From positions 23,002,001-23,066,000 of the forward strand of contig CM075103.1 of assembly GCA_037576195.1 (NCBI GenBank): 64,000 bases of DNA, written 5' to 3'. Origin of the DNA: Phytoseiulus persimilis (lineage: Eukaryota; Arthropoda; Arachnida; Mesostigmata; Phytoseiidae). Position numbers and translations under genes: made by a program. Shown in pieces: positions 1 to 64,000 of the stretch. Numbering within the stretch: position 1 is the stretch's first letter; the number at the start of each line of letters is the position of its first letter. The notes under the pieces are model-generated. The model was not told where the DNA came from and made no database searches. It worked only from the letters and a program-made list of their open reading frames with translations.

Positions 1-147
1 GCTCACGAGACAATTGGACGAATCGCTCGCTGCTCGGAGTCCATCGAGTTTTCACTCTTGAAATCGTATGTCAAATCGCTACCGGCCTACGTGTCGCCCC
101 TCGAATGTTTCCGCTCCAAATCGAAGTTCAAGTGGCGATTAGAGTAG
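1..147 (+). CDS. 3' end of an unidentified gene (partial)
   Basis: Frame 1 is open from the first base to a TAG at 145-147, giving 48 codons of balanced, protein-like composition that end in the basic stretch SKSKFKWRLE. An AATAAA signal follows at 296-301, about 150 bases after the stop, as expected for a plus-strand gene whose body lies to the left of the window. The upstream exons are not visible, so neither the function nor the 5' boundary of this exon can be given. It could be a chance open frame; the stop followed by a poly(A) signal is the main support. Confidence 0.4.
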   Translation, partial: AHETIGRIARCSESIEFSLLKSYVKSLPAYVSPLECFRSKSKFKWRLE

Positions 148-295
148 TTTTCCAACGGGGACGCTCCTGAAAATATCCATTGAGGAGAAAAAGAGCACTT
201 GAGGTGCTTTAGAGCTAAAATCTAGTACACTGCATGAATAAATCACTCGAACGAGCGACGACTGATATGGTCGACACCTGTTTTTGTTTACTCGC

Positions 296-301
296 AATAA
301 A
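296..301 (+). terminator. poly(A) signal AATAAA
   Basis: Canonical hexamer followed by an A tract, 149 bases after the stop of the partial gene at 1-147. Confidence 0.4.
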
Positions 302-1770
302 AAAAAAGTGACCAGCATAGGGACGCCGTTGAGCTTCGGAAACGATGACTATTCGAAATCCAACTGTGCCCACCTGTGATTGTTTATGTAGCGTAATGGC
401 AGGTCTGAAAGACTCTACTTGGAGGATGCGAATGCATTCGGAGTTGTTCGGCGAATCCATCGCGCCTGCGAGGGCCCTGCTAACGTATTTCCACCGAACT
501 GGTCGCCCGATAGCCTCAGCGAACGACTCGAACGAGCGATGGGGCCGAAAGGATTCGCCACGCGAACGTCCCGCTGTCCGCTCCGCCTAACTCGCGGCTC
601 ATCAATTTCGCAAACAAATTTGTCAATACCTCAACGATGATGATGATTATTAACATCATCCCTTCGTTGTTGCCATCGGTTTCTCTCTCTCCCCTCCCAC
701 CCGGTCCCGGTCGGTCTGAATTCTCGCTGTCGTCCTGTTCCCTCACTCAGGGTACAGTCATCGTTGAGAAGTCCGCTCAAAGCCTGTTCAAAAGGCCCCC
801 CACGATCTGGAGGGGATAGGTACGCTGCAGCTCCGGGGGCCGGGGTCGAGCGGGACCGAGCGGGGGTCGAAAGGGAGAGAAGGGGTCGCGAGTAGGGTAT
901 ACACAAGATGACGACGCTAATATTCGCCTGCCTGTACAGGGTGTAGTCGCTTTGGGCTGAAGATGAGGTTAACATCAATATTCGTTGTCATGCACGTTCA
1001 TGCGCACGCCGTAGACCTAAACGAGTGACTGAACGATCGAAGAATCGGCTCATTCTAACAATTTCAGAGCCGAGCTGTCATGACAGTGTCCTGGAGAGGC
1101 TAACCGGGTTTCCGGTTAGTTCGCTCTGACTGGGTTTTCCCGGAATAGTGTCCAATCGGGTTCGATCTTAAGAAACTTCGTTTGAATCATACTCGAGGAT
1201 CCCAATGAGGAAAGGTCTCCCTCCCGGGCCTCCTCACCCGTCCTCCGGAGAGGAACGCGGAGGAACCTGCTCCGGAACCCATCGACGTGAAACGCTTCAT
1301 ATCCAGAAACACTCAATCAGTAGCTCATTGGGTAAAATCGAATCTCGTCGGTCAAACCCCGAACAAATGTTTAAATGCTAAGTCAGGCAGCAATATTGGC
1401 CGAGTGAAAACAGGAGGAACGAGTGCCACTTTCCTTGCAGCAGCAGCAGCAACACGCTCCCGTGTTTGGTTGTGTGAGTCCGAACTCCCCTCGCTTGTGA
1501 GCAGAACGAGAACCTCTTCTTTCGCGTCCCTTTTGACTCCCCCATCCCGAACAGCTAGCCGCGTCTCCCCCGAGCGGTCTCTCGTTCAACAGTCGAGTCG
1601 CTTAACCACTCGTCGAGCAAGCAAGCAAGGCAAGCTCAGGCAGACAGACAACCCCATGATTCTTGGACCACCCCTCGTCGATTGGCGGCGGAGCTGCTAC
1701 TGGTGCGGCCGCGCCGGCGGCGACCGAGGACGTCCCTTTCCCCTCCGAACCGCCCGCCTCCTCGAGCTCC
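302..1770. other. intergenic, no gene seen
   Basis: Only short overlapping open frames on both strands, none with a recognisable domain. The last few hundred bases before the BH3 gene are GC-rich, with CAG and CCG runs, and probably hold its promoter. Confidence 0.5.
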
Positions 1771-1778
1771 TATTTAAG
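1771..1778 (+). promoter_or_regulatory. TATA-like box (TATTTAAG)
   Basis: It sits 49 bases before the ATG at 1820, so a start about 30 bases downstream would give a very short 5' UTR. Inferred from sequence and position only. Confidence 0.45.
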
Positions 1779-1819
1779 AGGTGCACGTGGCCTCTGAGAG
1801 ACCAAAGCAGCTTCGAGCA

Positions 1820-2952
1820 ATGAGTGACTGTGCTTCGATTCTGAGTTCCACTTCACCTCACCAGGATACTAGAGCTAAGCGTAGAGCTACCCGGCTTCGA
1901 CTCCAGATGACAGTGAGAATACCCTACCAACACCAAGTTGCCGACGAACACGAAATGTCCGACGACCAGTACAGTTCGAGTGATAACGAGGCTTTCGAAG
2001 AAGTTATCCCCCTACCTCCTGTTGCTGATGAAGGTGAGAATCTTGACATTTCATGCGGGGACATCTCGAAGAAGTTTTTCCGACGTTTGCGCTTGCTGTT
2101 ATCGCGCGGGTCAGTTTCTGCCGCGGTTTGCGGAGACAGGCCCAGAACCACAGCGAACTCATGGCTTGAGCTACCGGACTCACGTGCGCGCTTCGCTGTT
2201 GCGTACTGAATGCTGTGTAGGATGTCGTTCCTGGAAACGCAGGGTTCGCCATTTACCCCGCTCCTCGACGTCTGGCAGCTTGTACAGCGTGGTTATGGTT
2301 GATGTTGATTGTTCACTCATTCATACTCATGCTCCTTCCGATGAGCGTGAGCGTAATGAAGTTTGCGTCTGCGAGACGCAGAGGCCACGGGGTGACAGGT
2401 CCACTTTCCCCTCTCCCCCCCGTTCGCCTCAAAAAGCTACAGGAACGGGATCCTCGACCGAGTCATAAGGGATTGCCGCACCTCTGGAAATTTTTCGAGG
2501 AGCTCGGAACCAGAAAAAACCGTACTGCTCGCTTCCATAGATGCTCGGATCCCTCTCGAGAGCGTAACATTCAATTCATGTAGCCGTCGACAGACCATTG
2601 AGAACTGAACTCTCTTCTGAAACCGTTCCAGACAAAATGAACTAAAGTGATCTCCTCTTCGCTTGCAGACATTGACGTAGTCCACCTCCCTGACCTCGTG
2701 CCTCGAAATGACGATATCTTCCTCCAGAGAGAACTACATGTCCAGTTCTTTAGGAACCTCGGACGAGAACTACGAGACTTGAGCGACCAGTTTGTAGCAA
2801 TGCGAGTTCACCAAAAAGCTGTAGAAAAGCAGAATGTGAGCTCAGTGCGAATGGATTTCCGAACGGTAGCAATCTTGGTGAGCGGGCTGGCGGCCACGGC
2901 CGTCGTACCTTACATGGTTCTGATCAAAGGCGTACAATGGGTGTATTCGTAG
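1820..2952 (+). CDS. BH3-only-like tail-anchored apoptosis protein
   Basis: Two exons, 1820-2033 and 2669-2952, join in phase (G|AC) across a 635-base GT-AG intron to give 165 residues. Residues 102-113 read LGRELRDLSDQF, which fits the BH3 pattern (four hydrophobic positions spaced 4, 3 and 4 apart, then the near-invariant Asp 111). The block is close to the BH3 helices of vertebrate BAD and BIM. Residues about 136-157 are hydrophobic, followed by KGVQWVYS, as in tail-anchored outer-mitochondrial proteins. No BH1 or BH2 motif is seen, so a full BCL-2 protein is unlikely. The N-terminal half is acidic and Ser-rich (EMSDDQYSSSDNEAFEE), a plausible phosphorylation region. Known role of the family: the BH3 helix binds the groove of anti-apoptotic BCL-2 proteins and triggers mitochondrial death. 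Assignment to this gene is inference. The ATG at 1820 is the first ATG after the TATA-like box. Confidence 0.7.
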
Positions 2953-3250
2953 ATCTACAAGCTGGAATGCTCCGCCGCACACCTGAGGCGCCAGTCAATG
3001 ATCTGTGATAGCCTGAACGAAAAACCTTATACACACAATGTATACTTTGTACACATTGTACACACGATATCAAGTGAAGAGTCGTCTATCGACTGTGGTG
3101 GACGATATCTTCTTGCTTCCGAGCTCCACGAAGTCTTCCGGAAGTGCCGTTCGCCCGAAACTTAAGAGAATGGATGAGAGGATTTCGATGTAAACAAGTC
3201 TTGTATTAAAATTTCAAATGTATCAGCCGAAAAACAAAAACAAAAAACAG

Positions 3251-3256
3251 AATAAA
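3251..3256 (+). terminator. poly(A) signal AATAAA
   Basis: 299 bases after the stop of the BH3-like gene, in an A-rich stretch. An ATTAAA lies about 45 bases earlier. Confidence 0.5.
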
Positions 3257-6200
3257 AATTTCACTTGCATTTATAACGAAACATCTTCTCGAGTTATTTT
3301 TCAACGAAGTGGAAAGCAATCAATCCTTGCTGTTGAATTCTCATTATTTTCGCCAATCAGACCGCCAGGAGAGCAAGCTCGATGATCCTCGGCCCTATCG
3401 CCGCTGAAGCCCTATCGCTACGATTCCGGAATGCGGTAGACTTGAGTTCCTCCGAAAGCGTCTCTCGAAAGTCTACAGGGTTGAGGAAACTTGAGCGGGA
3501 GCAGACTCAGCGTTTCATCCGCAACTTGGTCATTTCTGGGGGAACGGGGTGTCATGTTCCGTGAACCCGACAGTGAAGAGCCACAAGAACAAAGGGCGAC
3601 CGAGGGATTGAATTCGATGCCGCCGTGAACTCTTGATCTCTCGCGAAGATTCATCATCGGTGCTCCCGAAGCCGAATGAAGTCTCGATGATCGTATGGAT
3701 GATCATAACGATCCATAGCCACATTCCGGCGGCGTGTCGCCCGCCCAAGGGCGGGTTTTCTTCGCTCGTATCGCTTGTCATGAGTCAGACCGTGGTTGAC
3801 GCGCTAGAGGGCAACAGCTGAATCGACTAGCTGAAGAACTCGCGTCGTTTCTCGCGGTAGGCCTAGTGACTGGTTCTCACGGAATGTTTATCGAAGAGGC
3901 GTTCATTGGAACGTCATCCAGTTTTTCTACCCTATGCGATGAGCATCCAGCCCAAGAAAACGAATGCCGGCAAATCCCTGCTACGAGGGTCAGGCGAGCG
4001 CGTATAAACTCGCGCCATAGCTGTTCCGATCCAAACTGTCACTCGGAAAAGCCGCGCCGGTCTCCAAACAAAAAAAAAGAACTAATTCCTCAAGTTAATA
4101 AGGCTGGGCGACTCAATTAGATTTATGAGGTTGGAAAACTCATATAGCTACTCAGCAGTGTCAAACGCCGTGCATGAAATTAAATTCTTGCTTCACTAAT
4201 TTCATCCCCGATTTGGGTCGGCCGCTCTCTGGCGAGAGGAAGAGGATCAGGAAGTAACGTAGGAGCAGAGAAGACGAGGAGTTGTGCAGAAAAAATGTCG
4301 CTACTATTCGATTAGAATGGGGCAGAGGGCTCTTTGACAAGTTAAAAGCATCCGGGGTCACAAAGGATTTGCAGAATCCAGGACATGTTTCGTAAGTGGG
4401 TTTCATATCGTCGTACATCAACCCCAAACTCGTGAAACGATTTGACCCGCCTCATTGCAGACGGGGTACATCTGAATTTCAACAAAACCTCTCCCGATTG
4501 AGAACCCAAGCCCGCTTCTTTGTCAACCCCGCGAATATCCTCGACCGCGCCCGGAGTAACCCTGGAGATTAAGGTTTTTTTTTTCCAACTCCGCGCCCCG
4601 AAAAGGGAGACGTCCGAAAAAGTTGTCGCGATTCCGAGCTTCTCGTGTTGACCGTGCTACATCTCGGTTCGGAGCTGGGCTTGGAAGCAAGTGCTAAGGC
4701 TTGCGATGCTCCTCCGGCCCGGCATCGCATCGTGTTGTTCGGCGCTGCCAGTGACTCGTGTCGATTCATCCTGAATGTGTCTTGACACCCGGGATGCTTT
4801 CTCGCGTCGGAGACCGCTGGCTCATACCTTCACACACGCCGATGTACAGACAGGGTGGGTGGGCGAACGATGCACAACCCCATACATAGCAGAAACATAC
4901 AAACACACACATACATACATATATGGAAGTTGGGGACTCGAATCATCCCGGCCGGTGGTGGTGTAACCCCATTACCGTAAGTTACACGCGGGGGTGGCGA
5001 CCGGGGCGATCTCTATTCTCTGCTGTGACTTAGTTCGCTTACACTTCATTGATTTCTCCGCTGCGAGCACAAGTATTTATGTAATGGGCATCTCGTTGTT
5101 GGTATGCCGCTTCCGATACCGTCGCTCGCTCCACCGGGTCTAGGAGCGTTCGCATCAGGTCTCGCCTCTGAGGTATCAGGACGGAGCTTGCGTTGGCAAA
5201 TAACAGATGACGCTTGCGTTGGCACGCGACCGAATTCAAAAACGGCCGTCCCGCTCCTCAGCACTTGAGAGCCCACCCGGCGGCGAGCAAGAGAAAAAGC
5301 TTTTCAGGATGATAATGACGCAAGCGGGAAAGGATTCAACAATGACACCATGTAGCAGCGCCTTTGAGTTCTTTTCAGAGGGAACACCCGAGGGACAAAC
5401 AAAGAGATAGACGGATGTCCAGCCAGCAGCCGATGACAAGCCGAACAGGACAAAGATGGACGCGGGCCACACAATTAGGATGAGTCCCGCTCCTCTTGAC
5501 TGTCCCGAATGTCCGACTGCGCTGTTCGGAAGGCTCGTCGCACCCACGGGATCTCCGGCGCACCTTCTCAATCGAACAAGGAGGAAGTCCGCCGTTGTTC
5601 GTCAAACAGCGCTCCGGCCCGGGCTCCAGCGAGTGGCTCGGTGGGTGTATTGATTCTGAAACTTTTTGATATGTCACCGGGATTTCGGAGCCGCTGAGCT
5701 TCGCTCAAATTGGCCGCTTTCGAACAGGAGAGACAAAAGCGATGGACGGGAAAAGATTTGTTGGCGATCTCGGAGATAGTCCACGAAACCTATTAGGGTC
5801 CGATGCAATCTCGGCGGTCCCTGCGCAAAGCCGGTGCAGAGCCTCCGCTCTCTTACGAGAAGGCCATGAGTCTGGCAGACTGGCGGCGTGAAAATCATTT
5901 GCAACGAGGAAACTCAACCTGATGTCGGAGAAAATATGCCAAAAGGTCGCCGTAGGGGGTGAGCCCCGATGGTTTCGGAGGAACGTCGAAAGAGGACCGC
6001 GTGGGTTCACCAGAGTTCCTGGGCTTTCGAGGTAACGCTCACCTATTGTCCTCCTTCTGAGGTAAGAACGAACCGCTAGAATAGTTACACAAGAAGTTTG
6101 AGTCGACACCAGACTTTGAGCGCCCAATCAATGCGTCACCCCTCTCGCCCCACCCTGGTTAAATCATTGTCCGCAGAAATGAGTGCGACAGGAATACGCG

Positions 6201-6440
6201 CGACGCGCAGAAACCATCTGTTCCCGTAGCCGCGCACGTGGGCTCCGTCGAGGAGGCACCCCGAACAAACGGGAATCTCGCTGAAAGCGCTTCTCAAACG
6301 CGTGACAGCTTGCGCAGGTCGACATCTCGATGGGGTGGAAATACTGTGACGAATTCTCGATCGGGTGACGTTTCGACTCGGATTCACTCCAACGCGGTGC
6401 TCTCTCATCCCTTGTCGGAAGAAAACACTCTGGGATCGAT
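3257..6440. other. intergenic, no gene seen
   Basis: No open frame here has a recognisable domain, convincing splice sites or a start linked to a promoter. The only structure is the CA/TACA tract at 4881-4924. The 3' end of the sphingomyelinase transcript probably reaches the right edge. Confidence 0.5.
4881..4924. repeat. CA/TACA microsatellite
   Basis: Imperfect run of CACA and TACA units in intergenic DNA. Confidence 0.7.
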
Positions 6441-6452
6441 AAGGTAATAAAT

Positions 6453-6458
6453 TTTATT
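6453..6458 (-). terminator. poly(A) signal (AATAAA on minus strand)
   Basis: TTTATT on the plus strand, about 180 bases past the sphingomyelinase stop. It touches a plus-strand AATAAA at 6446-6451, so the site is nearly palindromic. Confidence 0.55.
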
Positions 6459-6636
6459 CATAGTAATCCGCAATAGAACATCTGAAGGCTAGCTTTGTTC
6501 ATTACAATTCTCCAACACTTTCGGGTTTGGTCGCGGCTTCCGGTTTCCAATGATGATGATGATGTTTTTGAAGATTCTGATTTCTCGGGAGCTCCCATTC
6601 GACTCTTTCCCGATTCTAGGCGATTCCTGCCGGCTT

Positions 6637-9600
6637 TTAGCTCTGTTGTTCGCGAGCCCGCAACGATCGTCTGCTCGTCATGTCTCGGATGAGTTTGGTT
6701 TTGCAGGATTCATCGCAGGGCCGTTCGAGGCCGACAACGTTCTCCCTGGAATGCGGAGAACTGGAAACCTGATCCGTCTCACTGAAGATATACGGAGCAA
6801 CAGAGGGAAGGAGACTCCTTCACCATAGTTAGCTCACCTGAATTGTCTGTAGTGCTTGTAGAATGTCTGCAGCAGATTGTCGTCCGTGTCGAACGCCTTG
6901 ATCAGCTGATGCCAGTGCTTGGCGTCGAACTTCTTCAGACCGTAGGTCTTTCGCGCGGAGTAGCCGAGCTCCCAGTGCGGGACGCCGTAAAGAACTTTCT
7001 CCATGGCACGTCGTCGGAACGGGCTCATGGTCTTGAAGTCCTCACGGACTTTGTCATGGACGCTCTCGCGGATCTTGGAGTAGCCGGCGTTCGCGGTCGT
7101 GAGATTGAGGAAATAGGTTTCGATGTCAACAACTTCACCGAGCTCCGTCTGATAGATCCTGTACTCGGGCATCCCGCTCCACGAAGTGGTCACCGCCGGT
7201 GTCACGTATAACACCTTGAATTGAAAATATCAGTGGAATCGTTCCCTTCTGGGTAGTTCGCGGAGAGAATGAAGCAGCCTCGCGGTCCTCACCGAGGTTG
7301 GGTTCTCCTTGTCCAGGGGATCGCTGTAATCCAGGATGATCTCATCGTTGTGCATGTGCGCGAAGAACTGGCCCGTGATGGTACGTTGGAATTTCGAAAC
7401 GATCTTGAAGTAGGCCTCCTCCCAGTTCTTGTTGCACGAGCTCGATCCGGGCGGAATGTGCCCGATGACGAAAACTCGTTCACGGTTGCGCCGAGCTTCC
7501 TCCAAAGTGCTGATCATCCACTGTAGTTGCTTGGCCGGGTCGTTGGCTCCCAGTACAAGCCACCAGTTGTCTGTGAACGCAGTGCCGTAGAATCAGACTC
7601 CCGTGTCTCTTTCCGTCTCGCGCCCTTCTCTGCAAAGCTGAAACTCAAAACGATCGCTACTCACTTGTGTAACAGAAGTTGGTGTTCAGGGCGATGATTC
7701 GAAGTCGATCGTGGACTTTTGCCGTGTAGTAGCCGCCGTACTTGAAGATTTTCTCTTGGTCGGCCGGCAGCCATTCGTACCAAAGGTTCCACATTTCTTC
7801 GTACAGCGGTTTCACCGAGTACTCTCCGGCGTTCACGCCCGGTTGGGGGAAGAGTCTGCGAATTCGAGGAGAAATCTCTTCTGAGCTTATGTGATACTCC
7901 GGAAGGTAAAAATTGGTCGTTGGAATGGAGCGTCGCGTCGGAAGGAGTCTTGAAAACCTAGATCCTACCGTCCTGGATAGGCGTCATGGTTGCCGATGGC
8001 GGGGTAGATCTTGGTTTGGCCGAGATAGCGCTTGATGACAGCGGTCGTTTCTTGAATGTCTCGCTTGGCCCGTTCTTCGGTCATGTTTATGTACGCGTGT
8101 GGACTGATGTCGCCTGTCCAGATGCCAAAGCTGACGTGGCGGCTGCGGTCGATGTCCTGAATCATATTTTCGACCGTGCGGAAAGGAACGTTGCACGCCG
8201 CTCCTGTGAATCAGCAATCCTTCTTTCAGCTTCGATCTAACCAAATACTCATACCGCGACACAACAAAGGGGAAAGCGGAATCAGAAAATATCGGGGTCC
8301 ACGCACCGAACGGGTAGCCCCAGGGACCCGCGAATTTCTTGGGGTCCGTGGTCTGCGGCTGGTATTTTGTACAGCAGATGGGTTCGTTGCAATCAGCGGC
8401 CGCTCCAACCTCGTAATCCTCATCGAAATGAGTGTCCGTGATATGCAACATCGAGAGATGAGTGTTCTGCAACAACATAAAGATCGTGGTTCGAGCAAAA
8501 TCCGACTACGCTACTCGGTGGGATGAACGCAAAAGGAAATATTTGTCCTGATACACACTCTCCATTCGTTCTCATGATGCCGGAAGATTTGAGGGTGTTG
8601 GCTTGCGTCGTCCTGAATGGAATCGAGGCGCACGGTCCAGTTGTAGGTCTCGATGTCTGGCGTTCCGCACGCCCCGTTACTCAAGAACTTGCAAGCTTGT
8701 TCGAATGATGTGTTCAGCTGTCCGATGATTTGCACGACCGACCCTGCGCAACAACGACTTTTAGGAAACACATAGTCGTTTCGATGTTGAAAAATCTGTG
8801 CCGACCGCCATTTTGAGCAGCGTTGGAGCCTTCCCCGGTTTGTGACGCGAAGGCGGGATAAGGGATTGTACCCAGGATTCCCGGAGGGGGAAGTGGGAGG
8901 GTCGTTTCTCCACTGTTTAGGGGAGAACACTTCATGGTGGTGACCAACAACAAGTGACGAGTCCCACGAGACGGGAAGAAGTTTTTTTGGGGGAGAACCT
9001 CCTCGCCCCTGTCTCAGGCTTCACAACTTGTTCAGACTTTATGTAGCTCAGGCAGCCGAGGACGGGAGATCTGATCCCGCTCGTACCTCCAGCACGAGCC
9101 CGAACGGAATCGCGTTCTGAACCCTCACTCGGGACTGCCCCGACGCAACTCCGCACGCATGATACATATCGCTCGGGAATCTCGACGGTATAGGAAAGGA
9201 GGGGGCGGATCTCGGAAGATTTACTGAGTAATGGCTCCGCTTACCAGCGTACATGCGGTGCTCTTCCTCGCAGATGCGAGATGTGAAGTACTGCGTTTGC
9301 TTGCATGCGTTGAGGGCGCTTTCGAGGGTGCCTTGAGGATCAGCTTTGAGCAATTGAAGGACGGATTCGCACTGCTCACAGAAACCTTCTACGTCATTTC
9401 CACTAATCATGTAGTCTACGAAACGCCTGGAAAGTCACTGCATTTAGACTGGGATTCGATCAATTTGAACTCATCGGCGCCGCTGGAAGTCCGAAAGAGT
9501 AAGAAACTTCACCGTTCCTCTTCCGAAGAGGGAAGAATGAGGTAAAATTGAAGAATGTTGACGCTTGCAACTTCTTGCATCCCGATAGAATATCAACTCC

Positions 9601-9744
9601 CTCTCTCTCTCTCTCCCTGTGTTCTTCAAGGGAGATAAACAAGGGTAAGGGTGGGGACGAGTGTAGGAGGACTCACCTATAGTTTGCGGCCTGAGCGGTC
9701 ACCAGTACCGCGAGTAGAACAACGGCGTGACCAGACGCTCGCAT
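6637..9744 (-). CDS. acid sphingomyelinase-like phosphodiesterase
   Basis: Nine exons in transcript order: 9677-9744, 9245-9426, 8559-8743, 8307-8466, 7969-8203, 7665-7855, 7293-7570, 6838-7214, 6637-6745. All junctions keep frame and give 594 residues, the usual family length. Residues 1-20 form a signal peptide and about 33-120 a saposin B domain with its paired cysteines. A metallophosphoesterase domain follows with the metal ligands in order: DTH (156-158), GD (229-230), GNHD (269-272), GH (377-378) and AHMH (411-414, usually GHTH). The C-terminal CDESC pair is present. Enzymes of this family (SMPD1) cleave sphingomyelin to ceramide and phosphocholine in lysosomes or after secretion. The donor of exon 3 (GAGA|GTGTGT) is weak, so the linker before the catalytic domain is uncertain. 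The last exon has an alternative acceptor giving five more residues (start 6760). Confidence 0.93.
9599..9616. repeat. CT microsatellite in intron 1 of the sphingomyelinase gene
   Basis: Run of CT dinucleotides between exons 1 and 2. On the minus strand it reads as a GA tract. Confidence 0.8.
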
Positions 9745-10978
9745 CCTGTCGAGTGTCCGAAACGAAGCCCAGAACTATTTCAGATAGAGTGCAGATCACC
9801 TCGGAATTCCCCACAGCTTGTCACCGGTCGGGCATGCCTGGAAATTGAGGAGGCTGACTCAGTTTCCGTCCTCCGATGTGTCCCGGAGTCCTCGAGAAAC
9901 CGCGGGTCAAAGACCGGACCTGGGAGAGCAGCGTTTGGCGTTTCATGATGCCGTTGGAGCTGAGAACGTGCGCAACAGAACCTCCTCATTTACACAACTC
10001 CGACCTCTCCGTTCTAAAGTAGCTCTCTCTCTCAACGCCCGAGTAAACCATAAGTCCCGGATCGCGATAACTTTGTTGATCGACGGGTGTCCGATTTCAC
10101 AGTTGGAACTTCCCGTGGCTCGCGCCGTCAACACTCAGTCAGTGTCACTACAACCACAGTCGGCTGAGTTCAGGAATATTTTCAGAGGTTCACAATTCCA
10201 CTCCGAACAGCATTGAAAGCTTTGAGCTCGTGTTTTTTTCCCGTTTGCTCCGGAGAGGCTCGGGCTTGAACCGGAAAGGCTTCGGAGGAATCTCACGTTG
10301 TCGCCACGAAAGCTCGCAATGTCACGAACTGCTCCCCATCGAGACTTTTTTGAACAAACTGCTCGTTTGCTCACCAGACACGCCTTCGAGGAGCAACAAT
10401 GTATCCAAACTTTGGAACTGCCGAAGGATCTGTAGTTCAGACGGAAGTTTCGAACGGGAATCCCCAAAGCACTCAGAGACTGCGCCTTGAACAATGAGCA
10501 TTTCTTTTTCGCACGCGACTCTAACTTGCAGTCTGAGCGGAGAGAGGCTCCTGGACTTTGCTCTAGCCCTCACTGCACTGATTCTGGCTCAAATGTCCCT
10601 AACTGATGTGGCCAATGATCATTGAAAGTGAGAGCTATCGGGTTCAAGGAGAAGGAGGAGATGGCACGAGGACGACATCGAGTCACAGTCTCATCGTGGC
10701 CAGCAAATAGAGATGTTTCTCAACTTGAAGCTCCGTCTCGAGATTTCTTCATGCTCGAGCACCGGCAGCCCAACAACAGTTTCCACGAAAACACTCCACC
10801 TTTCTCCACAAGACGAGGAAACACCGCTCCTTCGAGCATCGAATCAGACAGGAGCGTGGTCGAGTGAATTTGATTTCATGAACACTTCGACTATGTCCCC
10901 TGATCTCGAAAAATTAAACTCACGGCTTCTCCGACGGTTGCCACGTGGTCTCGCCGAGCTCTGAGCGCCACCAGCAAG

Positions 10979-11428
10979 ATGAAAGACAAAGACAAGAAAG
11001 AGAGCGAGGCATCGCACTCGGTTTCAGAGGCCAAAGATCGAAGCGACCTCAGAGTCAAACCGCTGCGGGCCAGAAATGCCTTCAGAAACATGAAGAGCAC
11101 TGATTTCCGGAACTGCAGGCCACATCGGACGGAAGCACCTATAAACGATCGAGCACATCTCACCAAAGGTCTTGAGGTGCCCAAGAGCGGTCAGGTTGGA
11201 AGATTGACTTGTTCACACTACATCCGGAAGGGATGCGGGAAGCGATCCTGCACAGCTGCTGGCTCGAGAAACTTTACGAAACTTCCATTCGAAGAACAGG
11301 TCGGCTTGGCGAAGAAACAAAATGAAATGAAACTCGCGTCGGATGAAAACAGCAGAGAGTTCTTAGAGCAACACGTGAAAAACGCTGCTGACTTCGGAGA
11401 GGGCAACTCGGTACGAGGGGCCCCCTGA
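10979..11428 (+). CDS. open frame of unknown status, Lys/Asp-rich
   Basis: Starts at a true ATG (10979-10981) and runs 149 codons. The N-terminus is highly charged (MKDKDKKESEASHSVSEAKD). The middle carries a Cys/His cluster, CSHYIRKGCGKRSC, followed by an amphipathic stretch. The arrangement is loosely reminiscent of zinc knuckles in retroelement Gag proteins, but spacing does not fit CCHC and no reverse transcriptase follows in frame. It may be a chance frame. Confidence 0.2.
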   Translation: MKDKDKKESEASHSVSEAKDRSDLRVKPLRARNAFRNMKSTDFRNCRPHRTEAPINDRAHLTKGLEVPKSGQVGRLTCSHYIRKGCGKRSCTAAGSRNFTKLPFEEQVGLAKKQNEMKLASDENSREFLEQHVKNAADFGEGNSVRGAP

Positions 11429-14400
11429 TGGTTTGGTGAAGACAAATTTCTTTCTTTGATTTTGAGCGCGATTATCAACGAGCAAAGAGAGGAGGAGGGC
11501 ATTCGTGTCGATCACAACTGTCGAGTGCGAGCCGTCAACCGAGACTCTGATTCCCTCCATCATCGAGCTCTGCCGCATCGACTTCAAAGCATTCATGCCG
11601 TGCGGCCTGAAGCACACCATGTGAAAGAGCACAAACGCTGACGAGGGCGTCAACCTACCCGGGAAGGTTCTCATCCTCGAGCGGGAGGGAATCAATGTTA
11701 ATTCGAGTCGAGCGCTTCGAGAGCCTCATTCCGCACAAAAATCCAAGAGATTCGAACTCGCGATTTTTGATCGAAGCGCTTGACTTATCAATCCGACATG
11801 TTCCCTCGGGTCTTTCATCGAATGGAATTCTCGACTGGAGAAACATTTCTGCTCCACTTGTTCATCTCGGAAACTGTCCCGCTGAGAAATCGTCTCTCTT
11901 CTCATCATGTGTTGACGGTTTCGGATCGAAACATCGTCAGAATGCAGTCTCCCCAGCTTTTGGACCAAAACCAAGCGAACTTTCCGGACGAGGCGCTCAA
12001 AACTCGCGAGTTGCGCTCAAAAACACGTCCAGGGTCAGTTGTTGGAGACTGGCAGAGTCAACTCCGTGTATCGCACTCTGATTCCAACGACGTTGACACG
12101 ATCATAGACCGAAACGCGATACTCTGTCTGGGAGAGTTTTTTTTTTCTCTTTATTCATTGTCGCGTGTTCGAGACGACAGCGCTCGGTGTCTGCATTGTT
12201 CTCCAATCTTAGTTCATTGCGGTCAATTACAACCCGATCGATGAGAGGTTCACACGGACCATTGAGACTTCAGAGGGCGGAGACTGTTGTTGCCGTGGCT
12301 TTCAAAGCTTGTGCGGCGCCACCAGAAGCGGTTCGAGCGATGGCAGCGGTTGAAAGACTGAGGGTTGCGTGCATTACAACGTGAGAACGAACGCTGCTCG
12401 ACCTCAGATTCAATTGGTCCTCCACTCGGCATCGGTGGCGGCTGTCGCAGCGGCGGAGCTTGACTGCTGCCTTCAATGACTACCTACGCCACCTTGGAAA
12501 CCTCGAACTACAATCGATGACAAACATTGAGGGCTTCAAAATAAACGAGCTCCGACTCAATTGATTCTCCAATTGCTTGAATGTTTGCTCCGCACTCTTA
12601 TCTCGATGCTCGAGCGTGCGCGAGCGACATCAGAGACTAACGAGCTTCTTTCAGCGATGGATCTCGGCATATTGGATGGGATTTCGATGAACCGATCGGT
12701 ACTCGAGCTCTATCGGACTTCATTTGTCTCGTTCATTCGACTGTCCAAGGAAAACGTCTTCGAAACAAATGGAACAACTGACGCTGAGCCGGAGATGTGT
12801 TCATCCACGAACTCTTCATTGAAAGTTGATACGCAGGAACGCCAAGAGAGAAACGCGACCAAAAGTAGCGATTGCGGCATTTCCATGAGGATCTCCTCAC
12901 TTCGTCGTCTTCTAATCTTCCGCAAGGCCTCTCCATCGGACTTTCGATCCTGATTCTTTCCTATCGAGTGGATGCGCAGCCCAAGATAGAGCGAAATATA
13001 GCGCGAGGAAACGTCGAAACCACTCGGCGACGAGAAGTTCTCACATCAGTATGAGGCGCCCGTCCTTGTTTACTCTCTCAGAGACAGTCTATGACGGGGA
13101 ATCTTCTCTGGAGGTGCGCCCGGTCGCGGCGAAACTTTAGTCCCGATGATTGCGCTCATTGTGAGTGATTCGCTACCGTGTTCCGCCCTCCGGGATTCTC
13201 TATTTTATCGCTGTGACACCAGCTAAGCGACTGGGGAGTCGAGGGCATATCCGATGTTGTCTGGGAGTTCGGGACGCGCGTCAAATCTCGATAAAGTCAC
13301 ACCGGAACTCATACCCTTGAGGGACATCGAGTGTGAGATCCATCGCATCGCGGCACGAGGGAGCAGAAAAAAGACTAGACCACCCCCGTCTCCCCTCTCG
13401 TTCAAACCTCCCCACCGCCAAACTACACTGGAGCGAGTCAAGTACAATACCCAGTGGAATTCTCGGCCGTGAGAATCAGCTGATCATGGCTGTGCCGGCG
13501 CTGCTAGCGTGGGATTCACTGTGATCACGTTGGATATTACAGGTGAGAAACTGCTAATTTCCTGAGATTTGTTCTCTCGAGTGTCTCCCACTAGGACAGT
13601 ATTTCGAAAAATCGTATTTTGGAGGCGAAAGTGAGCTCAACTTTCTCTCAACCAGAAAGAAGCTCTATGAGAGCAGTTCACAAAATTTCGAACTGAATAC
13701 ACATTTCGATGAAGAATTTCTGGCTGGCTCAACTGCATCGGAGACAGATCCTATGAACGGGAACGGAGGAGTCCTCAAAACGAGGCGGGTTTTGTCAACG
13801 AACGACTCCAGCCCGAGCGAGAAGGCTCACGAGTGGCTGGAAACGCTGTATCAAAACACCGCTCGTGTCGAGAAACAAACTCCCCGAAGAAGCCTGGGGG
13901 TGTTGTTGCTGTTCGTTGGAAAGGAGAAACCAAGGAACTTCAGCCAGCAGGGAAGTTCCATACAACGCGGGAACTTCAAGAGTATTCCCCTCGATGAACC
14001 CAGAGTCGGACTTGCCCAGTGAGGGGCGGGTATTCACGCCTTTTCCCCGCCCTGCAGCTTGGAGTACTACCGCTGCTATTTCCAGGAGCGCTCCCGGAGT
14101 ATGCTCGAGGAGTTCGTTCCACGCGCTGTCTCACAAATACGGGCATTCACGGTGGCCAACTAGCGAATCACTCGATGAACGAAGGAACGCCTAGAATGGG
14201 TTGGGTATTCACACTAGCGAAGCTCCTGGCCGTATGAAAAATGAGTTTCCCACAAATGGGAGAATCACTTGGTCTTTTCTCCGAGCTGCTCGAACTCCTG
14301 ATCCCCCCCGCGGCCGCTGCGGACGGTGCTCGTTCCCTTGCTTGTATCATTCAGGAGCCGACTCTTTTACCATTGTATTTACAGCCGTCGTGCACTCTCA

Positions 14401-17400
14401 CTCCTTGAGTACAATGTAACGGGTCACACTGTCGAAGTCATTGAGCACATTTTATTAGCCTTCGAGTGGTGGTAGTCGCAGTGGCCTGCACGACAAATTG
14501 CATTGGGTCATTCAGATCAGAAGGCTGTAAAGTCAGACCCTGGGAACCTTATCATCAGTGTATCGTTTGCTTGCTCGCCGAACCAGCTCCGGGCTGTTTT
14601 GCTTGCTCGGTTTTGCGATGACAGCTTTTGCGTGTGTCGATCTCACATCACTGCCGCCAACTGGACATTATGACCAAGGTCATAAGGTAGTCAGATCTGC
14701 TGACCCGTGCTGGCAGTATCAGTTCAGCGAGCATGTCCGCGGACTTCCATCGGAAGCCGACAACGATCGACACCGCCACGGAATCCGGGTCGCTTTCAGG
14801 AAAAGGATTAGATTCCATAGGGAACTCAGACAAGAGATCAAAGTCACCGACGTTGGATCTCGCCTCGGGGCAGATTTTGGACCGCTCTCCTCGGAGTCCC
14901 TCTTTTTAGGTTGCTCGACTCTGAAGTTCCCATGGCTCCCCCCGTCTCTCTAATAATCGAACCAAGAGGTAGCTGGTGGTCCGCACAAGAAGTATCTGAG
15001 CCAATCAGGGATTTTTTGGACAGACTTTTTCAAAATGGTGTAACATATCGGGCGGTGCTAAGGTGTGTCATCGTATCAACCTGCTGCTTCTGTTTCTGTA
15101 GAATGTAAAACAGGCGCGCCGAAAAGAGGGGGAAGGAAAAGGCGAGCGAGCGGATCACAACGCGGACACGAAGCCGATAATAGTGTATTATGGACACTGA
15201 GCTCGGGAGCGAGTGAAGGGGTCGGTTGGCTGCTCGGCCGGCGAGCCGGAGTTTGGGTGGGATATTTTTTTGAAGAGGGCTGAGCGTAACTCAGATGGAC
15301 ACAGGTTGCTTCAATTAGCTGTAATCCCGAATTAGAGATGGGATCGTTTGTGCCCCACCGGACAGGGAGATCCACTTTCAGAGTTGGAGAGAGAACGAAA
15401 AAATTCAACTTTTTGCCTCGAACAACTCCGATCCATCTGCACAAAGGGTGCGGGGACAGCGAAAGCCAAGCCAGCCGGGTTCAGATGACGACAAAAAGTT
15501 TCCTTGAAACCGAATAGTGTCGATGCCTTGCCAGTGGTCGGGCGACCGAAGTCAGGCTTTGCCTGGTAAGCCTCATGTAAACCTGCGTGGGGCATGGAAC
15601 TGACTGCTGACTCCTCCCTTCTGCTCTGACAATTCCCGAGTGGAAGCCATGGAGGCAACGACGACGAGAAGATCGATTTCCTCTTTTTTTCGCCAGAAGC
15701 TCATTCTTGTTCTTTCTTCAGGTTCTTGAACTTCGTTTGAGTTCGTTCCTTGTTTTGATGGAGGTCGGCTTTGTACAGGAGGGCTCAGGGTACTTCTCTC
15801 GCGATACCAGGACTTCAAGTTGGGTTCGGATCGGGAACTTCCGAAACAGCGCCGGATAGAAGAATCAAATAGCTACGATGTTCAGGGAGCTTTCGTCGAG
15901 CGATAAGTCGCTCTGCCGCGTTGAAGGTAAGCTGACACGGAGCGCGGGAATGCATCCAAGACCACGATCAAACTCAAGATCGTTCCTCAGTGCCGAGTCA
16001 AGCCTCTTCTCCCCCCGCCCCCCGTTCGATCGCTTCCTCGCTCATGCCGGGTGAAGAAGACGAATCTCACTAATTAAAGACTTCACTGACCAGCGCATCG
16101 AATTTACATATGGATGTGTTTTTTGCACAGTCACTTACAAGCCGACCGGCGCACGAACCAACGTCTGAACAACTTCTAAAGCGCTCCAGAGAGTTTGGAG
16201 TCCGAAGACATTTTAATGGACTGCCAGCTCTCTTACACAATTTGTTCGGATTCAGATGGATGCCGAGTCAACCAACCCGTCACCCGAACTCCTACCCCTG
16301 GGACCGGCCGGGGCAAACTGAGTTGCCCAACGAACTTGTTTGTTCGGACGCAACGCGAAAAGCGAACTCCGTCTTGTACTAGATTTCACAGAGAAGAAGT
16401 CCCCGGGAACTCCTTTTCGATGGCTGAGAATATATCGCGCGATTCTCGAGGATTCTTCCCTTGGCGGTCGAAACAAAAACAAACAGTTCATCTGGAGGAC
16501 GGCGGTCCCAACCAGGGCTCCGCGGCGGAGCGTAGTTTTGTTATTATCCGAGCGATCTCGACAGAAATTCGACTAGGGCCGCACGTGGCTCGCACGAGAA
16601 TTCGGACTCCCCCCGTAGGACTCTTCGACACGTTGACCATTGGCCGGTTTGAGACAACGATTCGCGGCAATATCTCCTCTTGTCAATATAGTGTGCAGCA
16701 TCAACGCGCTGATCCCGAGCCCATTTTTTATCCGCTGTAATAATCAACAACTCTGGAAATTGCCGACATCAATCTTGACAGCGGTGATGGGCGAATATTT
16801 GTTCTCGTTGCTGGCTCAATACCCGCTTCTTCTTTTGGCTCTCCATGCTTATATTTGAAACGCGGGGGCGGTTGCTCCCATCGAACATGTCGAGCGAAAG
16901 TATATTAATACGCACGGAAGACAAGGTGGTCGTTTAGTGAGGTAAGTGGGGGGGTATCTTGACAAATATGTAGGTAAGACAACCCAAACCCAAGGGATCC
17001 GCTCCGCTCGTTGGCTAGCCACTCGGCTGCCCGGCCAGCCGCTTCGTTGGCTCGGAAATGGAGAAGACAGATAGATAAGAAGCGGGCGCCGATCGCTTCG
17101 AGTTTTCGTTACTTTTCGCAACGCTCGCGCCACAGGTTTGAAAAGTTGAGGAGTGATTCCGAGCTCTGAGGACGATTCGGAGATTCGGGAACACAGTCAT
17201 CCGAAAACATGAGGAATGGTACCGTCTCGGGGATTGGTTGAAATATTCGGAAATGGCGGGTCGGTTGGGTGGAGACCCTAATTCGTGAATTCGCACAACG
17301 ATCTCCGTAGGGGGGTCGAGGAGAACGATTTCGGAGGTCGGATTTCACCGGTTGGCCCGGGACCACCGGGAACGTTCCTTGAGGTCTTGTCACACCTCGA

Positions 17401-20400
17401 TTCCGGGAAGTCGGAAGAAATATGCCTGAATCATCGACGAGTCGAGGTTTGCGCAGTGCCAAATCTTGCCTCAACTTGAAAGAGTCAGCGGCAATGAATC
17501 ACGTGCATATAAAAATTATGGAAGTGGTGAGGGAAAAAACGAAAGTTCTTCATCACCGATCCCGCAATTAACACCGAGACGGCTATTCAAAGCGCCTCGC
17601 GTCGGAATTCAGCGAGAGTAGATCGCAGGAAGGGCGAACTTATGGGTGCGAGGGGAAGGAACGATGACGAAAGATACAGAGACCGCAAGTTTGGCTGCTT
17701 GTTGAGCAAACTCTCCTCGATCGAATCCATCATCGTTGAAGCTCGATGATCGGTCATGTGCGGACAATACAGAGAGCCCGGCGGGCTGTCTCGTGGAGAA
17801 CCATCTCCGCTCTGCACGTTCGGGTTCGTTTGGCATCGACAAGTAGCGCCTTTGCATAGTTCTCGCTGAGCATCACACGGCCTTCTCAGCGGTATCAACG
17901 GTCAGCTGTGACCAGAGTGATAATTAATTGAAAAGTTTAACTTACTCGTTCGCCGGCACTGCACAATGCGCAAGGGTTAAAACGCTCTAACTATTAGCGA
18001 GTGACCCACTATTACCAATCTATCTCTGTCACCGGACCGGCTGGCACTTGAGGCGCTCGCTCGGCCTCCGATCAAGATCCGCTCTTGATGAATAGATTCA
18101 TTGTTGAATCAACTCTTCCCTTTTAAGTGATTGCGTAACTTTCCTCTCCCGACAAACTTCCTTTCAAATCTCTCTTCCGAGGTTCCGGTCTTGGCGGCTC
18201 CGCGGGGAGGGGATCGACGCCTCCGAATATTTCGAAAGGTATTTCAGAAGCGAGTCAACTGCGTGCGGACCGTGCCTGACGTGCAGTATCTTTCAGCCGG
18301 AACAACGAACCATTGGGAATCTGTTGGATGCAGGAGAAGAGCTGCTCTTTTCCGTCATCGCCAGCTATACGGGACAACTTTACGACGCCTCCGTCGTTTT
18401 GAGATTCGCGGATTCATCCGATTGTGGACTTCTCGCAGCAACAGTGGGCTCTAGACCGACTGCTGACGCTCGAGCACACGGCTCAAGCCCTTGCTCCGGG
18501 AGAGACTTCCAGCTATTGCAGATGTCATTCGAGTCGACAAAGCCGTCGTGATCTAGTTATTTCTTGAGCGCGCCGCTACGTTTGCACTACCAGGGCCAAA
18601 GGCACGGCTCGGCAGCAAGCCTGGGAAGCCCGGGTAGCGAGCAGGCTGCGGAGCCCGGGATTTCTCAAAAACACTTTGGTGCGTTCAATGACCACTTCGA
18701 GGTAGCTCTCGCTCCCGCAAAGTGCCCGGCCACACATTGTCACGAAACGTGTGTGTTTCGTGGAAATCGCCGCAACCAACAATTAGCGCTCGATCCTCGC
18801 GCGGGAGCATCGTCCTCTCCCGATTTGACTAAAATAATCCAGAGCAGCATCTGGGCATCTGCTCGCCGGCCGTTCATTAAGACAAGCTGGCTCCTAACAT
18901 TTCATCAGAACCCCAGGCTGATAAACCTGTACTCCTGGTTACGGGAATCCATTTGGCGATGTGTGGACGAGAACTCTTCCACACAAGCCTACGGATAGGG
19001 AGATCTGCACACCTACATACATCATCTCGGGATGAGATGCTCACCGCGCGATCCCGCCCGGGGAGTCGTGCGGTCTGAGACGCCGCCACCGGCGAATTGA
19101 GTTCCAGATGTTCGACCTCCGGATCTGGAGAAATTTCCGACTGCGAAGATCCCCACATTCGAGTGCAAGTTAAAATCCGAAGTCACCGAACTTACGTTCG
19201 TCTGCCATTACCGCTATCGTAATGCCCCGGGGGGCGGATTCACGGCTCCGATGTGCATTCGGTGAAACTTTCTACTGAGCAACATCCCAGATTCAGCGTG
19301 ATCTTGGTTTGTCGCGGTCGGCGTCCTCGGAAACCCGCTTCGAATCCTCATTCTAGCTCCTGGCCTGGAGGAGGCACATTGTCGATGAAGGCCGTTTTTA
19401 ACGTAAGCCACGAACTGGACAATCTAGAACGTGAGTGCGATCAACGAAGGGAACCATAGAAACACTCACAAACAAGGAAGACCAAAGATGCGGAACCGGA
19501 TTCAGCGGGCTCGTTCAACCGGGGACCTCTTCCGGAAACGTCCGCGGAAATGCAACGAGCCGCCAGATAGTTCCAATGGGATATAACATAATCATCTCGG
19601 TCCCAGGATCAGATAGCGCGGACTAAAGTCCGAAATCCAATTTCGACCGGCGCCAGAACAGCGCCGAAACCAGCGATGGCTTAGTGCGACACTACCAAAT
19701 GCAAAAGCAAACGCGATTCACCAAGGATGACTGATCGACCTTTGGAACGCGCCAGTGACTGGAGATTCAGGCTCTCTGGAACCGACTTGTAGTTCCGCCC
19801 GAGAGCTGCTCAAGCCTTGGAACCAACGCTTGATCTCTGGTTGATGCCAGCGGTTGCGCACCCCCCGGGAATTGATCCCCCGACTCACTCGAAGTCCTCC
19901 GGAGCGGAATACGCTCGGAACGGTTTCCCATGGTCCGAGAGCTCCTGTCGACAAATCCACCAGAAAGCCCCTCGAACGACACGAAGCTTCGAACTGGTAT
20001 TTAGCTTCCTGGAGAAAAACCGTCGGCCACTCACCATGCTATCGCCAGATTCTCAAGGCGACTCCTTTTCTAGAAACATCGACATCCACCTACGGGGGAG
20101 AACGTTGTTGTAAACAGATACGGAGCGAGAGGACAACGTACGTCGTCCGCTGCGTACCCCACCGCGAGCCCACCAGCAGTTCACCGTTTCTCGGGCGGAC
20201 TCTCCCTCTCCGATGTTTTGCTGCGACGCCATGTTCCTTCTTTAACGTCTCTCCACGGTTGGAGTCGTTGACTTTAAGTACTTGCCGAGTTGTTGCCAAC
20301 GCCTGCTTTGCCAACCGCAGACTGAAGCGATTCGTGTCTGTCGTGACCGACGCTCGGCGTCAGAAAGTAGATGCCGAGGTTTGGCATCGGGCTTGGGACA

Positions 20401-23267
20401 ACAGCGCCGATTGTCCGAAAGCCTTCGCAGCTCCTCGTGTTTGAGCACAGTGCAGATTCGAAATTTCCGGAAGAATATTTGAAGATGCTGCCGGGACCGT
20501 TCAGGCGCTTCCAGAATCCTGGGTTTTCGGAATCGCATTCGCATCGCTGTGCTCACGCTCGGGAGCTCCTGCGTCTCAGGCCTTCACTGATAGGCCCAAA
20601 AAGTACTTTTTCGATCCGGTTACCATCCGATCTCGGTCACCACCATTTCAATCGACTAGAAGTGCAGGTACCCAGAGATGTCCGGGCCGAAGCGGACGAG
20701 TTTTGGAAAACGCCATACGATCGGTCGACGCCGATTAGGAGGTTTGCAAGATCATTGTGAACTTTCCGATAAGACTGACGTGAACTCCGTCATTACACGG
20801 GCACTGGCTGTTTGCATCTCGAAGAGCCTTCTCGCCTCGCATCTTCCCATGATTATCTTTCTCGGTTCGTAATGTTTCCACAGCGCACGGTATGAGTTTT
20901 CCGCTCTGTGACAGTTCTCAAAGAGGGCTCCGTCAGCTGCAAATCCAGGACTATTCGGGCTCAGGATCGATGAGCGGCATGCATGAGCTCGTCAATATCG
21001 CGTTTAAGAACAGCCTTCACTTCCCGCGACCTCGCGACCCAGCCCTGAAAATACCTATCCGAGACGAGCTACCATCGTCGCTTTTTTCGCTTTTCAGCGT
21101 TGACGACAAACTTGTGAGGCACTTGCTTGAGCCAGAGAGCTTCTTCCACCGAGACCCACACCCATGATTCGCGATGAAGCCCGTCTCGTCGTGCTAGGCA
21201 ATGCATCGACCGAGATCGCTGCTCCCAGCAGATCACTTGAGAACCCGGAAGACTTCTCCTCGTTCTCCTGACCAGAAACATCCCCCAGAGCTTCGTCAAG
21301 ATCTTCCTCGTGTCGCTTCTGGAAGAAAGTCCGCGGTGGACCCTGATTGACTGGTCTGCACAACCCGCCATATCTCAAGTGGCTCATTGAGGCTCAGACA
21401 CAAGGAGGCCTGAAGTTCCACATGGAATGCATCCCAAAGCGTAGAAATACAAGGAAAGCGCGTTCCCATTACCTCGAGTTCGCCCGATTCCCGGAAACTC
21501 GTTAAACAGTTGCGCGCGACGGATGGGCGCATCGAAATCTTCCGAATGGCCAGTCTTGTCATCGAATTTGAGGGAGCAAATGTGTCCGTCTACTTTCTCA
21601 TTTTGCCGTGATCGATTGCTGCCGGATTCCCTCCCTCTCTCCGTGATTCTACACCCCCTTGAGTCTTCTGTTTGATAAGAAAAGCTCGTCTCTCACATTC
21701 CAGCTGTCGGTGCTCGTTTTCCGATCTGTTTTGGGAATTTCGCTCCCGACTCATAGATCCCAGCCTCGGTTTGAGATTCGATTCCGTCGTTGGAACGTTC
21801 TCTACGGGTTAAGTCACCGTCTCCCGGTGCCTCAACCAATTTCGAATTAAATGTCGCTCCAGAACGAGCGAGTTCGTTGCCGCGGCCATCTGTTCATCGA
21901 CTAAACAAGTTTACGCATCGGGCGAGTGAAACCTTGGCCACGGTTATTGCCGTGACCTCTATACACACAAACACGCATTGGTACGCTCATGCTTCGCTTT
22001 TGTGTGCCTGAGTTAATTCTGCGCACAGGTGGCCTAGCTGGCAGGCATCGAGCGATGATGTGCACGATAGATGCGACAGTTCTAAATATTTGATGAGTTG
22101 CGTCGTTTGGCAGAGGCCAAAATCAATGACGGTTCGAATTTCGTCTCTCCTCGTGAAGCTTTGATGAGCGATGTCGTTTTCCCAACTGGAGCTCTCCGTG
22201 TTGCGGACTCGCGTTCAACTTGTTCGCCACGCACGAAGCAACGAAGTTCGACGGCCGGTCAAATGGCTCAAAAGGGGAGCGCTCCGATGAAACTCTGCGG
22301 CATCCTGAAACGGAATCTTTGGGCTCGTTTGTTTTTTCTCGTACGACTCGCGGGGCGATCGCGCAGTGCTACTGCAGGTGGGCTTCGTGAATGGAGCGCG
22401 GGTGCCACATGCACGCAGTTGCCTTAGCTCAGAAAAATAATATCAATCGCTACATCGGAGTATATCGGAATGATATCAATCCCTCTTCGGTCCTAGGACT
22501 GGAACGGCCGGATCTCCAAGGGAACACCATTCCTGAACGGCCGGTCACCTCTCCCTAAGAAAATTGACGTTGGGTCGCACGAATTGACGGGGTGAACTGA
22601 TGCCGCTGTACCCAAAAATCAATTTCATTCAGGTGGGTTTCTCCGGACTGTGAGACCGGCCGATCCACGTAGCTCTCGAGTTGAGTCAACCGACGGTGAT
22701 GGGTCTCAGCAAAGGCCCATTGTACGGATCTCCGTCGCAGTCGATAGAAGTTTCGTTTAATGTGAAAAAAATTATTCGCTTGAGTTCAGGCCTTCCGTTT
22801 TTCGTCCATCCGGTCGCACCAGGCTTCAAACTCTTCGAATGCACCGGGTGGTCGTCGTCTCCAGAGCGTGTCGAGCGTGTTTTCGTTATTGTCATCGAGC
22901 CGAGGAAAGAGCGAGGCATCAACAGCCAGACTAGAGATCGAGCGGCTCATGAGGACCACCGGTCTCTTCTTTTGAGTCGATATCACCGAGCATCGGATCG
23001 GGAGGGTTATTTGTGCCTTCTTCCTCTTCGTTTCCCCTTCTCCCCATTCCAGGGGGTGGGGGTTATCTACAGGCACCAGTCGATTTTCTGCCAGGAGTTG
23101 ACACCGTTACCCCATTCTTTGAGGGTTCTGATTCCCAATCGAATGCTCACATACATGTTGCGGCGGTTGAGCTTCACCCCATACGTTGTAGTGACCTCGA
23201 AGCGTTCCTGCGTGCATAACCGCACGGGATACCAGATCCGCACATTTCCGATATCCGCAGCATGAGA

Positions 23268-23281
23268 GGGGGGGGGGGGGG
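23268..23281. repeat. poly-G tract (14)
   Basis: Uninterrupted run of 14 G in intergenic DNA. Confidence 0.9.
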
Positions 23282-25797
23282 ATACGATCGCAGAATCCGA
23301 ATCCAGCGGATGGTGATTTTTTCAAGATGCTGCATCCCGGAAGCTAACCGGTTCCAGGCCTCGAACCCGCTCTTGTCGAGGTGTTTACGCATCTTTCTTG
23401 TCTCTCCCACTGACACAACTCGTTCAAGATTCGCTATTGTGCGACGCGTTCGTGTGCGAAGTCAGGCACAAAGGTGCTCGACAAATCGGAATCTCTGATG
23501 GTGTCCAGGGACCTCGAAGATCACAGCTGACCACTTTCCCTTTGGGTGAGGTTGGAGATGATCCCGATCGCTCCGAACTGCAGCTCTTTCGTTGCTCCCG
23601 AAGAGCCGAGGCGACGCGGAGCATGGATTCAAAATGAAAATCGAAAGCCAACGTCAAGAGATCCGTTACTCTCTGGACAAACCTGTTCACACGTGACGAC
23701 CACGATTGGTCCATGGCAGCCGCCGCCCGTCCGCCCGATCGATGAGCTGCGTTTCAATCATCATCTTGGGGCCTGGTGAGTCATGGCTGGGCCACCCGAC
23801 AGACGCGGGAACACCCCCATCGCTGGGAAGCGAAGCTCACCAACACACAGAGAGCGTCGAAAACTGTGTCCCTCTCTCACCATCAGCTTGTTCTAAGAAT
23901 GCCGGGGCTGGCTTGTGGGGGACCGAGGGGTTCGCTCTAGTTTGGGAACGGGGAAAGGAGACCGGGGCTCAGGGGAGCTCGGGCGGGGCGCTAGAGAATG
24001 GAAGAGGTGAGAACGCCGAGGAGAAAGGCTAGTTAGGAATTTTGGGTTAAAAATGTCCACCCAAAAGAGAGCGACGCTTCTCATGCGGCGTGCTTCAACT
24101 GGAGGAAATCCACGAGCACCGGCATCATCACCGTTTCAACCTACTTACTGCACCATGACCATATCCGCGAACGAAAGTAGTAGCAGCGGGGAGCGCCAAG
24201 AAAGTGTGACGAACTAATTAAGTGGGATTTATCTTAGCTACTATTTTGGGAACGAATTCCATCAAACAGTTGCTTCCCATGCGAGAGAGAAGGGTAGACT
24301 ACGACTGTTTGAATCCTACGCCCAGTCCCACAGCGGGACGCCATCGGATCCGACACCGGCTCTGAGAGAGGCGACCAGTGTGAGAAGCCGCTGATCCGGG
24401 GCTGCTTCAGGTGGCCCTCAGAAGTATCTTCAGTCTCTCCGGAGGACATTCTCCGGAAGACGCGTGCTCCCTGATTGACGGGCACTAGCTGAGAAATCGA
24501 GGAAATAGACAGGCGTGCCGTTCTACTAAGGACATCGATGATGGAATGGTACTCTTTACTGAACCCGCGCCTCCCGATAAAAATACACATTCTGAAGGAC
24601 TGAAAATTGGTTGGATGTGCCCCCTCCCCCCAAATGGAGAATCTACGGTACTAGCAGAGAAATCTTGCAGAGTCAGTTTCGTTCGATATGTCGATTTGTA
24701 TAGACTCCGACGATGCTGTTTCGCGGAGTCGATTGATTGCTGTTGATCCTAATCAAAATCTCGACGACAACTCTGATGGGCGTTTCCCAACCCAGGGGGA
24801 AGGACACCGCGTTTCGGAGGTCAATGGCCTTTCGGCGGTGGTTTACGAGACCGACGCCGTAGACTCGAGGGAGTACTCCGTGCTCATATTTATTTGTACG
24901 TCACCGTATGAGATGTTGTCGTATCCATTGTCGTCGTTATCGTTATGCGCTGCATGCGTCGTGCTCCTCAACTGGCCTAATGAATGGCTGCACGGAACTC
25001 GGGGGACATCTTGAGCCGGATGGTCAGCACGTGACCCAAATACCGAGTTCGCAAACTGGCCGATTTTTAGAATGGGAAAAGATTGATGAATCCAAATCTC
25101 TGTCTCGAGCCAAAATAGTAAGTCAACTGCTCCAGCGCTTCTTCATTAAAACGCACTCACTGCGATCGGCGGCCAGGCGAGCTATTGAGCGCTGCAGAGA
25201 CTCGACCGAGCGAGGCGACGAGACAGACGAGCGGAGTAAACGAGCGCTGCCGACGCGGGAAGGAAAAAATACGAATTTGATTATCATCAGCATGCTGAAG
25301 GAAGGGGTTGCGAGTTAATGGACAGGAGTCCTCAAGGAATCGAGTTCATCTCCTAATTCGATGATGGAGACACGGAGGCAGCCTGCTTCGAGTAAAATCG
25401 AAGGGAGTGCATAGAATTCCGTGGAGCGAATCAGGATTGCACGTTGTGGTGGAGCTTTGGCGGAAGTGCGATTGAGATGCAGGAGAGTGCGCTGAGGAAG
25501 GCAGCATCCCTCTCCGAAAGTTCGACCGTCATAGGTGGACTATACTTTTCCGAGCGTATCGGTCGAGTCTTCTCAGTCCAACACGTAAAGAAGATGAGCC
25601 CGGTCTGCATTCCGTCGCTCAAAAACCCAAATAGAACCCTCATCTTCGAAATTCACCGTTTGGAAATTCTCAGCCGTATCACACTTTCGGATCGATTCGA
25701 GTCTTTGGTGATCAGAGTGACGAGATCCCGAGTCTTACAAGGACGGTCGGTCGGTCGAAGACGGTGCTTCGATTCAAGCGAAGCTCCAGACGTCTTC

Positions 25798-26082
25798 ATT
25801 TTTCCAGAGCGGAGTTCCATCGATGTTCACAATGCTTACACTCACGTCCCCGAATCAAGCTGCTCTTCATTGAAAACAATACGAACTATCAGGGTCCGTT
25901 GTTCGACGGGACGTCCCGATTCCTCAATGCCCACCAGGACATAGCTCCCTCGGAATTCCGATGGATTTTCCGAGTTCCCACCATATTCTACATGAATCGA
26001 GGATTGGTCGAGGCCGGGTGTCGCTCTTCTGAATCTGCCTGCTCCGCGATGATTTTCGAAACGTTGACAGAGCCGTCGCACA
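25798..26082 (+). other. possible orphan exon
   Basis: A pyrimidine-rich acceptor (CATTTTTCCAG) and a perfect donor (CACAG|GTAAGG) flank 285 bases that are open in one frame. The frame has the peptide IKLLFIENNTNYQG near its start. I found no partner exon in matching phase on the right: the acceptors I tried run into stops. No family is recognised. Confidence 0.2.
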
Positions 26083-27120
26083 GGTAAGGACGAGTCGTAG
26101 CATCATGCTCAGGAGACAGAGCGATGAAATCGCTCCTTTGCGGGCCCCATACCCCAGTTGTTGAGAGTGAGGCTCCCCGGAAGTGCCTGATCTGGCAGTC
26201 CTCGTTGTTACTAACCGGGGCCCGCATCACGAAGCTGCCGCGGCGCCGCCGCCGATCCGCGGATGTCCGAGTCCGGAGGACTTTGGAGTAATGACTCGAG
26301 TCGCAAAGCTGCTTTCAAACTTGCCGACAGGATCAGATCAGCAGAGCTCATCATTAAAGTTAGTAGTTAAGTATCTCCTCGGAGCTCATGTTAGTTAGTC
26401 GGAAGGAGCCTCGCTGGTGAATTAACCAAGAATTTCTCAGGAAATGCCCGCGGTAGCCGACTTCTACGAGCGTATAGCCCGCCGCGGGGCTCAGTTACTA
26501 CTTGAACCGGTCGGTCAAAATCTAACCTAGCAAGGTTCTTGGAAACCTCCCGAATTCATCGCTCTACACTCCTGCCTCCCTAGGACTCATTCGAAAGTTT
26601 CGTGGACCTCGTTAAGGAATCCTGATGTCGTGATTCCCTGTTCGTGGCGCCAATAAAAGATTTTTCAAGTTTCGTTTCGAGAGAATTTCCGCCTGGCGGT
26701 TCCCATTGGGGTCTTGCGAATCAGGAAGCAATCGACGATGACTTCGACGTACTTGAACGAACTTAACGAACGGAAAATCCTTCTCGCGGCCGTCCGGCCA
26801 GGATGCGACAAGGCGAAAGGAGTCTTACAGGACTCGTAGGACAGAGGGCCGCTCTCGTAGGAGCCGGAGGAGGCCAGAGAAAAACACACGAATGAATCCA
26901 GGAAGTTAACGCTCATTGGATCCGTTTGACTCCAACGAGGCGGAAGCACAGGAGTCAGGTTGTGGTCTCGAGGTAGGTATGAAGCATCCAACCAAGTCTG
27001 TGAGGTTGGCAGCCATGGTTGGAAGTCAGTGGTTTAAGGTAAGGAAGGTGGGTAGGTGGTTGTATAGGAAGTAGTCGACCCCACGAGGGAGCAAAGTGGG
27101 CGGCGGTGAGGGAACCCTCT

Positions 27121-27141
27121 GGGGGGGGGGGGGGGGGGGGG
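27121..27141. repeat. poly-G tract (21)
   Basis: Uninterrupted run of 21 G, the longest homopolymer in the window. True length may be misassembled. Confidence 0.9.
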
Positions 27142-29929
27142 TATACAGCTCGGAGAAGAAGAAGAAGCCGGGGCGGCTTGTTGCTTGTGCGCACAGGGCG
27201 CTTAGTTAATAATTCATTAGTTAAAAGCGGTATAACTAGTTTTTTAGACCACTATTCGGAATTAGAGCCGTGGGCTAAACGCACAATGCCAAAGTTTTGC
27301 CCAAATTGGGATAATAAGTTGAAATTGTTGGCATTTTGTGGTGGGTTTATGGTGGGACCCGTATTCAAAACTGTTTAGACACCCGGCCATTGAAGCATCC
27401 AGTCAGCTCGCGAGCTCGTGAGACGCGACGAGAATGGTAAATATTTGGGTCGTCACCGTCGTATTGCACGCCGTAGCTTTGCATATACAAAGGTTCGAGC
27501 TTAAAAAAACCGACCAGTTGATGAGCTGCGCCCGGAGCGTAGGAGTTGCGTCAGCTCATATCGGTGTTTAGACAACGACGACGGCACCCACCGCACACCT
27601 AGTTTATGGTTTCGACTGCTTGCGACCGTCTACCGAGATGCTGTGAGATGTTCCGGACCTGTCGTGCGTTTCACGGTGCGGATTCGCGGATATTCTTCAC
27701 GGAAATCGGAGATTCCAGGAAAAATACATTTCATTGACGTTTCTAAAACGCTTGCAGCTTGGTCTCGACGAACTCCGGACACGTGGCTGGAGACGATATC
27801 CGATATCTTCGGAACCGCTTCTATATCATGAAGGAAAATGTCCACCCCCGAGCGTCGCCGTGTTCGGAGGAAAGGCTTCGTCAGGCCTGTGGAGGTTTTG
27901 TAGACTCGGCAGTAATGTCGGGAGATCCTCGACGAAGAGGGGGGGAGGGGACGAAAGTAACAGCTTTCAGAAGATATTTCAAAGTGTGCGCTCGCGGGCT
28001 GTGACATGATAATCCTCGTTCAGGAACGCGCAGGGTTCGAGTCGCAACATTTTTGTGGTGCCTCGTATGCGTGGTGTTGTACGGTCCATGTGCACGAGGC
28101 GTCCATGAGGAGATCGGCTAGTTGAAATCGCCGACGAGGGAAAAAACCCTTCGAATCCCTTCACAACTACGGAAATTAATGGGGTCTAAATCCAGGGGGC
28201 GTTGGGCGCACCTGTTCTTCTCCAGCCGAGTTCATTTATTTCTTATGTAAATTCGCTCGTCGCCGAAAGCTACGTTCTCCTCGTGGCGGCTTCGATCCTC
28301 CCTGGCCCGCTCTCCCAGCTCGGTTCGAAGGTGTTGATGAATTTCTTCACATGATTGCTCTCGATTCCTTGCCAAATGATCACTTCATTTAGCGTCTCCC
28401 CGCTCCCTCGGAGTGATTTATTCCTCGCGATCACCTACCGACCGACCAACCGGCCAGCTCGGTGAGCGAGTGCTCTGAATGAATCCGAGTGAACGTGGAC
28501 GATAAGTCGAACGAGTGCCGGGTGAGCAAACCACGACATTTGGCGGCCGCGATATATGCGCATAAATCTATGTATTTATGTATTTGAGATAGATGGATGG
28601 ATAATGTTTGAAGGTGTCGATGCGCGAGTCCGGCCACCACCCAGATACCGCGTCAACAGACTCGGCACCGGCTCGACGAGACCAGCAAGCTCATCGGAGC
28701 ACTGTATCCATCGGCTCCGTAATCTTATCACTCGGGTGAGAGCATATTAGGGTGTTATCGATTTGAGATTTTTAAATCTTTTCACATGTCACTCAGACTG
28801 TCCCCCTCCCCGACAGCAGCAGCAGCGGTCGACTTTGAGCCGATTTGAGCGGTCGCGCACCGCTCTTCTCGCACCAAGTAAGCTAGTCGCTCAACCCACC
28901 AGTCGCTCGAACATCTTGGGCCCCGGCGGCGATGTTATCCGGAGAGCGACTCTGGAGCAGCGACGACGAGAAGACGATGTTGACGAGCGGAGATGAGAAA
29001 CAGAAGTCCGAGAGGAGTGACAGGGGGATGAAGTGGAAAGAGACGAGGAGTGACCAATCTTTGACAGCGGCTTCATTGACGGATGCAAAATCAACCCTAA
29101 ATCACGTGGCATTTATTAGCCGCCAAGCAGCCCGCCGACCGAGGGTCTGGGCGACGGGCTCGGGCGCGGCACACATCAGCCACGGAGTTCTCTGTGGAGA
29201 GGGAGAGTTGACTTCAAATCCATGAGCGAATCCTCGTCACCGATTGAATATTTGAAGATGCGCCGGATGCTACTCTTGCTGCGTTCTCACAACTGTCTTA
29301 CATTCATTACATTCGTCTGCCGCCGCGACCACTATATTCGGAGCATCTCTCTCCCTCCCGACACGGCTTGTTAAAAAGGCTCCAAAGGTCTATCTAATCA
29401 TGCTGATTCGAAACAGTGTGAAGTCCGACTCGCCCTGGGAGATTTTTGGCGGGAGCCGGCATCAGAGAACGGGATGGCCGGGGAGAAATGGAAGCTGGAA
29501 CATACAGGATGGGTCGGAGATGGTGTTGAATGATTTAATAGTCCATAGAAAGGACACGCGTTCGAGCCCCCGAACGGAATACGGGATTCTCCGAAGACCT
29601 CTACCTGCCTGAGATAGCGCCGCCGCTACTCGAAGGTTCCTCGAGTGGGTGAGAGACTCCATTATCTGATATCAGCCCTCTATAATACTTCCGCGAGTCC
29701 TGATTCACTCGTATCCCCCCCTCTGGGGGGGAGAAGGTTATTTTGCCGCAGAAACGGTTCTCCTTCTTGGATGACCTTTCGAGGGTACGCACACACATTA
29801 TTCGACTCACCTCTCCATCGGAGGGTGTCGAAACTGATCTATAAAAAATCGATGCCGACCTCTTCTGAACTAGATTCCTCTGGGACGTTCCGCTCTTGAA
29901 TGGAGCGCCCATCCATGATATTTGATCGC

Positions 29930-30040
29930 TAGAGTCTGGAAGTTCAGGCAACTTTTCGAAATTATTCTATCAATCGCTCGGGATTGATTCATTGCGATGA
30001 GGGAACAATTTCGAACAATTACCTGAACTTCCAGGCTCTA
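29930..30040. repeat. long imperfect inverted repeat (hairpin)
   Basis: Arms 29930-29967 and 30003-30040 are 38 bases each and differ at five positions, one of which would be a G-U pair in RNA. The 35-base spacer contains a smaller TCAATC/GATTGA stem. On either strand the transcript would fold into one stem of about 110 bases, the size of an animal pre-microRNA. The same structure would also fit a palindromic miniature transposon. No target-site duplication is evident. Confidence 0.6.
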
Positions 30041-30680
30041 ATGATGGCTTTTGAGACCAATAGGAAGTCTGAACGTTCAGGATGTATGCAGCGAAACAGG
30101 GACCCGAATAAAAACAAGATGGAATAGAGGCTTCTCCCGCAAGTTCGGAGATCATCAAATGGAGCCTGATCCGGATCGACCTCAACCCAACCAAATGTGA
30201 GGACAGAACTCAGTTAAGTGTTTCATTGAATTCCGTGTCATAAAGGACGACGTACCGAACAACTGCCATTCTCGTCTCTGGAGAGACGTTATCATGTCTG
30301 AAGGTCCCCGAACGCTGAGATTACCAAGCTCGATTCAAAAACGAAGACAGGGCTGTATTCTCGTCAACTCCGGAGGAAAATTGTGTTTCTGATGCTGAGT
30401 CAAAGCGCTCCGAGGGTTCTTCCGACTGCGTGCCCGATCATCAGCACGCCTGGAAAAGAAGAAAAAAAAAGCCTGGAAGTGAAATACCACCGTCTCCGCA
30501 TTCCGCGTAGGAGACATCGCTCTCGATTTCGGATGCTCCACTCAGACAACCAATCATGGAACTTTATCATCGCTCACAAACTCTCCATGAAACTCGCTCA
30601 GAGCTTGTACGCGGTGCAGCCTGTCGAGACTGCCGATTGAGCGTTCGACTCTGAAACAATGACTGGACAGAAGTATGAAT

Positions 30681-30755
30681 GATTGCTGGATCGATCGATC
30701 GACGGTTCTATCGATCGACTCTTCCTCCGTGTCTCTATCGGATAATCTATCGATC
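30681..30755. promoter_or_regulatory. cluster of ATCGAT/CGATA words
   Basis: Overlapping ATCGATCG units and three CTATCG words lie within 75 bases. In Drosophila CGATA clusters bind BEAF-32 and DREF. Whether this genome uses such sites is unknown, so a boundary or promoter role is only a suggestion. Confidence 0.2.
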
Positions 30756-31535
30756 CGAAACAGGAGTCCGCCGGCAATTTCGGAAAGGGTTATCGCCCGC
30801 ACCCATCTCCAGTAGTTTGCGCCGCTATTCTCACCGCTCGTGTTTGTTTATGCCATCATCCGCTCATTCGGTCGTGGATGGACTCAAGGGTATGGCTGGG
30901 ATGGAATAGCGGGGCCGGGGAGGCAATAAACGACGGACGCATTCGTCGACTCTTTTAGAGAACGAGCCTGAGTTGTTCACAGAGCGAAACGCCCGCCAGT
31001 TGTAACTTTCTCTCCGATGTTTGGCATCCTCTCTCTGTTTTCGCTCGTCCTTCCCGCTACCTGAAGGATCGGCTCTCATGCATCCGACCGCACTCGTATG
31101 CAGGCTCGCAGCGACCTGGGGTTTGTCTGTCCATCGATCGATCGGCTGTTGGCGATCAGCGCTGGCGGCGCGCCGGTCCTGCCTACAATGTATGTAATTA
31201 GAGAGAAAGAGCGTACCGAAATGACAGTTTGTGAGAAATTGTCAGACGCTTCGGGCTCTCTCATGTGTAATTGTAACGATCGTAATGAGACGAACGATTT
31301 TCCCCCGTTCCGTAAAGGGCCGGCCTTGTGTACACATTACATGAGCCCCGCGAACCCGCAGTCGGCCTGTTCGTCGGACTGCGCCGTGGGAAAAACTCGA
31401 GAAAAATCGCGCAGCGCCCGAGACGTAATCCGGGAACCTCCGCCTTGTGGCCTCGCATGGTTAGGAGTTTCGAGGTGAATAAGTGGTCTAACCCCCGATC
31501 GGTGTCTGGACGTAACTAGGGTTCATCGAAGAATT

Positions 31536-31548
31536 CCCCCCCCCCCCC
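31536..31548. repeat. poly-C tract (13)
   Basis: Uninterrupted run of 13 C. Confidence 0.9.
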
Positions 31549-34500
31549 TCCCGTCCACGTCGAGGAGGACCCCGGTTGAGGGCGATGTTGGACGTCTGAG
31601 CTGAACGGGAACTCTAACGTACACCGTGCGGTGGCGAAGGCTCGTGGAGCGTGCATGCATGCATGGTTCACAGGTTTTGCACGCGAGATCGGGATTTTTT
31701 TGCCGTCCGGAACGAGTTCCTCCCGAGGCTCGCGAGAGATCAAAGGTTTCGCGTCGACGCATGAGAGGAGGCAGAAAAAGAAGAAATGCAAGAAGCTGTA
31801 TCGGAGGCACACTCAGCCTCCCTCCACCTGCTCATGGCTCTTGGTGCATCGTTTCTATTTATTTATCGTGCGCAAGCCATCTGCTTTTATCTGGCAGCCA
31901 ATCTCACAGCGCGCGGTCCGCAAGCGAGCAACGATGTGGAAGAGAAAGAATGATAAACTAAGTGAAGGCAAGAGCGAGAGCGTCACAATTTCGGTGGGGG
32001 ATTGCTGGCTGAGGGAGGGGGTTGAGAAAGCCGCGTTTCCACCTGACGCACAAAGCCACAAAAGCAGCAGTAATGCGCACCAATCGGGGACGATCCGCGC
32101 ATTTGCGACGACCGATGCTGATCGTGATGACGATCGCCGAACGAGATGCGCGCATCCTACACACCACAAACAAGGCAGTTCCCGCAGAGCTGTATTTGAT
32201 TTTGCAGATCACCGAATCGAGTTCGTTCACGGCCAAGCGGGCAGCATCGAGTTAACCCGGCTGTACAATCGAGCGCCAGATATGCTGTCGGGACTGAACA
32301 AACCTCGGAATCTGATTTCTGCCTGATTCGATTTCCGAGCTCGGTTCGCGAAATTCCCGACTCGAGCCGAGATCGCCGCTTCCCTTCGCGAGATTGTGGA
32401 TCTCGGGCGTCGTTCGCTGGAAGAGCTCAAAGTCAGACCGGGACGGAAATTTTGGCTCAAGATCAGAGGTCCGGAGAACGACGTCGAGGGTGCGCAATGA
32501 GGTTGCGAAAACGCGTCGATAGAAATGCAGTTGAGGTTCGACCTGGACCTCGAAGACGGACATCAGGAAGCTGTCTCTCGTTAACTTGTGACGTTCAGAC
32601 TTGGCGCAGGAACGAAAACGCTCGCCGAACTTTCTGGTTCAGTTGTTAAACTCCTTTGGTTCAATGATGTATCAGATATTAACGGAATCATGTGCTCGTC
32701 AGCTCACTCATAGAAATTGCATTCATACATTCAGATCCATGGTGTGGTGTGTCGGGTGACGCTCGGGTACTCCTCGCCGGCTCCTTAATATTCGACTGAA
32801 ACGCAGTAGGCGTGACGCCACGGAGGCTTTTTTCATGTCAAAGATCGCTGGCGCCGTTCTCAATGAAAGTTCGCTAGAATCTCTGATACTGCACATCGCA
32901 AACAGGCGTTCTCTCTGGTGTTACAGCATTTCTTCGATGAAGCTATTTCCCCAGTCGAGGGAACCGTGTTAAATTCTTCTATTTTCGACAGCATAAATGT
33001 GTATCACTCGGAGATATCCTCCGCCTCTCGGCAATGCAGGCGAACCTGGAAGCCTATTTAGGTATATGTAGACCGCGAACGCAATGGTTCCCACCATTTC
33101 TCAACGCAAGCCTTTCTTCTCAATCTCGTGGAGGGACGAATAATTCCCGCACCGTGACGATTTCTCTCGAGGAAGCGAACAGGGGTTCCGGAACGGCAGC
33201 GAATCCCATCGTACGGATTCATCAACTCCGGAGTTTATCAATTCCCGCTAGTTTTTTATCACTGCGCCAGGAGCGCGGTTCTTGGGTCTACCTGTTGTCA
33301 CCTCGTAAGATTGATCTTCGCCACTATGATCTCATCCGTACAGTCCCCTGTATTAGCTCCTATTCGAGCGAATATACGAGCGAGTGGGTATTAGTAGCAG
33401 CGCTCAGGAGTGTTCCGTTTGCCACAGGGCTGATCTTGAATTCTATCCGCTAAGCTCCAAAGAGTCTTCGATCATCTCTAGAGGAATAGCGGGTGAACGG
33501 GCGGGCGGTTGCGGCGGAGACGGAGAGCCCGCCGGTGACAGGGATCTTTTTAGGGAAAACTTTTGCTTTTTGAGGATTATTAACAAAAAGATTCGGGTGT
33601 GGCTTGTGATCTGGTCTCCTATTTACCGAAAGTATCAGGAAGGAAGGCAAGCTGCAAGCGAACCAGCGAGCAAGCAATGCCGTGGTAAGGCAAGGCCTAC
33701 CGCAAACAATGGGGTGAATATGAGATCCTAAAAAGTTTTTCTTAAGTAAATAACATTAGCGACCAACTTTGATCTACCGCGGGAGAGCGAGCGGGGTCGA
33801 CAAAAAGAAACACCACGCCGGCGAAGGGAGCGAGACTTCTTTTTTGTTGCGGCCTGTTTTCGCAGCGCGGAGGGATCAGGCTGGTCGCATTCGTTCGTAA
33901 GTCATCAAACCCCTCTGAACTCTTTTTGTGATAGTTAACAAGCACGCCGCAGAGTGCATACGATACCGGTGTTAATTAATATGCGAAAGTAAACCTACTC
34001 CAAGCCAAATATGTACGATCTAAAAAAATGATGTCGTAAACATGGCGGGCGCCTCGGCTGGGAGCACGAAGTGCTTGTTTGCAGTGCCTCTCGTTACGTG
34101 TCAATGGTAGCCGAAGGGTTTCGCGATGCAAAATGAACCCACCGGATCATGAATTCGCCCCGTTCCCCCGAATCGAAGAAACACGAGCTTGATGGCGACC
34201 AGAGGATTGAACTAAGCTTTCTTCATCGACTTCTGTTGCAGAAAAGGACCCGCGGTCCTCATGCACGAAGAATGCATCGCAGTACCGTATCTTCCAGCCC
34301 TCGAGGGATTGCCTGTCTATTATTCAAACCTCCGAAAGGTTTTCATTGGTCAGCGGGCGCCCTCAAACAGGGAAAGATCTCTCATTAGAGGAGCAGCCCG
34401 AGCTCCCTCTCCAGGCGTTCTCTCGCCAGAGACTTGCCATACGAAAAGCTCTAGCGCGTGTCGCAGCGACGTGCACTCGTTTCCCGAGCTTATTCCATGC

Positions 34501-34783
34501 CGTGAACCGCTTTCTCAGGATGAGCTGTCGAACATGGTCCGGTTTAGCCAACTGTTAATCCGTTCCTTTCAGAATTCACTGTCAAGGCGACAGTGGGCCT
34601 ACGCCGATCGAGAGCCGAATCGTTGACGATTTTCCAAGATACCGCAACGAAAACCTCCCAAGCGTTCTTTCTCATGGCCCCTCCCCAAGTTGCGAAGCAG
34701 AAGCCCCGACCCCGCGCTTCACCAATCACTCTCACTCCCTGAAATCAGAGAAGGATTCCACTTTTTTGAGAACATTGCACAGT

Positions 34784-34789
34784 TTTATT
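34784..34789 (-). terminator. poly(A) signal (AATAAA on minus strand)
   Basis: About 75 bases past the stop of the glycine-rich protein gene. Confidence 0.65.
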
Positions 34790-34864
34790 TACAGAATCCA
34801 GAAGTAGAGTCGGGGTTCGTCGTCTTCTTCATGCACAAGTCGTCGATCTCGTTGGAGATTCGAA

Positions 34865-35212
34865 TCAGTTCTCTTTCTTTTCTGCCACTTTGCCACCGTC
34901 CTTGGTCACCGTGGTTTTTTCCGGGCCGCTGGCGGCGGCCAAAAACACTCCAGGGTGGCCATGACCTAGACCAGCGGCCGCGAAGGCGTCCTGGCCCGAA
35001 GCTCCGTAGTCCACGAATCCTGGTCCAACCGAAACTATTTCAGGTCCGTAAAATCCATATCCGGCGAGGCCGAGAGCGTATCCGTTTCCAGCGTTCCCAC
35101 CAGTGTATTCGATGTTGTCGAGACCGATGCCGTACAGGTGCGAAAATCCTCCGAGGATGTGCTGCGCGGCGCTCAGGGCCAAAGTCGCGGCTATAAACGG
35201 AACACACTTCAT
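34865..35212 (-). CDS. secreted glycine-rich protein, possibly cuticular
   Basis: A single exon from the ATG at 35212 to the stop at 34865 encodes 115 residues. It opens with a clear signal peptide (MKCVPFIAATLALSAA). The middle, about residues 20-85, is rich in Gly, Ala and Tyr, with repeated GYG/GLG units (for example YALGLAGYGFYGPE). The tail is charged (EKTTVTKDGGKVAEKKEN). A TATA box 60 bases upstream and a poly(A) signal downstream bracket the frame, which makes it a convincing transcription unit. Composition resembles small arthropod cuticle, silk-like or salivary glycine-rich proteins, but no chitin-binding Rebers-Riddiford motif is present. The product is secreted; anything more specific is a guess. 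Confidence 0.8.
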   Translation of the reverse strand: MKCVPFIAATLALSAAQHILGGFSHLYGIGLDNIEYTGGNAGNGYALGLAGYGFYGPEIVSVGPGFVDYGASGQDAFAAAGLGHGHPGVFLAAASGPEKTTVTKDGGKVAEKKEN

Positions 35213-35271
35213 CTCGAATGGACAAGCTTGGAACGAACAACAGTGTTTCTGGCGCTCAGAAGTTCCGAAAG

Positions 35272-35279
35272 CTTATATA
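35272..35279 (-). promoter_or_regulatory. TATA box (TATATAAG on minus strand)
   Basis: 60 bases upstream of the ATG of the glycine-rich protein, a standard distance for a short 5' UTR. Confidence 0.7.
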
Positions 35280-38200
35280 GTTGGGGAGCTGGAAGTAGTT
35301 CGTGCGTTGAGGTGAGTTTGGGGGAGGGTTTGCACACGTCACACCCCAGCAGAAATCGAATGCGAATGACTCGGAGAGAATATGAAACGGATCAGTAGGT
35401 TTCAGATCTTTTTGGGGAGCGACTGGATATTGCTGGCGGTGTTGGACGTGTCAGAAACCCTTGGCGTCCTCAGATGGGAAATCTTGGAGCCCAAAGCTGA
35501 CACCTCTCCAAGCGACCTGGAATGTTTCCTAATCCGGGTAATCGAGGATTGATCATCCGGAAACCTATACCATTGACACTTTCTTCGGGATCCGATCAAT
35601 ACCGAAATCGATCGAGGGCTTCCCCCCATTAATTTGGAGCGTTTCAGAATAGGATTGAAACCGGTCGGCCGTCAAAGACTTCAGCCACGAGTCCTAGCCT
35701 CGAATTTCACAAGCATAAATGACGAACCGTAACTCGGCCGCACTTCCAGTCTCATCAGAGGCGATTTCATGTCGGGAGCTTCGCGCTTCCTGGGAGAACT
35801 CCCATGTCGAGGCGCTCGGTTGGGTCAAGAAAGTTGTCGACCCTCCTTCTGGGAATCACTTCATCGTACGTACCCACTATATTCGGGTTCGGAGTCGACC
35901 GCACCACGTTCTGTATAGCCACGGCATTGTTCGTACACGGCATGGTGGTCACGTTCCGGTTGGTGTCTTACGGATTTCTCAACCGTGAGATAGAAGAACC
36001 TCTGTTTATATCTGCGTGGCTTTGAGACACTCCTCGACACAGGGAAACGAGGGGAAGACGAAGTCTTTAGGCGTGTTCTCCTTTTCAGAGTTTAGGGAAA
36101 GACGCTAATGAAGAACTCGGCGTTGGCGTGGCTTAGAGGAAATTTCGGCGAGCTGGAAAAAACGAGAGAATGGAAATGCTCTGTTACCTACAAACCGGTC
36201 GACGACAGGGCTCTCTCGTGACTCGGAAGGAGATGCGGCCGACTCGGAATCTCCGGGATTCTAACTCGCTGTGAATACAATGCGTCACATAGGGTAGTTC
36301 CCGACATGACTTTTGCCCAGCCACAACTTCTAGCCGAACTCGTCACTGACTGCCGGATCGGCGTCAGCTCGAAACGAGTTCCAGCCCGTCAGCGGTACTG
36401 TGCGACCAGTTAGAACTCTGGACCCGAGAGACAGAACGAAAAAATGCGTCAGGTTCAGAGTACGTGGAATGGCATTCTGGAGTTCTCGATCAGGTCTCTG
36501 GCGGCAAAAAATGAACAGAGGCTTTTTCCATGAATGCACAGGTTTTCAAAAGGAACCGCTACCGGATCCGCCTGAACTCGCCAGATCAGATCAATCGGAT
36601 TTCGTTCCATAGATAACCGAGTACCACACAGCTGCTTCTCTTGTCTCTAGAGAAACGTTTTCACGCCAGAACTGCTGGAACAGGGATCCTTCCGGGGAAA
36701 AGCTGCGTCAAAGTTACCTAAACATCGTCAAATGGCCATTCTCGACGTCAGTTTCTATGGGGAATGCCGCACCCCGTCCCCAGCAACCGAACAAACGAAT
36801 CTCGGGTGGACGGAAATCAGCTCACAACGCTCCAATGCTTCCAGGAAGACGCCGGATTCGAGCGAAATAACTGTTGAGCACGAAACTCTCCCGAAACTCA
36901 TTGCGTTTTCCTCCGAGACAGCGGGCGATGGCTAACGTGATTCATGACGCTAATGCTACAAAGCGGAGCAGATCGAAGACGCTAGCTCAACTCAATTTTT
37001 CCAAGGGAGAATGAAACGCTAGCCAAAATGGTGCGGCTCTCATTCTCCGTTGTGCCGCGCTGTCGCCGCGTCAACTACTTCGACTCCTTCGGCCATCTTG
37101 AATAATTAAGAAACAGTGATTTGGCCCACCACGGAGGATGGGCAATCAACAGAGTTCGAGAATTCCCGCGAAAAGGCTGGAGAAGTTTCAAGCGATATTA
37201 TCAGCCTTGTTCTGAAACTGCGACATGCATCACCAACGAGCACCATCGGCCCAGTTCCATGGTGAAGATGGAGGAAGCGGGAATCCGAAAGAAGGAGACG
37301 AAGTGGCAAACGTCAGCCGAAAATCAAACTTCGTCCTTTGCGGTTCCATTGCTGCAACGTGTTCCCAACAAGCTACTCGTGCGTCTGCGTGACGATCCCC
37401 CAGAAGTTGTGGGTATCACGCGAACCGGATTTGGAATATATCAAGAGATACTCTAAGTTACGTGTTACTTCGCTTTAGCTGCTTGAGAGTCGAGCGGAAC
37501 ACAAGGGCAAGGCGGTGCCGAAATAACTCGGCTGACCTTCGTCAAGGTTCTCCCGTATCGACGCTTCCTACTGCCGTAAATCACGATCCGCGATCAGAGC
37601 GTTCGAGTACTGAGCTCGAGAGCTCGGGTTATTCACGAGAAGCTCCCGCTAGCCGGATTCGATTTCTAAAATCGAATGTCGCGACCGGATAACGAACGTG
37701 AAATCCAGCGTGATTCGCTGCCGTGGACGGTCTCGTTGGTTGCGTAATATCCAGGACGGCAAAAGTTCACCCAATGCATTCTGGCCATGCGATACACCTC
37801 GACAGAAGTGCCTGGAGCTCGCATCACGGAGTAGGGATCATAAAAACACCAGTGTCCGCTCGGTGATCAACTCAGGGAGGCGCAATGCCAACTCACCAAA
37901 CGTAGCTTGATTGCATTAAGGCTAATATGCTCAGCGCTAAGATTCAGCCGCGATAGAAGGGGCCCAGCTCCCCGCAGAGTCTCAGGAACGAAGCGAATCC
38001 GAGGCCCCTTCGTTGACTCACGGCGCACCTGAATTTAATGTTAGCATGTACCACACTTGTCGCGCGTTCAGCGCTACCTCCGATCCACCGCCATAGATAT
38101 CATCACACCGATTCCGAGTGGGCACTCTCGAGTTAACTATGTTTCAAAGCCCAGAGGAAGCTCTGCTCATTCTGGTGATCCGTTTTCGCGGAGTGAGGTG

Positions 38201-38974
38201 CCGTTTGCACCGCGGAGTTCTCCACGGCCTGGTTCGGGAGCGATATCAAAGACTTATTGAATAGCCGGGACAAGTTCTCACAGCGTGTGCCCGCGGACGT
38301 TGAACAAAAGAGAACTCTTCTCTAGGGGGCGCAGTAGGAACTGTGAAGATTCAGTTGATTTTGGTGATTGAGACCGCTGTCGAGATACTCCGCGAGTCGA
38401 TATTCAACGAATCAGAGGCGTTCAGCATCTTGAAAAGCCCAACAATATTCTCCGGCACGGAGCTCATGGAGTCAGCGGGCGTCGATTCGCGCGGTGTTGT
38501 GGCTTCCACTCTTTCTGAAGGTTAGCGTTAAATCTCGGAACTCACTTTGGTCGTGTGTTCTATAACTGCATCTGCCGGCTGACGGTGTGAAATTTACTTC
38601 AGTTCGATTGTCGTCGATCTCGCGGAGAGCCCACGTCTGGGAAGCTCAATCGTCGATCTTTGTTATTGTGAGTGAGTTGTAATCATCGGAAGGGGATCAT
38701 CCTTTGCTTCGCAATCTCAAATCGGAAACTCGGTTCTGGATTGAGGTGCGCGTGTTGTTTCCACAGCGTGGTTATCAAGAGACGGAGCAAGGGCCCGAAT
38801 CTCCGCAAAGCTTCCAAATACGGAGCTACTTGTCTCCAGCCAGCCGGCGATCCTGCTAGAGATTCATTTACCGAGCCGTGTCCTCCGTGAATGTCGACTG
38901 AGTTCCATGGTCGCGGAACTAACTTGTGTTGATCATAAAAAAGCTCGTATTCCAGAAACCGCGAATCGCTCCGC
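35280..38974. other. intergenic, no gene supported
   Basis: Open frames at 35804-36025 (one hydrophobic segment, true ATG) and 37121-37456 have no recognisable family or splice context. Around 37028-37101, opposed AAAATGG and AAGATGGCC words resemble YY1-type promoter elements, but no coding frame of useful length starts there. Confidence 0.4.
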
Positions 38975-39427
38975 ATGGCTGGCGCGAGGATACACAAACT
39001 CGGAACTATTTTTTCGAGGACACAAGGCCTGCTGAAGTCAGGTGCTACGGCGTGGGAAAACCGACCTATTTGGTATGACATTTACGAGGCCTTCCCCCCA
39101 CTGCAAGAGCCGTCGTATTTCCGAGAGCCCCCGGCGGATCTCACGGTTCGAGAGATATTCTACAGGTTGGTACGACGCAGAGCTGTTTCAAGCGTCCTGT
39201 CTGCTACTGTGGTCGCTGACCTCAAGAGTAGGGGCACTCCAAAATTGTCGAGCTCAATTCGGTATTTCTCTTCCAGGGAGGACATCCTCCGTGCCCAGTT
39301 CGCTGAGAAGTACGGCAAGAGCACAATACCGTTAAATATAGATTCCACGACGTATGAGCTTCCTGAGCGTGACCCGTCAGGTCCTGGGGTGAACAGCAGC
39401 AAGAATCAGCAGCGGAATGTCTCTTAA
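38975..39427 (+). CDS. MRPS23: small ribosomal subunit protein mS23, mitochondrial
   Basis: Two exons, 38975-39165 and 39277-39427, splice in phase (AG|G) to 113 residues. The start MAGARIHKLGTIFSRTQGL and the motif WYDIYEAFPP (about 33-42) match mS23, as does the junction peptide EIFYREDILRAQF, where family members keep an unbroken (E)D-R-I-R-AxF helix. This junction match is strong evidence for the splice. mS23 is a structural protein of the 28S mitoribosome subunit. It is shorter than the human protein, lacking most of the C-terminal third, but AATAAA 23 bases after the stop supports the end. The 111-base intron is a multiple of three with no in-frame stop, so an unspliced message would encode 150 residues. 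It converges on another gene at 39529. Confidence 0.9.
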   Translation: MAGARIHKLGTIFSRTQGLLKSGATAWENRPIWYDIYEAFPPLQEPSYFREPPADLTVREIFYRLVRRRAVSSVLSATVVADLKSRGTPKLSSSIRYFSSREDILRAQFAEKYGKSTIPLNIDSTTYELPERDPSGPGVNSSKNQQRNVS

Positions 39428-39449
39428 CGTATAGGCCGACATTCATAAC

Positions 39450-39455
39450 AATAAA
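39450..39455 (+). terminator. poly(A) signal AATAAA for MRPS23
   Basis: 23 bases after the stop. Confidence 0.75.
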
Positions 39456-39499
39456 TTTCTAGAGTTCGCACCGTGTGGAACTCCTCGAGTCTTCCCTGC

Positions 39500-39505
39500 T
39501 TTATT
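39500..39505 (-). terminator. poly(A) signal (AATAAA on minus strand)
   Basis: 24 bases past the minus-strand stop at 39529-39531. It lies only 45 bases from the opposing MRPS23 signal. Confidence 0.55.
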
Positions 39506-39528
39506 CCATGTGCACGACCCCGCGAGGA

Positions 39529-39709
39529 TTAGATTGACTTCTTCATAGGCCTTGAGGCAGCCGAAACTTTCTTGCCGCTAGCGGAGACTGCGTCCATAAT
39601 TATACCAGAACAAGGCGGTGGATCATGAACTCCCTGAATGGCCTCTAATTGTCGCTCGGTTTCGGGCCAGAGCTCTGTCCACCCGGAGTAGGTCAGGATA
39701 GGATTCCAC
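39529..39709 (-). CDS. probable last exon of an unidentified gene
   Basis: A minus-strand frame is open from an AG acceptor at about 39709 (CTTCAAAG|GTGGAATC) to TAA at 39529-39531. It carries WNPILTYSGWTELWPETE early on and ends in the basic, Ser-rich tail SGKKVSAASRPMKKSI. AATAAA follows 24 bases later, matching the short 3' UTRs of its neighbours. The upstream exons must lie between here and MRPL13 at 40164 or beyond it. A 73-codon minus-strand frame at roughly 39695-39880 is one candidate, but I could not join it in phase. No family recognised. Confidence 0.35.
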
Positions 39710-40150
39710 CTTTGAAGATTCCCGCAGTACCCGCTACGGGAGCATGACGGCTCAGTCTAGCATTTGTCGAAATCGGGGCTGACTCCCGGGTTCGACCCCT
39801 GCGATTCCTCGCCGCCGTTGAACCAAAAGTTCGAGGTTTACAGCACGGATTCAGCCAATGATAAGGGATGCGGGTCTGGGCTACTCATAACTTGGTTCGG
39901 GCCCGGAATGGGCAGGCTCCAGCGTTATACGGAAAGAGCTGAGAATGAATTCTGGAAGTGATTTCTAGTTCGACTCGAATGTTTCGGGTCGTCTTCGAGA
40001 CTTTCATCCGTCGAAATCTGACGATCATCCGTCTGTTGCAATATCAGTGTTAGGGAAAAATTCCTCCTCGGGGTACAGTCAAGAGTATAGTTTTTTTGCA
40101 GACCATGTACACAATACGTGTATTAAGTGATAGACCTAATTCATATATCT

Positions 40151-40156
40151 TTTATT
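40151..40156 (-). terminator. poly(A) signal for MRPL13 (AATAAA on minus strand)
   Basis: Only seven bases past the MRPL13 stop, implying a very short 3' UTR. Confidence 0.75.
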
Positions 40157-40163
40157 CAATACT

Positions 40164-40861
40164 TCACAGGGTGTGGTCCTTCGGAAACTCGAAAAGTTTT
40201 GGGAATTTCGTACGCTCTTCCTCAGGAATTTCTTCAAGCTTCCTCGGCACTCTTCGTAACTGCCGCAGCTGTCTCGAGACATTCTCCATCTCTTTCGCTG
40301 GTACTTCATCGTCCGCGTACAGATGTAACCGAGCCATGTACAGCCTCCGAGTCAGAGTTCCAGGTAGTGCGCGGTATACTGCCTTTTCGAGAACCTTGGT
40401 CGGATTCTTATCGTGCAGCTCCCAGGCTGAGGTCCACGAAGCCCCGCCGGCGTAGTCGGTATGGTGGTAATACATTCTGCAGAAGGAAGCCCAAGCCTTT
40501 ATGCGAACCGAGAGAGGTTCATGTGCGAACAAGTTCTGAATACCGCTCTTCATCAGAGGGAGAGAGCTGAATGGACCTGGTGAGATGAACTCCAAAGAAT
40601 AACGTTTCCTACTCACCGGAATTTCCACTCATACCAGGGCATGGATATTTCTCTACAATTGATCACAACTACGTGGTCCCCAGAGTCGGTGCGCGCATGG
40701 AAGAGAGGTTTGTCTTTCCCTTGAAGCACGTCTGCGATCATCTCGGCAGATTGAAAGGGGTTCTGATGTTTGGCATCGAAAATAGCCCACTGTCGCGCGA
40801 ACGTTAGTTTATGGTCGGCGCTCGCCGAAACTGTCCGCAGAAGGAACGCAGTCAATCTCAT
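40164..40861 (-). CDS. MRPL13: large ribosomal subunit protein uL13m, mitochondrial
   Basis: Two coding exons, 40617-40861 and 40164-40476, join in phase (CG|A) through donor CCG|GTGAGT and acceptor TTCTGCAG to give 185 residues, close to the usual 178. Diagnostic motifs in order: FARQWAIFDAKHQNPF (about 22-37), GKDKPLFH, GDHVVVINCREI (about 61-72), YHHTDYAGGASW across the junction, and RLYMARLHLYADDEVP with VPRKLEEIPEEE near the C-terminus. All fit uL13m, which sits on the 39S mitoribosome subunit. The ATG at 40861 is the first plausible start and precedes a Leu/Arg/Ser-rich presequence (MRLTAFLLRTVSAS). The frame stays open upstream, so the extreme N-terminus is less sure. Confidence 0.93.
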
Positions 40862-43829
40862 GTTTGGGCTCCAGGCGACGTGTTCCCAGCACTCCGCTGC
40901 GTTCGAAAGGAAACTTCGACCCGGGCGATGGCTCGAGCCGCAACAACCAAAACAGGTCGCGCACAACAGTACTCGCGCTAACCGACGGAGCGCGTTCCGA
41001 GCAAGGATGCGCGGATGTCTGCTAGCAATGGCGCGAGAATTCGAATCGCGGAATTTTCGAACATCGCTTCGAACTTATCAGTGGTGCCCGCTGGATGTTG
41101 GAGTTCAAGGTGGAGAGCGCGTCCCGGATATAGTTGGACGCGCAGCGTGAGAATTTTGGACTCCCGATGTGCTAGACCGGACTGAAAAGCTCGTGGCTCA
41201 TGTCACATACGGCTAATGTTCTGAACTGTTCGGCTCTCCGTGGAAGGTTATCCCGTTTCGGTGAGCGTCGAACCGGTTCCCGGCCAAAAACGAGTGGGAA
41301 GCTCTCGAAATTCAACGAGAAGGACCACCTACAGAACTTCGCTTGCCCAGCTTCATCTCCCGATGCAAATCCATGCGTTTGGACTTCCCGTAACGTATCG
41401 ATTGTGAAGCGCGGCCCTCCGAACTTATGGTGATGTCCGTACTCCGGAACGAGAATTCGCCTCTCCATCGCTGAGTGAGGTACCGTGAGTTTATCCATCG
41501 CTCCCCCTGACCTCGAGAAGGTGACTTCCGTGAAGCGTGAACGATTCGCGCAGTTGTTCGCGGAGTCTCGTCGAGCTTTTCCCACCGCAAAAGGAGACGT
41601 AGAGCTCTAGGAGCCACCCGGGCCCCTGTGGCCGAAAGGATCGGATTCCCGATCTGGAGAGACTCCGGAAATCGTTTCCCAAGCTCAGTTTGCTACTTGA
41701 GGCATTAAAAATCGTCGGAAACCGCGCCTACGAAGGTCTGCCGTCGCCTGCGGCTTTGGAGCGTGGTACTCGCGTCAGAACGTAGTGGGTTCAGATTAGC
41801 ATTCATCACTGTCCAATGCGAGGGTGTTTTTTAAGTGGAGCGCCGCTGTATAAAAATCTTGGAAACTCGGAACGCAAGCATCGTCCGATACTTCCGCTAA
41901 GAATATCAACGCTCTAGCTGTCGTTGTCGAATGCTGAGTCCTGTCTGCTCGCAAAACCCAGAACCCTCAAGAACTTCGTTTGAATGCCCGCCAAAAAAGT
42001 CGAGGAGAATTTTCCCTAAATGAGTTCTGCCTTGGGGGACGGTTGCTCTTCGCTCGTAATCCTCGGAGCGGCCATATACAAGGCCCCTGAACGGAAAGGG
42101 AAGGCACTGAAGCCCTCTCAGGCGGGTTGAAGGAATCTGTTGGATTTCGGAAAGGTTGGATTACTAACGCTTGCCGTTTGTCCGATCTGTCTATCATCTG
42201 CGCAGTCGGTTTTTGTTCACTCCCCGTGCAAGGAGCGAGATCGATTTCGATACTTCGCGAAATTCTGCGTGCTCCTGAGCCAACACATCATTTCTGTGAG
42301 TCAAGGGGGACGATCCGATCGATTGGAAATTTGAGGTCTCTCATGAAGTTCATGTCTGATCGCGAGCCGAATCTGAACCGTGATATTGATGCAGTTGTTG
42401 ATCATTCGGGGATCATACTATACGGATTGATTGGATGAAAAAATGCCCCCGGACAATCTGATGAAGATTCTGAGCTGAGAGCTCCCAGTAAATCTCAGAA
42501 TCGCCGCGGAATTCTCCGATAACCATGACCTTCCGACGGGGAGGAAGGCGGCGGCTCTGGTTGCAGCATGCAGCTCCACGGAAAGTCGGACGATGATTCC
42601 GTCCGGGAGTTGCTCGGCTGCGGCGGTCGTGACATCCGCCGACGTCTTCGACAGCTTTCTTGAGGCGGCTTAATGAATCATCTCGGGTTGAAAGATGAAT
42701 TTTCCCTTCTTGTTTTGAGACATCCGCTTCGGTGGTAAGCTCACAAGGCCTCGGCGTCGGTCGTCTGTTCTTCGACGAAACGTCTCCAGGTAACCCTTAC
42801 CGGGGGAGTTTTCCCGCCCGAGTCAACGGTGAAGTGGGTTGGTCATCCGTCCACGGAATCTCGATAGCTGTTGAGCTGTGTAGTGGATACTCGCGAAGTG
42901 GTAGATTGAGGACGGCTAGAGACAAACGGCGTCCAGGGCAGGCTGGCTCTCGATACGTGCTCTCGACGATACAAACAATCGGCCAGCTCGAGCGGGCTAT
43001 CGAGTTTCCGATCCTCCGAGGGGAACGTTTCCGACATCGATCGCCGACTCGTCGGTCCGATTCCTGGCCGTCAGAGCCTAGCGCAAAAGCCGATTTACCA
43101 CCGTTCTTCCCTCTACCAACCAGATGGGGAGAACGGATGAACCGTTCGCGGAAGTCAATCAGGAGCTCTGTGAGCGGAGCGTCCCGCGCGAACCGTCCAC
43201 TCACCGCTTCAGGAGCCACCCACGCGAGACCGAGAAGATCACGGTCTCTCGAATGCGACCGATGTAGAAAGCAGATGGAATCGTTGCGTGCACTTTGTCT
43301 TCTCCGGAGTGTCGATCGAGCACAGCGGTTGGGGCCGACGCTGCTCAAGTACCTTCAAACCGCCACGGTGTATCCCTTTGACGGAGCGGATCGAACCGGT
43401 TCTACATTGTCCTAGGCACACTTGCACGCTGTTTCTACTTTTACTGAAGGAGCTTCATCTCCTTCAGTCAAGGAGATCCCCTCAAACCGCTCTCGATCAA
43501 AGTGTTCACAACCCACGAGTGCCATTCATTGCGACATGCGATTTAATCCTCCGCTCAGGCAACCGAAGAGCTGCGGAATCCAAGCATCTCAGCTCCTTTT
43601 GATCACCCGTCCGAACTGGCCGCTCTCGGAACTTTCTTGAAGCACTGGAGGAGCTGAACCGTCCAAGCGCTCGATTCTGGGACGCCTGTTGACCTGCTTC
43701 TTCAGTCTGCGGTTTCGAGTTCGAATCGATTCACTTCGCCGGCGGAGGCGTCGCTTAGAGCTCAAAGTCTGAGTGTTTCACTTTGATGGGGTACTTTAAT
43801 CGGCTCCACTCTCCACTCGTCTGCTTGCT
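40862..43829. other. intergenic with one long open frame of unknown status
   Basis: The plus-strand frame 42732-43415 is open for 227 codons, unusually long for chance, but lacks an ATG near its start. It overlaps a 183-codon minus-strand frame. Neither has a recognisable domain. The span is Arg/Ser-codon and CG-rich, which lowers stop frequency. A perfect hairpin lies at 43443-43468. Confidence 0.35.
43443..43468. repeat. perfect 10-bp hairpin
   Basis: ACTGAAGGAG and its exact complement CTCCTTCAGT flank a six-base loop, about 360 bases upstream of the PPCS promoter. Function unknown. Confidence 0.6.
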
Positions 43830-43836
43830 TATAAAG
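43830..43836 (+). promoter_or_regulatory. TATA box (TATAAAG), probable PPCS promoter
   Basis: It lies 219 bases before the PPCS ATG. A transcript from here would include a 28-codon upstream ATG frame (43899-43985) unless that part is removed. A consensus acceptor (TTGCTTCCAG) ends at 44040, nine bases before the PPCS ATG, so a 5' UTR intron is likely. Confidence 0.45.
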
Positions 43837-44048
43837 CGGTCGCCGCGCCGCGACCATCAGATTTTCGATCGTCCGTTCGTATCGATCACAGCTTCCACGA
43901 TGGGGTTGCTGCGCGATGCTGAGGCCGACATGATGAGTGCGTTCCGCCGAAAATTCCGCCCGCCCGCTACACGTGACCGATTCTGAGAATAACGGTGATT
44001 CCGGAGCTCCCTGCTCCGCTAAAGTCTCGTTTGCTTCCAGGTCCGACA

Positions 44049-44984
44049 ATGGCGGAGTGCTCCGAGTTCTTCGTGAAGAACAAGCCGTGCGCAGGCTTCG
44101 AGGAACGCTCGCAGAAAGTGAAGGATTTCTGCGATTTCCACCTGGCGAAAGCTTCGAAGGTTGTTCTGGTCACAGCGGGAGGCACCACGGTACCGTTGGA
44201 GCAGAACACGGTCCGGTTCGTCGACAATTTCAGTCTCGGTAACCGAGGCGCCGCAAGCGCCGAGTACTTCCTCGACGCAGGCTACGCTGTGATCTACATG
44301 CACAGACAGAATTCGTTAGAGCCGTACTCGCGCAACATCCACGACAACGTACTCGATCTGTTCAGCTCGAAGGACGGAGTTCTGGAAATTTCGAACAAAG
44401 TCCGCGGTCTTCTTGAGAGCCAGGTGTCCCGCTACGAGGCCGCTCGAGCGGACAACCGACTGCTGAAAGTATCTTTCACAACCGTGGCGGACTATCTCTT
44501 CCTTCTGAGAGCGACCGCGCAACATATGGAACCCTTGGGAGACCGCGCGATGCTGTATCTGGCGGCGGCCGTCAGCGACTTCTACGTTTTACCGGAGAAG
44601 ATGTCCGAGCACAAGATCAGCTCCGACACTCAACTCTCGCTCACGTTCCATCTCGTGCCGAAAATCCTCAAGCCGTTGGTGTTCTACTGGGTTCCGAGGG
44701 CTTTCGTGATCTCGTTCAAGCTGGAAACCAACGAGAAAATTCTCCTGGACAAAGCCCGCGCGGCGCTGGACAACTACAAACACCATTGGGTGATCGCCAA
44801 CGATTTGAACACGAGGAAGGAGAAGGTCATCCTAGTCAGCAAAAGTGAGCGCGAAGACATCCAGATGAGTCCTGAACAGCTCAACGGGGGCATCGAAATT
44901 GAACAGAGGATCGTCGCCCGACTCAGCAAACTTCACGACGCCTTCCTGAACACCAAGAAGGACGCCGCTGCCGAGAGACTTTGA
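44049..44984 (+). CDS. PPCS: phosphopantothenate-cysteine ligase
   Basis: One coding exon from the ATG at 44049 encodes 311 residues, the same length as human PPCS. The enzyme joins 4'-phosphopantothenate to cysteine with a nucleotide triphosphate, the second step of coenzyme A synthesis, in the cytosol. Family motifs are in order: [13 protein letters not shown] (about 38-50), [20 protein letters not shown] (about 54-73), [31 protein letters not shown] (the CoaB-type catalytic block), SFKLETN, and GIEIEQRIV near the end. The frame is open 18 codons upstream but without another ATG. An acceptor nine bases before the ATG indicates that the coding part begins right after a 5' UTR intron. I see no clean AATAAA close behind the stop. 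Confidence 0.95.
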
Positions 44985-45436
44985 GTCCGTCCGTGATTCC
45001 GTGAATGCTCTCAGAAGATCGGAGGCGTGATTTTGTGCAATTAAGGTCAGGTACCTCGACCTGATTTGACGACTGTGGAGTTTCCTGAAGTCTACGCGGG
45101 TCTCGGAAGACGAGATACTCTTCGGAAGCACTGCGTTTCGGGAAGAATAGTGGACGGATCATGAGCATATCAGCATCGTACCACCTTCCTTCATCTCTCG
45201 GACGCAGAACAGTGAGACATTGATATGCAAAACGTTGTGTATGTACTTTGTCGATATTTTGCCGTATTTAATTTCCAGGAGGCCATTTGGTTTCTGTTTA
45301 TACAGGAAAATTGGGACTTCGGTCGTTTCCCCGGAAGCGATGCGTATAAATTGACGCTAACATTATTGTGTGATAAATTCATTCCTACCGTAAGAAATGA
45401 GGTGAAATCATTATTTTTCCGTTCTCAATCACCCGA

Positions 45437-45706
45437 CTAATGAGAACTCTTCCAACAATCGTTGGGACACGATAGCCTCCTTCGAGCGGAATGCCATTCA
45501 ACGCTGACCGATCGTGATGTTGGGAGCGAGCTCTCAGAAGATGGTTCAGGTGCGAACTCGGCAGATTGCTTGTTCTTCTGTGCATGATAGCGCGTGCTGT
45601 GTTGACTCAGTGAAATTGCATTTGGAGTGGACAGTGCTCTTTGAATGAGCTCCGATATCTGAGTGCTCGCGGTGACCGATCCTCCGGCGAATCCTCCGGA
45701 GGACAT
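45437..45706 (-). CDS. hypothetical 89-residue protein
   Basis: Starts at a true ATG (45706) with MSSGGFAGGSVTASTQISEL and ends at 45437. Ser-rich, with no hydrophobic segment and no motif I recognise. No TATA box or poly(A) signal is close, and a plus-strand frame (45225-45440) abuts it. It may be a chance frame. Confidence 0.2.
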   Translation of the reverse strand: MSSGGFAGGSVTASTQISELIQRALSTPNAISLSQHSTRYHAQKNKQSAEFAPEPSSESSLPTSRSVSVEWHSARRRLSCPNDCWKSSH

Positions 45707-46230
45707 GATTTGTTTCGTAGAAAGGATAGTTTTTGGATTCGCACAAAAAATGCGCCAAACTCGATCTCTTCACACGTTTTTATTGTAACTTGACCAGCGC
45801 TCCCCGAGGCTCAGAATACCGGTCTCTCAAGAGCGCTCACCGAGCTGATCGCCCCTTGTGATAGCGCTCGTTGGAGGCTCCTGATTCAATTTTTCGAAGT
45901 TCCCTCAATAAGCTTCGAGTTCAGAGGGCAACGTACAGCGGAACCTCGCGAAATTTGGAATGACAAATGGTCCGGATCCCAGAGGTTCGATCCCAGAACA
46001 CTCTAAACCGACCTCCGGGCTCCACACCAGGCTTCGCACGAGCCCGCTCTTTCAGGAGCGCAAGGCCGCGGTCTTTGAATCTTGCGCAAGCAAGGCGGTC
46101 CCAATACCGCGATCTTGTAGAGCGCGAACTTGCGGGCTCCGCTGCGGGCTCGGTGAAGCTTGCCCCAGCAAACTTGACCGTCACCGATAGTTAGCGAAGC
46201 TCTATAATAGTTTTAGTAATGATAGTTAAT

Positions 46231-46273
46231 CCGCGGGCTCCTGCGGTTCAAGCGCGCGGGTTTGAGCCCGCGG
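46231..46273. repeat. GC-rich inverted repeat
   Basis: CCGCGGGCTC at 46231-46240 and its exact complement GAGCCCGCGG at 46264-46273 enclose 23 bases. Related GCGGGCTC and GCGGTCC words recur from about 46065 to 46320, giving a patch far richer in GC than its surroundings. Confidence 0.65.
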
Positions 46274-46511
46274 TCCTGACGCAGAAGTTGCGGGGGCCCG
46301 CGGGCTTGCGGTCCTGGAAACGTGGGCTTCCGAACGAAGTCGTGTCAACACGCGAGCAGATCAACATACCTGGAGCGGGAAAATGAGGCCGCTCAAGTGT
46401 TCGTCTCAATCATCAATCTGAAAGGAAGTTCTCTGTCCAGCATTCGCGCGGCAACTTCCAGGAGGTGACTGGGTTCAGGGCTCAAACTCGAGAGCAAGCA
46501 AGCGATTTTCG

Positions 46512-46916
46512 ATGACAGACAGGCGCGAGCGGTGTTCGATTCCCAGAAACTTCCGGTCGGTTCCGTTAAGTCGGTCAGATCCTCCCTCGACCCCGATAGA
46601 GACTCTAGCGAATGGTATGGACGACTCTGAACGAGATCTCCCGAATCATACCGCTCACTCCACAGGGAGCCCCGTCATGGAGGTGAACGGGAAAAGAACG
46701 GTCCACTGTTCCCCTCTGCCAAACTCCGTTTGTAATCTGAAAAAGTGGCAAGCCTCGTTGTCTTCCGAGAGAGCACCATCGAGCCCAGAGAAGAGCTCGG
46801 ATGAGAGGCAAATTCTCAAGGAGTGGCTTTTGAGACACACGAATAGAATCAGCGGTTTCGCCCTCGATGAACCGGTCACGCGCGCTCATCTTTACCAAAT
46901 GCTCAGGGGTAAATAG
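46512..46916 (+). CDS. hypothetical 134-residue protein
   Basis: Starts at a true ATG (46512). The product is hydrophilic, with a Ser/Pro/Glu-rich centre (SSERAPSSPEKSSDERQ) and a C-terminal segment ILKEWLLRHTNRISGF that could be helical. No family recognised and no promoter or poly(A) signal seen nearby. Coding status is uncertain. Confidence 0.22.
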   Translation: MTDRRERCSIPRNFRSVPLSRSDPPSTPIETLANGMDDSERDLPNHTAHSTGSPVMEVNGKRTVHCSPLPNSVCNLKKWQASLSSERAPSSPEKSSDERQILKEWLLRHTNRISGFALDEPVTRAHLYQMLRGK

Positions 46917-48032
46917 TCCCTCTCGGTCACACGGGAAAACAATAACCAAGGATTGGCTCGTTCTGATGCTGCCTACGGTGTTCTCCGATTCAGTTCTTGG
47001 TCTTCGATTGTGTCGTCCAGCGGCCCGATGAGAGCGACCTCAGCGACATCGCTGTATGAAGACAGCAGCAAGATACGACGGGATGTCTCACTTCTGGGCA
47101 TTTCAACAGGACATCATGCCAATTTGAAGTTGTCGCGCACCTTTGCCGATCGAAGTAATAATTTTTCTTCAAGGAATCCGATCTTTCCGGGAAGCGCTGG
47201 ATGAAATTGACAATCGAATTATTTTCAATTGCTCCCGAGAACGCTTCTCGGGTGTGTTCGCCCGTATTCAGCCGTCAATAAGGAACTAGATCTCACATAT
47301 ATCGAGGGTTCGATTCCTTCGGATCCCTGGATGATTCGAGGGCTCTTTCGGAGCGACCTCACTTTCACCGAATCCGTACGAGCAGATTAGAACCTCGTCA
47401 TTGGTGAGGAGTTCGACTCTGAAGAAGAGTCGATTCGCGAAGCTGATGAACAGACTGCCGGAAGAGTCTTCGAAGATATCACAGAAGGGGCAAGTGCGGA
47501 AGTCATTGACCAGGAGACTCTTCAAGCATTGGCCGTTTCAATGAGCCTCCTTAGCGAGGCGATGTCCTCCCCCGCGCCCCATTTTTCCAAAACTCCGTCT
47601 CGATTTCTCCTAATTTCGACCACAGTCCATCGCGGAAAGCCTTGGTGAATGTCCACTTACCCGAGATAGCACCCACAACCATATCGGAATGATCCTCGTC
47701 GAAAGACTTAAAAACTGGTCAACACAACATGAGTGTTTAAGGGCTCCTTCAGTTTCCGGTGAATTTCTGATTCGATATCCTCATATCGTATACCTCCCCT
47801 GGATCCTAAGTCGGACAGACTTGACTGTGGATGCTACGAAATCTTTCCCTCGTTCAGAATAATTTTTACTCGGCAATCAGCAGCTTCCCTTGGGAGCAAT
47901 GAAAGTTTCAAGCTCCACATCCGCTCTCAGCAGTAAGTATCCGATTGCGATTGAGAGCCGGCCTCCTAATAAGTGATTTCATTCCAAAGTAATCTTCTAT
48001 CTGATCTGTGATAATACGTAATTAACCCTCAC

Positions 48033-48926
48033 CTCATCCCTGAGTTCCTGAGGAGGAAGAATAGAGTTCAGAGTTCGATCCCTCGTTGCCTGATTACGTA
48101 TCGACCACTGCACATCTGTACTGAGGTTGAACAAGATTTTTCCTGTCTCACATCCATCGACGTCATCCCCATATTCCCCTCTCACCGTAATTCGTCGCCT
48201 GGGAGAGTTCTCTTCCTACCGTCGGATCAAAACCGCTGGTTCAGATTCCTATGGACTATCATGGAACCATCTGGAGGGATTGACCGCTTCTGGCCCCCAA
48301 ACCTGAGTTGCGACTCCTATTTCACGCTGGTGAGTTGGAGGCGGAACGCCACGCGCTACGGAGCCACATCATATTTCGGCTTACCAGAGTAACACAGATT
48401 CCTAAAGATGCGGGTGCTCAGTGAAGAGAGCGGAATCTCATCCTCGATTAACGTTTCATGCTATCTTAACGTGAATGAGGTCATCTCGACGACGATTCCG
48501 AGTAGCCACGAGCGATACTCGATTGAAACCTTCACCTGAAGGTCTCTCGAGTGTTGTTGTAGTCAAGAGCTGTTGTCGTTGGACTCTGTGACGGAAACAT
48601 GACGTCCCGTATTCGTCAACATCTCGGACGAGTTTTTCCAAAACCGGGGCCGGGGGAGGTGAGGCAGGCGGGGGAGGGCCACCACCGCACGAGCCGCTGC
48701 TGGATGACAAGCCCTCGATTATTACACCGACATCATCGTCTTCGCTCGAATCAGTGAAATCGAAGTCGTTGATGAATAACGGTCTCCTAAGAGTTTCCAC
48801 GAAGTTTTGTCACTGCACAGGACTGCCGGACTTCCAGATCATGTCTTGCAGGATGTTATCGTGATCAATGCCGTTGAACTTCTGGAGATTGCTTGGGAAT
48901 CGGGGCTCTCGAGTAAGTAGAGATCA
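48033..48926 (-). pseudogene. candidate exons or decayed gene, unidentified
   Basis: A minus-strand frame runs from 48926 to 48456 broken by a single TGA (48810-48812). Before the break it carries FNGIDHDNILQDMIWKSGS. After it come an acidic block (FDFTDSSEDDDVGVI) and a Pro-rich segment, then a perfect donor (CAG|GTGAAG at 48536). A second possible exon, 48033-48198, has acceptor CTCTCCCAG and donor GAG|GTGAGG and carries LNSILPPQELRDE at its end. The phases do not join cleanly, and no intron fits around the TGA. It could be a pseudogene, a gene with readthrough or a sequencing difference, or chance. Confidence 0.22.
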
Positions 48927-49178
48927 CGGGAAGTCACAGCGGCTCCCGATGCATAGCATCGTACTTCATGGTTCTCGATGGACCATCAAGGAGGGTGATT
49001 AGACAGATCGGAACTTCCACTAGGAGAGCAGCCGGAAGCAATAGTGTTGAGACGAGAGCTTCTCGACCCGCGCTGGGAGAAATCCAGCCGACAAGCATGA
49101 GACGTTATCCAGTATATGTCCGAAAAATTGAGCTCAGAGCGATACAGGATTGAATTTCAGAGAAAACGGCATATATAA

Positions 49179-49184
49179 TTTATT
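49179..49184 (-). terminator. poly(A) signal for ANAPC4 (AATAAA on minus strand)
   Basis: 67 bases past the ANAPC4 stop. Confidence 0.7.
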
Positions 49185-49251
49185 AGAAACTCATCGAACC
49201 GCCGACTTCGCGGGAGATCACATTCCACGATTCCTCAAGTCCAGTTGTTGC

Positions 49252-52200
49252 TCAGGCGTCTTCTTCTGACTCGTCCTCCGCTTCCACGCGCAACTGATCG
49301 TCCTCGTCCTCCTCATCCTCGTCATCGTTGACGTCCATTTCCAGCAAACGCATCCTCCGCCCGGAAATCCGGATGCAACAAAGTTTGCGAGGACCACTCA
49401 CGGCGAGGATCTGTTCTCCGGCGGAGCAGTTGTCCAGGACACGGTGATTCATCTTGTCGATGAAAGCTCTGCAACGACAGGGAAATGATCCACGGAACCG
49501 AACGGATCACCGGAATCATCCAGCGCAATCATCGACTAGTGACCTTGTTTCGGGATTCGATTCGGAGAAAGGCACTCACCCTGCGTCCAGAGCGAGACTG
49601 CGCCAATCGTCTTGGAGTTCGGCCACGTCCCGCCAGTGATGGGCTTCAACGCGGTCGAGCGGGAACTGCGCCAGGATCGCGGTGTCCCCGTCCTTCAGTA
49701 TCAGAGTGACGACTGTCGGCGAGAACATCTGCGCTGTGATAATTCGCTTCAGCTGGTCGCTGTCTGGAGTTTTCAGAGACGTGCTGAAGAAAGCACCGAT
49801 TTTCAGGACACAGAAGGTTTCGTTCCTGAATACGACCATGTGTCTCGAGCCGGGGCTCGGCACGACGCAAGTGTGCACGGTGGTCTCCGACACTGGAAGA
49901 AAGAATTTGAGCTTCATTCACGTCGGACAATTTCATCGCTGGACGCGGAAGCGAGAGGTCCCCGAACGGAGAAACTCGGTCGGGTTACTCACTCAGCTGA
50001 CTGAAAATGCAATCTTCGCTGATCGGTAAGGGACCCATTAATCTTTCAGGTTGAGCACGATTAGTGAAGCCCGCGCCGAGTCCGTGGAAGAGCTGCTTAA
50101 TAGCTTTCTTGAAGTCGTCGTATTCTTGGATGAGAGACGTGTGCTTGCGATGCACGGACCATTCGATTTCGCGCAGGTCAGGAATTCCGAACTCATCTGC
50201 GAAGGTAGCCGTGCTTCGGTTCAAAGACTCGAATATATTGGAGGATGATGTGTCGGTGAGATGAGGGAGAAACTCTTACTGATTTGCACTTTGAGGGGCT
50301 CGTCCTGGAAATACTGTCCGACCTGGTCAAGGGCGAGGTCATTTCCTCTCGCCGTGGTCAGGTATGCAGAGACCTGAAGATTATGACCAACGGATAAGCG
50401 ATTCGGATTCGAGTACCGTGAATTACGCCCGAAAGTCTCCTTCTGTTCACTGACCTTCGCTAAGTCTCCCGCAAGCTGAACGTGTAGTTCATCGGTGATA
50501 TTATCGTCGCTCAGCGCAATTACCGTCGCGCGAAGCCATCGGAAGAACGCTTTGAGGTTTCCTATATTCCAGGTTGCTACCTGCGGGAGGAAAATATAGT
50601 TTTGCTCATGATTATGGTTATTCATTGATCGTCTAATGTGCTATTCACTTCTCTGCATGAAGGCATCACATCGCATCCGGTTGCTGGAGCGAGTAAACTC
50701 AGCGACAATCTCAGGTTGCCCGTCCCCACTTTTCCGTAGTGTTTCTCGCATCCCTCAATGTATTCTGATCACATTCTACGGTCAAACCCGATCCGGCAAG
50801 CCCTTCCGTCTCGGAGCGAGAAGTGACGCCTCTCAGTCCGATGTGTACGACGGTTTCGGGCTTCCGTATCTTACGCACCGGGAGTCGATGAGCTGGTACT
50901 TTGAACGGTTCTTTCTGCTCGACAGCATTCCTGCCCGGACGAGTCCCATGAGCGAACTCACATTGCTGTTCTTATACAGCTCTCTGAGTGCCTCTCTACT
51001 TCCACTGTCCCGCCACCAGTCTCCCAGCGTATCCGTACCCTTACATTATTCTCCGTGAGAGTAGGACTCAGCTTGGAGTTCATTGCGTCCGTCGTGATAC
51101 GATGCATATTCCTCGTCACTCCAATCATTTAGTCAAAACGAGCGAACGACGAGTACAGAGTGTTTCGGTCGTCAAGGTTCAACCCTGATTTCGTGACGTA
51201 CTGTTGCGTCGAGAGTGAATGTTCTGCGGGAAGGTATCTATGAATGCATTACGCACTGCTCACCTCCTGGAGCTCGTATACTTTCAGCATCAGCATGCGG
51301 ATGGACTTGCTGATGACCTCGAGAGTCGGCAGCGAGAGATTGCAACCCACGTACTCAGTCCAGTTCGCGAGGCCGTTGACCTGGTGAACGTGGTAGAACA
51401 GCCTCTGAAGAGCCTGCGGAGGAAACTTTGGAAAATCGCCACGAAGCTCACTCTGTCTTAATGGGACAAGCAAAGCTGATTCTATTACTGCGAACTGAAC
51501 CAAAGCCTGGCTCCAGATCAGAAACATGGTTTCCGCTGAGACCCGGAGAGGATTCACGGAGAAAATCGGAGCTGTCTTAGGAAGGGCATGACACTCACAG
51601 GAATGATATTGGAGAAAATGACTTTCCCGAGGTAGGCGTAGCTGGCCTCTACACTGGAGCTCAATTTGTTGAGACCTTTGGGCGTCACCTGTGCTCGGAA
51701 AGAAAACGGCGGCTTGTTTGGCTCCGGATTTCAGTGCAGCGAACGTAATCGGAGAAAAATCGCCAAGAGAGCGGTCAGCTTGTAGCTAGTGGCGTACCCA
51801 GGGGGGAAAGGTGAGGGGCATCCATGGGGTGGTTTAGTCAGGATTAAACGAAGGGCAGAGCGCCACGCCCCCCCCCCCCCCAAAAAACTCCTCGATAATA
51901 GTGGGAAGGGTGAATTAAATTCTACTTCGATGGGAAGAATAGTTCCGAAAAGATCCATTGCTATCAGGAAAGTCTTCACAGGTTTGAAAACCATGTTGAT
52001 CGCGTCATGAAAAGCTCGCGACGATGATGATTATTATCATCATCATCACACCCTTGCCAGCCCCGAAAGTGAAAGCTGGGTACGCCCCTGGCTGTAACGA
52101 TGACACAACAGTGAAGGAAGAGAGGTCGGAAATTGAGAACCTTATGGAGGAGAATGTCTCTCAACGAGACCGTGAGTGTCCCAAAAACAATCAGCTCCAT

Positions 52201-53283
52201 GAGATCGTCCTGCAGTGATTCGCCTTGCGCGAAGTTCAGAAGCTTCGAGTCCATCTCGAGAATTACGTCGTCCCAAGACTCCTTCAGCAAGTTAATCGCT
52301 GCGTTCAGATAATCTGCAGAACGAAGGTGGAATTCGTGAATTTTTTCACCTCCATATTTTCCGTCGGAGCTTTTAGAGGCTCTGATGGGTCGTTTAATGT
52401 GAGTCGGCGATCAACGGAATCTGTTCCGAAGCAGGAACCAGGCGGAAATCTCACCCAGAAGGTACTCCACTTGGCGATTGAAATATGCCATGGTCTGCAA
52501 TTGATCGCGCCCTGCATGCAGCTGCGCAGTTTCGAATATCACGTAGTGACCGGTTTTGTTGAAGCCATAGATTCTTGAGCAATCCGCGTTGAGAGCAGCG
52601 CAGAACAAGTCCGGCGCACGAATCACCCCGCAGGGCAAAGTTCCGTTTAGAGACAGGAGAATCATCTCTTTGAAAACGCAGACCATCAAGTTAAACGGAA
52701 CGTTCTCAGGAGGCGGCGGATCCTTGAACTTCTTGAATAGATCGAGCTTCGGCGGACAGCAGTTCGGCGCCAGGATATCTCGCACGGCCGTGCGGGCTTC
52801 GTCTAGGATCCAGTGGATGTTGAGAACTGTTTCATCGGTGTTTATCGAGTAGATACTCTCTCCGCGTTCAACATGAACGAGATCGAAGTGACCTGAAACA
52901 CAGAGCAGGGTAATCCACCATGGACACCAGATACTCGATATTCGGACGATTTCCGTCTCAAAGCGGAACTGGGTGGTTCGGTTCAACTGCCCTCAAACGG
53001 CCCCCTGGGACTATGTTAGGAATCCTAACTCAGGATCGGAGTTGAACTCACAGTCAGAGTAGGCGATTATGAGATTCAGTCCATCCGGTTTCCAGCTCAA
53101 CGCGGTAACGGTGATACCATCCCTGGGTTTTGGACGAGTCCAAACCTTCTGCCATTTATGTCTGTGAACCACAACTTCACCGTTCTCGAAGGCCAAGGCG
53201 AGCAAGTCCATCTTCGGTGACCAGGCCATGCGAGTCACCACCGCAGGGAGAGTTTTGTCCTCCAACTGTTGGAAAGGAGCCAT
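49252..53283 (-). CDS. ANAPC4: anaphase-promoting complex subunit 4
   Basis: Ten coding exons in transcript order: 53052-53283, 52455-52892, 52141-52313, 51599-51688, 51264-51413, 50455-50580, 50280-50373, 49993-50196, 49580-49892, 49252-49468. They keep phase and give 678 residues, shorter than the roughly 800 of human APC4. The N-terminus is an APC4-type WD40 region (VTRMAWSPKMDLLALAFENG, TALSWKPDG). The middle has the APC4 helical domain (LKESWDDVILEMDSKL, LKAFFRWL). The end is the family's acidic tail (EMDVNDDEDEEDEDD). APC4 is a scaffold of the anaphase-promoting complex, the E3 ubiquitin ligase that drives mitotic exit. The ATG follows directly on an acceptor (TTTTCAG|ATGG), so a non-coding first exon is likely. 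Exon 8 uses the acceptor CTTCGCAG at 50197, because the earlier AG breaks frame. Intron 3 contains the element at 51788. Confidence 0.92.
51788..52091. mobile_element. putative miniature inverted-repeat element in ANAPC4 intron 3
   Basis: The left end (51788-51802, AGTGGCGTACCCAGG) and the inverted right end (52076-52091, CCAGGGGCGTACCCAG on the minus strand) share 12 of 13 core bases. Similar GGCGTACCCAGG ends are common on non-autonomous DNA elements in animal genomes. The 304-base interior holds a 14-C tract (51868-51881) and a GATGATGAT/ATCATCATC hairpin (about 52023-52047) but no transposase. The flanks TTGTAGC and CTGTAAC could be a decayed target duplication. Insertion within an intron leaves the coding sequence intact. 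Confidence 0.5.
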
Positions 53284-53527
53284 CTGAAAACGTGAAGGTT
53301 GAGGAGTGAGACTCGCTCGGCCGCTCCCAGCGCATTTATTCCGTTTCGGGAAACAAGCCTTTCCTCCGAGGCCAGGAGGATGACACTCTTCAGACATGCA
53401 TCTGGTTTGTTCGTAGTCTATCAACTGCTCAGAGGCTTGGAACCGATTGCTGAGACAAGTTCACTCTTCATGGAATACCTACATGTATTCAAGGGCACGA
53501 GAGGAATGATAACTAGAATCGCAACAG

Positions 53528-53533
53528 TTTATT
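53528..53533 (-). terminator. poly(A) signal for MTO1 (AATAAA on minus strand)
   Basis: 37 bases past the MTO1 stop and 245 bases before the ANAPC4 ATG on the same strand. Confidence 0.7.
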
Positions 53534-53570
53534 CAGCGAGGAATTATATACATAGTTCGATTTGAGCCCG

Positions 53571-55493
53571 TTATCTGTCAAGAGAACATTCGCTCCGTCG
53601 TGAAGCGCCTAATAATCGTAGTAGTGCGTCGGGCGTCATTCCTTGTATTCGCGACGCTGCCCCTATCGTCGCTGGTTTTGAGAGTTCCAGCTTCTCCATG
53701 AGTTCACCTGATAAGTTCAGTTCCTTAGATGTGAAATCAAGGTCCCTCGGTATCGAAATACTCTCGTTCAGCGAGAGTTCTTGTATTTGGCGCAGTTGCA
53801 GTTCGATGAAAGGAGCGTATAAAGCCTCGATTCTCAGTCTCTCGAAGAGGATCCGATTCTGAACAACGTTTTTCAGATCTGGATTATGATCGTGAGCGTC
53901 GAGTAGTTCGTCGACCACCAGATTCTCGTATTGGAGCATCTGGAAGCCTGACCTTGGATGAGGATTTTCTGCAACTCCACTGCTCGGAATAAGTTTGGCC
54001 CAAATCGAAGAGGAATGACTCTTCGTTTGTAGGACAAGCTTCGCTTTCTCGAGGGCAGTCGTAGTCTCAAGGAACTTCCTGTAGCGACTTTCGTGAACGC
54101 AGCCCGCCTTGTAGCCTTTCTCCGTCAGCCGCACATCCGCGTTGTCAGGTCGAAGATGAAGCCGAAACTCGGACCGAGCTGTGAACATGCGATACGGTTC
54201 CAGTGTTCCGTGGGTGGTGAGGTCATCGATCAGAACTCCGATATAGCTTTCGAGCCGATTAAGAACCACGGATTTCTCTCCTTTTATGCTCTGCACCGCG
54301 TTGATCCCGGCCACGATCCCTTGGGCTGCGGCCTCCTCGTAGCCGGTGGTGCCGTTAATCTGGCCGGCGAAGAAAAGACCGGACACTTTCTTGGTCTGCA
54401 GCGATGGGAACAGTTCCCTAGGATCGACGTAATCGTACGCGACGCCGTACCCGGGCCGCGCAAGCTCCGCTTTCTCGCAGCCCTGCATCGTCTGCACCAA
54501 CTTCAGCTGCTCCTGCTCGGGCATCGTGCACGAAATCCCGTTGGGATAGACGATGTCAGAATCGAAGCCTTCTTCTTCCAGCCAGACCTGATGACGCCTC
54601 CCGGGGAACCGGAGGACTTTTGATTCGATTGAAGGGCAATACCGAGGTCCGGTTACCTCCTCGGTGACGTGCACGTTCTGGTGCATGTTGGACTTGACGA
54701 TGTGTTCGACTACCAGCTCGGTGTGCGTCAAATGCGAAACTAGCTGCTGTTCTGGCTCCAACCAAACTCGGTCGTTCAGGAAGGAGAAGGGCACGGGTGG
54801 GTTGTCAGACGGCACCGTTTGCAATGAGCTGAAGTCTATTGAGCTCCGGACCAATCGCGGTGGGGTCCCCGTCTTGAGTCGTCCCAGACGGAAACCCAGT
54901 TTGTTCAGAGTGTTCGCGAGACCAACCGCGGGTTTGTCGCCGATGCGGCCTGCGGGCCAGGTTTCCAGACCGATATTGATCATGCCCTTGAGGAAAGTGC
55001 CGGTCGTCAGAATCACAGCCCGAGCCTCGATGAGTTCGCCGCTCTCAAGGGAGACGCCTGTGCAAGTTCCTCCGTCCAAGCACAAGTTTTCAACGCTCCC
55101 CTCGAGAACCTTCAGGTTCTGATGCTCTTGGATGGCTTTCTGCATGTGGGATTTGTAGATCTTGCGATCGATCTGGGCGCGTATGCCCCACACCGCGGGC
55201 CCTTTCTTGCGGTTCAACACTTTGTAACTGGTTCCCGAAAGGTCGCACAGGCCAGGAGAGAGTCCTCCCAGAGCATCCAGTTCTCTCATCAGGTGGCCTT
55301 TACCGATCCCGCCGAACGAGGGATTGCACGACATTTCTCCTATCGTGTCGAACCTGTGCGTAACGAGCACCGTCGATGCGCCCATCCGCGCCGCGGCGGA
55401 TGCGGCTTCGCAGCCTGCATGGCCGCCACCAACAACGATGACATCGTAACGGTGTTTCGCTGCGGAGTTCAGGAGTCGACGCACATGCAGCAT
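53571..55493 (-). CDS. MTO1: mitochondrial tRNA modification enzyme MTO1 (MnmG/GidA family)
   Basis: One uninterrupted exon of 640 codons from the ATG at 55493. With GTPBP3 (MnmE), the protein installs the 5-taurinomethyl (or carboxymethylaminomethyl-type) group on the wobble uridine of mitochondrial tRNAs. The dinucleotide-binding loop VIVVGGGHAGCEAA is at about 18-31. Family blocks follow: MSCNPSFGGIGKGHLMRELD, the GidA signature GPRYCPSIE with its conserved Cys, and the second signature GQINGTTGYEEAAAQG. The C-terminal helical domain that contacts MnmE is present. A short Arg/Ser-containing leader (MLHVRRLLNSAAKHR) is consistent with mitochondrial import. Length fits the family. The gene lies head-to-tail upstream of ANAPC4, 288 bases from its ATG. 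The lack of introns contrasts with ANAPC4. Confidence 0.96.
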   Translation of the reverse strand: MLHVRRLLNSAAKHRYDVIVVGGGHAGCEAASAAARMGASTVLVTHRFDTIGEMSCNPSFGGIGKGHLMRELDALGGLSPGLCDLSGTSYKVLNRKKGPAVWGIRAQIDRKIYKSHMQKAIQEHQNLKVLEGSVENLCLDGGTCTGVSLESGELIEARAVILTTGTFLKGMINIGLETWPAGRIGDKPAVGLANTLNKLGFRLGRLKTGTPPRLVRSSIDFSSLQTVPSDNPPVPFSFLNDRVWLEPEQQLVSHLTHTELVVEHIVKSNMHQNVHVTEEVTGPRYCPSIESKVLRFPGRRHQVWLEEEGFDSDIVYPNGISCTMPEQEQLKLVQTMQGCEKAELARPGYGVAYDYVDPRELFPSLQTKKVSGLFFAGQINGTTGYEEAAAQGIVAGINAVQSIKGEKSVVLNRLESYIGVLIDDLTTHGTLEPYRMFTARSEFRLHLRPDNADVRLTEKGYKAGCVHESRYRKFLETTTALEKAKLVLQTKSHSSSIWAKLIPSSGVAENPHPRSGFQMLQYENLVVDELLDAHDHNPDLKNVVQNRILFERLRIEALYAPFIELQLRQIQELSLNESISIPRDLDFTSKELNLSGELMEKLELSKPATIGAASRIQGMTPDALLRLLGASRRSECSLDR

Positions 55494-56673
55494 CGGTCCG
55501 CCTCTGCAATAAATGCGCTGCTTACAAAATCTTCTAACGACGTTCTCTCTGCTGGCTCTGCGTCTCTCCGTGTATTTTCGGGAGCTCTTCTAAATTCCGA
55601 CTCCCGGATGCTCCTAGCCGGCTTCAGTCACCCGTGGGGCGGTCACAGCTTTCCACGGCAGTCAGGTTTATCGTCATTTTGAACTTCCGTTCCCAATGAA
55701 TAGAAAAGGTCATGGCAACCATCGAACGACACCCACCAAGAACTGAAGCGCGCTGCAAGATCCGATTGGGAGGCTTGCAGCGTCCGACCTCGCAAAAATC
55801 TGTTTCGAGCTTGAAAGAGATGACCAACCTTTCAAGGTCCGGAGTCGATGACAAGAGGTGGACGAGCTAAACTATATTTCCGCAGGGCCACACTGTTGCC
55901 ACGCGCTGTGTTGATATTCGGTTTTTGAGATCTCCTCTCGAAGAACTCAAGCGCGCTTCTGGTGCCGTTCACAGGGTGCTATTCGAACGACTTCGAAGCG
56001 CCATGTGCGGGTTCGAGTGTATCGCGGAAGCTCAATGATCGCCCGAGGATAATTCCACGGAGCCTCCGACAGGGCTCAGATCTCTACTCTCGAGCTCTCG
56101 TGGAGCTAGTTAGTAGATCCGACTCGAACTAGGAAAGAGGAACGGCCGCGGTGTTCCCACGATTTGAGCGGCGGACCACTGTAGGTGACGCTCTGGTCGA
56201 CTCGGGTCCGCGCGGTCTTAAAGCGCGGAAAGCCGAGCTGCTCCAAATAAACAAAACAAGCCGGGACAACTCTTCTCGAACGTTTTCGCTAACGAAGATC
56301 TCGAGAGAACTCCTCAATAAGTGAGTATACCGTCTGTCGACGTAGGCTGTGCGAGCGATGTCGAAGACTCACTTTCTCCCCACTGCGGCGCTCCTGTTTC
56401 GAAACCTGAGCAGTCGCTCCAACCATAGGAAGACAGAAGTTGCTTACACTTTGACAACTCCCGATAAATATATCTCAACTTTCAACTAGTCGGCAATCCC
56501 CCCATGTTCTGTTCCCTCTTTGAGCATCGATAATTTCGACAAGGTTCTGCTGCAGGTTAAGAGTCGCCATCGCGATGGCATCATCGTGACGACTGAATTA
56601 AAATGATAACGCTGGCGTGTATACACATGAACACCGTAAGAATAGAAACATTCGACATTTCTAGGTAAACACC
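55494..56673. other. divergent promoter region between MTO1 and CXXC1
   Basis: 1.2 kb between two divergent starts. No conserved open frame or RNA gene. The bases just before the CXXC1 ATG (CATTTCTAG|GTAAACACC) could be an acceptor, suggesting a non-coding first exon. Confidence 0.4.
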
Positions 56674-59064
56674 ATGTCCGACAACGAGGAAGGGGTATAC
56701 TGTATATGCAGGACCACAGACACTTCGCGTTTCATGATCGGATGTGACAATTGTAATGAGTGGTACCACGGCGACTGCATTTCGATCACAGAGGAGTTCG
56801 CAAAATCAATTTCGAAGTTCTTCTGCCTCATATGCCGGACGAAAAACCCCGCTCTGAAGACCATTCACAAAACAGAAAAGACCGTTCCGCCCAGAGGAAC
56901 GTTTTGTGGGGACTGTAGCGGCTGCTTCCGGACGCAAGATTGTGGCAAATGTGAGGGGTGTGAGGAGGGACGGCGTTGTCGTAAGCGAATCTGCAAGGTA
57001 AGCAGTGGTTGAGCCGCTCTCCATAGATTGAGGGATATTCTGAACAGACGCATATGGTTTCCCGCCCACAACTAGAATAGTTTCCGAGCTCTCATTGGAC
57101 AGAGCTCGGATCCCATCCGTTGACTTCATCGTTCTCGGAATGGCTTTCAGGTCGAACGCAAGAAGAAGGAAGAGAAACGAGAAAAACGACGTCGCGAAGA
57201 AGAAGAGGCAGAAAGATTGCGCCTCGAGGAGGAAGAGCGAGAGAGGGAACGGAAGCGGCGCGAGAAAGAACGCAAGAGACGCGAGAAAGAGAAGGAGAAA
57301 GAGAAAGAGAAAGAGAAAGAGAAAGAAGAAGAAATGCAGCGCAAAAAAGATCGGTACCAGAATGACGATGAATATGTCCCACCCGAATTCAGCCGAGGAC
57401 CCAAACGTACTACTCGTAAAAAACCCGAGGTATCAATCGATTTCAGCGTTCCTTTCCGAGAATTCGAGAGCGCCGTCCCAGTATTGCACCGGGATGTTCG
57501 CCGAATTCACTAGTTGCGAAAAAAGCTCCCGCGAAGCATTACGACTCACTTTTACGTCTCCTCACAGCAAGTCGCACCCAAACGAACGCGACGTCGCGGG
57601 GATGAAGATGTTTGGAACAACCAGACGGCTGAACCCCAACAATGTCACGGACCGAAATGCGTTCAGCCTTCACGCCCAAACTCGAAGTACTGTTCGGATG
57701 AGTGCGGTATGAAACTGGCAATGAGTCGGATATTCGAGATTCTCCCGGCGAGAATTCAAGCTTGGCAGAAGAAACCCTCTGAGGCTGATGTAGCTAACCA
57801 GAAGGCTCTACAGAAAATTAGGTGGGTCATCTCCGGTTTCCTCGGATGGTAGTGTCCGTGTATCTCACGTATTTTTTGGGCTTTCACTGAGCTTGAGTGA
57901 GGAAACAACAGGGGCTCAAGCCCAAGCGGTAGCTTCATCTGTCTTGGAGTCCGGAGTGGATGCAGCTTATTCGCGGGGTGTACCATAGACTCGGAGACGA
58001 AGCGAACACTGAACAATGCAGGCTGTTAGATCGTCCGTTAATTCTGGGATTCGTTTCGCCTTAGGCTGCAAATACGCGAAGCAGAACTCGAAGAACTCGG
58101 ATGTCGGCGGAAGAAGCACGAGCTAGAGGAACTCATCAAAAAAGCGAAGTCTCAAACCATTACCGAAGAAGATGTCGACGAAGTGGAAGACTTGCAGGAG
58201 TCGATGTACTGTGTAACATGCGGGCACGAATACTCCACGAAAACCGCTGCGCGGCACATGGAGAAATGTTTTAACCGATTCGAGGGTCAGACGTCATACG
58301 GGAGCGCGTATCCTACGAAGAACGATCTCGTGGATTTATTCTGCGAGTTTTACAACTCTTCACAACAGACCTACTGTAAAAGATTGAAAATCCTATGCCC
58401 GGAACATTACAAGGTGAGAACAATGAGGCCACTCTCGGTTTGAACCTCCAAACGATTCACTCGTGAGAAGCGCCCTAGAATGAACAATCTCCCGAAAATT
58501 GTTCATCCTCGAAAGCCACGATCATGCTGATCAAGAATTTTTCAGGAACCGAAAGTTCTCGACAGCGAAGTGTGTGGATTTCCCGTGCAGAAAATTCTTT
58601 TCGATGACGAGCACGGCGAGTTTTGCCGTTTACCAAAAAAAAAGTGCACAAAACACATCTCGTGGGAAAGACTGAAACGAGCTCAAATTGACAACGACAT
58701 CGTTAGAGCGAGGTGAGTATGTAGTCGAACCCTAGAACCATGGATTGATGCTGATATGCTGGAGCTGTCTCGGAAGCACTCAGCTTTTCCTTCCGGTCAT
58801 TACGGGGATGATCAAGCTCAGAATGGCTCAAAGAAAAACAATTACAGATTGAAGCGAGAGGAGCTGACGGACCAGGAAAGAGTCGTTCACATGCAGATGA
58901 CGAGTCGGGGAGGTGTTCTTGGCTTGATGTTACACAACACCGTCGACCATGAGGACGATGGAATCGATCCTGGGCAGCACCGCCGAAAAATTAACGACGA
59001 AGCTGACAACGTGATCAAGCCGACAGCGTACCACGGCGACCATGATTACGGTTTCCGGCAGTGA
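56674..59064 (+). CDS. CXXC1: CXXC-type zinc finger protein 1 (CFP1), COMPASS subunit
   Basis: Six exons (56674-56997, 57151-57429, 57568-57821, 58065-58413, 58546-58712, 58848-59064), in phase throughout, give 529 residues. CFP1 targets the SET1/COMPASS H3K4 methyltransferase to promoters in the nucleus. A PHD finger lies at residues 10-54 (CICRTTDTSRFMIGCDNCNE, with YHGDC). A CXXC finger at 78-107 keeps all eight zinc cysteines, but only five residues separate the sixth and seventh, so the KFGG-containing loop is missing. A long Glu/Lys/Arg coil follows, then the Set1-interaction domain with CVQPSRPNSKYCSDECGMKL, EILPARIQAW, the CGHEYSTKTAARHMEKC zinc site and YCKRLKILCPEH. The human protein is longer (656), mostly in linkers. 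Its stop is 171 bases from that of the convergent kinase gene. Confidence 0.94.
57283..57332. repeat. coding GAGAAA microsatellite in CXXC1 exon 2
   Basis: Tandem GAGAAA units encode an alternating Glu-Lys run in the coiled region. The reading frame survives loss or gain of whole units, so length may vary between individuals. Confidence 0.8.
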
Positions 59065-59235
59065 AGCGGAACTTCCATGTGGAAATGTAAAGACTTGTTG
59101 TATTGTGTGGGAATATAATTTTTCCTCCCTAGTAAACACAGATTGTGGTCCTTCTGGTGGTCGGTGTCCGAAGGAAAATCAAAACAATTGGGTTCTGTCA
59201 GTTTGGTTGTCGTATTGCTGTCAAGTTTCTTCCCT

Positions 59236-61264
59236 TCAGTCACTTAGGCTTCTGTCCGCCGGGAACTTCAATTTTGGAGAGCACAGCGCCTGGTCGTCGA
59301 GAGGCGATGGCAGAGCAAGGTCTTCTTCTGATGCGCCCTCCCGCTTCAATTTCAAGATGTTCTGCTCGACATTTACGTATCGGTCCCAGTTGAACGTCCT
59401 GAAGAACGGGTGAATCTTGAATCCATCAAATTCGTCGAGAGATTCGCCTTTCTTGTTAACCGGTTTCTTGACACCCATTCGCTCGAGCGGATCATCCTTC
59501 AGAAGCTCGATGAGGATGGATCGTTGGTTGGCGCTCAGTCTTCGACTGATGTGTATTGTGACGTTCTTTGCCATCTCGTACCTGTAAGGCAGACGCAGTG
59601 GTTGAGCGATTCGACAATTTCTCGAGAAAGAGTCTCTGGTAACTGTGAAGTTGCTGTGGATGCTCGCTGTCATCACAGGAAAACCTTTTATCTCTGGAGA
59701 GAACCGCCAGGTCAACACCCTTCTTCCTGGCGTATATCGACAGCGGGGTCTTGCCGACAAACATCGTGTAGAGAATGATCCCGAACGACCACCAGTCAGC
59801 CCCTGTGCTGTAGGGAGACTTCTCTAAAACTTCGGGAGACATGTACGCGAGCGACCCGCATCGGCTGCTCGAATAGCGACCACGAATGCTCAGGCCAAAA
59901 TCCGTCAGTTTTGCGTCGAGGAGCCTCGACGAAGATCTCGATTGGCAGAGAAGGATGTTCGAGCAGCTGAGATCTCGGTGCAAGTAGCCCATCAAGTGCA
60001 GACACTGAACCGCGTGGGCGAGTTGGCCCGAAAGCCTGACCGACTGCGTTTCTGTCAACGGGCCGTCTGCAAGGAACAAAAAATGAAAAGAAAAAAAGGA
60101 AAAAAACCCTTCGTTATCGAGCAGCCTCGTTTCTGAGATTCATGGTGCAATGAGGGGCCGAGGAAGTTCGGAGGAAAATGTATAGAGCGGACTGGGTTCA
60201 TCCGGTCCGATGAGCGATTGACTCGTTCAGCTCATTCCGGAAGGGCCATTTCTTGGCTCCGCGGTACAGATGTTGGGGGAAACGATGCATGTGGAAGACT
60301 CCCAGTGTAATCACCTATATCTTTCAAATACTGGCTAAGACTCCCCAGCGGCGCGAACTCCATGAGAAAACACCAGTTTTTTGTTGTTTCGAAGAACCCC
60401 AACAGTGTGATGACGTTCGGATGGTTCGTGACCACCCTCCAGGCGTTGAATTCGCACTTGACCTTCATCAACTCTTTCTGCGGATCATCGTCGAAAGGTG
60501 ATTTCTGAACGCACTTCAGAGCTCCGAAGTAGGACTGCGAAGTCAGAATACGATTAGAAGCCTCCCCGGGATGATCACGTGGGCTAGGAAAACTTATCAT
60601 GACACTTTAGGCGATGGGCTGCACTCACTCCCGCAGTAATCTTGCACACAGTCCCGAACGAACCTTGGCCAATCGGCTCGTTCAATTCGATAACGGTGAG
60701 ATAGTTGATTATGTCGTCATTGACTGATTTATTCAACCAGAATGTTCCAGGTAGCACTGTCCCGAGTTCCGGCGCCTGGAGGAGTTCGAACTCGTCCTCT
60801 GGTCTCAGCTCTGTTCCTTCGAGAATCAAGCTTATGTAGCGTGGTACCGATTTTGTGCACAGTCAAGACTCAGTTTAGCATGGAACTTGCCGAAGGTGAA
60901 CCGATTGGTGAATCGAGGAAATGCTCCCGAAACTGAATAGAGTCTCTCATCTAGAAGAGTTTCTAGACCTAGTTTCGTTCAGGGTTCCCAGAGGAATCCT
61001 CGGCGGATGTTCTGAGAGTCTTCAGGAATCAGGAGCGGATTCCTTGCACGCCATGAAATCCTCCTCGCAAAGTAGCATGGGGCTACTTGTGGCGCCCCTG
61101 TTGGATCTCCGATCGAAAAACTCACGTGGAACCGTCTGGGTTATGATAGGATTGACGACCCGGTGGTGTTTCCTCTTAATTGAAAAGCTGGCACCGCCTT
61201 TTTTCATTCCGAGAGTCCCATGAGATTTCGGCAAGCGACATTCGGCATCGCTGACGCCACTCAT
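59236..61264 (-). CDS. AGC-type Ser/Thr protein kinase (S6K/RSKR-like)
   Basis: Five exons in transcript order: 61126-61264, 60629-60816, 60315-60534, 59685-60066, 59236-59581. They join in phase to 424 residues. Kinase signatures in order: Gly loop GQGSFGTV (96-103), catalytic Lys 116 in ALKCVQK, HRD at 212-214, DFG at 238-240, CGSLAYMSPE (252-261), ADWWSFG, and the AGC-type end HPFFRTFNWDRYV. Overall layout fits S6K-related kinases such as RSKR (SgK494), without a clear orthologue. The catalytic-loop Lys of HRDLKxxN is Ser 216 here (HRDLSCSN), so activity may be reduced or altered. The first exon starts at a true ATG with an in-frame stop just upstream and ends in a perfect donor (CCAC|GTGAGT). 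Its junction to exon 2 (acceptor at 60816 or 60810) is the least certain. Exon 4's donor (AAAAG|GTTTTC) is also weak. Confidence 0.82.
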
Positions 61265-62502
61265 CCCGCTGGATCAATTGTATCAAAAAATTTTGGGAAT
61301 TTCTGCTTCGTTTTCAGTGTCGATAGACTGTGTTATCTCGTGAAGGCATTCTTTCTACCGGAGCCGTCCACGAAAATTTCCGAGGTTACTATGGGCCATT
61401 GCATCCACTCCTCTGACGAGTTTGTCGATTGAGCTGCATTTTTCCTCTCTAGTCTCTCTGAAGGCGTTCGGACTTCCGACGTGATCGTAGCCAGGCAGTC
61501 CTGACATGTGTTAGAGTGAGAGCGCCGGAGCAACATCATACAGCCGAAACTCATGCAGGGCTCAGATCCCCCATTTCATATCGATGCTGGCGATTTTTGG
61601 ACCCGTCCGACCGGCACTCTTGCTCCCGTAAAGATCGAACAATGAGTCGCATTCCCGCGGTACAGGAGCTTCGGCGGTTCTGATAGACAAGGCGTTCTCT
61701 CATTATAGCGCTTAGATAGCACAACGGATCGAAATTCACAACGCAAGAACGTCCCTCCAAAGCGGTCAGGCTGATGTGCTCGCATCCTAATAACCCCACA
61801 TTTATTCGTTAGTGTGTTGTCAGTTTGCCAGATATTCATCACTCACTCATCGAATTCAATGAGAGATTATTGCTAATGCGTCGCACAGAGAGCGATATTG
61901 AGTTGCGAATCTGATGGGCGGTCCCAGTTTTTCCACAACAGATTCCAATACACAGACTCTCGCGATCCTCTGAAGCCGATTTCTTGAGTTCTGAGAGCGT
62001 TAAGCGTGATGATGAACCGATTTCCATCCATGAAGCTCGTGCTCCGCGCTGACCCTGCCACTCGCTGCAGCCGCCGAGCAAACCATACGGGGTTACCGGA
62101 TCGTTACCGGCTTCGGCCTCAATTCAGCGGATTTGCAGCATCAAGACTCAGAAATGATCCGTAAATTCTCTGGAGAGCACCCGCCACAGTTCCGAAGTTG
62201 TTTTTGGATCCGCCTTCAGCGCTGCATGGCGCAGGCCGCGCGTGGCACCGCTTCGGCTCGAGGTGGGGAAGAGAGACGCGCTCCATTTGATAGGATAGTT
62301 GGACTTTTCAAGACATTCTCGCACCGAGCGGCGTTGGAACTCTTATAGAACGCAAGATGAGAGCTCTTCGCATCAGCACCATACATCAGTGAGGAGATAT
62401 CCGCACCACTGCATGCTCATATTTGACGAAAGCTCAAGTCGATACCGCAGCTGCGTAGTAGCATCCCAGTGATCAGGAGGCGGTCCACAACCAAGCTTAA
62501 GC
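61265..62502. other. kinase upstream region with one possible small minus-strand exon
   Basis: A minus-strand frame ends at 61839 (about 60 codons after an ATG near 62027). An overlapping one in another frame ends at 61873. An AATAAA on the minus strand lies at about 61800-61805, so a short gene may end here, but I cannot choose the frame and recognise nothing in either. The right part should hold the promoter of the U1 gene. I could not identify its proximal element by eye. Confidence 0.35.
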
Positions 62503-62668
62503 ATACTTACCTGGTGCCGGGACCTCCATGATCATCAAGGTGGAGACCCCAGGAGGAGGCTCCGCCATTGCACCTCGGCGGGGTTGAGACCTGCCACTCT
62601 CCCAAACTGGGAAAGATGGGGCATGTAATTTTTGGTAGTGGGGGGTCTGCGTTCGCGCAACCCCCTCT
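62503..62668 (+). ncRNA. U1 spliceosomal snRNA
   Basis: Begins with ATACTTACCTGG, the 5' arm that pairs with splice donors, and runs about 166 bases as U1 should. Stem-loop I (U1-70K site) reads AUCAUCAAG at 62531-62539, where the consensus is AUCANGAAG, so one conserved G is C. Stem-loop II keeps the U1A core AUUGCAC. The Sm site AATTTTTGG is at 62627-62635 and is flanked by GGTAGTGG as in other U1 genes. Stem-loop IV (GGGGGUCUGCGUUCGCGCAACCCCC) is intact. U1 recognises 5' splice sites in the nucleus. The gene is probably one of several copies, and the loop I change may mark a variant or a decaying copy. The 3' end is set by the last stem; an A-rich block follows at about 62676. Confidence 0.93.
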
Positions 62669-63078
62669 CATTAAAGTTCAAAAAATATGCGCACTAAGAG
62701 CAAACGCTGCACGCCGCAAACGGCTGATGTCGGGGACACTCCCTCCTGGGTACGAACTATCGCACTGTGACCCTAATCAGACACGGCGCCTGCTGCATTC
62801 CCGATTCATGAGACAGATCTTAATTTCGATTCGAGTATATTAACTGGATCAGGAATCAAAGCCATCGAGTGCCTCGGTGTCTTGTTGGCAGGACGAGCAA
62901 AACGTTGCCTGTACGCGTCACGAAAAGGGATGCGTAGAGTTCGTTCACCCCGATCAGGGAATGAAATTATCGCAGTGCGGAGCGACATCAGTTCTGTAGC
63001 TCGGATGAGCCCACAGGATGGAGAGGTCACCAGACTCGTTCCAATGAAGTCGCAATCGAGTTCGAGTCAAGCTCTTGT
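62669..63078. other. spacer between U1 and the minus-strand gene
   Basis: About 410 bases with no coding frame or RNA structure I can support. Confidence 0.5.
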
Positions 63079-63084
63079 TTTATT
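63079..63084 (-). terminator. poly(A) signal (AATAAA on minus strand)
   Basis: Only seven bases past the stop at 63092, matching the short 3' UTR of MRPL13. Confidence 0.7.
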
Positions 63085-63091
63085 CTTCCGT

Positions 63092-63823
63092 TCAGTCGTC
63101 TATTTTAAACCAATACTGTTTGTTCTTGAGATCCAGCAATGCTAGCACACGACTCAGGGATGCAACAGTTTCTTGTAGTTTAGTCAGATACTGCTTTATG
63201 CTCAACCTCAGTTCTGAATTTTTTACCAAGGTGGAAGTTCTGAACGGAGGTAGTTGAGACTGCATGTGAATATACTTCATGTGCTTCGTGGCGTTCTCGA
63301 CACATACGTCCCGATCCTTCGTCTGACTGAAGCCGTCCAACTTGGGACATAAGAAGCACGACGAGTGGTAAACTTGATCGTTCTCATAGAAGGCTAACAC
63401 AATAAGACGTTCGAAAAATATTGTTGATTTCAAATTCGTTCGAGTCTGCCACGCCGCAAAACACATCAGCTTGACGAAAGGAATCTGTATTTTACGGGCG
63501 TTCACTTCGAACTTTTTTCTCTGAGGCTCAGAGATTTCCGCCGGCGGCGGTTCGAAACAAAGAGCTCTTAGAAATTGATACACAGCCATGCGTAACGAAG
63601 CTAAACTCTGTTCCTCGGTCCAAGAGTAGGAGACCTTCATGCACTTGCGATCCTCAACCGAAGTCACCCAGCCTTCGACGTACGAGCTCGCGAATAGATC
63701 CCAGTGATAGCCGAAAAAGTCGGTGAACGTCCAGCCCTCTCCCGAACTGGTGAACACACGTTGTAGTGTGATGTGATTCCCCTCTGTAAGACATAGAAAG
63801 AAGTCCTTGAGTCTACAGCGCAT
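63092..63823 (-). CDS. unidentified protein, last or only exon
   Basis: An open frame of 243 codons from the ATG at 63823 ends at 63092, with AATAAA seven bases later. The frame is long, rich in aromatic and hydrophobic residues, and looks like a folded domain: WTFTDFFGYHWDLFASSYVE near the start, then FLRALCFEPPPAEI, FVKLMCFAAWQTR and a helical C-terminus (RLSIKQYLTKLQETVASLSR). There is no signal peptide or membrane span. A good acceptor (TTTCTATGTCTTACAG) ends at 63784, so the true exon may begin at 63783 with earlier exons to the right, partly outside the window. I do not recognise the family. Real coding status is likely given the length and the poly(A) signal. Confidence 0.6.
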   Translation of the reverse strand: MRCRLKDFFLCLTEGNHITLQRVFTSSGEGWTFTDFFGYHWDLFASSYVEGWVTSVEDRKCMKVSYSWTEEQSLASLRMAVYQFLRALCFEPPPAEISEPQRKKFEVNARKIQIPFVKLMCFAAWQTRTNLKSTIFFERLIVLAFYENDQVYHSSCFLCPKLDGFSQTKDRDVCVENATKHMKYIHMQSQLPPFRTSTLVKNSELRLSIKQYLTKLQETVASLSRVLALLDLKNKQYWFKIDD

Positions 63824-64000
63824 TTCAGCCGAGCTTGTCAAATCTGTTCGAAAGGGAATCGCAACGACCGCAGAGTGTTTCTACGTCCTCAACGCAGAGG
63901 ATGTAACTCCCCCACTCTGGGGTTCTCCCAGATGTCGGAAGAGGAAGCGGGATCGAAGATTTCTATTCGAGGATCGCATATAAATGGATGAACGGGGGAG

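Follow-up and report, generated by a model that had tools for sequence, protein, structure and literature searches.

The locus at positions 1820-2952 raises the question of whether an arthropod genome can carry a tail-anchored BH3-only protein, an anchored kind that has seldom been recognised in this phylum. The usual view of cell death in arthropods is drawn from Drosophila, in which BCL-2 proteins play a small part in the process. We examined the candidate within the window, that is the whole stretch of 64,000 nucleotides that was analysed (positions 23002001-23066000 of contig C3), and against the rest of the genome. Judged from its sequence, the locus probably encodes a real tail-anchored BH3-only protein, which would block the BCL-XL-like protein of the genome, activate its BAX/BOK-like proteins, or both; that the candidate is transcribed, spliced, targeted to its membrane, able to bind its partners and active in cell death is what we infer. 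Its features are collected in Table 1.

Table 1. Features of the candidate gene and of its flanks, in window coordinates.
Feature	Position	Strand	Basis and remarks
TATA-like box TATTTAA, possible core promoter	1771..1777	+	49 bases upstream of the ATG; from position and sequence only
E-box CACGTG	1784..1789	+	downstream of the TATA-like box, ahead of the ATG; from sequence
Exon 1, coding	1820..2033	+	71 codons and one base; acidic N-terminal part; codon usage not supportive
Intron, predicted, 635 bases, GT..AG, phase 1	2034..2668	+	splice-site sequences
Exon 2, predicted to code up to its stop codon	2669..2952	+	bears the BH3 and the tail anchor; codon usage ambiguous
BH3 core LGRELRDLSDQF, residues 102-113	2758..2793	+	16.54 bits for the 20-mer at 2749-2808, the top score among 66,926
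Hydrophobic C-terminal anchor, residues 138-157	2866..2925	+	predicted; the stop follows after eight more residues
Putative poly(A) signals, ATTAAA at 3205 and AATAAA at 3251	3205..3256	+	from sequence

The preliminary description had proposed a two-exon product bearing a BH3, and this proposal holds: joining 1820-2033 to 2669-2952 in phase gives, checked letter for letter, a protein of 165 residues that runs from an ATG at 1820 to a stop codon ending at 2952 without any internal stop, and its BH3 20-mer ranks first in the window. The predicted donor (AAG/GTGAGA, after 2033) agrees with eight of the nine positions of the donor consensus, a level reached by 39 of the 6,935 GT dinucleotides on both strands of the window, and is the best in 1820-2660. 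The predicted acceptor (CTTGCAG/ACA, before 2669), with 13 pyrimidines in 16 positions, falls in the top 1.8% of 2,953 YAG trinucleotides and is the best in 2034-2749. In the frame of exon 2, a stop lies 30 bases upstream of residue 73 and no ATG occurs between that stop and the BH3, so that the BH3 could be made only with an upstream exon spliced on. The E-box at 1784-1789 is close to where transcription of the candidate presumably starts. Searching the genome (181 Mb in 127 contigs; the GC content of the window is about 52%) at the protein level revealed no second copy of the gene, the matches being its own two exons and one at E 1.2, which was rejected as a paralogue because by eye it has neither BH3 nor anchor.

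The choice of codons does not speak for coding. The codon model used 46 of 60 loci, two having been dropped because they lack a clean frame and 12 because their strand is ambiguous, and on it the scores in bits per codon are -0.091 for exon 1 and 0.028 for exon 2; the mean is 0.195 for coding 60-codon pieces (sd 0.118, n=130 from the 46 loci) and -0.160 for open 60-codon windows in the six frames of the window (sd 0.157, n=3,918). Among the coding pieces, 0.8% score as low as exon 1 and 10% as low as exon 2; among the open windows, 28.5% score as high as exon 1 and 11.8% as high as exon 2. GC3 is 0.56 in exon 2 (coding median 0.62, minimum 0.51) and 0.45 in exon 1, which is lower than in all 46 coding stretches. 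When synonymous choice only is scored, both exons lie closer to the non-coding mean, exon 2 at -0.060. On an earlier model from four genes, two of the six frames of exon 1 and one of the six frames of exon 2 had scored better than the proposed frame, which thus came third and second, respectively. The full codon score is also low in the BAX-like (0.005) and BCL-XL-like (0.023) proteins of this genome, whose synonymous-only scores (0.028 and 0.045) are both above that of exon 2. As codon usage is unsupportive, what speaks for coding is that motif, anchor, splice sites and frame come together at this locus.

The core LGRELRDLSDQF has the four hydrophobic positions, the small residue and the Asp of the BH3 consensus, all present as had been claimed. 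The scoring matrix was built from ten known BH3s; their profile, run against the PDB, matches chains of BIM, BMF, PUMA, BAK, NOXA, BAX, BID, BAD and HRK among the 60 of 151 rows listed. Within the 66,926 six-frame 20-mers of the window the candidate leads at 16.54 bits, followed by a runner-up at 11.56, and it falls inside the range of the known BH3s when each is left out in turn (8.4-30.1 bits, n=10). It comes first in 16 of 16 scoring variants, which differ in set and pseudocount, including eight without BAD, the removal of which shrinks its lead to as little as 0.45 bits. The hydrophobic moment is 0.675 at the BH3 18-mer, the maximum of the protein being 0.766, for the segment starting at residue 97.

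By BLOSUM sum against 12 BH3s, the nearest is that of the BAX-like protein of the same genome (9/20 identical), followed by BAD (LGRELRDLSDQFV against YGRELRRMSDEFV, 9/20 identical, the BH3 20-mer only being compared), with BIM at 6/20. Of the earlier statement that the motif is closest to BAD and BIM, the part on BAD therefore stands and the part on BIM does not, and the highest sum belongs to the BAX-like protein. Using the 34-mer of the BH3 region as query, a PDB search returned five matches, none of them significant alone, among them an engineered stapled BAD BH3 peptide (E 0.073) and a BAD BH3 peptide (E 0.8). Two designed TPR proteins stood above BAD in this search, and were rejected because their single repeats score only 0.6-5.0 bits each, so that their rank comes from summation over the repeats; ribosomal protein S18 (E 0.75), ranked between both BAD peptides, was taken as chance. 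The whole 165-residue protein gave no match in the PDB.

How often such a motif would arise by chance was estimated from two simulations. Second-order Markov sequence of 60 Mb contained 61.7 million 20-mers, of which 26 reached at least 16.5 bits; none of these 26 had a tail anchor, and an anchor was present at 503 of 154,103 positions sampled. A strict motif, which eight of the ten known BH3s have by eye, was then looked for in 150 Mb of simulated sequence and occurred 2,293 times: nine times with an anchor, twice at 16.5 bits or more and never with both; the real window holds two strict motifs, and an anchor accompanies that of the candidate only. Scaled to 181 Mb, chance would give about 2 strict motifs of at least 16.5 bits and about 0.01 with an anchor, or, by the matrix alone, about 0.26 with an anchor. 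Splice sites are not yet required in either case, and these are figures that are limited by the difference between Markov sequence and real protein and that overstate the surprise somewhat, since many other motifs were open to notice when the locus was first described. A set of 245 kb of real loci, in which the candidate is present two times, two pieces overlap and the BAX-like BH3 was also matched, gave one unrelated match of 16.8 bits without the Asp where about 0.1 was expected; by itself, then, the matrix is open to false matches.

The hydrophobic C-terminal anchor is likewise borne out, the best 19-residue mean hydropathy being 2.18 at residues 139-157. Exon 2 alone, given to AlphaFold2 as a single sequence, is predicted as one helix spanning residues 13-92 of 93 (mean pLDDT 78.8, pTM 0.35), and on this model a helical BH3 and a helical tail are plausible.

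Searched against Pfam (threshold E<=10, with filters that drop most matches above about 0.1), the 165-residue protein matches no family: no BH1, BH2 or BH4, no Bcl-2 domain and no BH3-only family was detected, in line with the absence of BH1 and BH2 motifs that had been described, and neither BNIP3/NIX (PF06553) nor the Sec20/BNIP1 SNARE family (PF03908) was matched, Sec20 having matches elsewhere in the genome. A match of exon 2 alone to DUF3603 (E 0.063) is under the cut-off of that family and was taken as chance. The IAP antagonists Reaper, Hid and Grim bear an N-terminal IAP-binding motif after the Met; by eye this motif is absent from the candidate, the N-terminus of which reads MSDCAS. 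Pattern searches gave 52 matches in the collection genome_contigs and five in viral_contigs, none confirmed as relatives, and because both collections are not meant for arthropods their result is silent on conservation.

The tail-anchored group of vertebrate BH3-only proteins includes BIM, BIK, HRK, BMF and PUMA. The candidate resembles them in being small, with one BH3 in its C-terminal half, a hydrophobic C-terminus and no other BH motif detected, and differs from them in having no Pfam BH3-only family match; BAD, for its part, differs from the candidate in that it is not known to have a tail anchor. The assertion that no BH3-only protein is recognised in Drosophila is outdated, as sayonara (CG14044) was reported in 2023 as the first one there (PMC10107002). 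Sayonara shares with the candidate its arthropod origin and the possession of a BH3 as the sole BH motif; the available text of that report sets it apart by its description, with 378 residues, two coiled coils and no tail anchor mentioned, and states that this BH3 arose within flies, being inferred for Muscomorpha only (PMC10107002). The coiled-coil family PTHR21974 is what characterises sayonara orthologues. According to the same report, a short motif is all that defines the BH3-only class, which is convergent, and the BH3 itself is degenerate, arises easily by convergence and needs experiments (PMC10107002). EGL-1 of C. elegans and the schistosome BH3-only proteins are, as the candidate, protostome BH3-only proteins, and the available text of a 2022 survey describes them as missing one another in sequence searches; it places BH3-only proteins in C. 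elegans and not in insects (D. melanogaster), and its main text is without the words arthropod and chelicerate (PMC8998228). The candidate, if real, would join this known convergent class as a member matching no Pfam BH3-only family. A literature search, with subscription papers mostly outside its scope, showed no arthropod BH3-only protein besides sayonara among the titles and opening lines of abstracts that were listed, and gave no paper on Bcl-2 of Galendromus occidentalis.

We then considered the genome in which the candidate stands, which had been assigned to a probable arthropod with BCL-2 homologues of its own. The chitin-binding cuticle domain (PF00379) has 95 genome matches at E<=1e-6, from which we take the animal to be an arthropod. 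The Bcl-2 domain (PF00452) occurs genome-wide at three loci, each above the Pfam cut-off and none at the candidate, and both parts of the assignment are thus upheld. The nearest PDB relative is BAX for L001 (8.8e-11), BCL-XL for L002 (2.8e-12) and, with a piece of 43 residues as query, BOK for L003 (5.9e-8). The groove arginine, which pairs with the BH3 Asp according to a figure legend, is aligned in L002 and L001 and was read by eye as SWGR in L003. The structure model of the BCL-XL-like L002 is poor (pLDDT 58.5, pTM 0.50), and the first six rows of a Foldseek search with it are titled Bcl-2-fold but have E values from 0.086 to 0.44 and a TM of about 0.2; the match of L002 by sequence does not depend on this model. 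As BAX-like and BCL-XL-like proteins are present, a BH3-only protein would be expected somewhere in the genome, which favours the candidate being real. The genome also has three caspase domain matches in two regions, eight BIR matches and two BNIP3 matches at one place on contig C1; an exon-by-exon genome search found no NB-ARC domain of the Apaf-1 type, by which Apaf-1 is not excluded.

Several other loci were recorded on the way. The two Sec20 matches, at C2:34742156-34742371 and C111:5397-5612, have equal score and profile range and are perhaps duplicated or on an unmerged haplotype contig, and six kinase-domain matches lie on one strand over about 20 kb at C3:24963118-24982595, a possible tandem array. 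The window itself encodes an MTO1/GidA-type tRNA-modifying enzyme (53574-55589, minus strand; PF01134, E 4.9e-149), an open frame with a DFP domain, which we take to be of the phosphopantothenoylcysteine synthetase type (43977-44981, plus strand; PF04127, E 4.7e-20), and a protein kinase domain match covering profile positions 91-244 (59495-60139, minus strand; PF00069, E 7.5e-28). Mitochondrial ribosomal protein S23 (38939-39424, plus strand; PF10484) lies near a ribosomal protein L13 frame on the opposite strand (40167-40628, minus strand; PF00572).

The BAX-like protein L001 calls for a closer comparison, having the most similar BH3 of the 12 compared and, by eye, a hydrophobic tail. By BLASTP it is identical to the candidate at 13 of 43 positions (E=3e-5 for the single comparison), and the likeness of the two BH3 sequences suggests that the candidate may have been born from a BAX-type gene. 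L001 differs in possessing a Bcl-2 domain and in the phase of the intron before its BH3 exon, which by eye is phase 0 as against phase 1 in the candidate. The similarity outside the BH3 is equalled by 156 of 2,000 and 182 of 2,000 shuffles and is not significant, so that these parts give a BAX-type origin no significant support. It is rather unlikely that a lineage-specific BH3-only gene arose here from the animal's own BAX-type gene, losing BH1/BH2 and keeping the BH3 and the tail anchor, and so produced a three-part switch of initiator, BCL-XL-like guardian and BAX/BOK-like effectors that would be vertebrate-like and independent of vertebrates, nematodes and flies.

The same likeness, with 9/20 identities in the BH3 and the BLASTP match, would also be found if the candidate were a piece of a longer multidomain BCL-2 protein of the BAX type whose BH1/BH2 exons had been missed. 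This is extremely improbable, given that the BH3 and the anchor share one exon that ends in a stop, that none of the three Bcl-2 domain loci is at the candidate and that the shuffles reach the weak similarity outside the BH3. We regard as quite unlikely the reading that there is no functional gene here, the locus being either a decayed gene or intergenic DNA in which open frames and splice-like sites have arisen by chance. Codon usage and GC3, both close to non-coding values, point that way, as do 1,137 stop-free 93-codon windows counted among every seventh position on both strands. They are opposed by the joint occurrence of the motif and the anchor with the best donor, the best acceptor and a phase that fits, by a joined frame without a stop, and by the exon 2 codon score of 0.028, which resembles the 0.005 and 0.023 of the BAX-like and BCL-XL-like proteins, synonymous choice being better in those two.

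It is unlikely that the gene is real but that its small tail-anchored product serves another function, for example as an adaptor, a SNARE-like protein or one acting in mitochondrial dynamics, and has a membrane-proximal helix that is BH3-like by chance. A long single helix, as predicted for exon 2, is a shape that SNAREs have too, and the unrelated 16.8-bit match without Asp in the 245 kb of real loci is in keeping with such a chance resemblance, as is the ease with which BH3 motifs converge according to the available text of PMC10107002. Weighing against it, the candidate has no SNARE, Sec20 or BNIP3 match in a genome where Sec20 and BNIP3 are matched elsewhere, and its four hydrophobic positions, small residue and Asp are complete in a motif that is rare both in the window and in simulation.

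A tail-anchored BH3-only protein, the reading that we hold to be probable, would be induced or released on a death or stress signal, and its tail would insert into the mitochondrial outer membrane (or the ER). Its BH3, as an amphipathic helix, would direct L102, L106, L109 and F113 into hydrophobic pockets and D111 to the conserved groove arginine. In filling the groove of the BCL-XL-like protein, it would free the BAX-like and BOK-like proteins, or it would activate them directly, and their activity would lead to caspase activation. If this is true, a canonical anchored BH3-only protein beside BAX-, BCL-XL- and BOK-like proteins in one arthropod would open to direct testing the question of whether some arthropods have kept or rebuilt the three-part mitochondrial switch.
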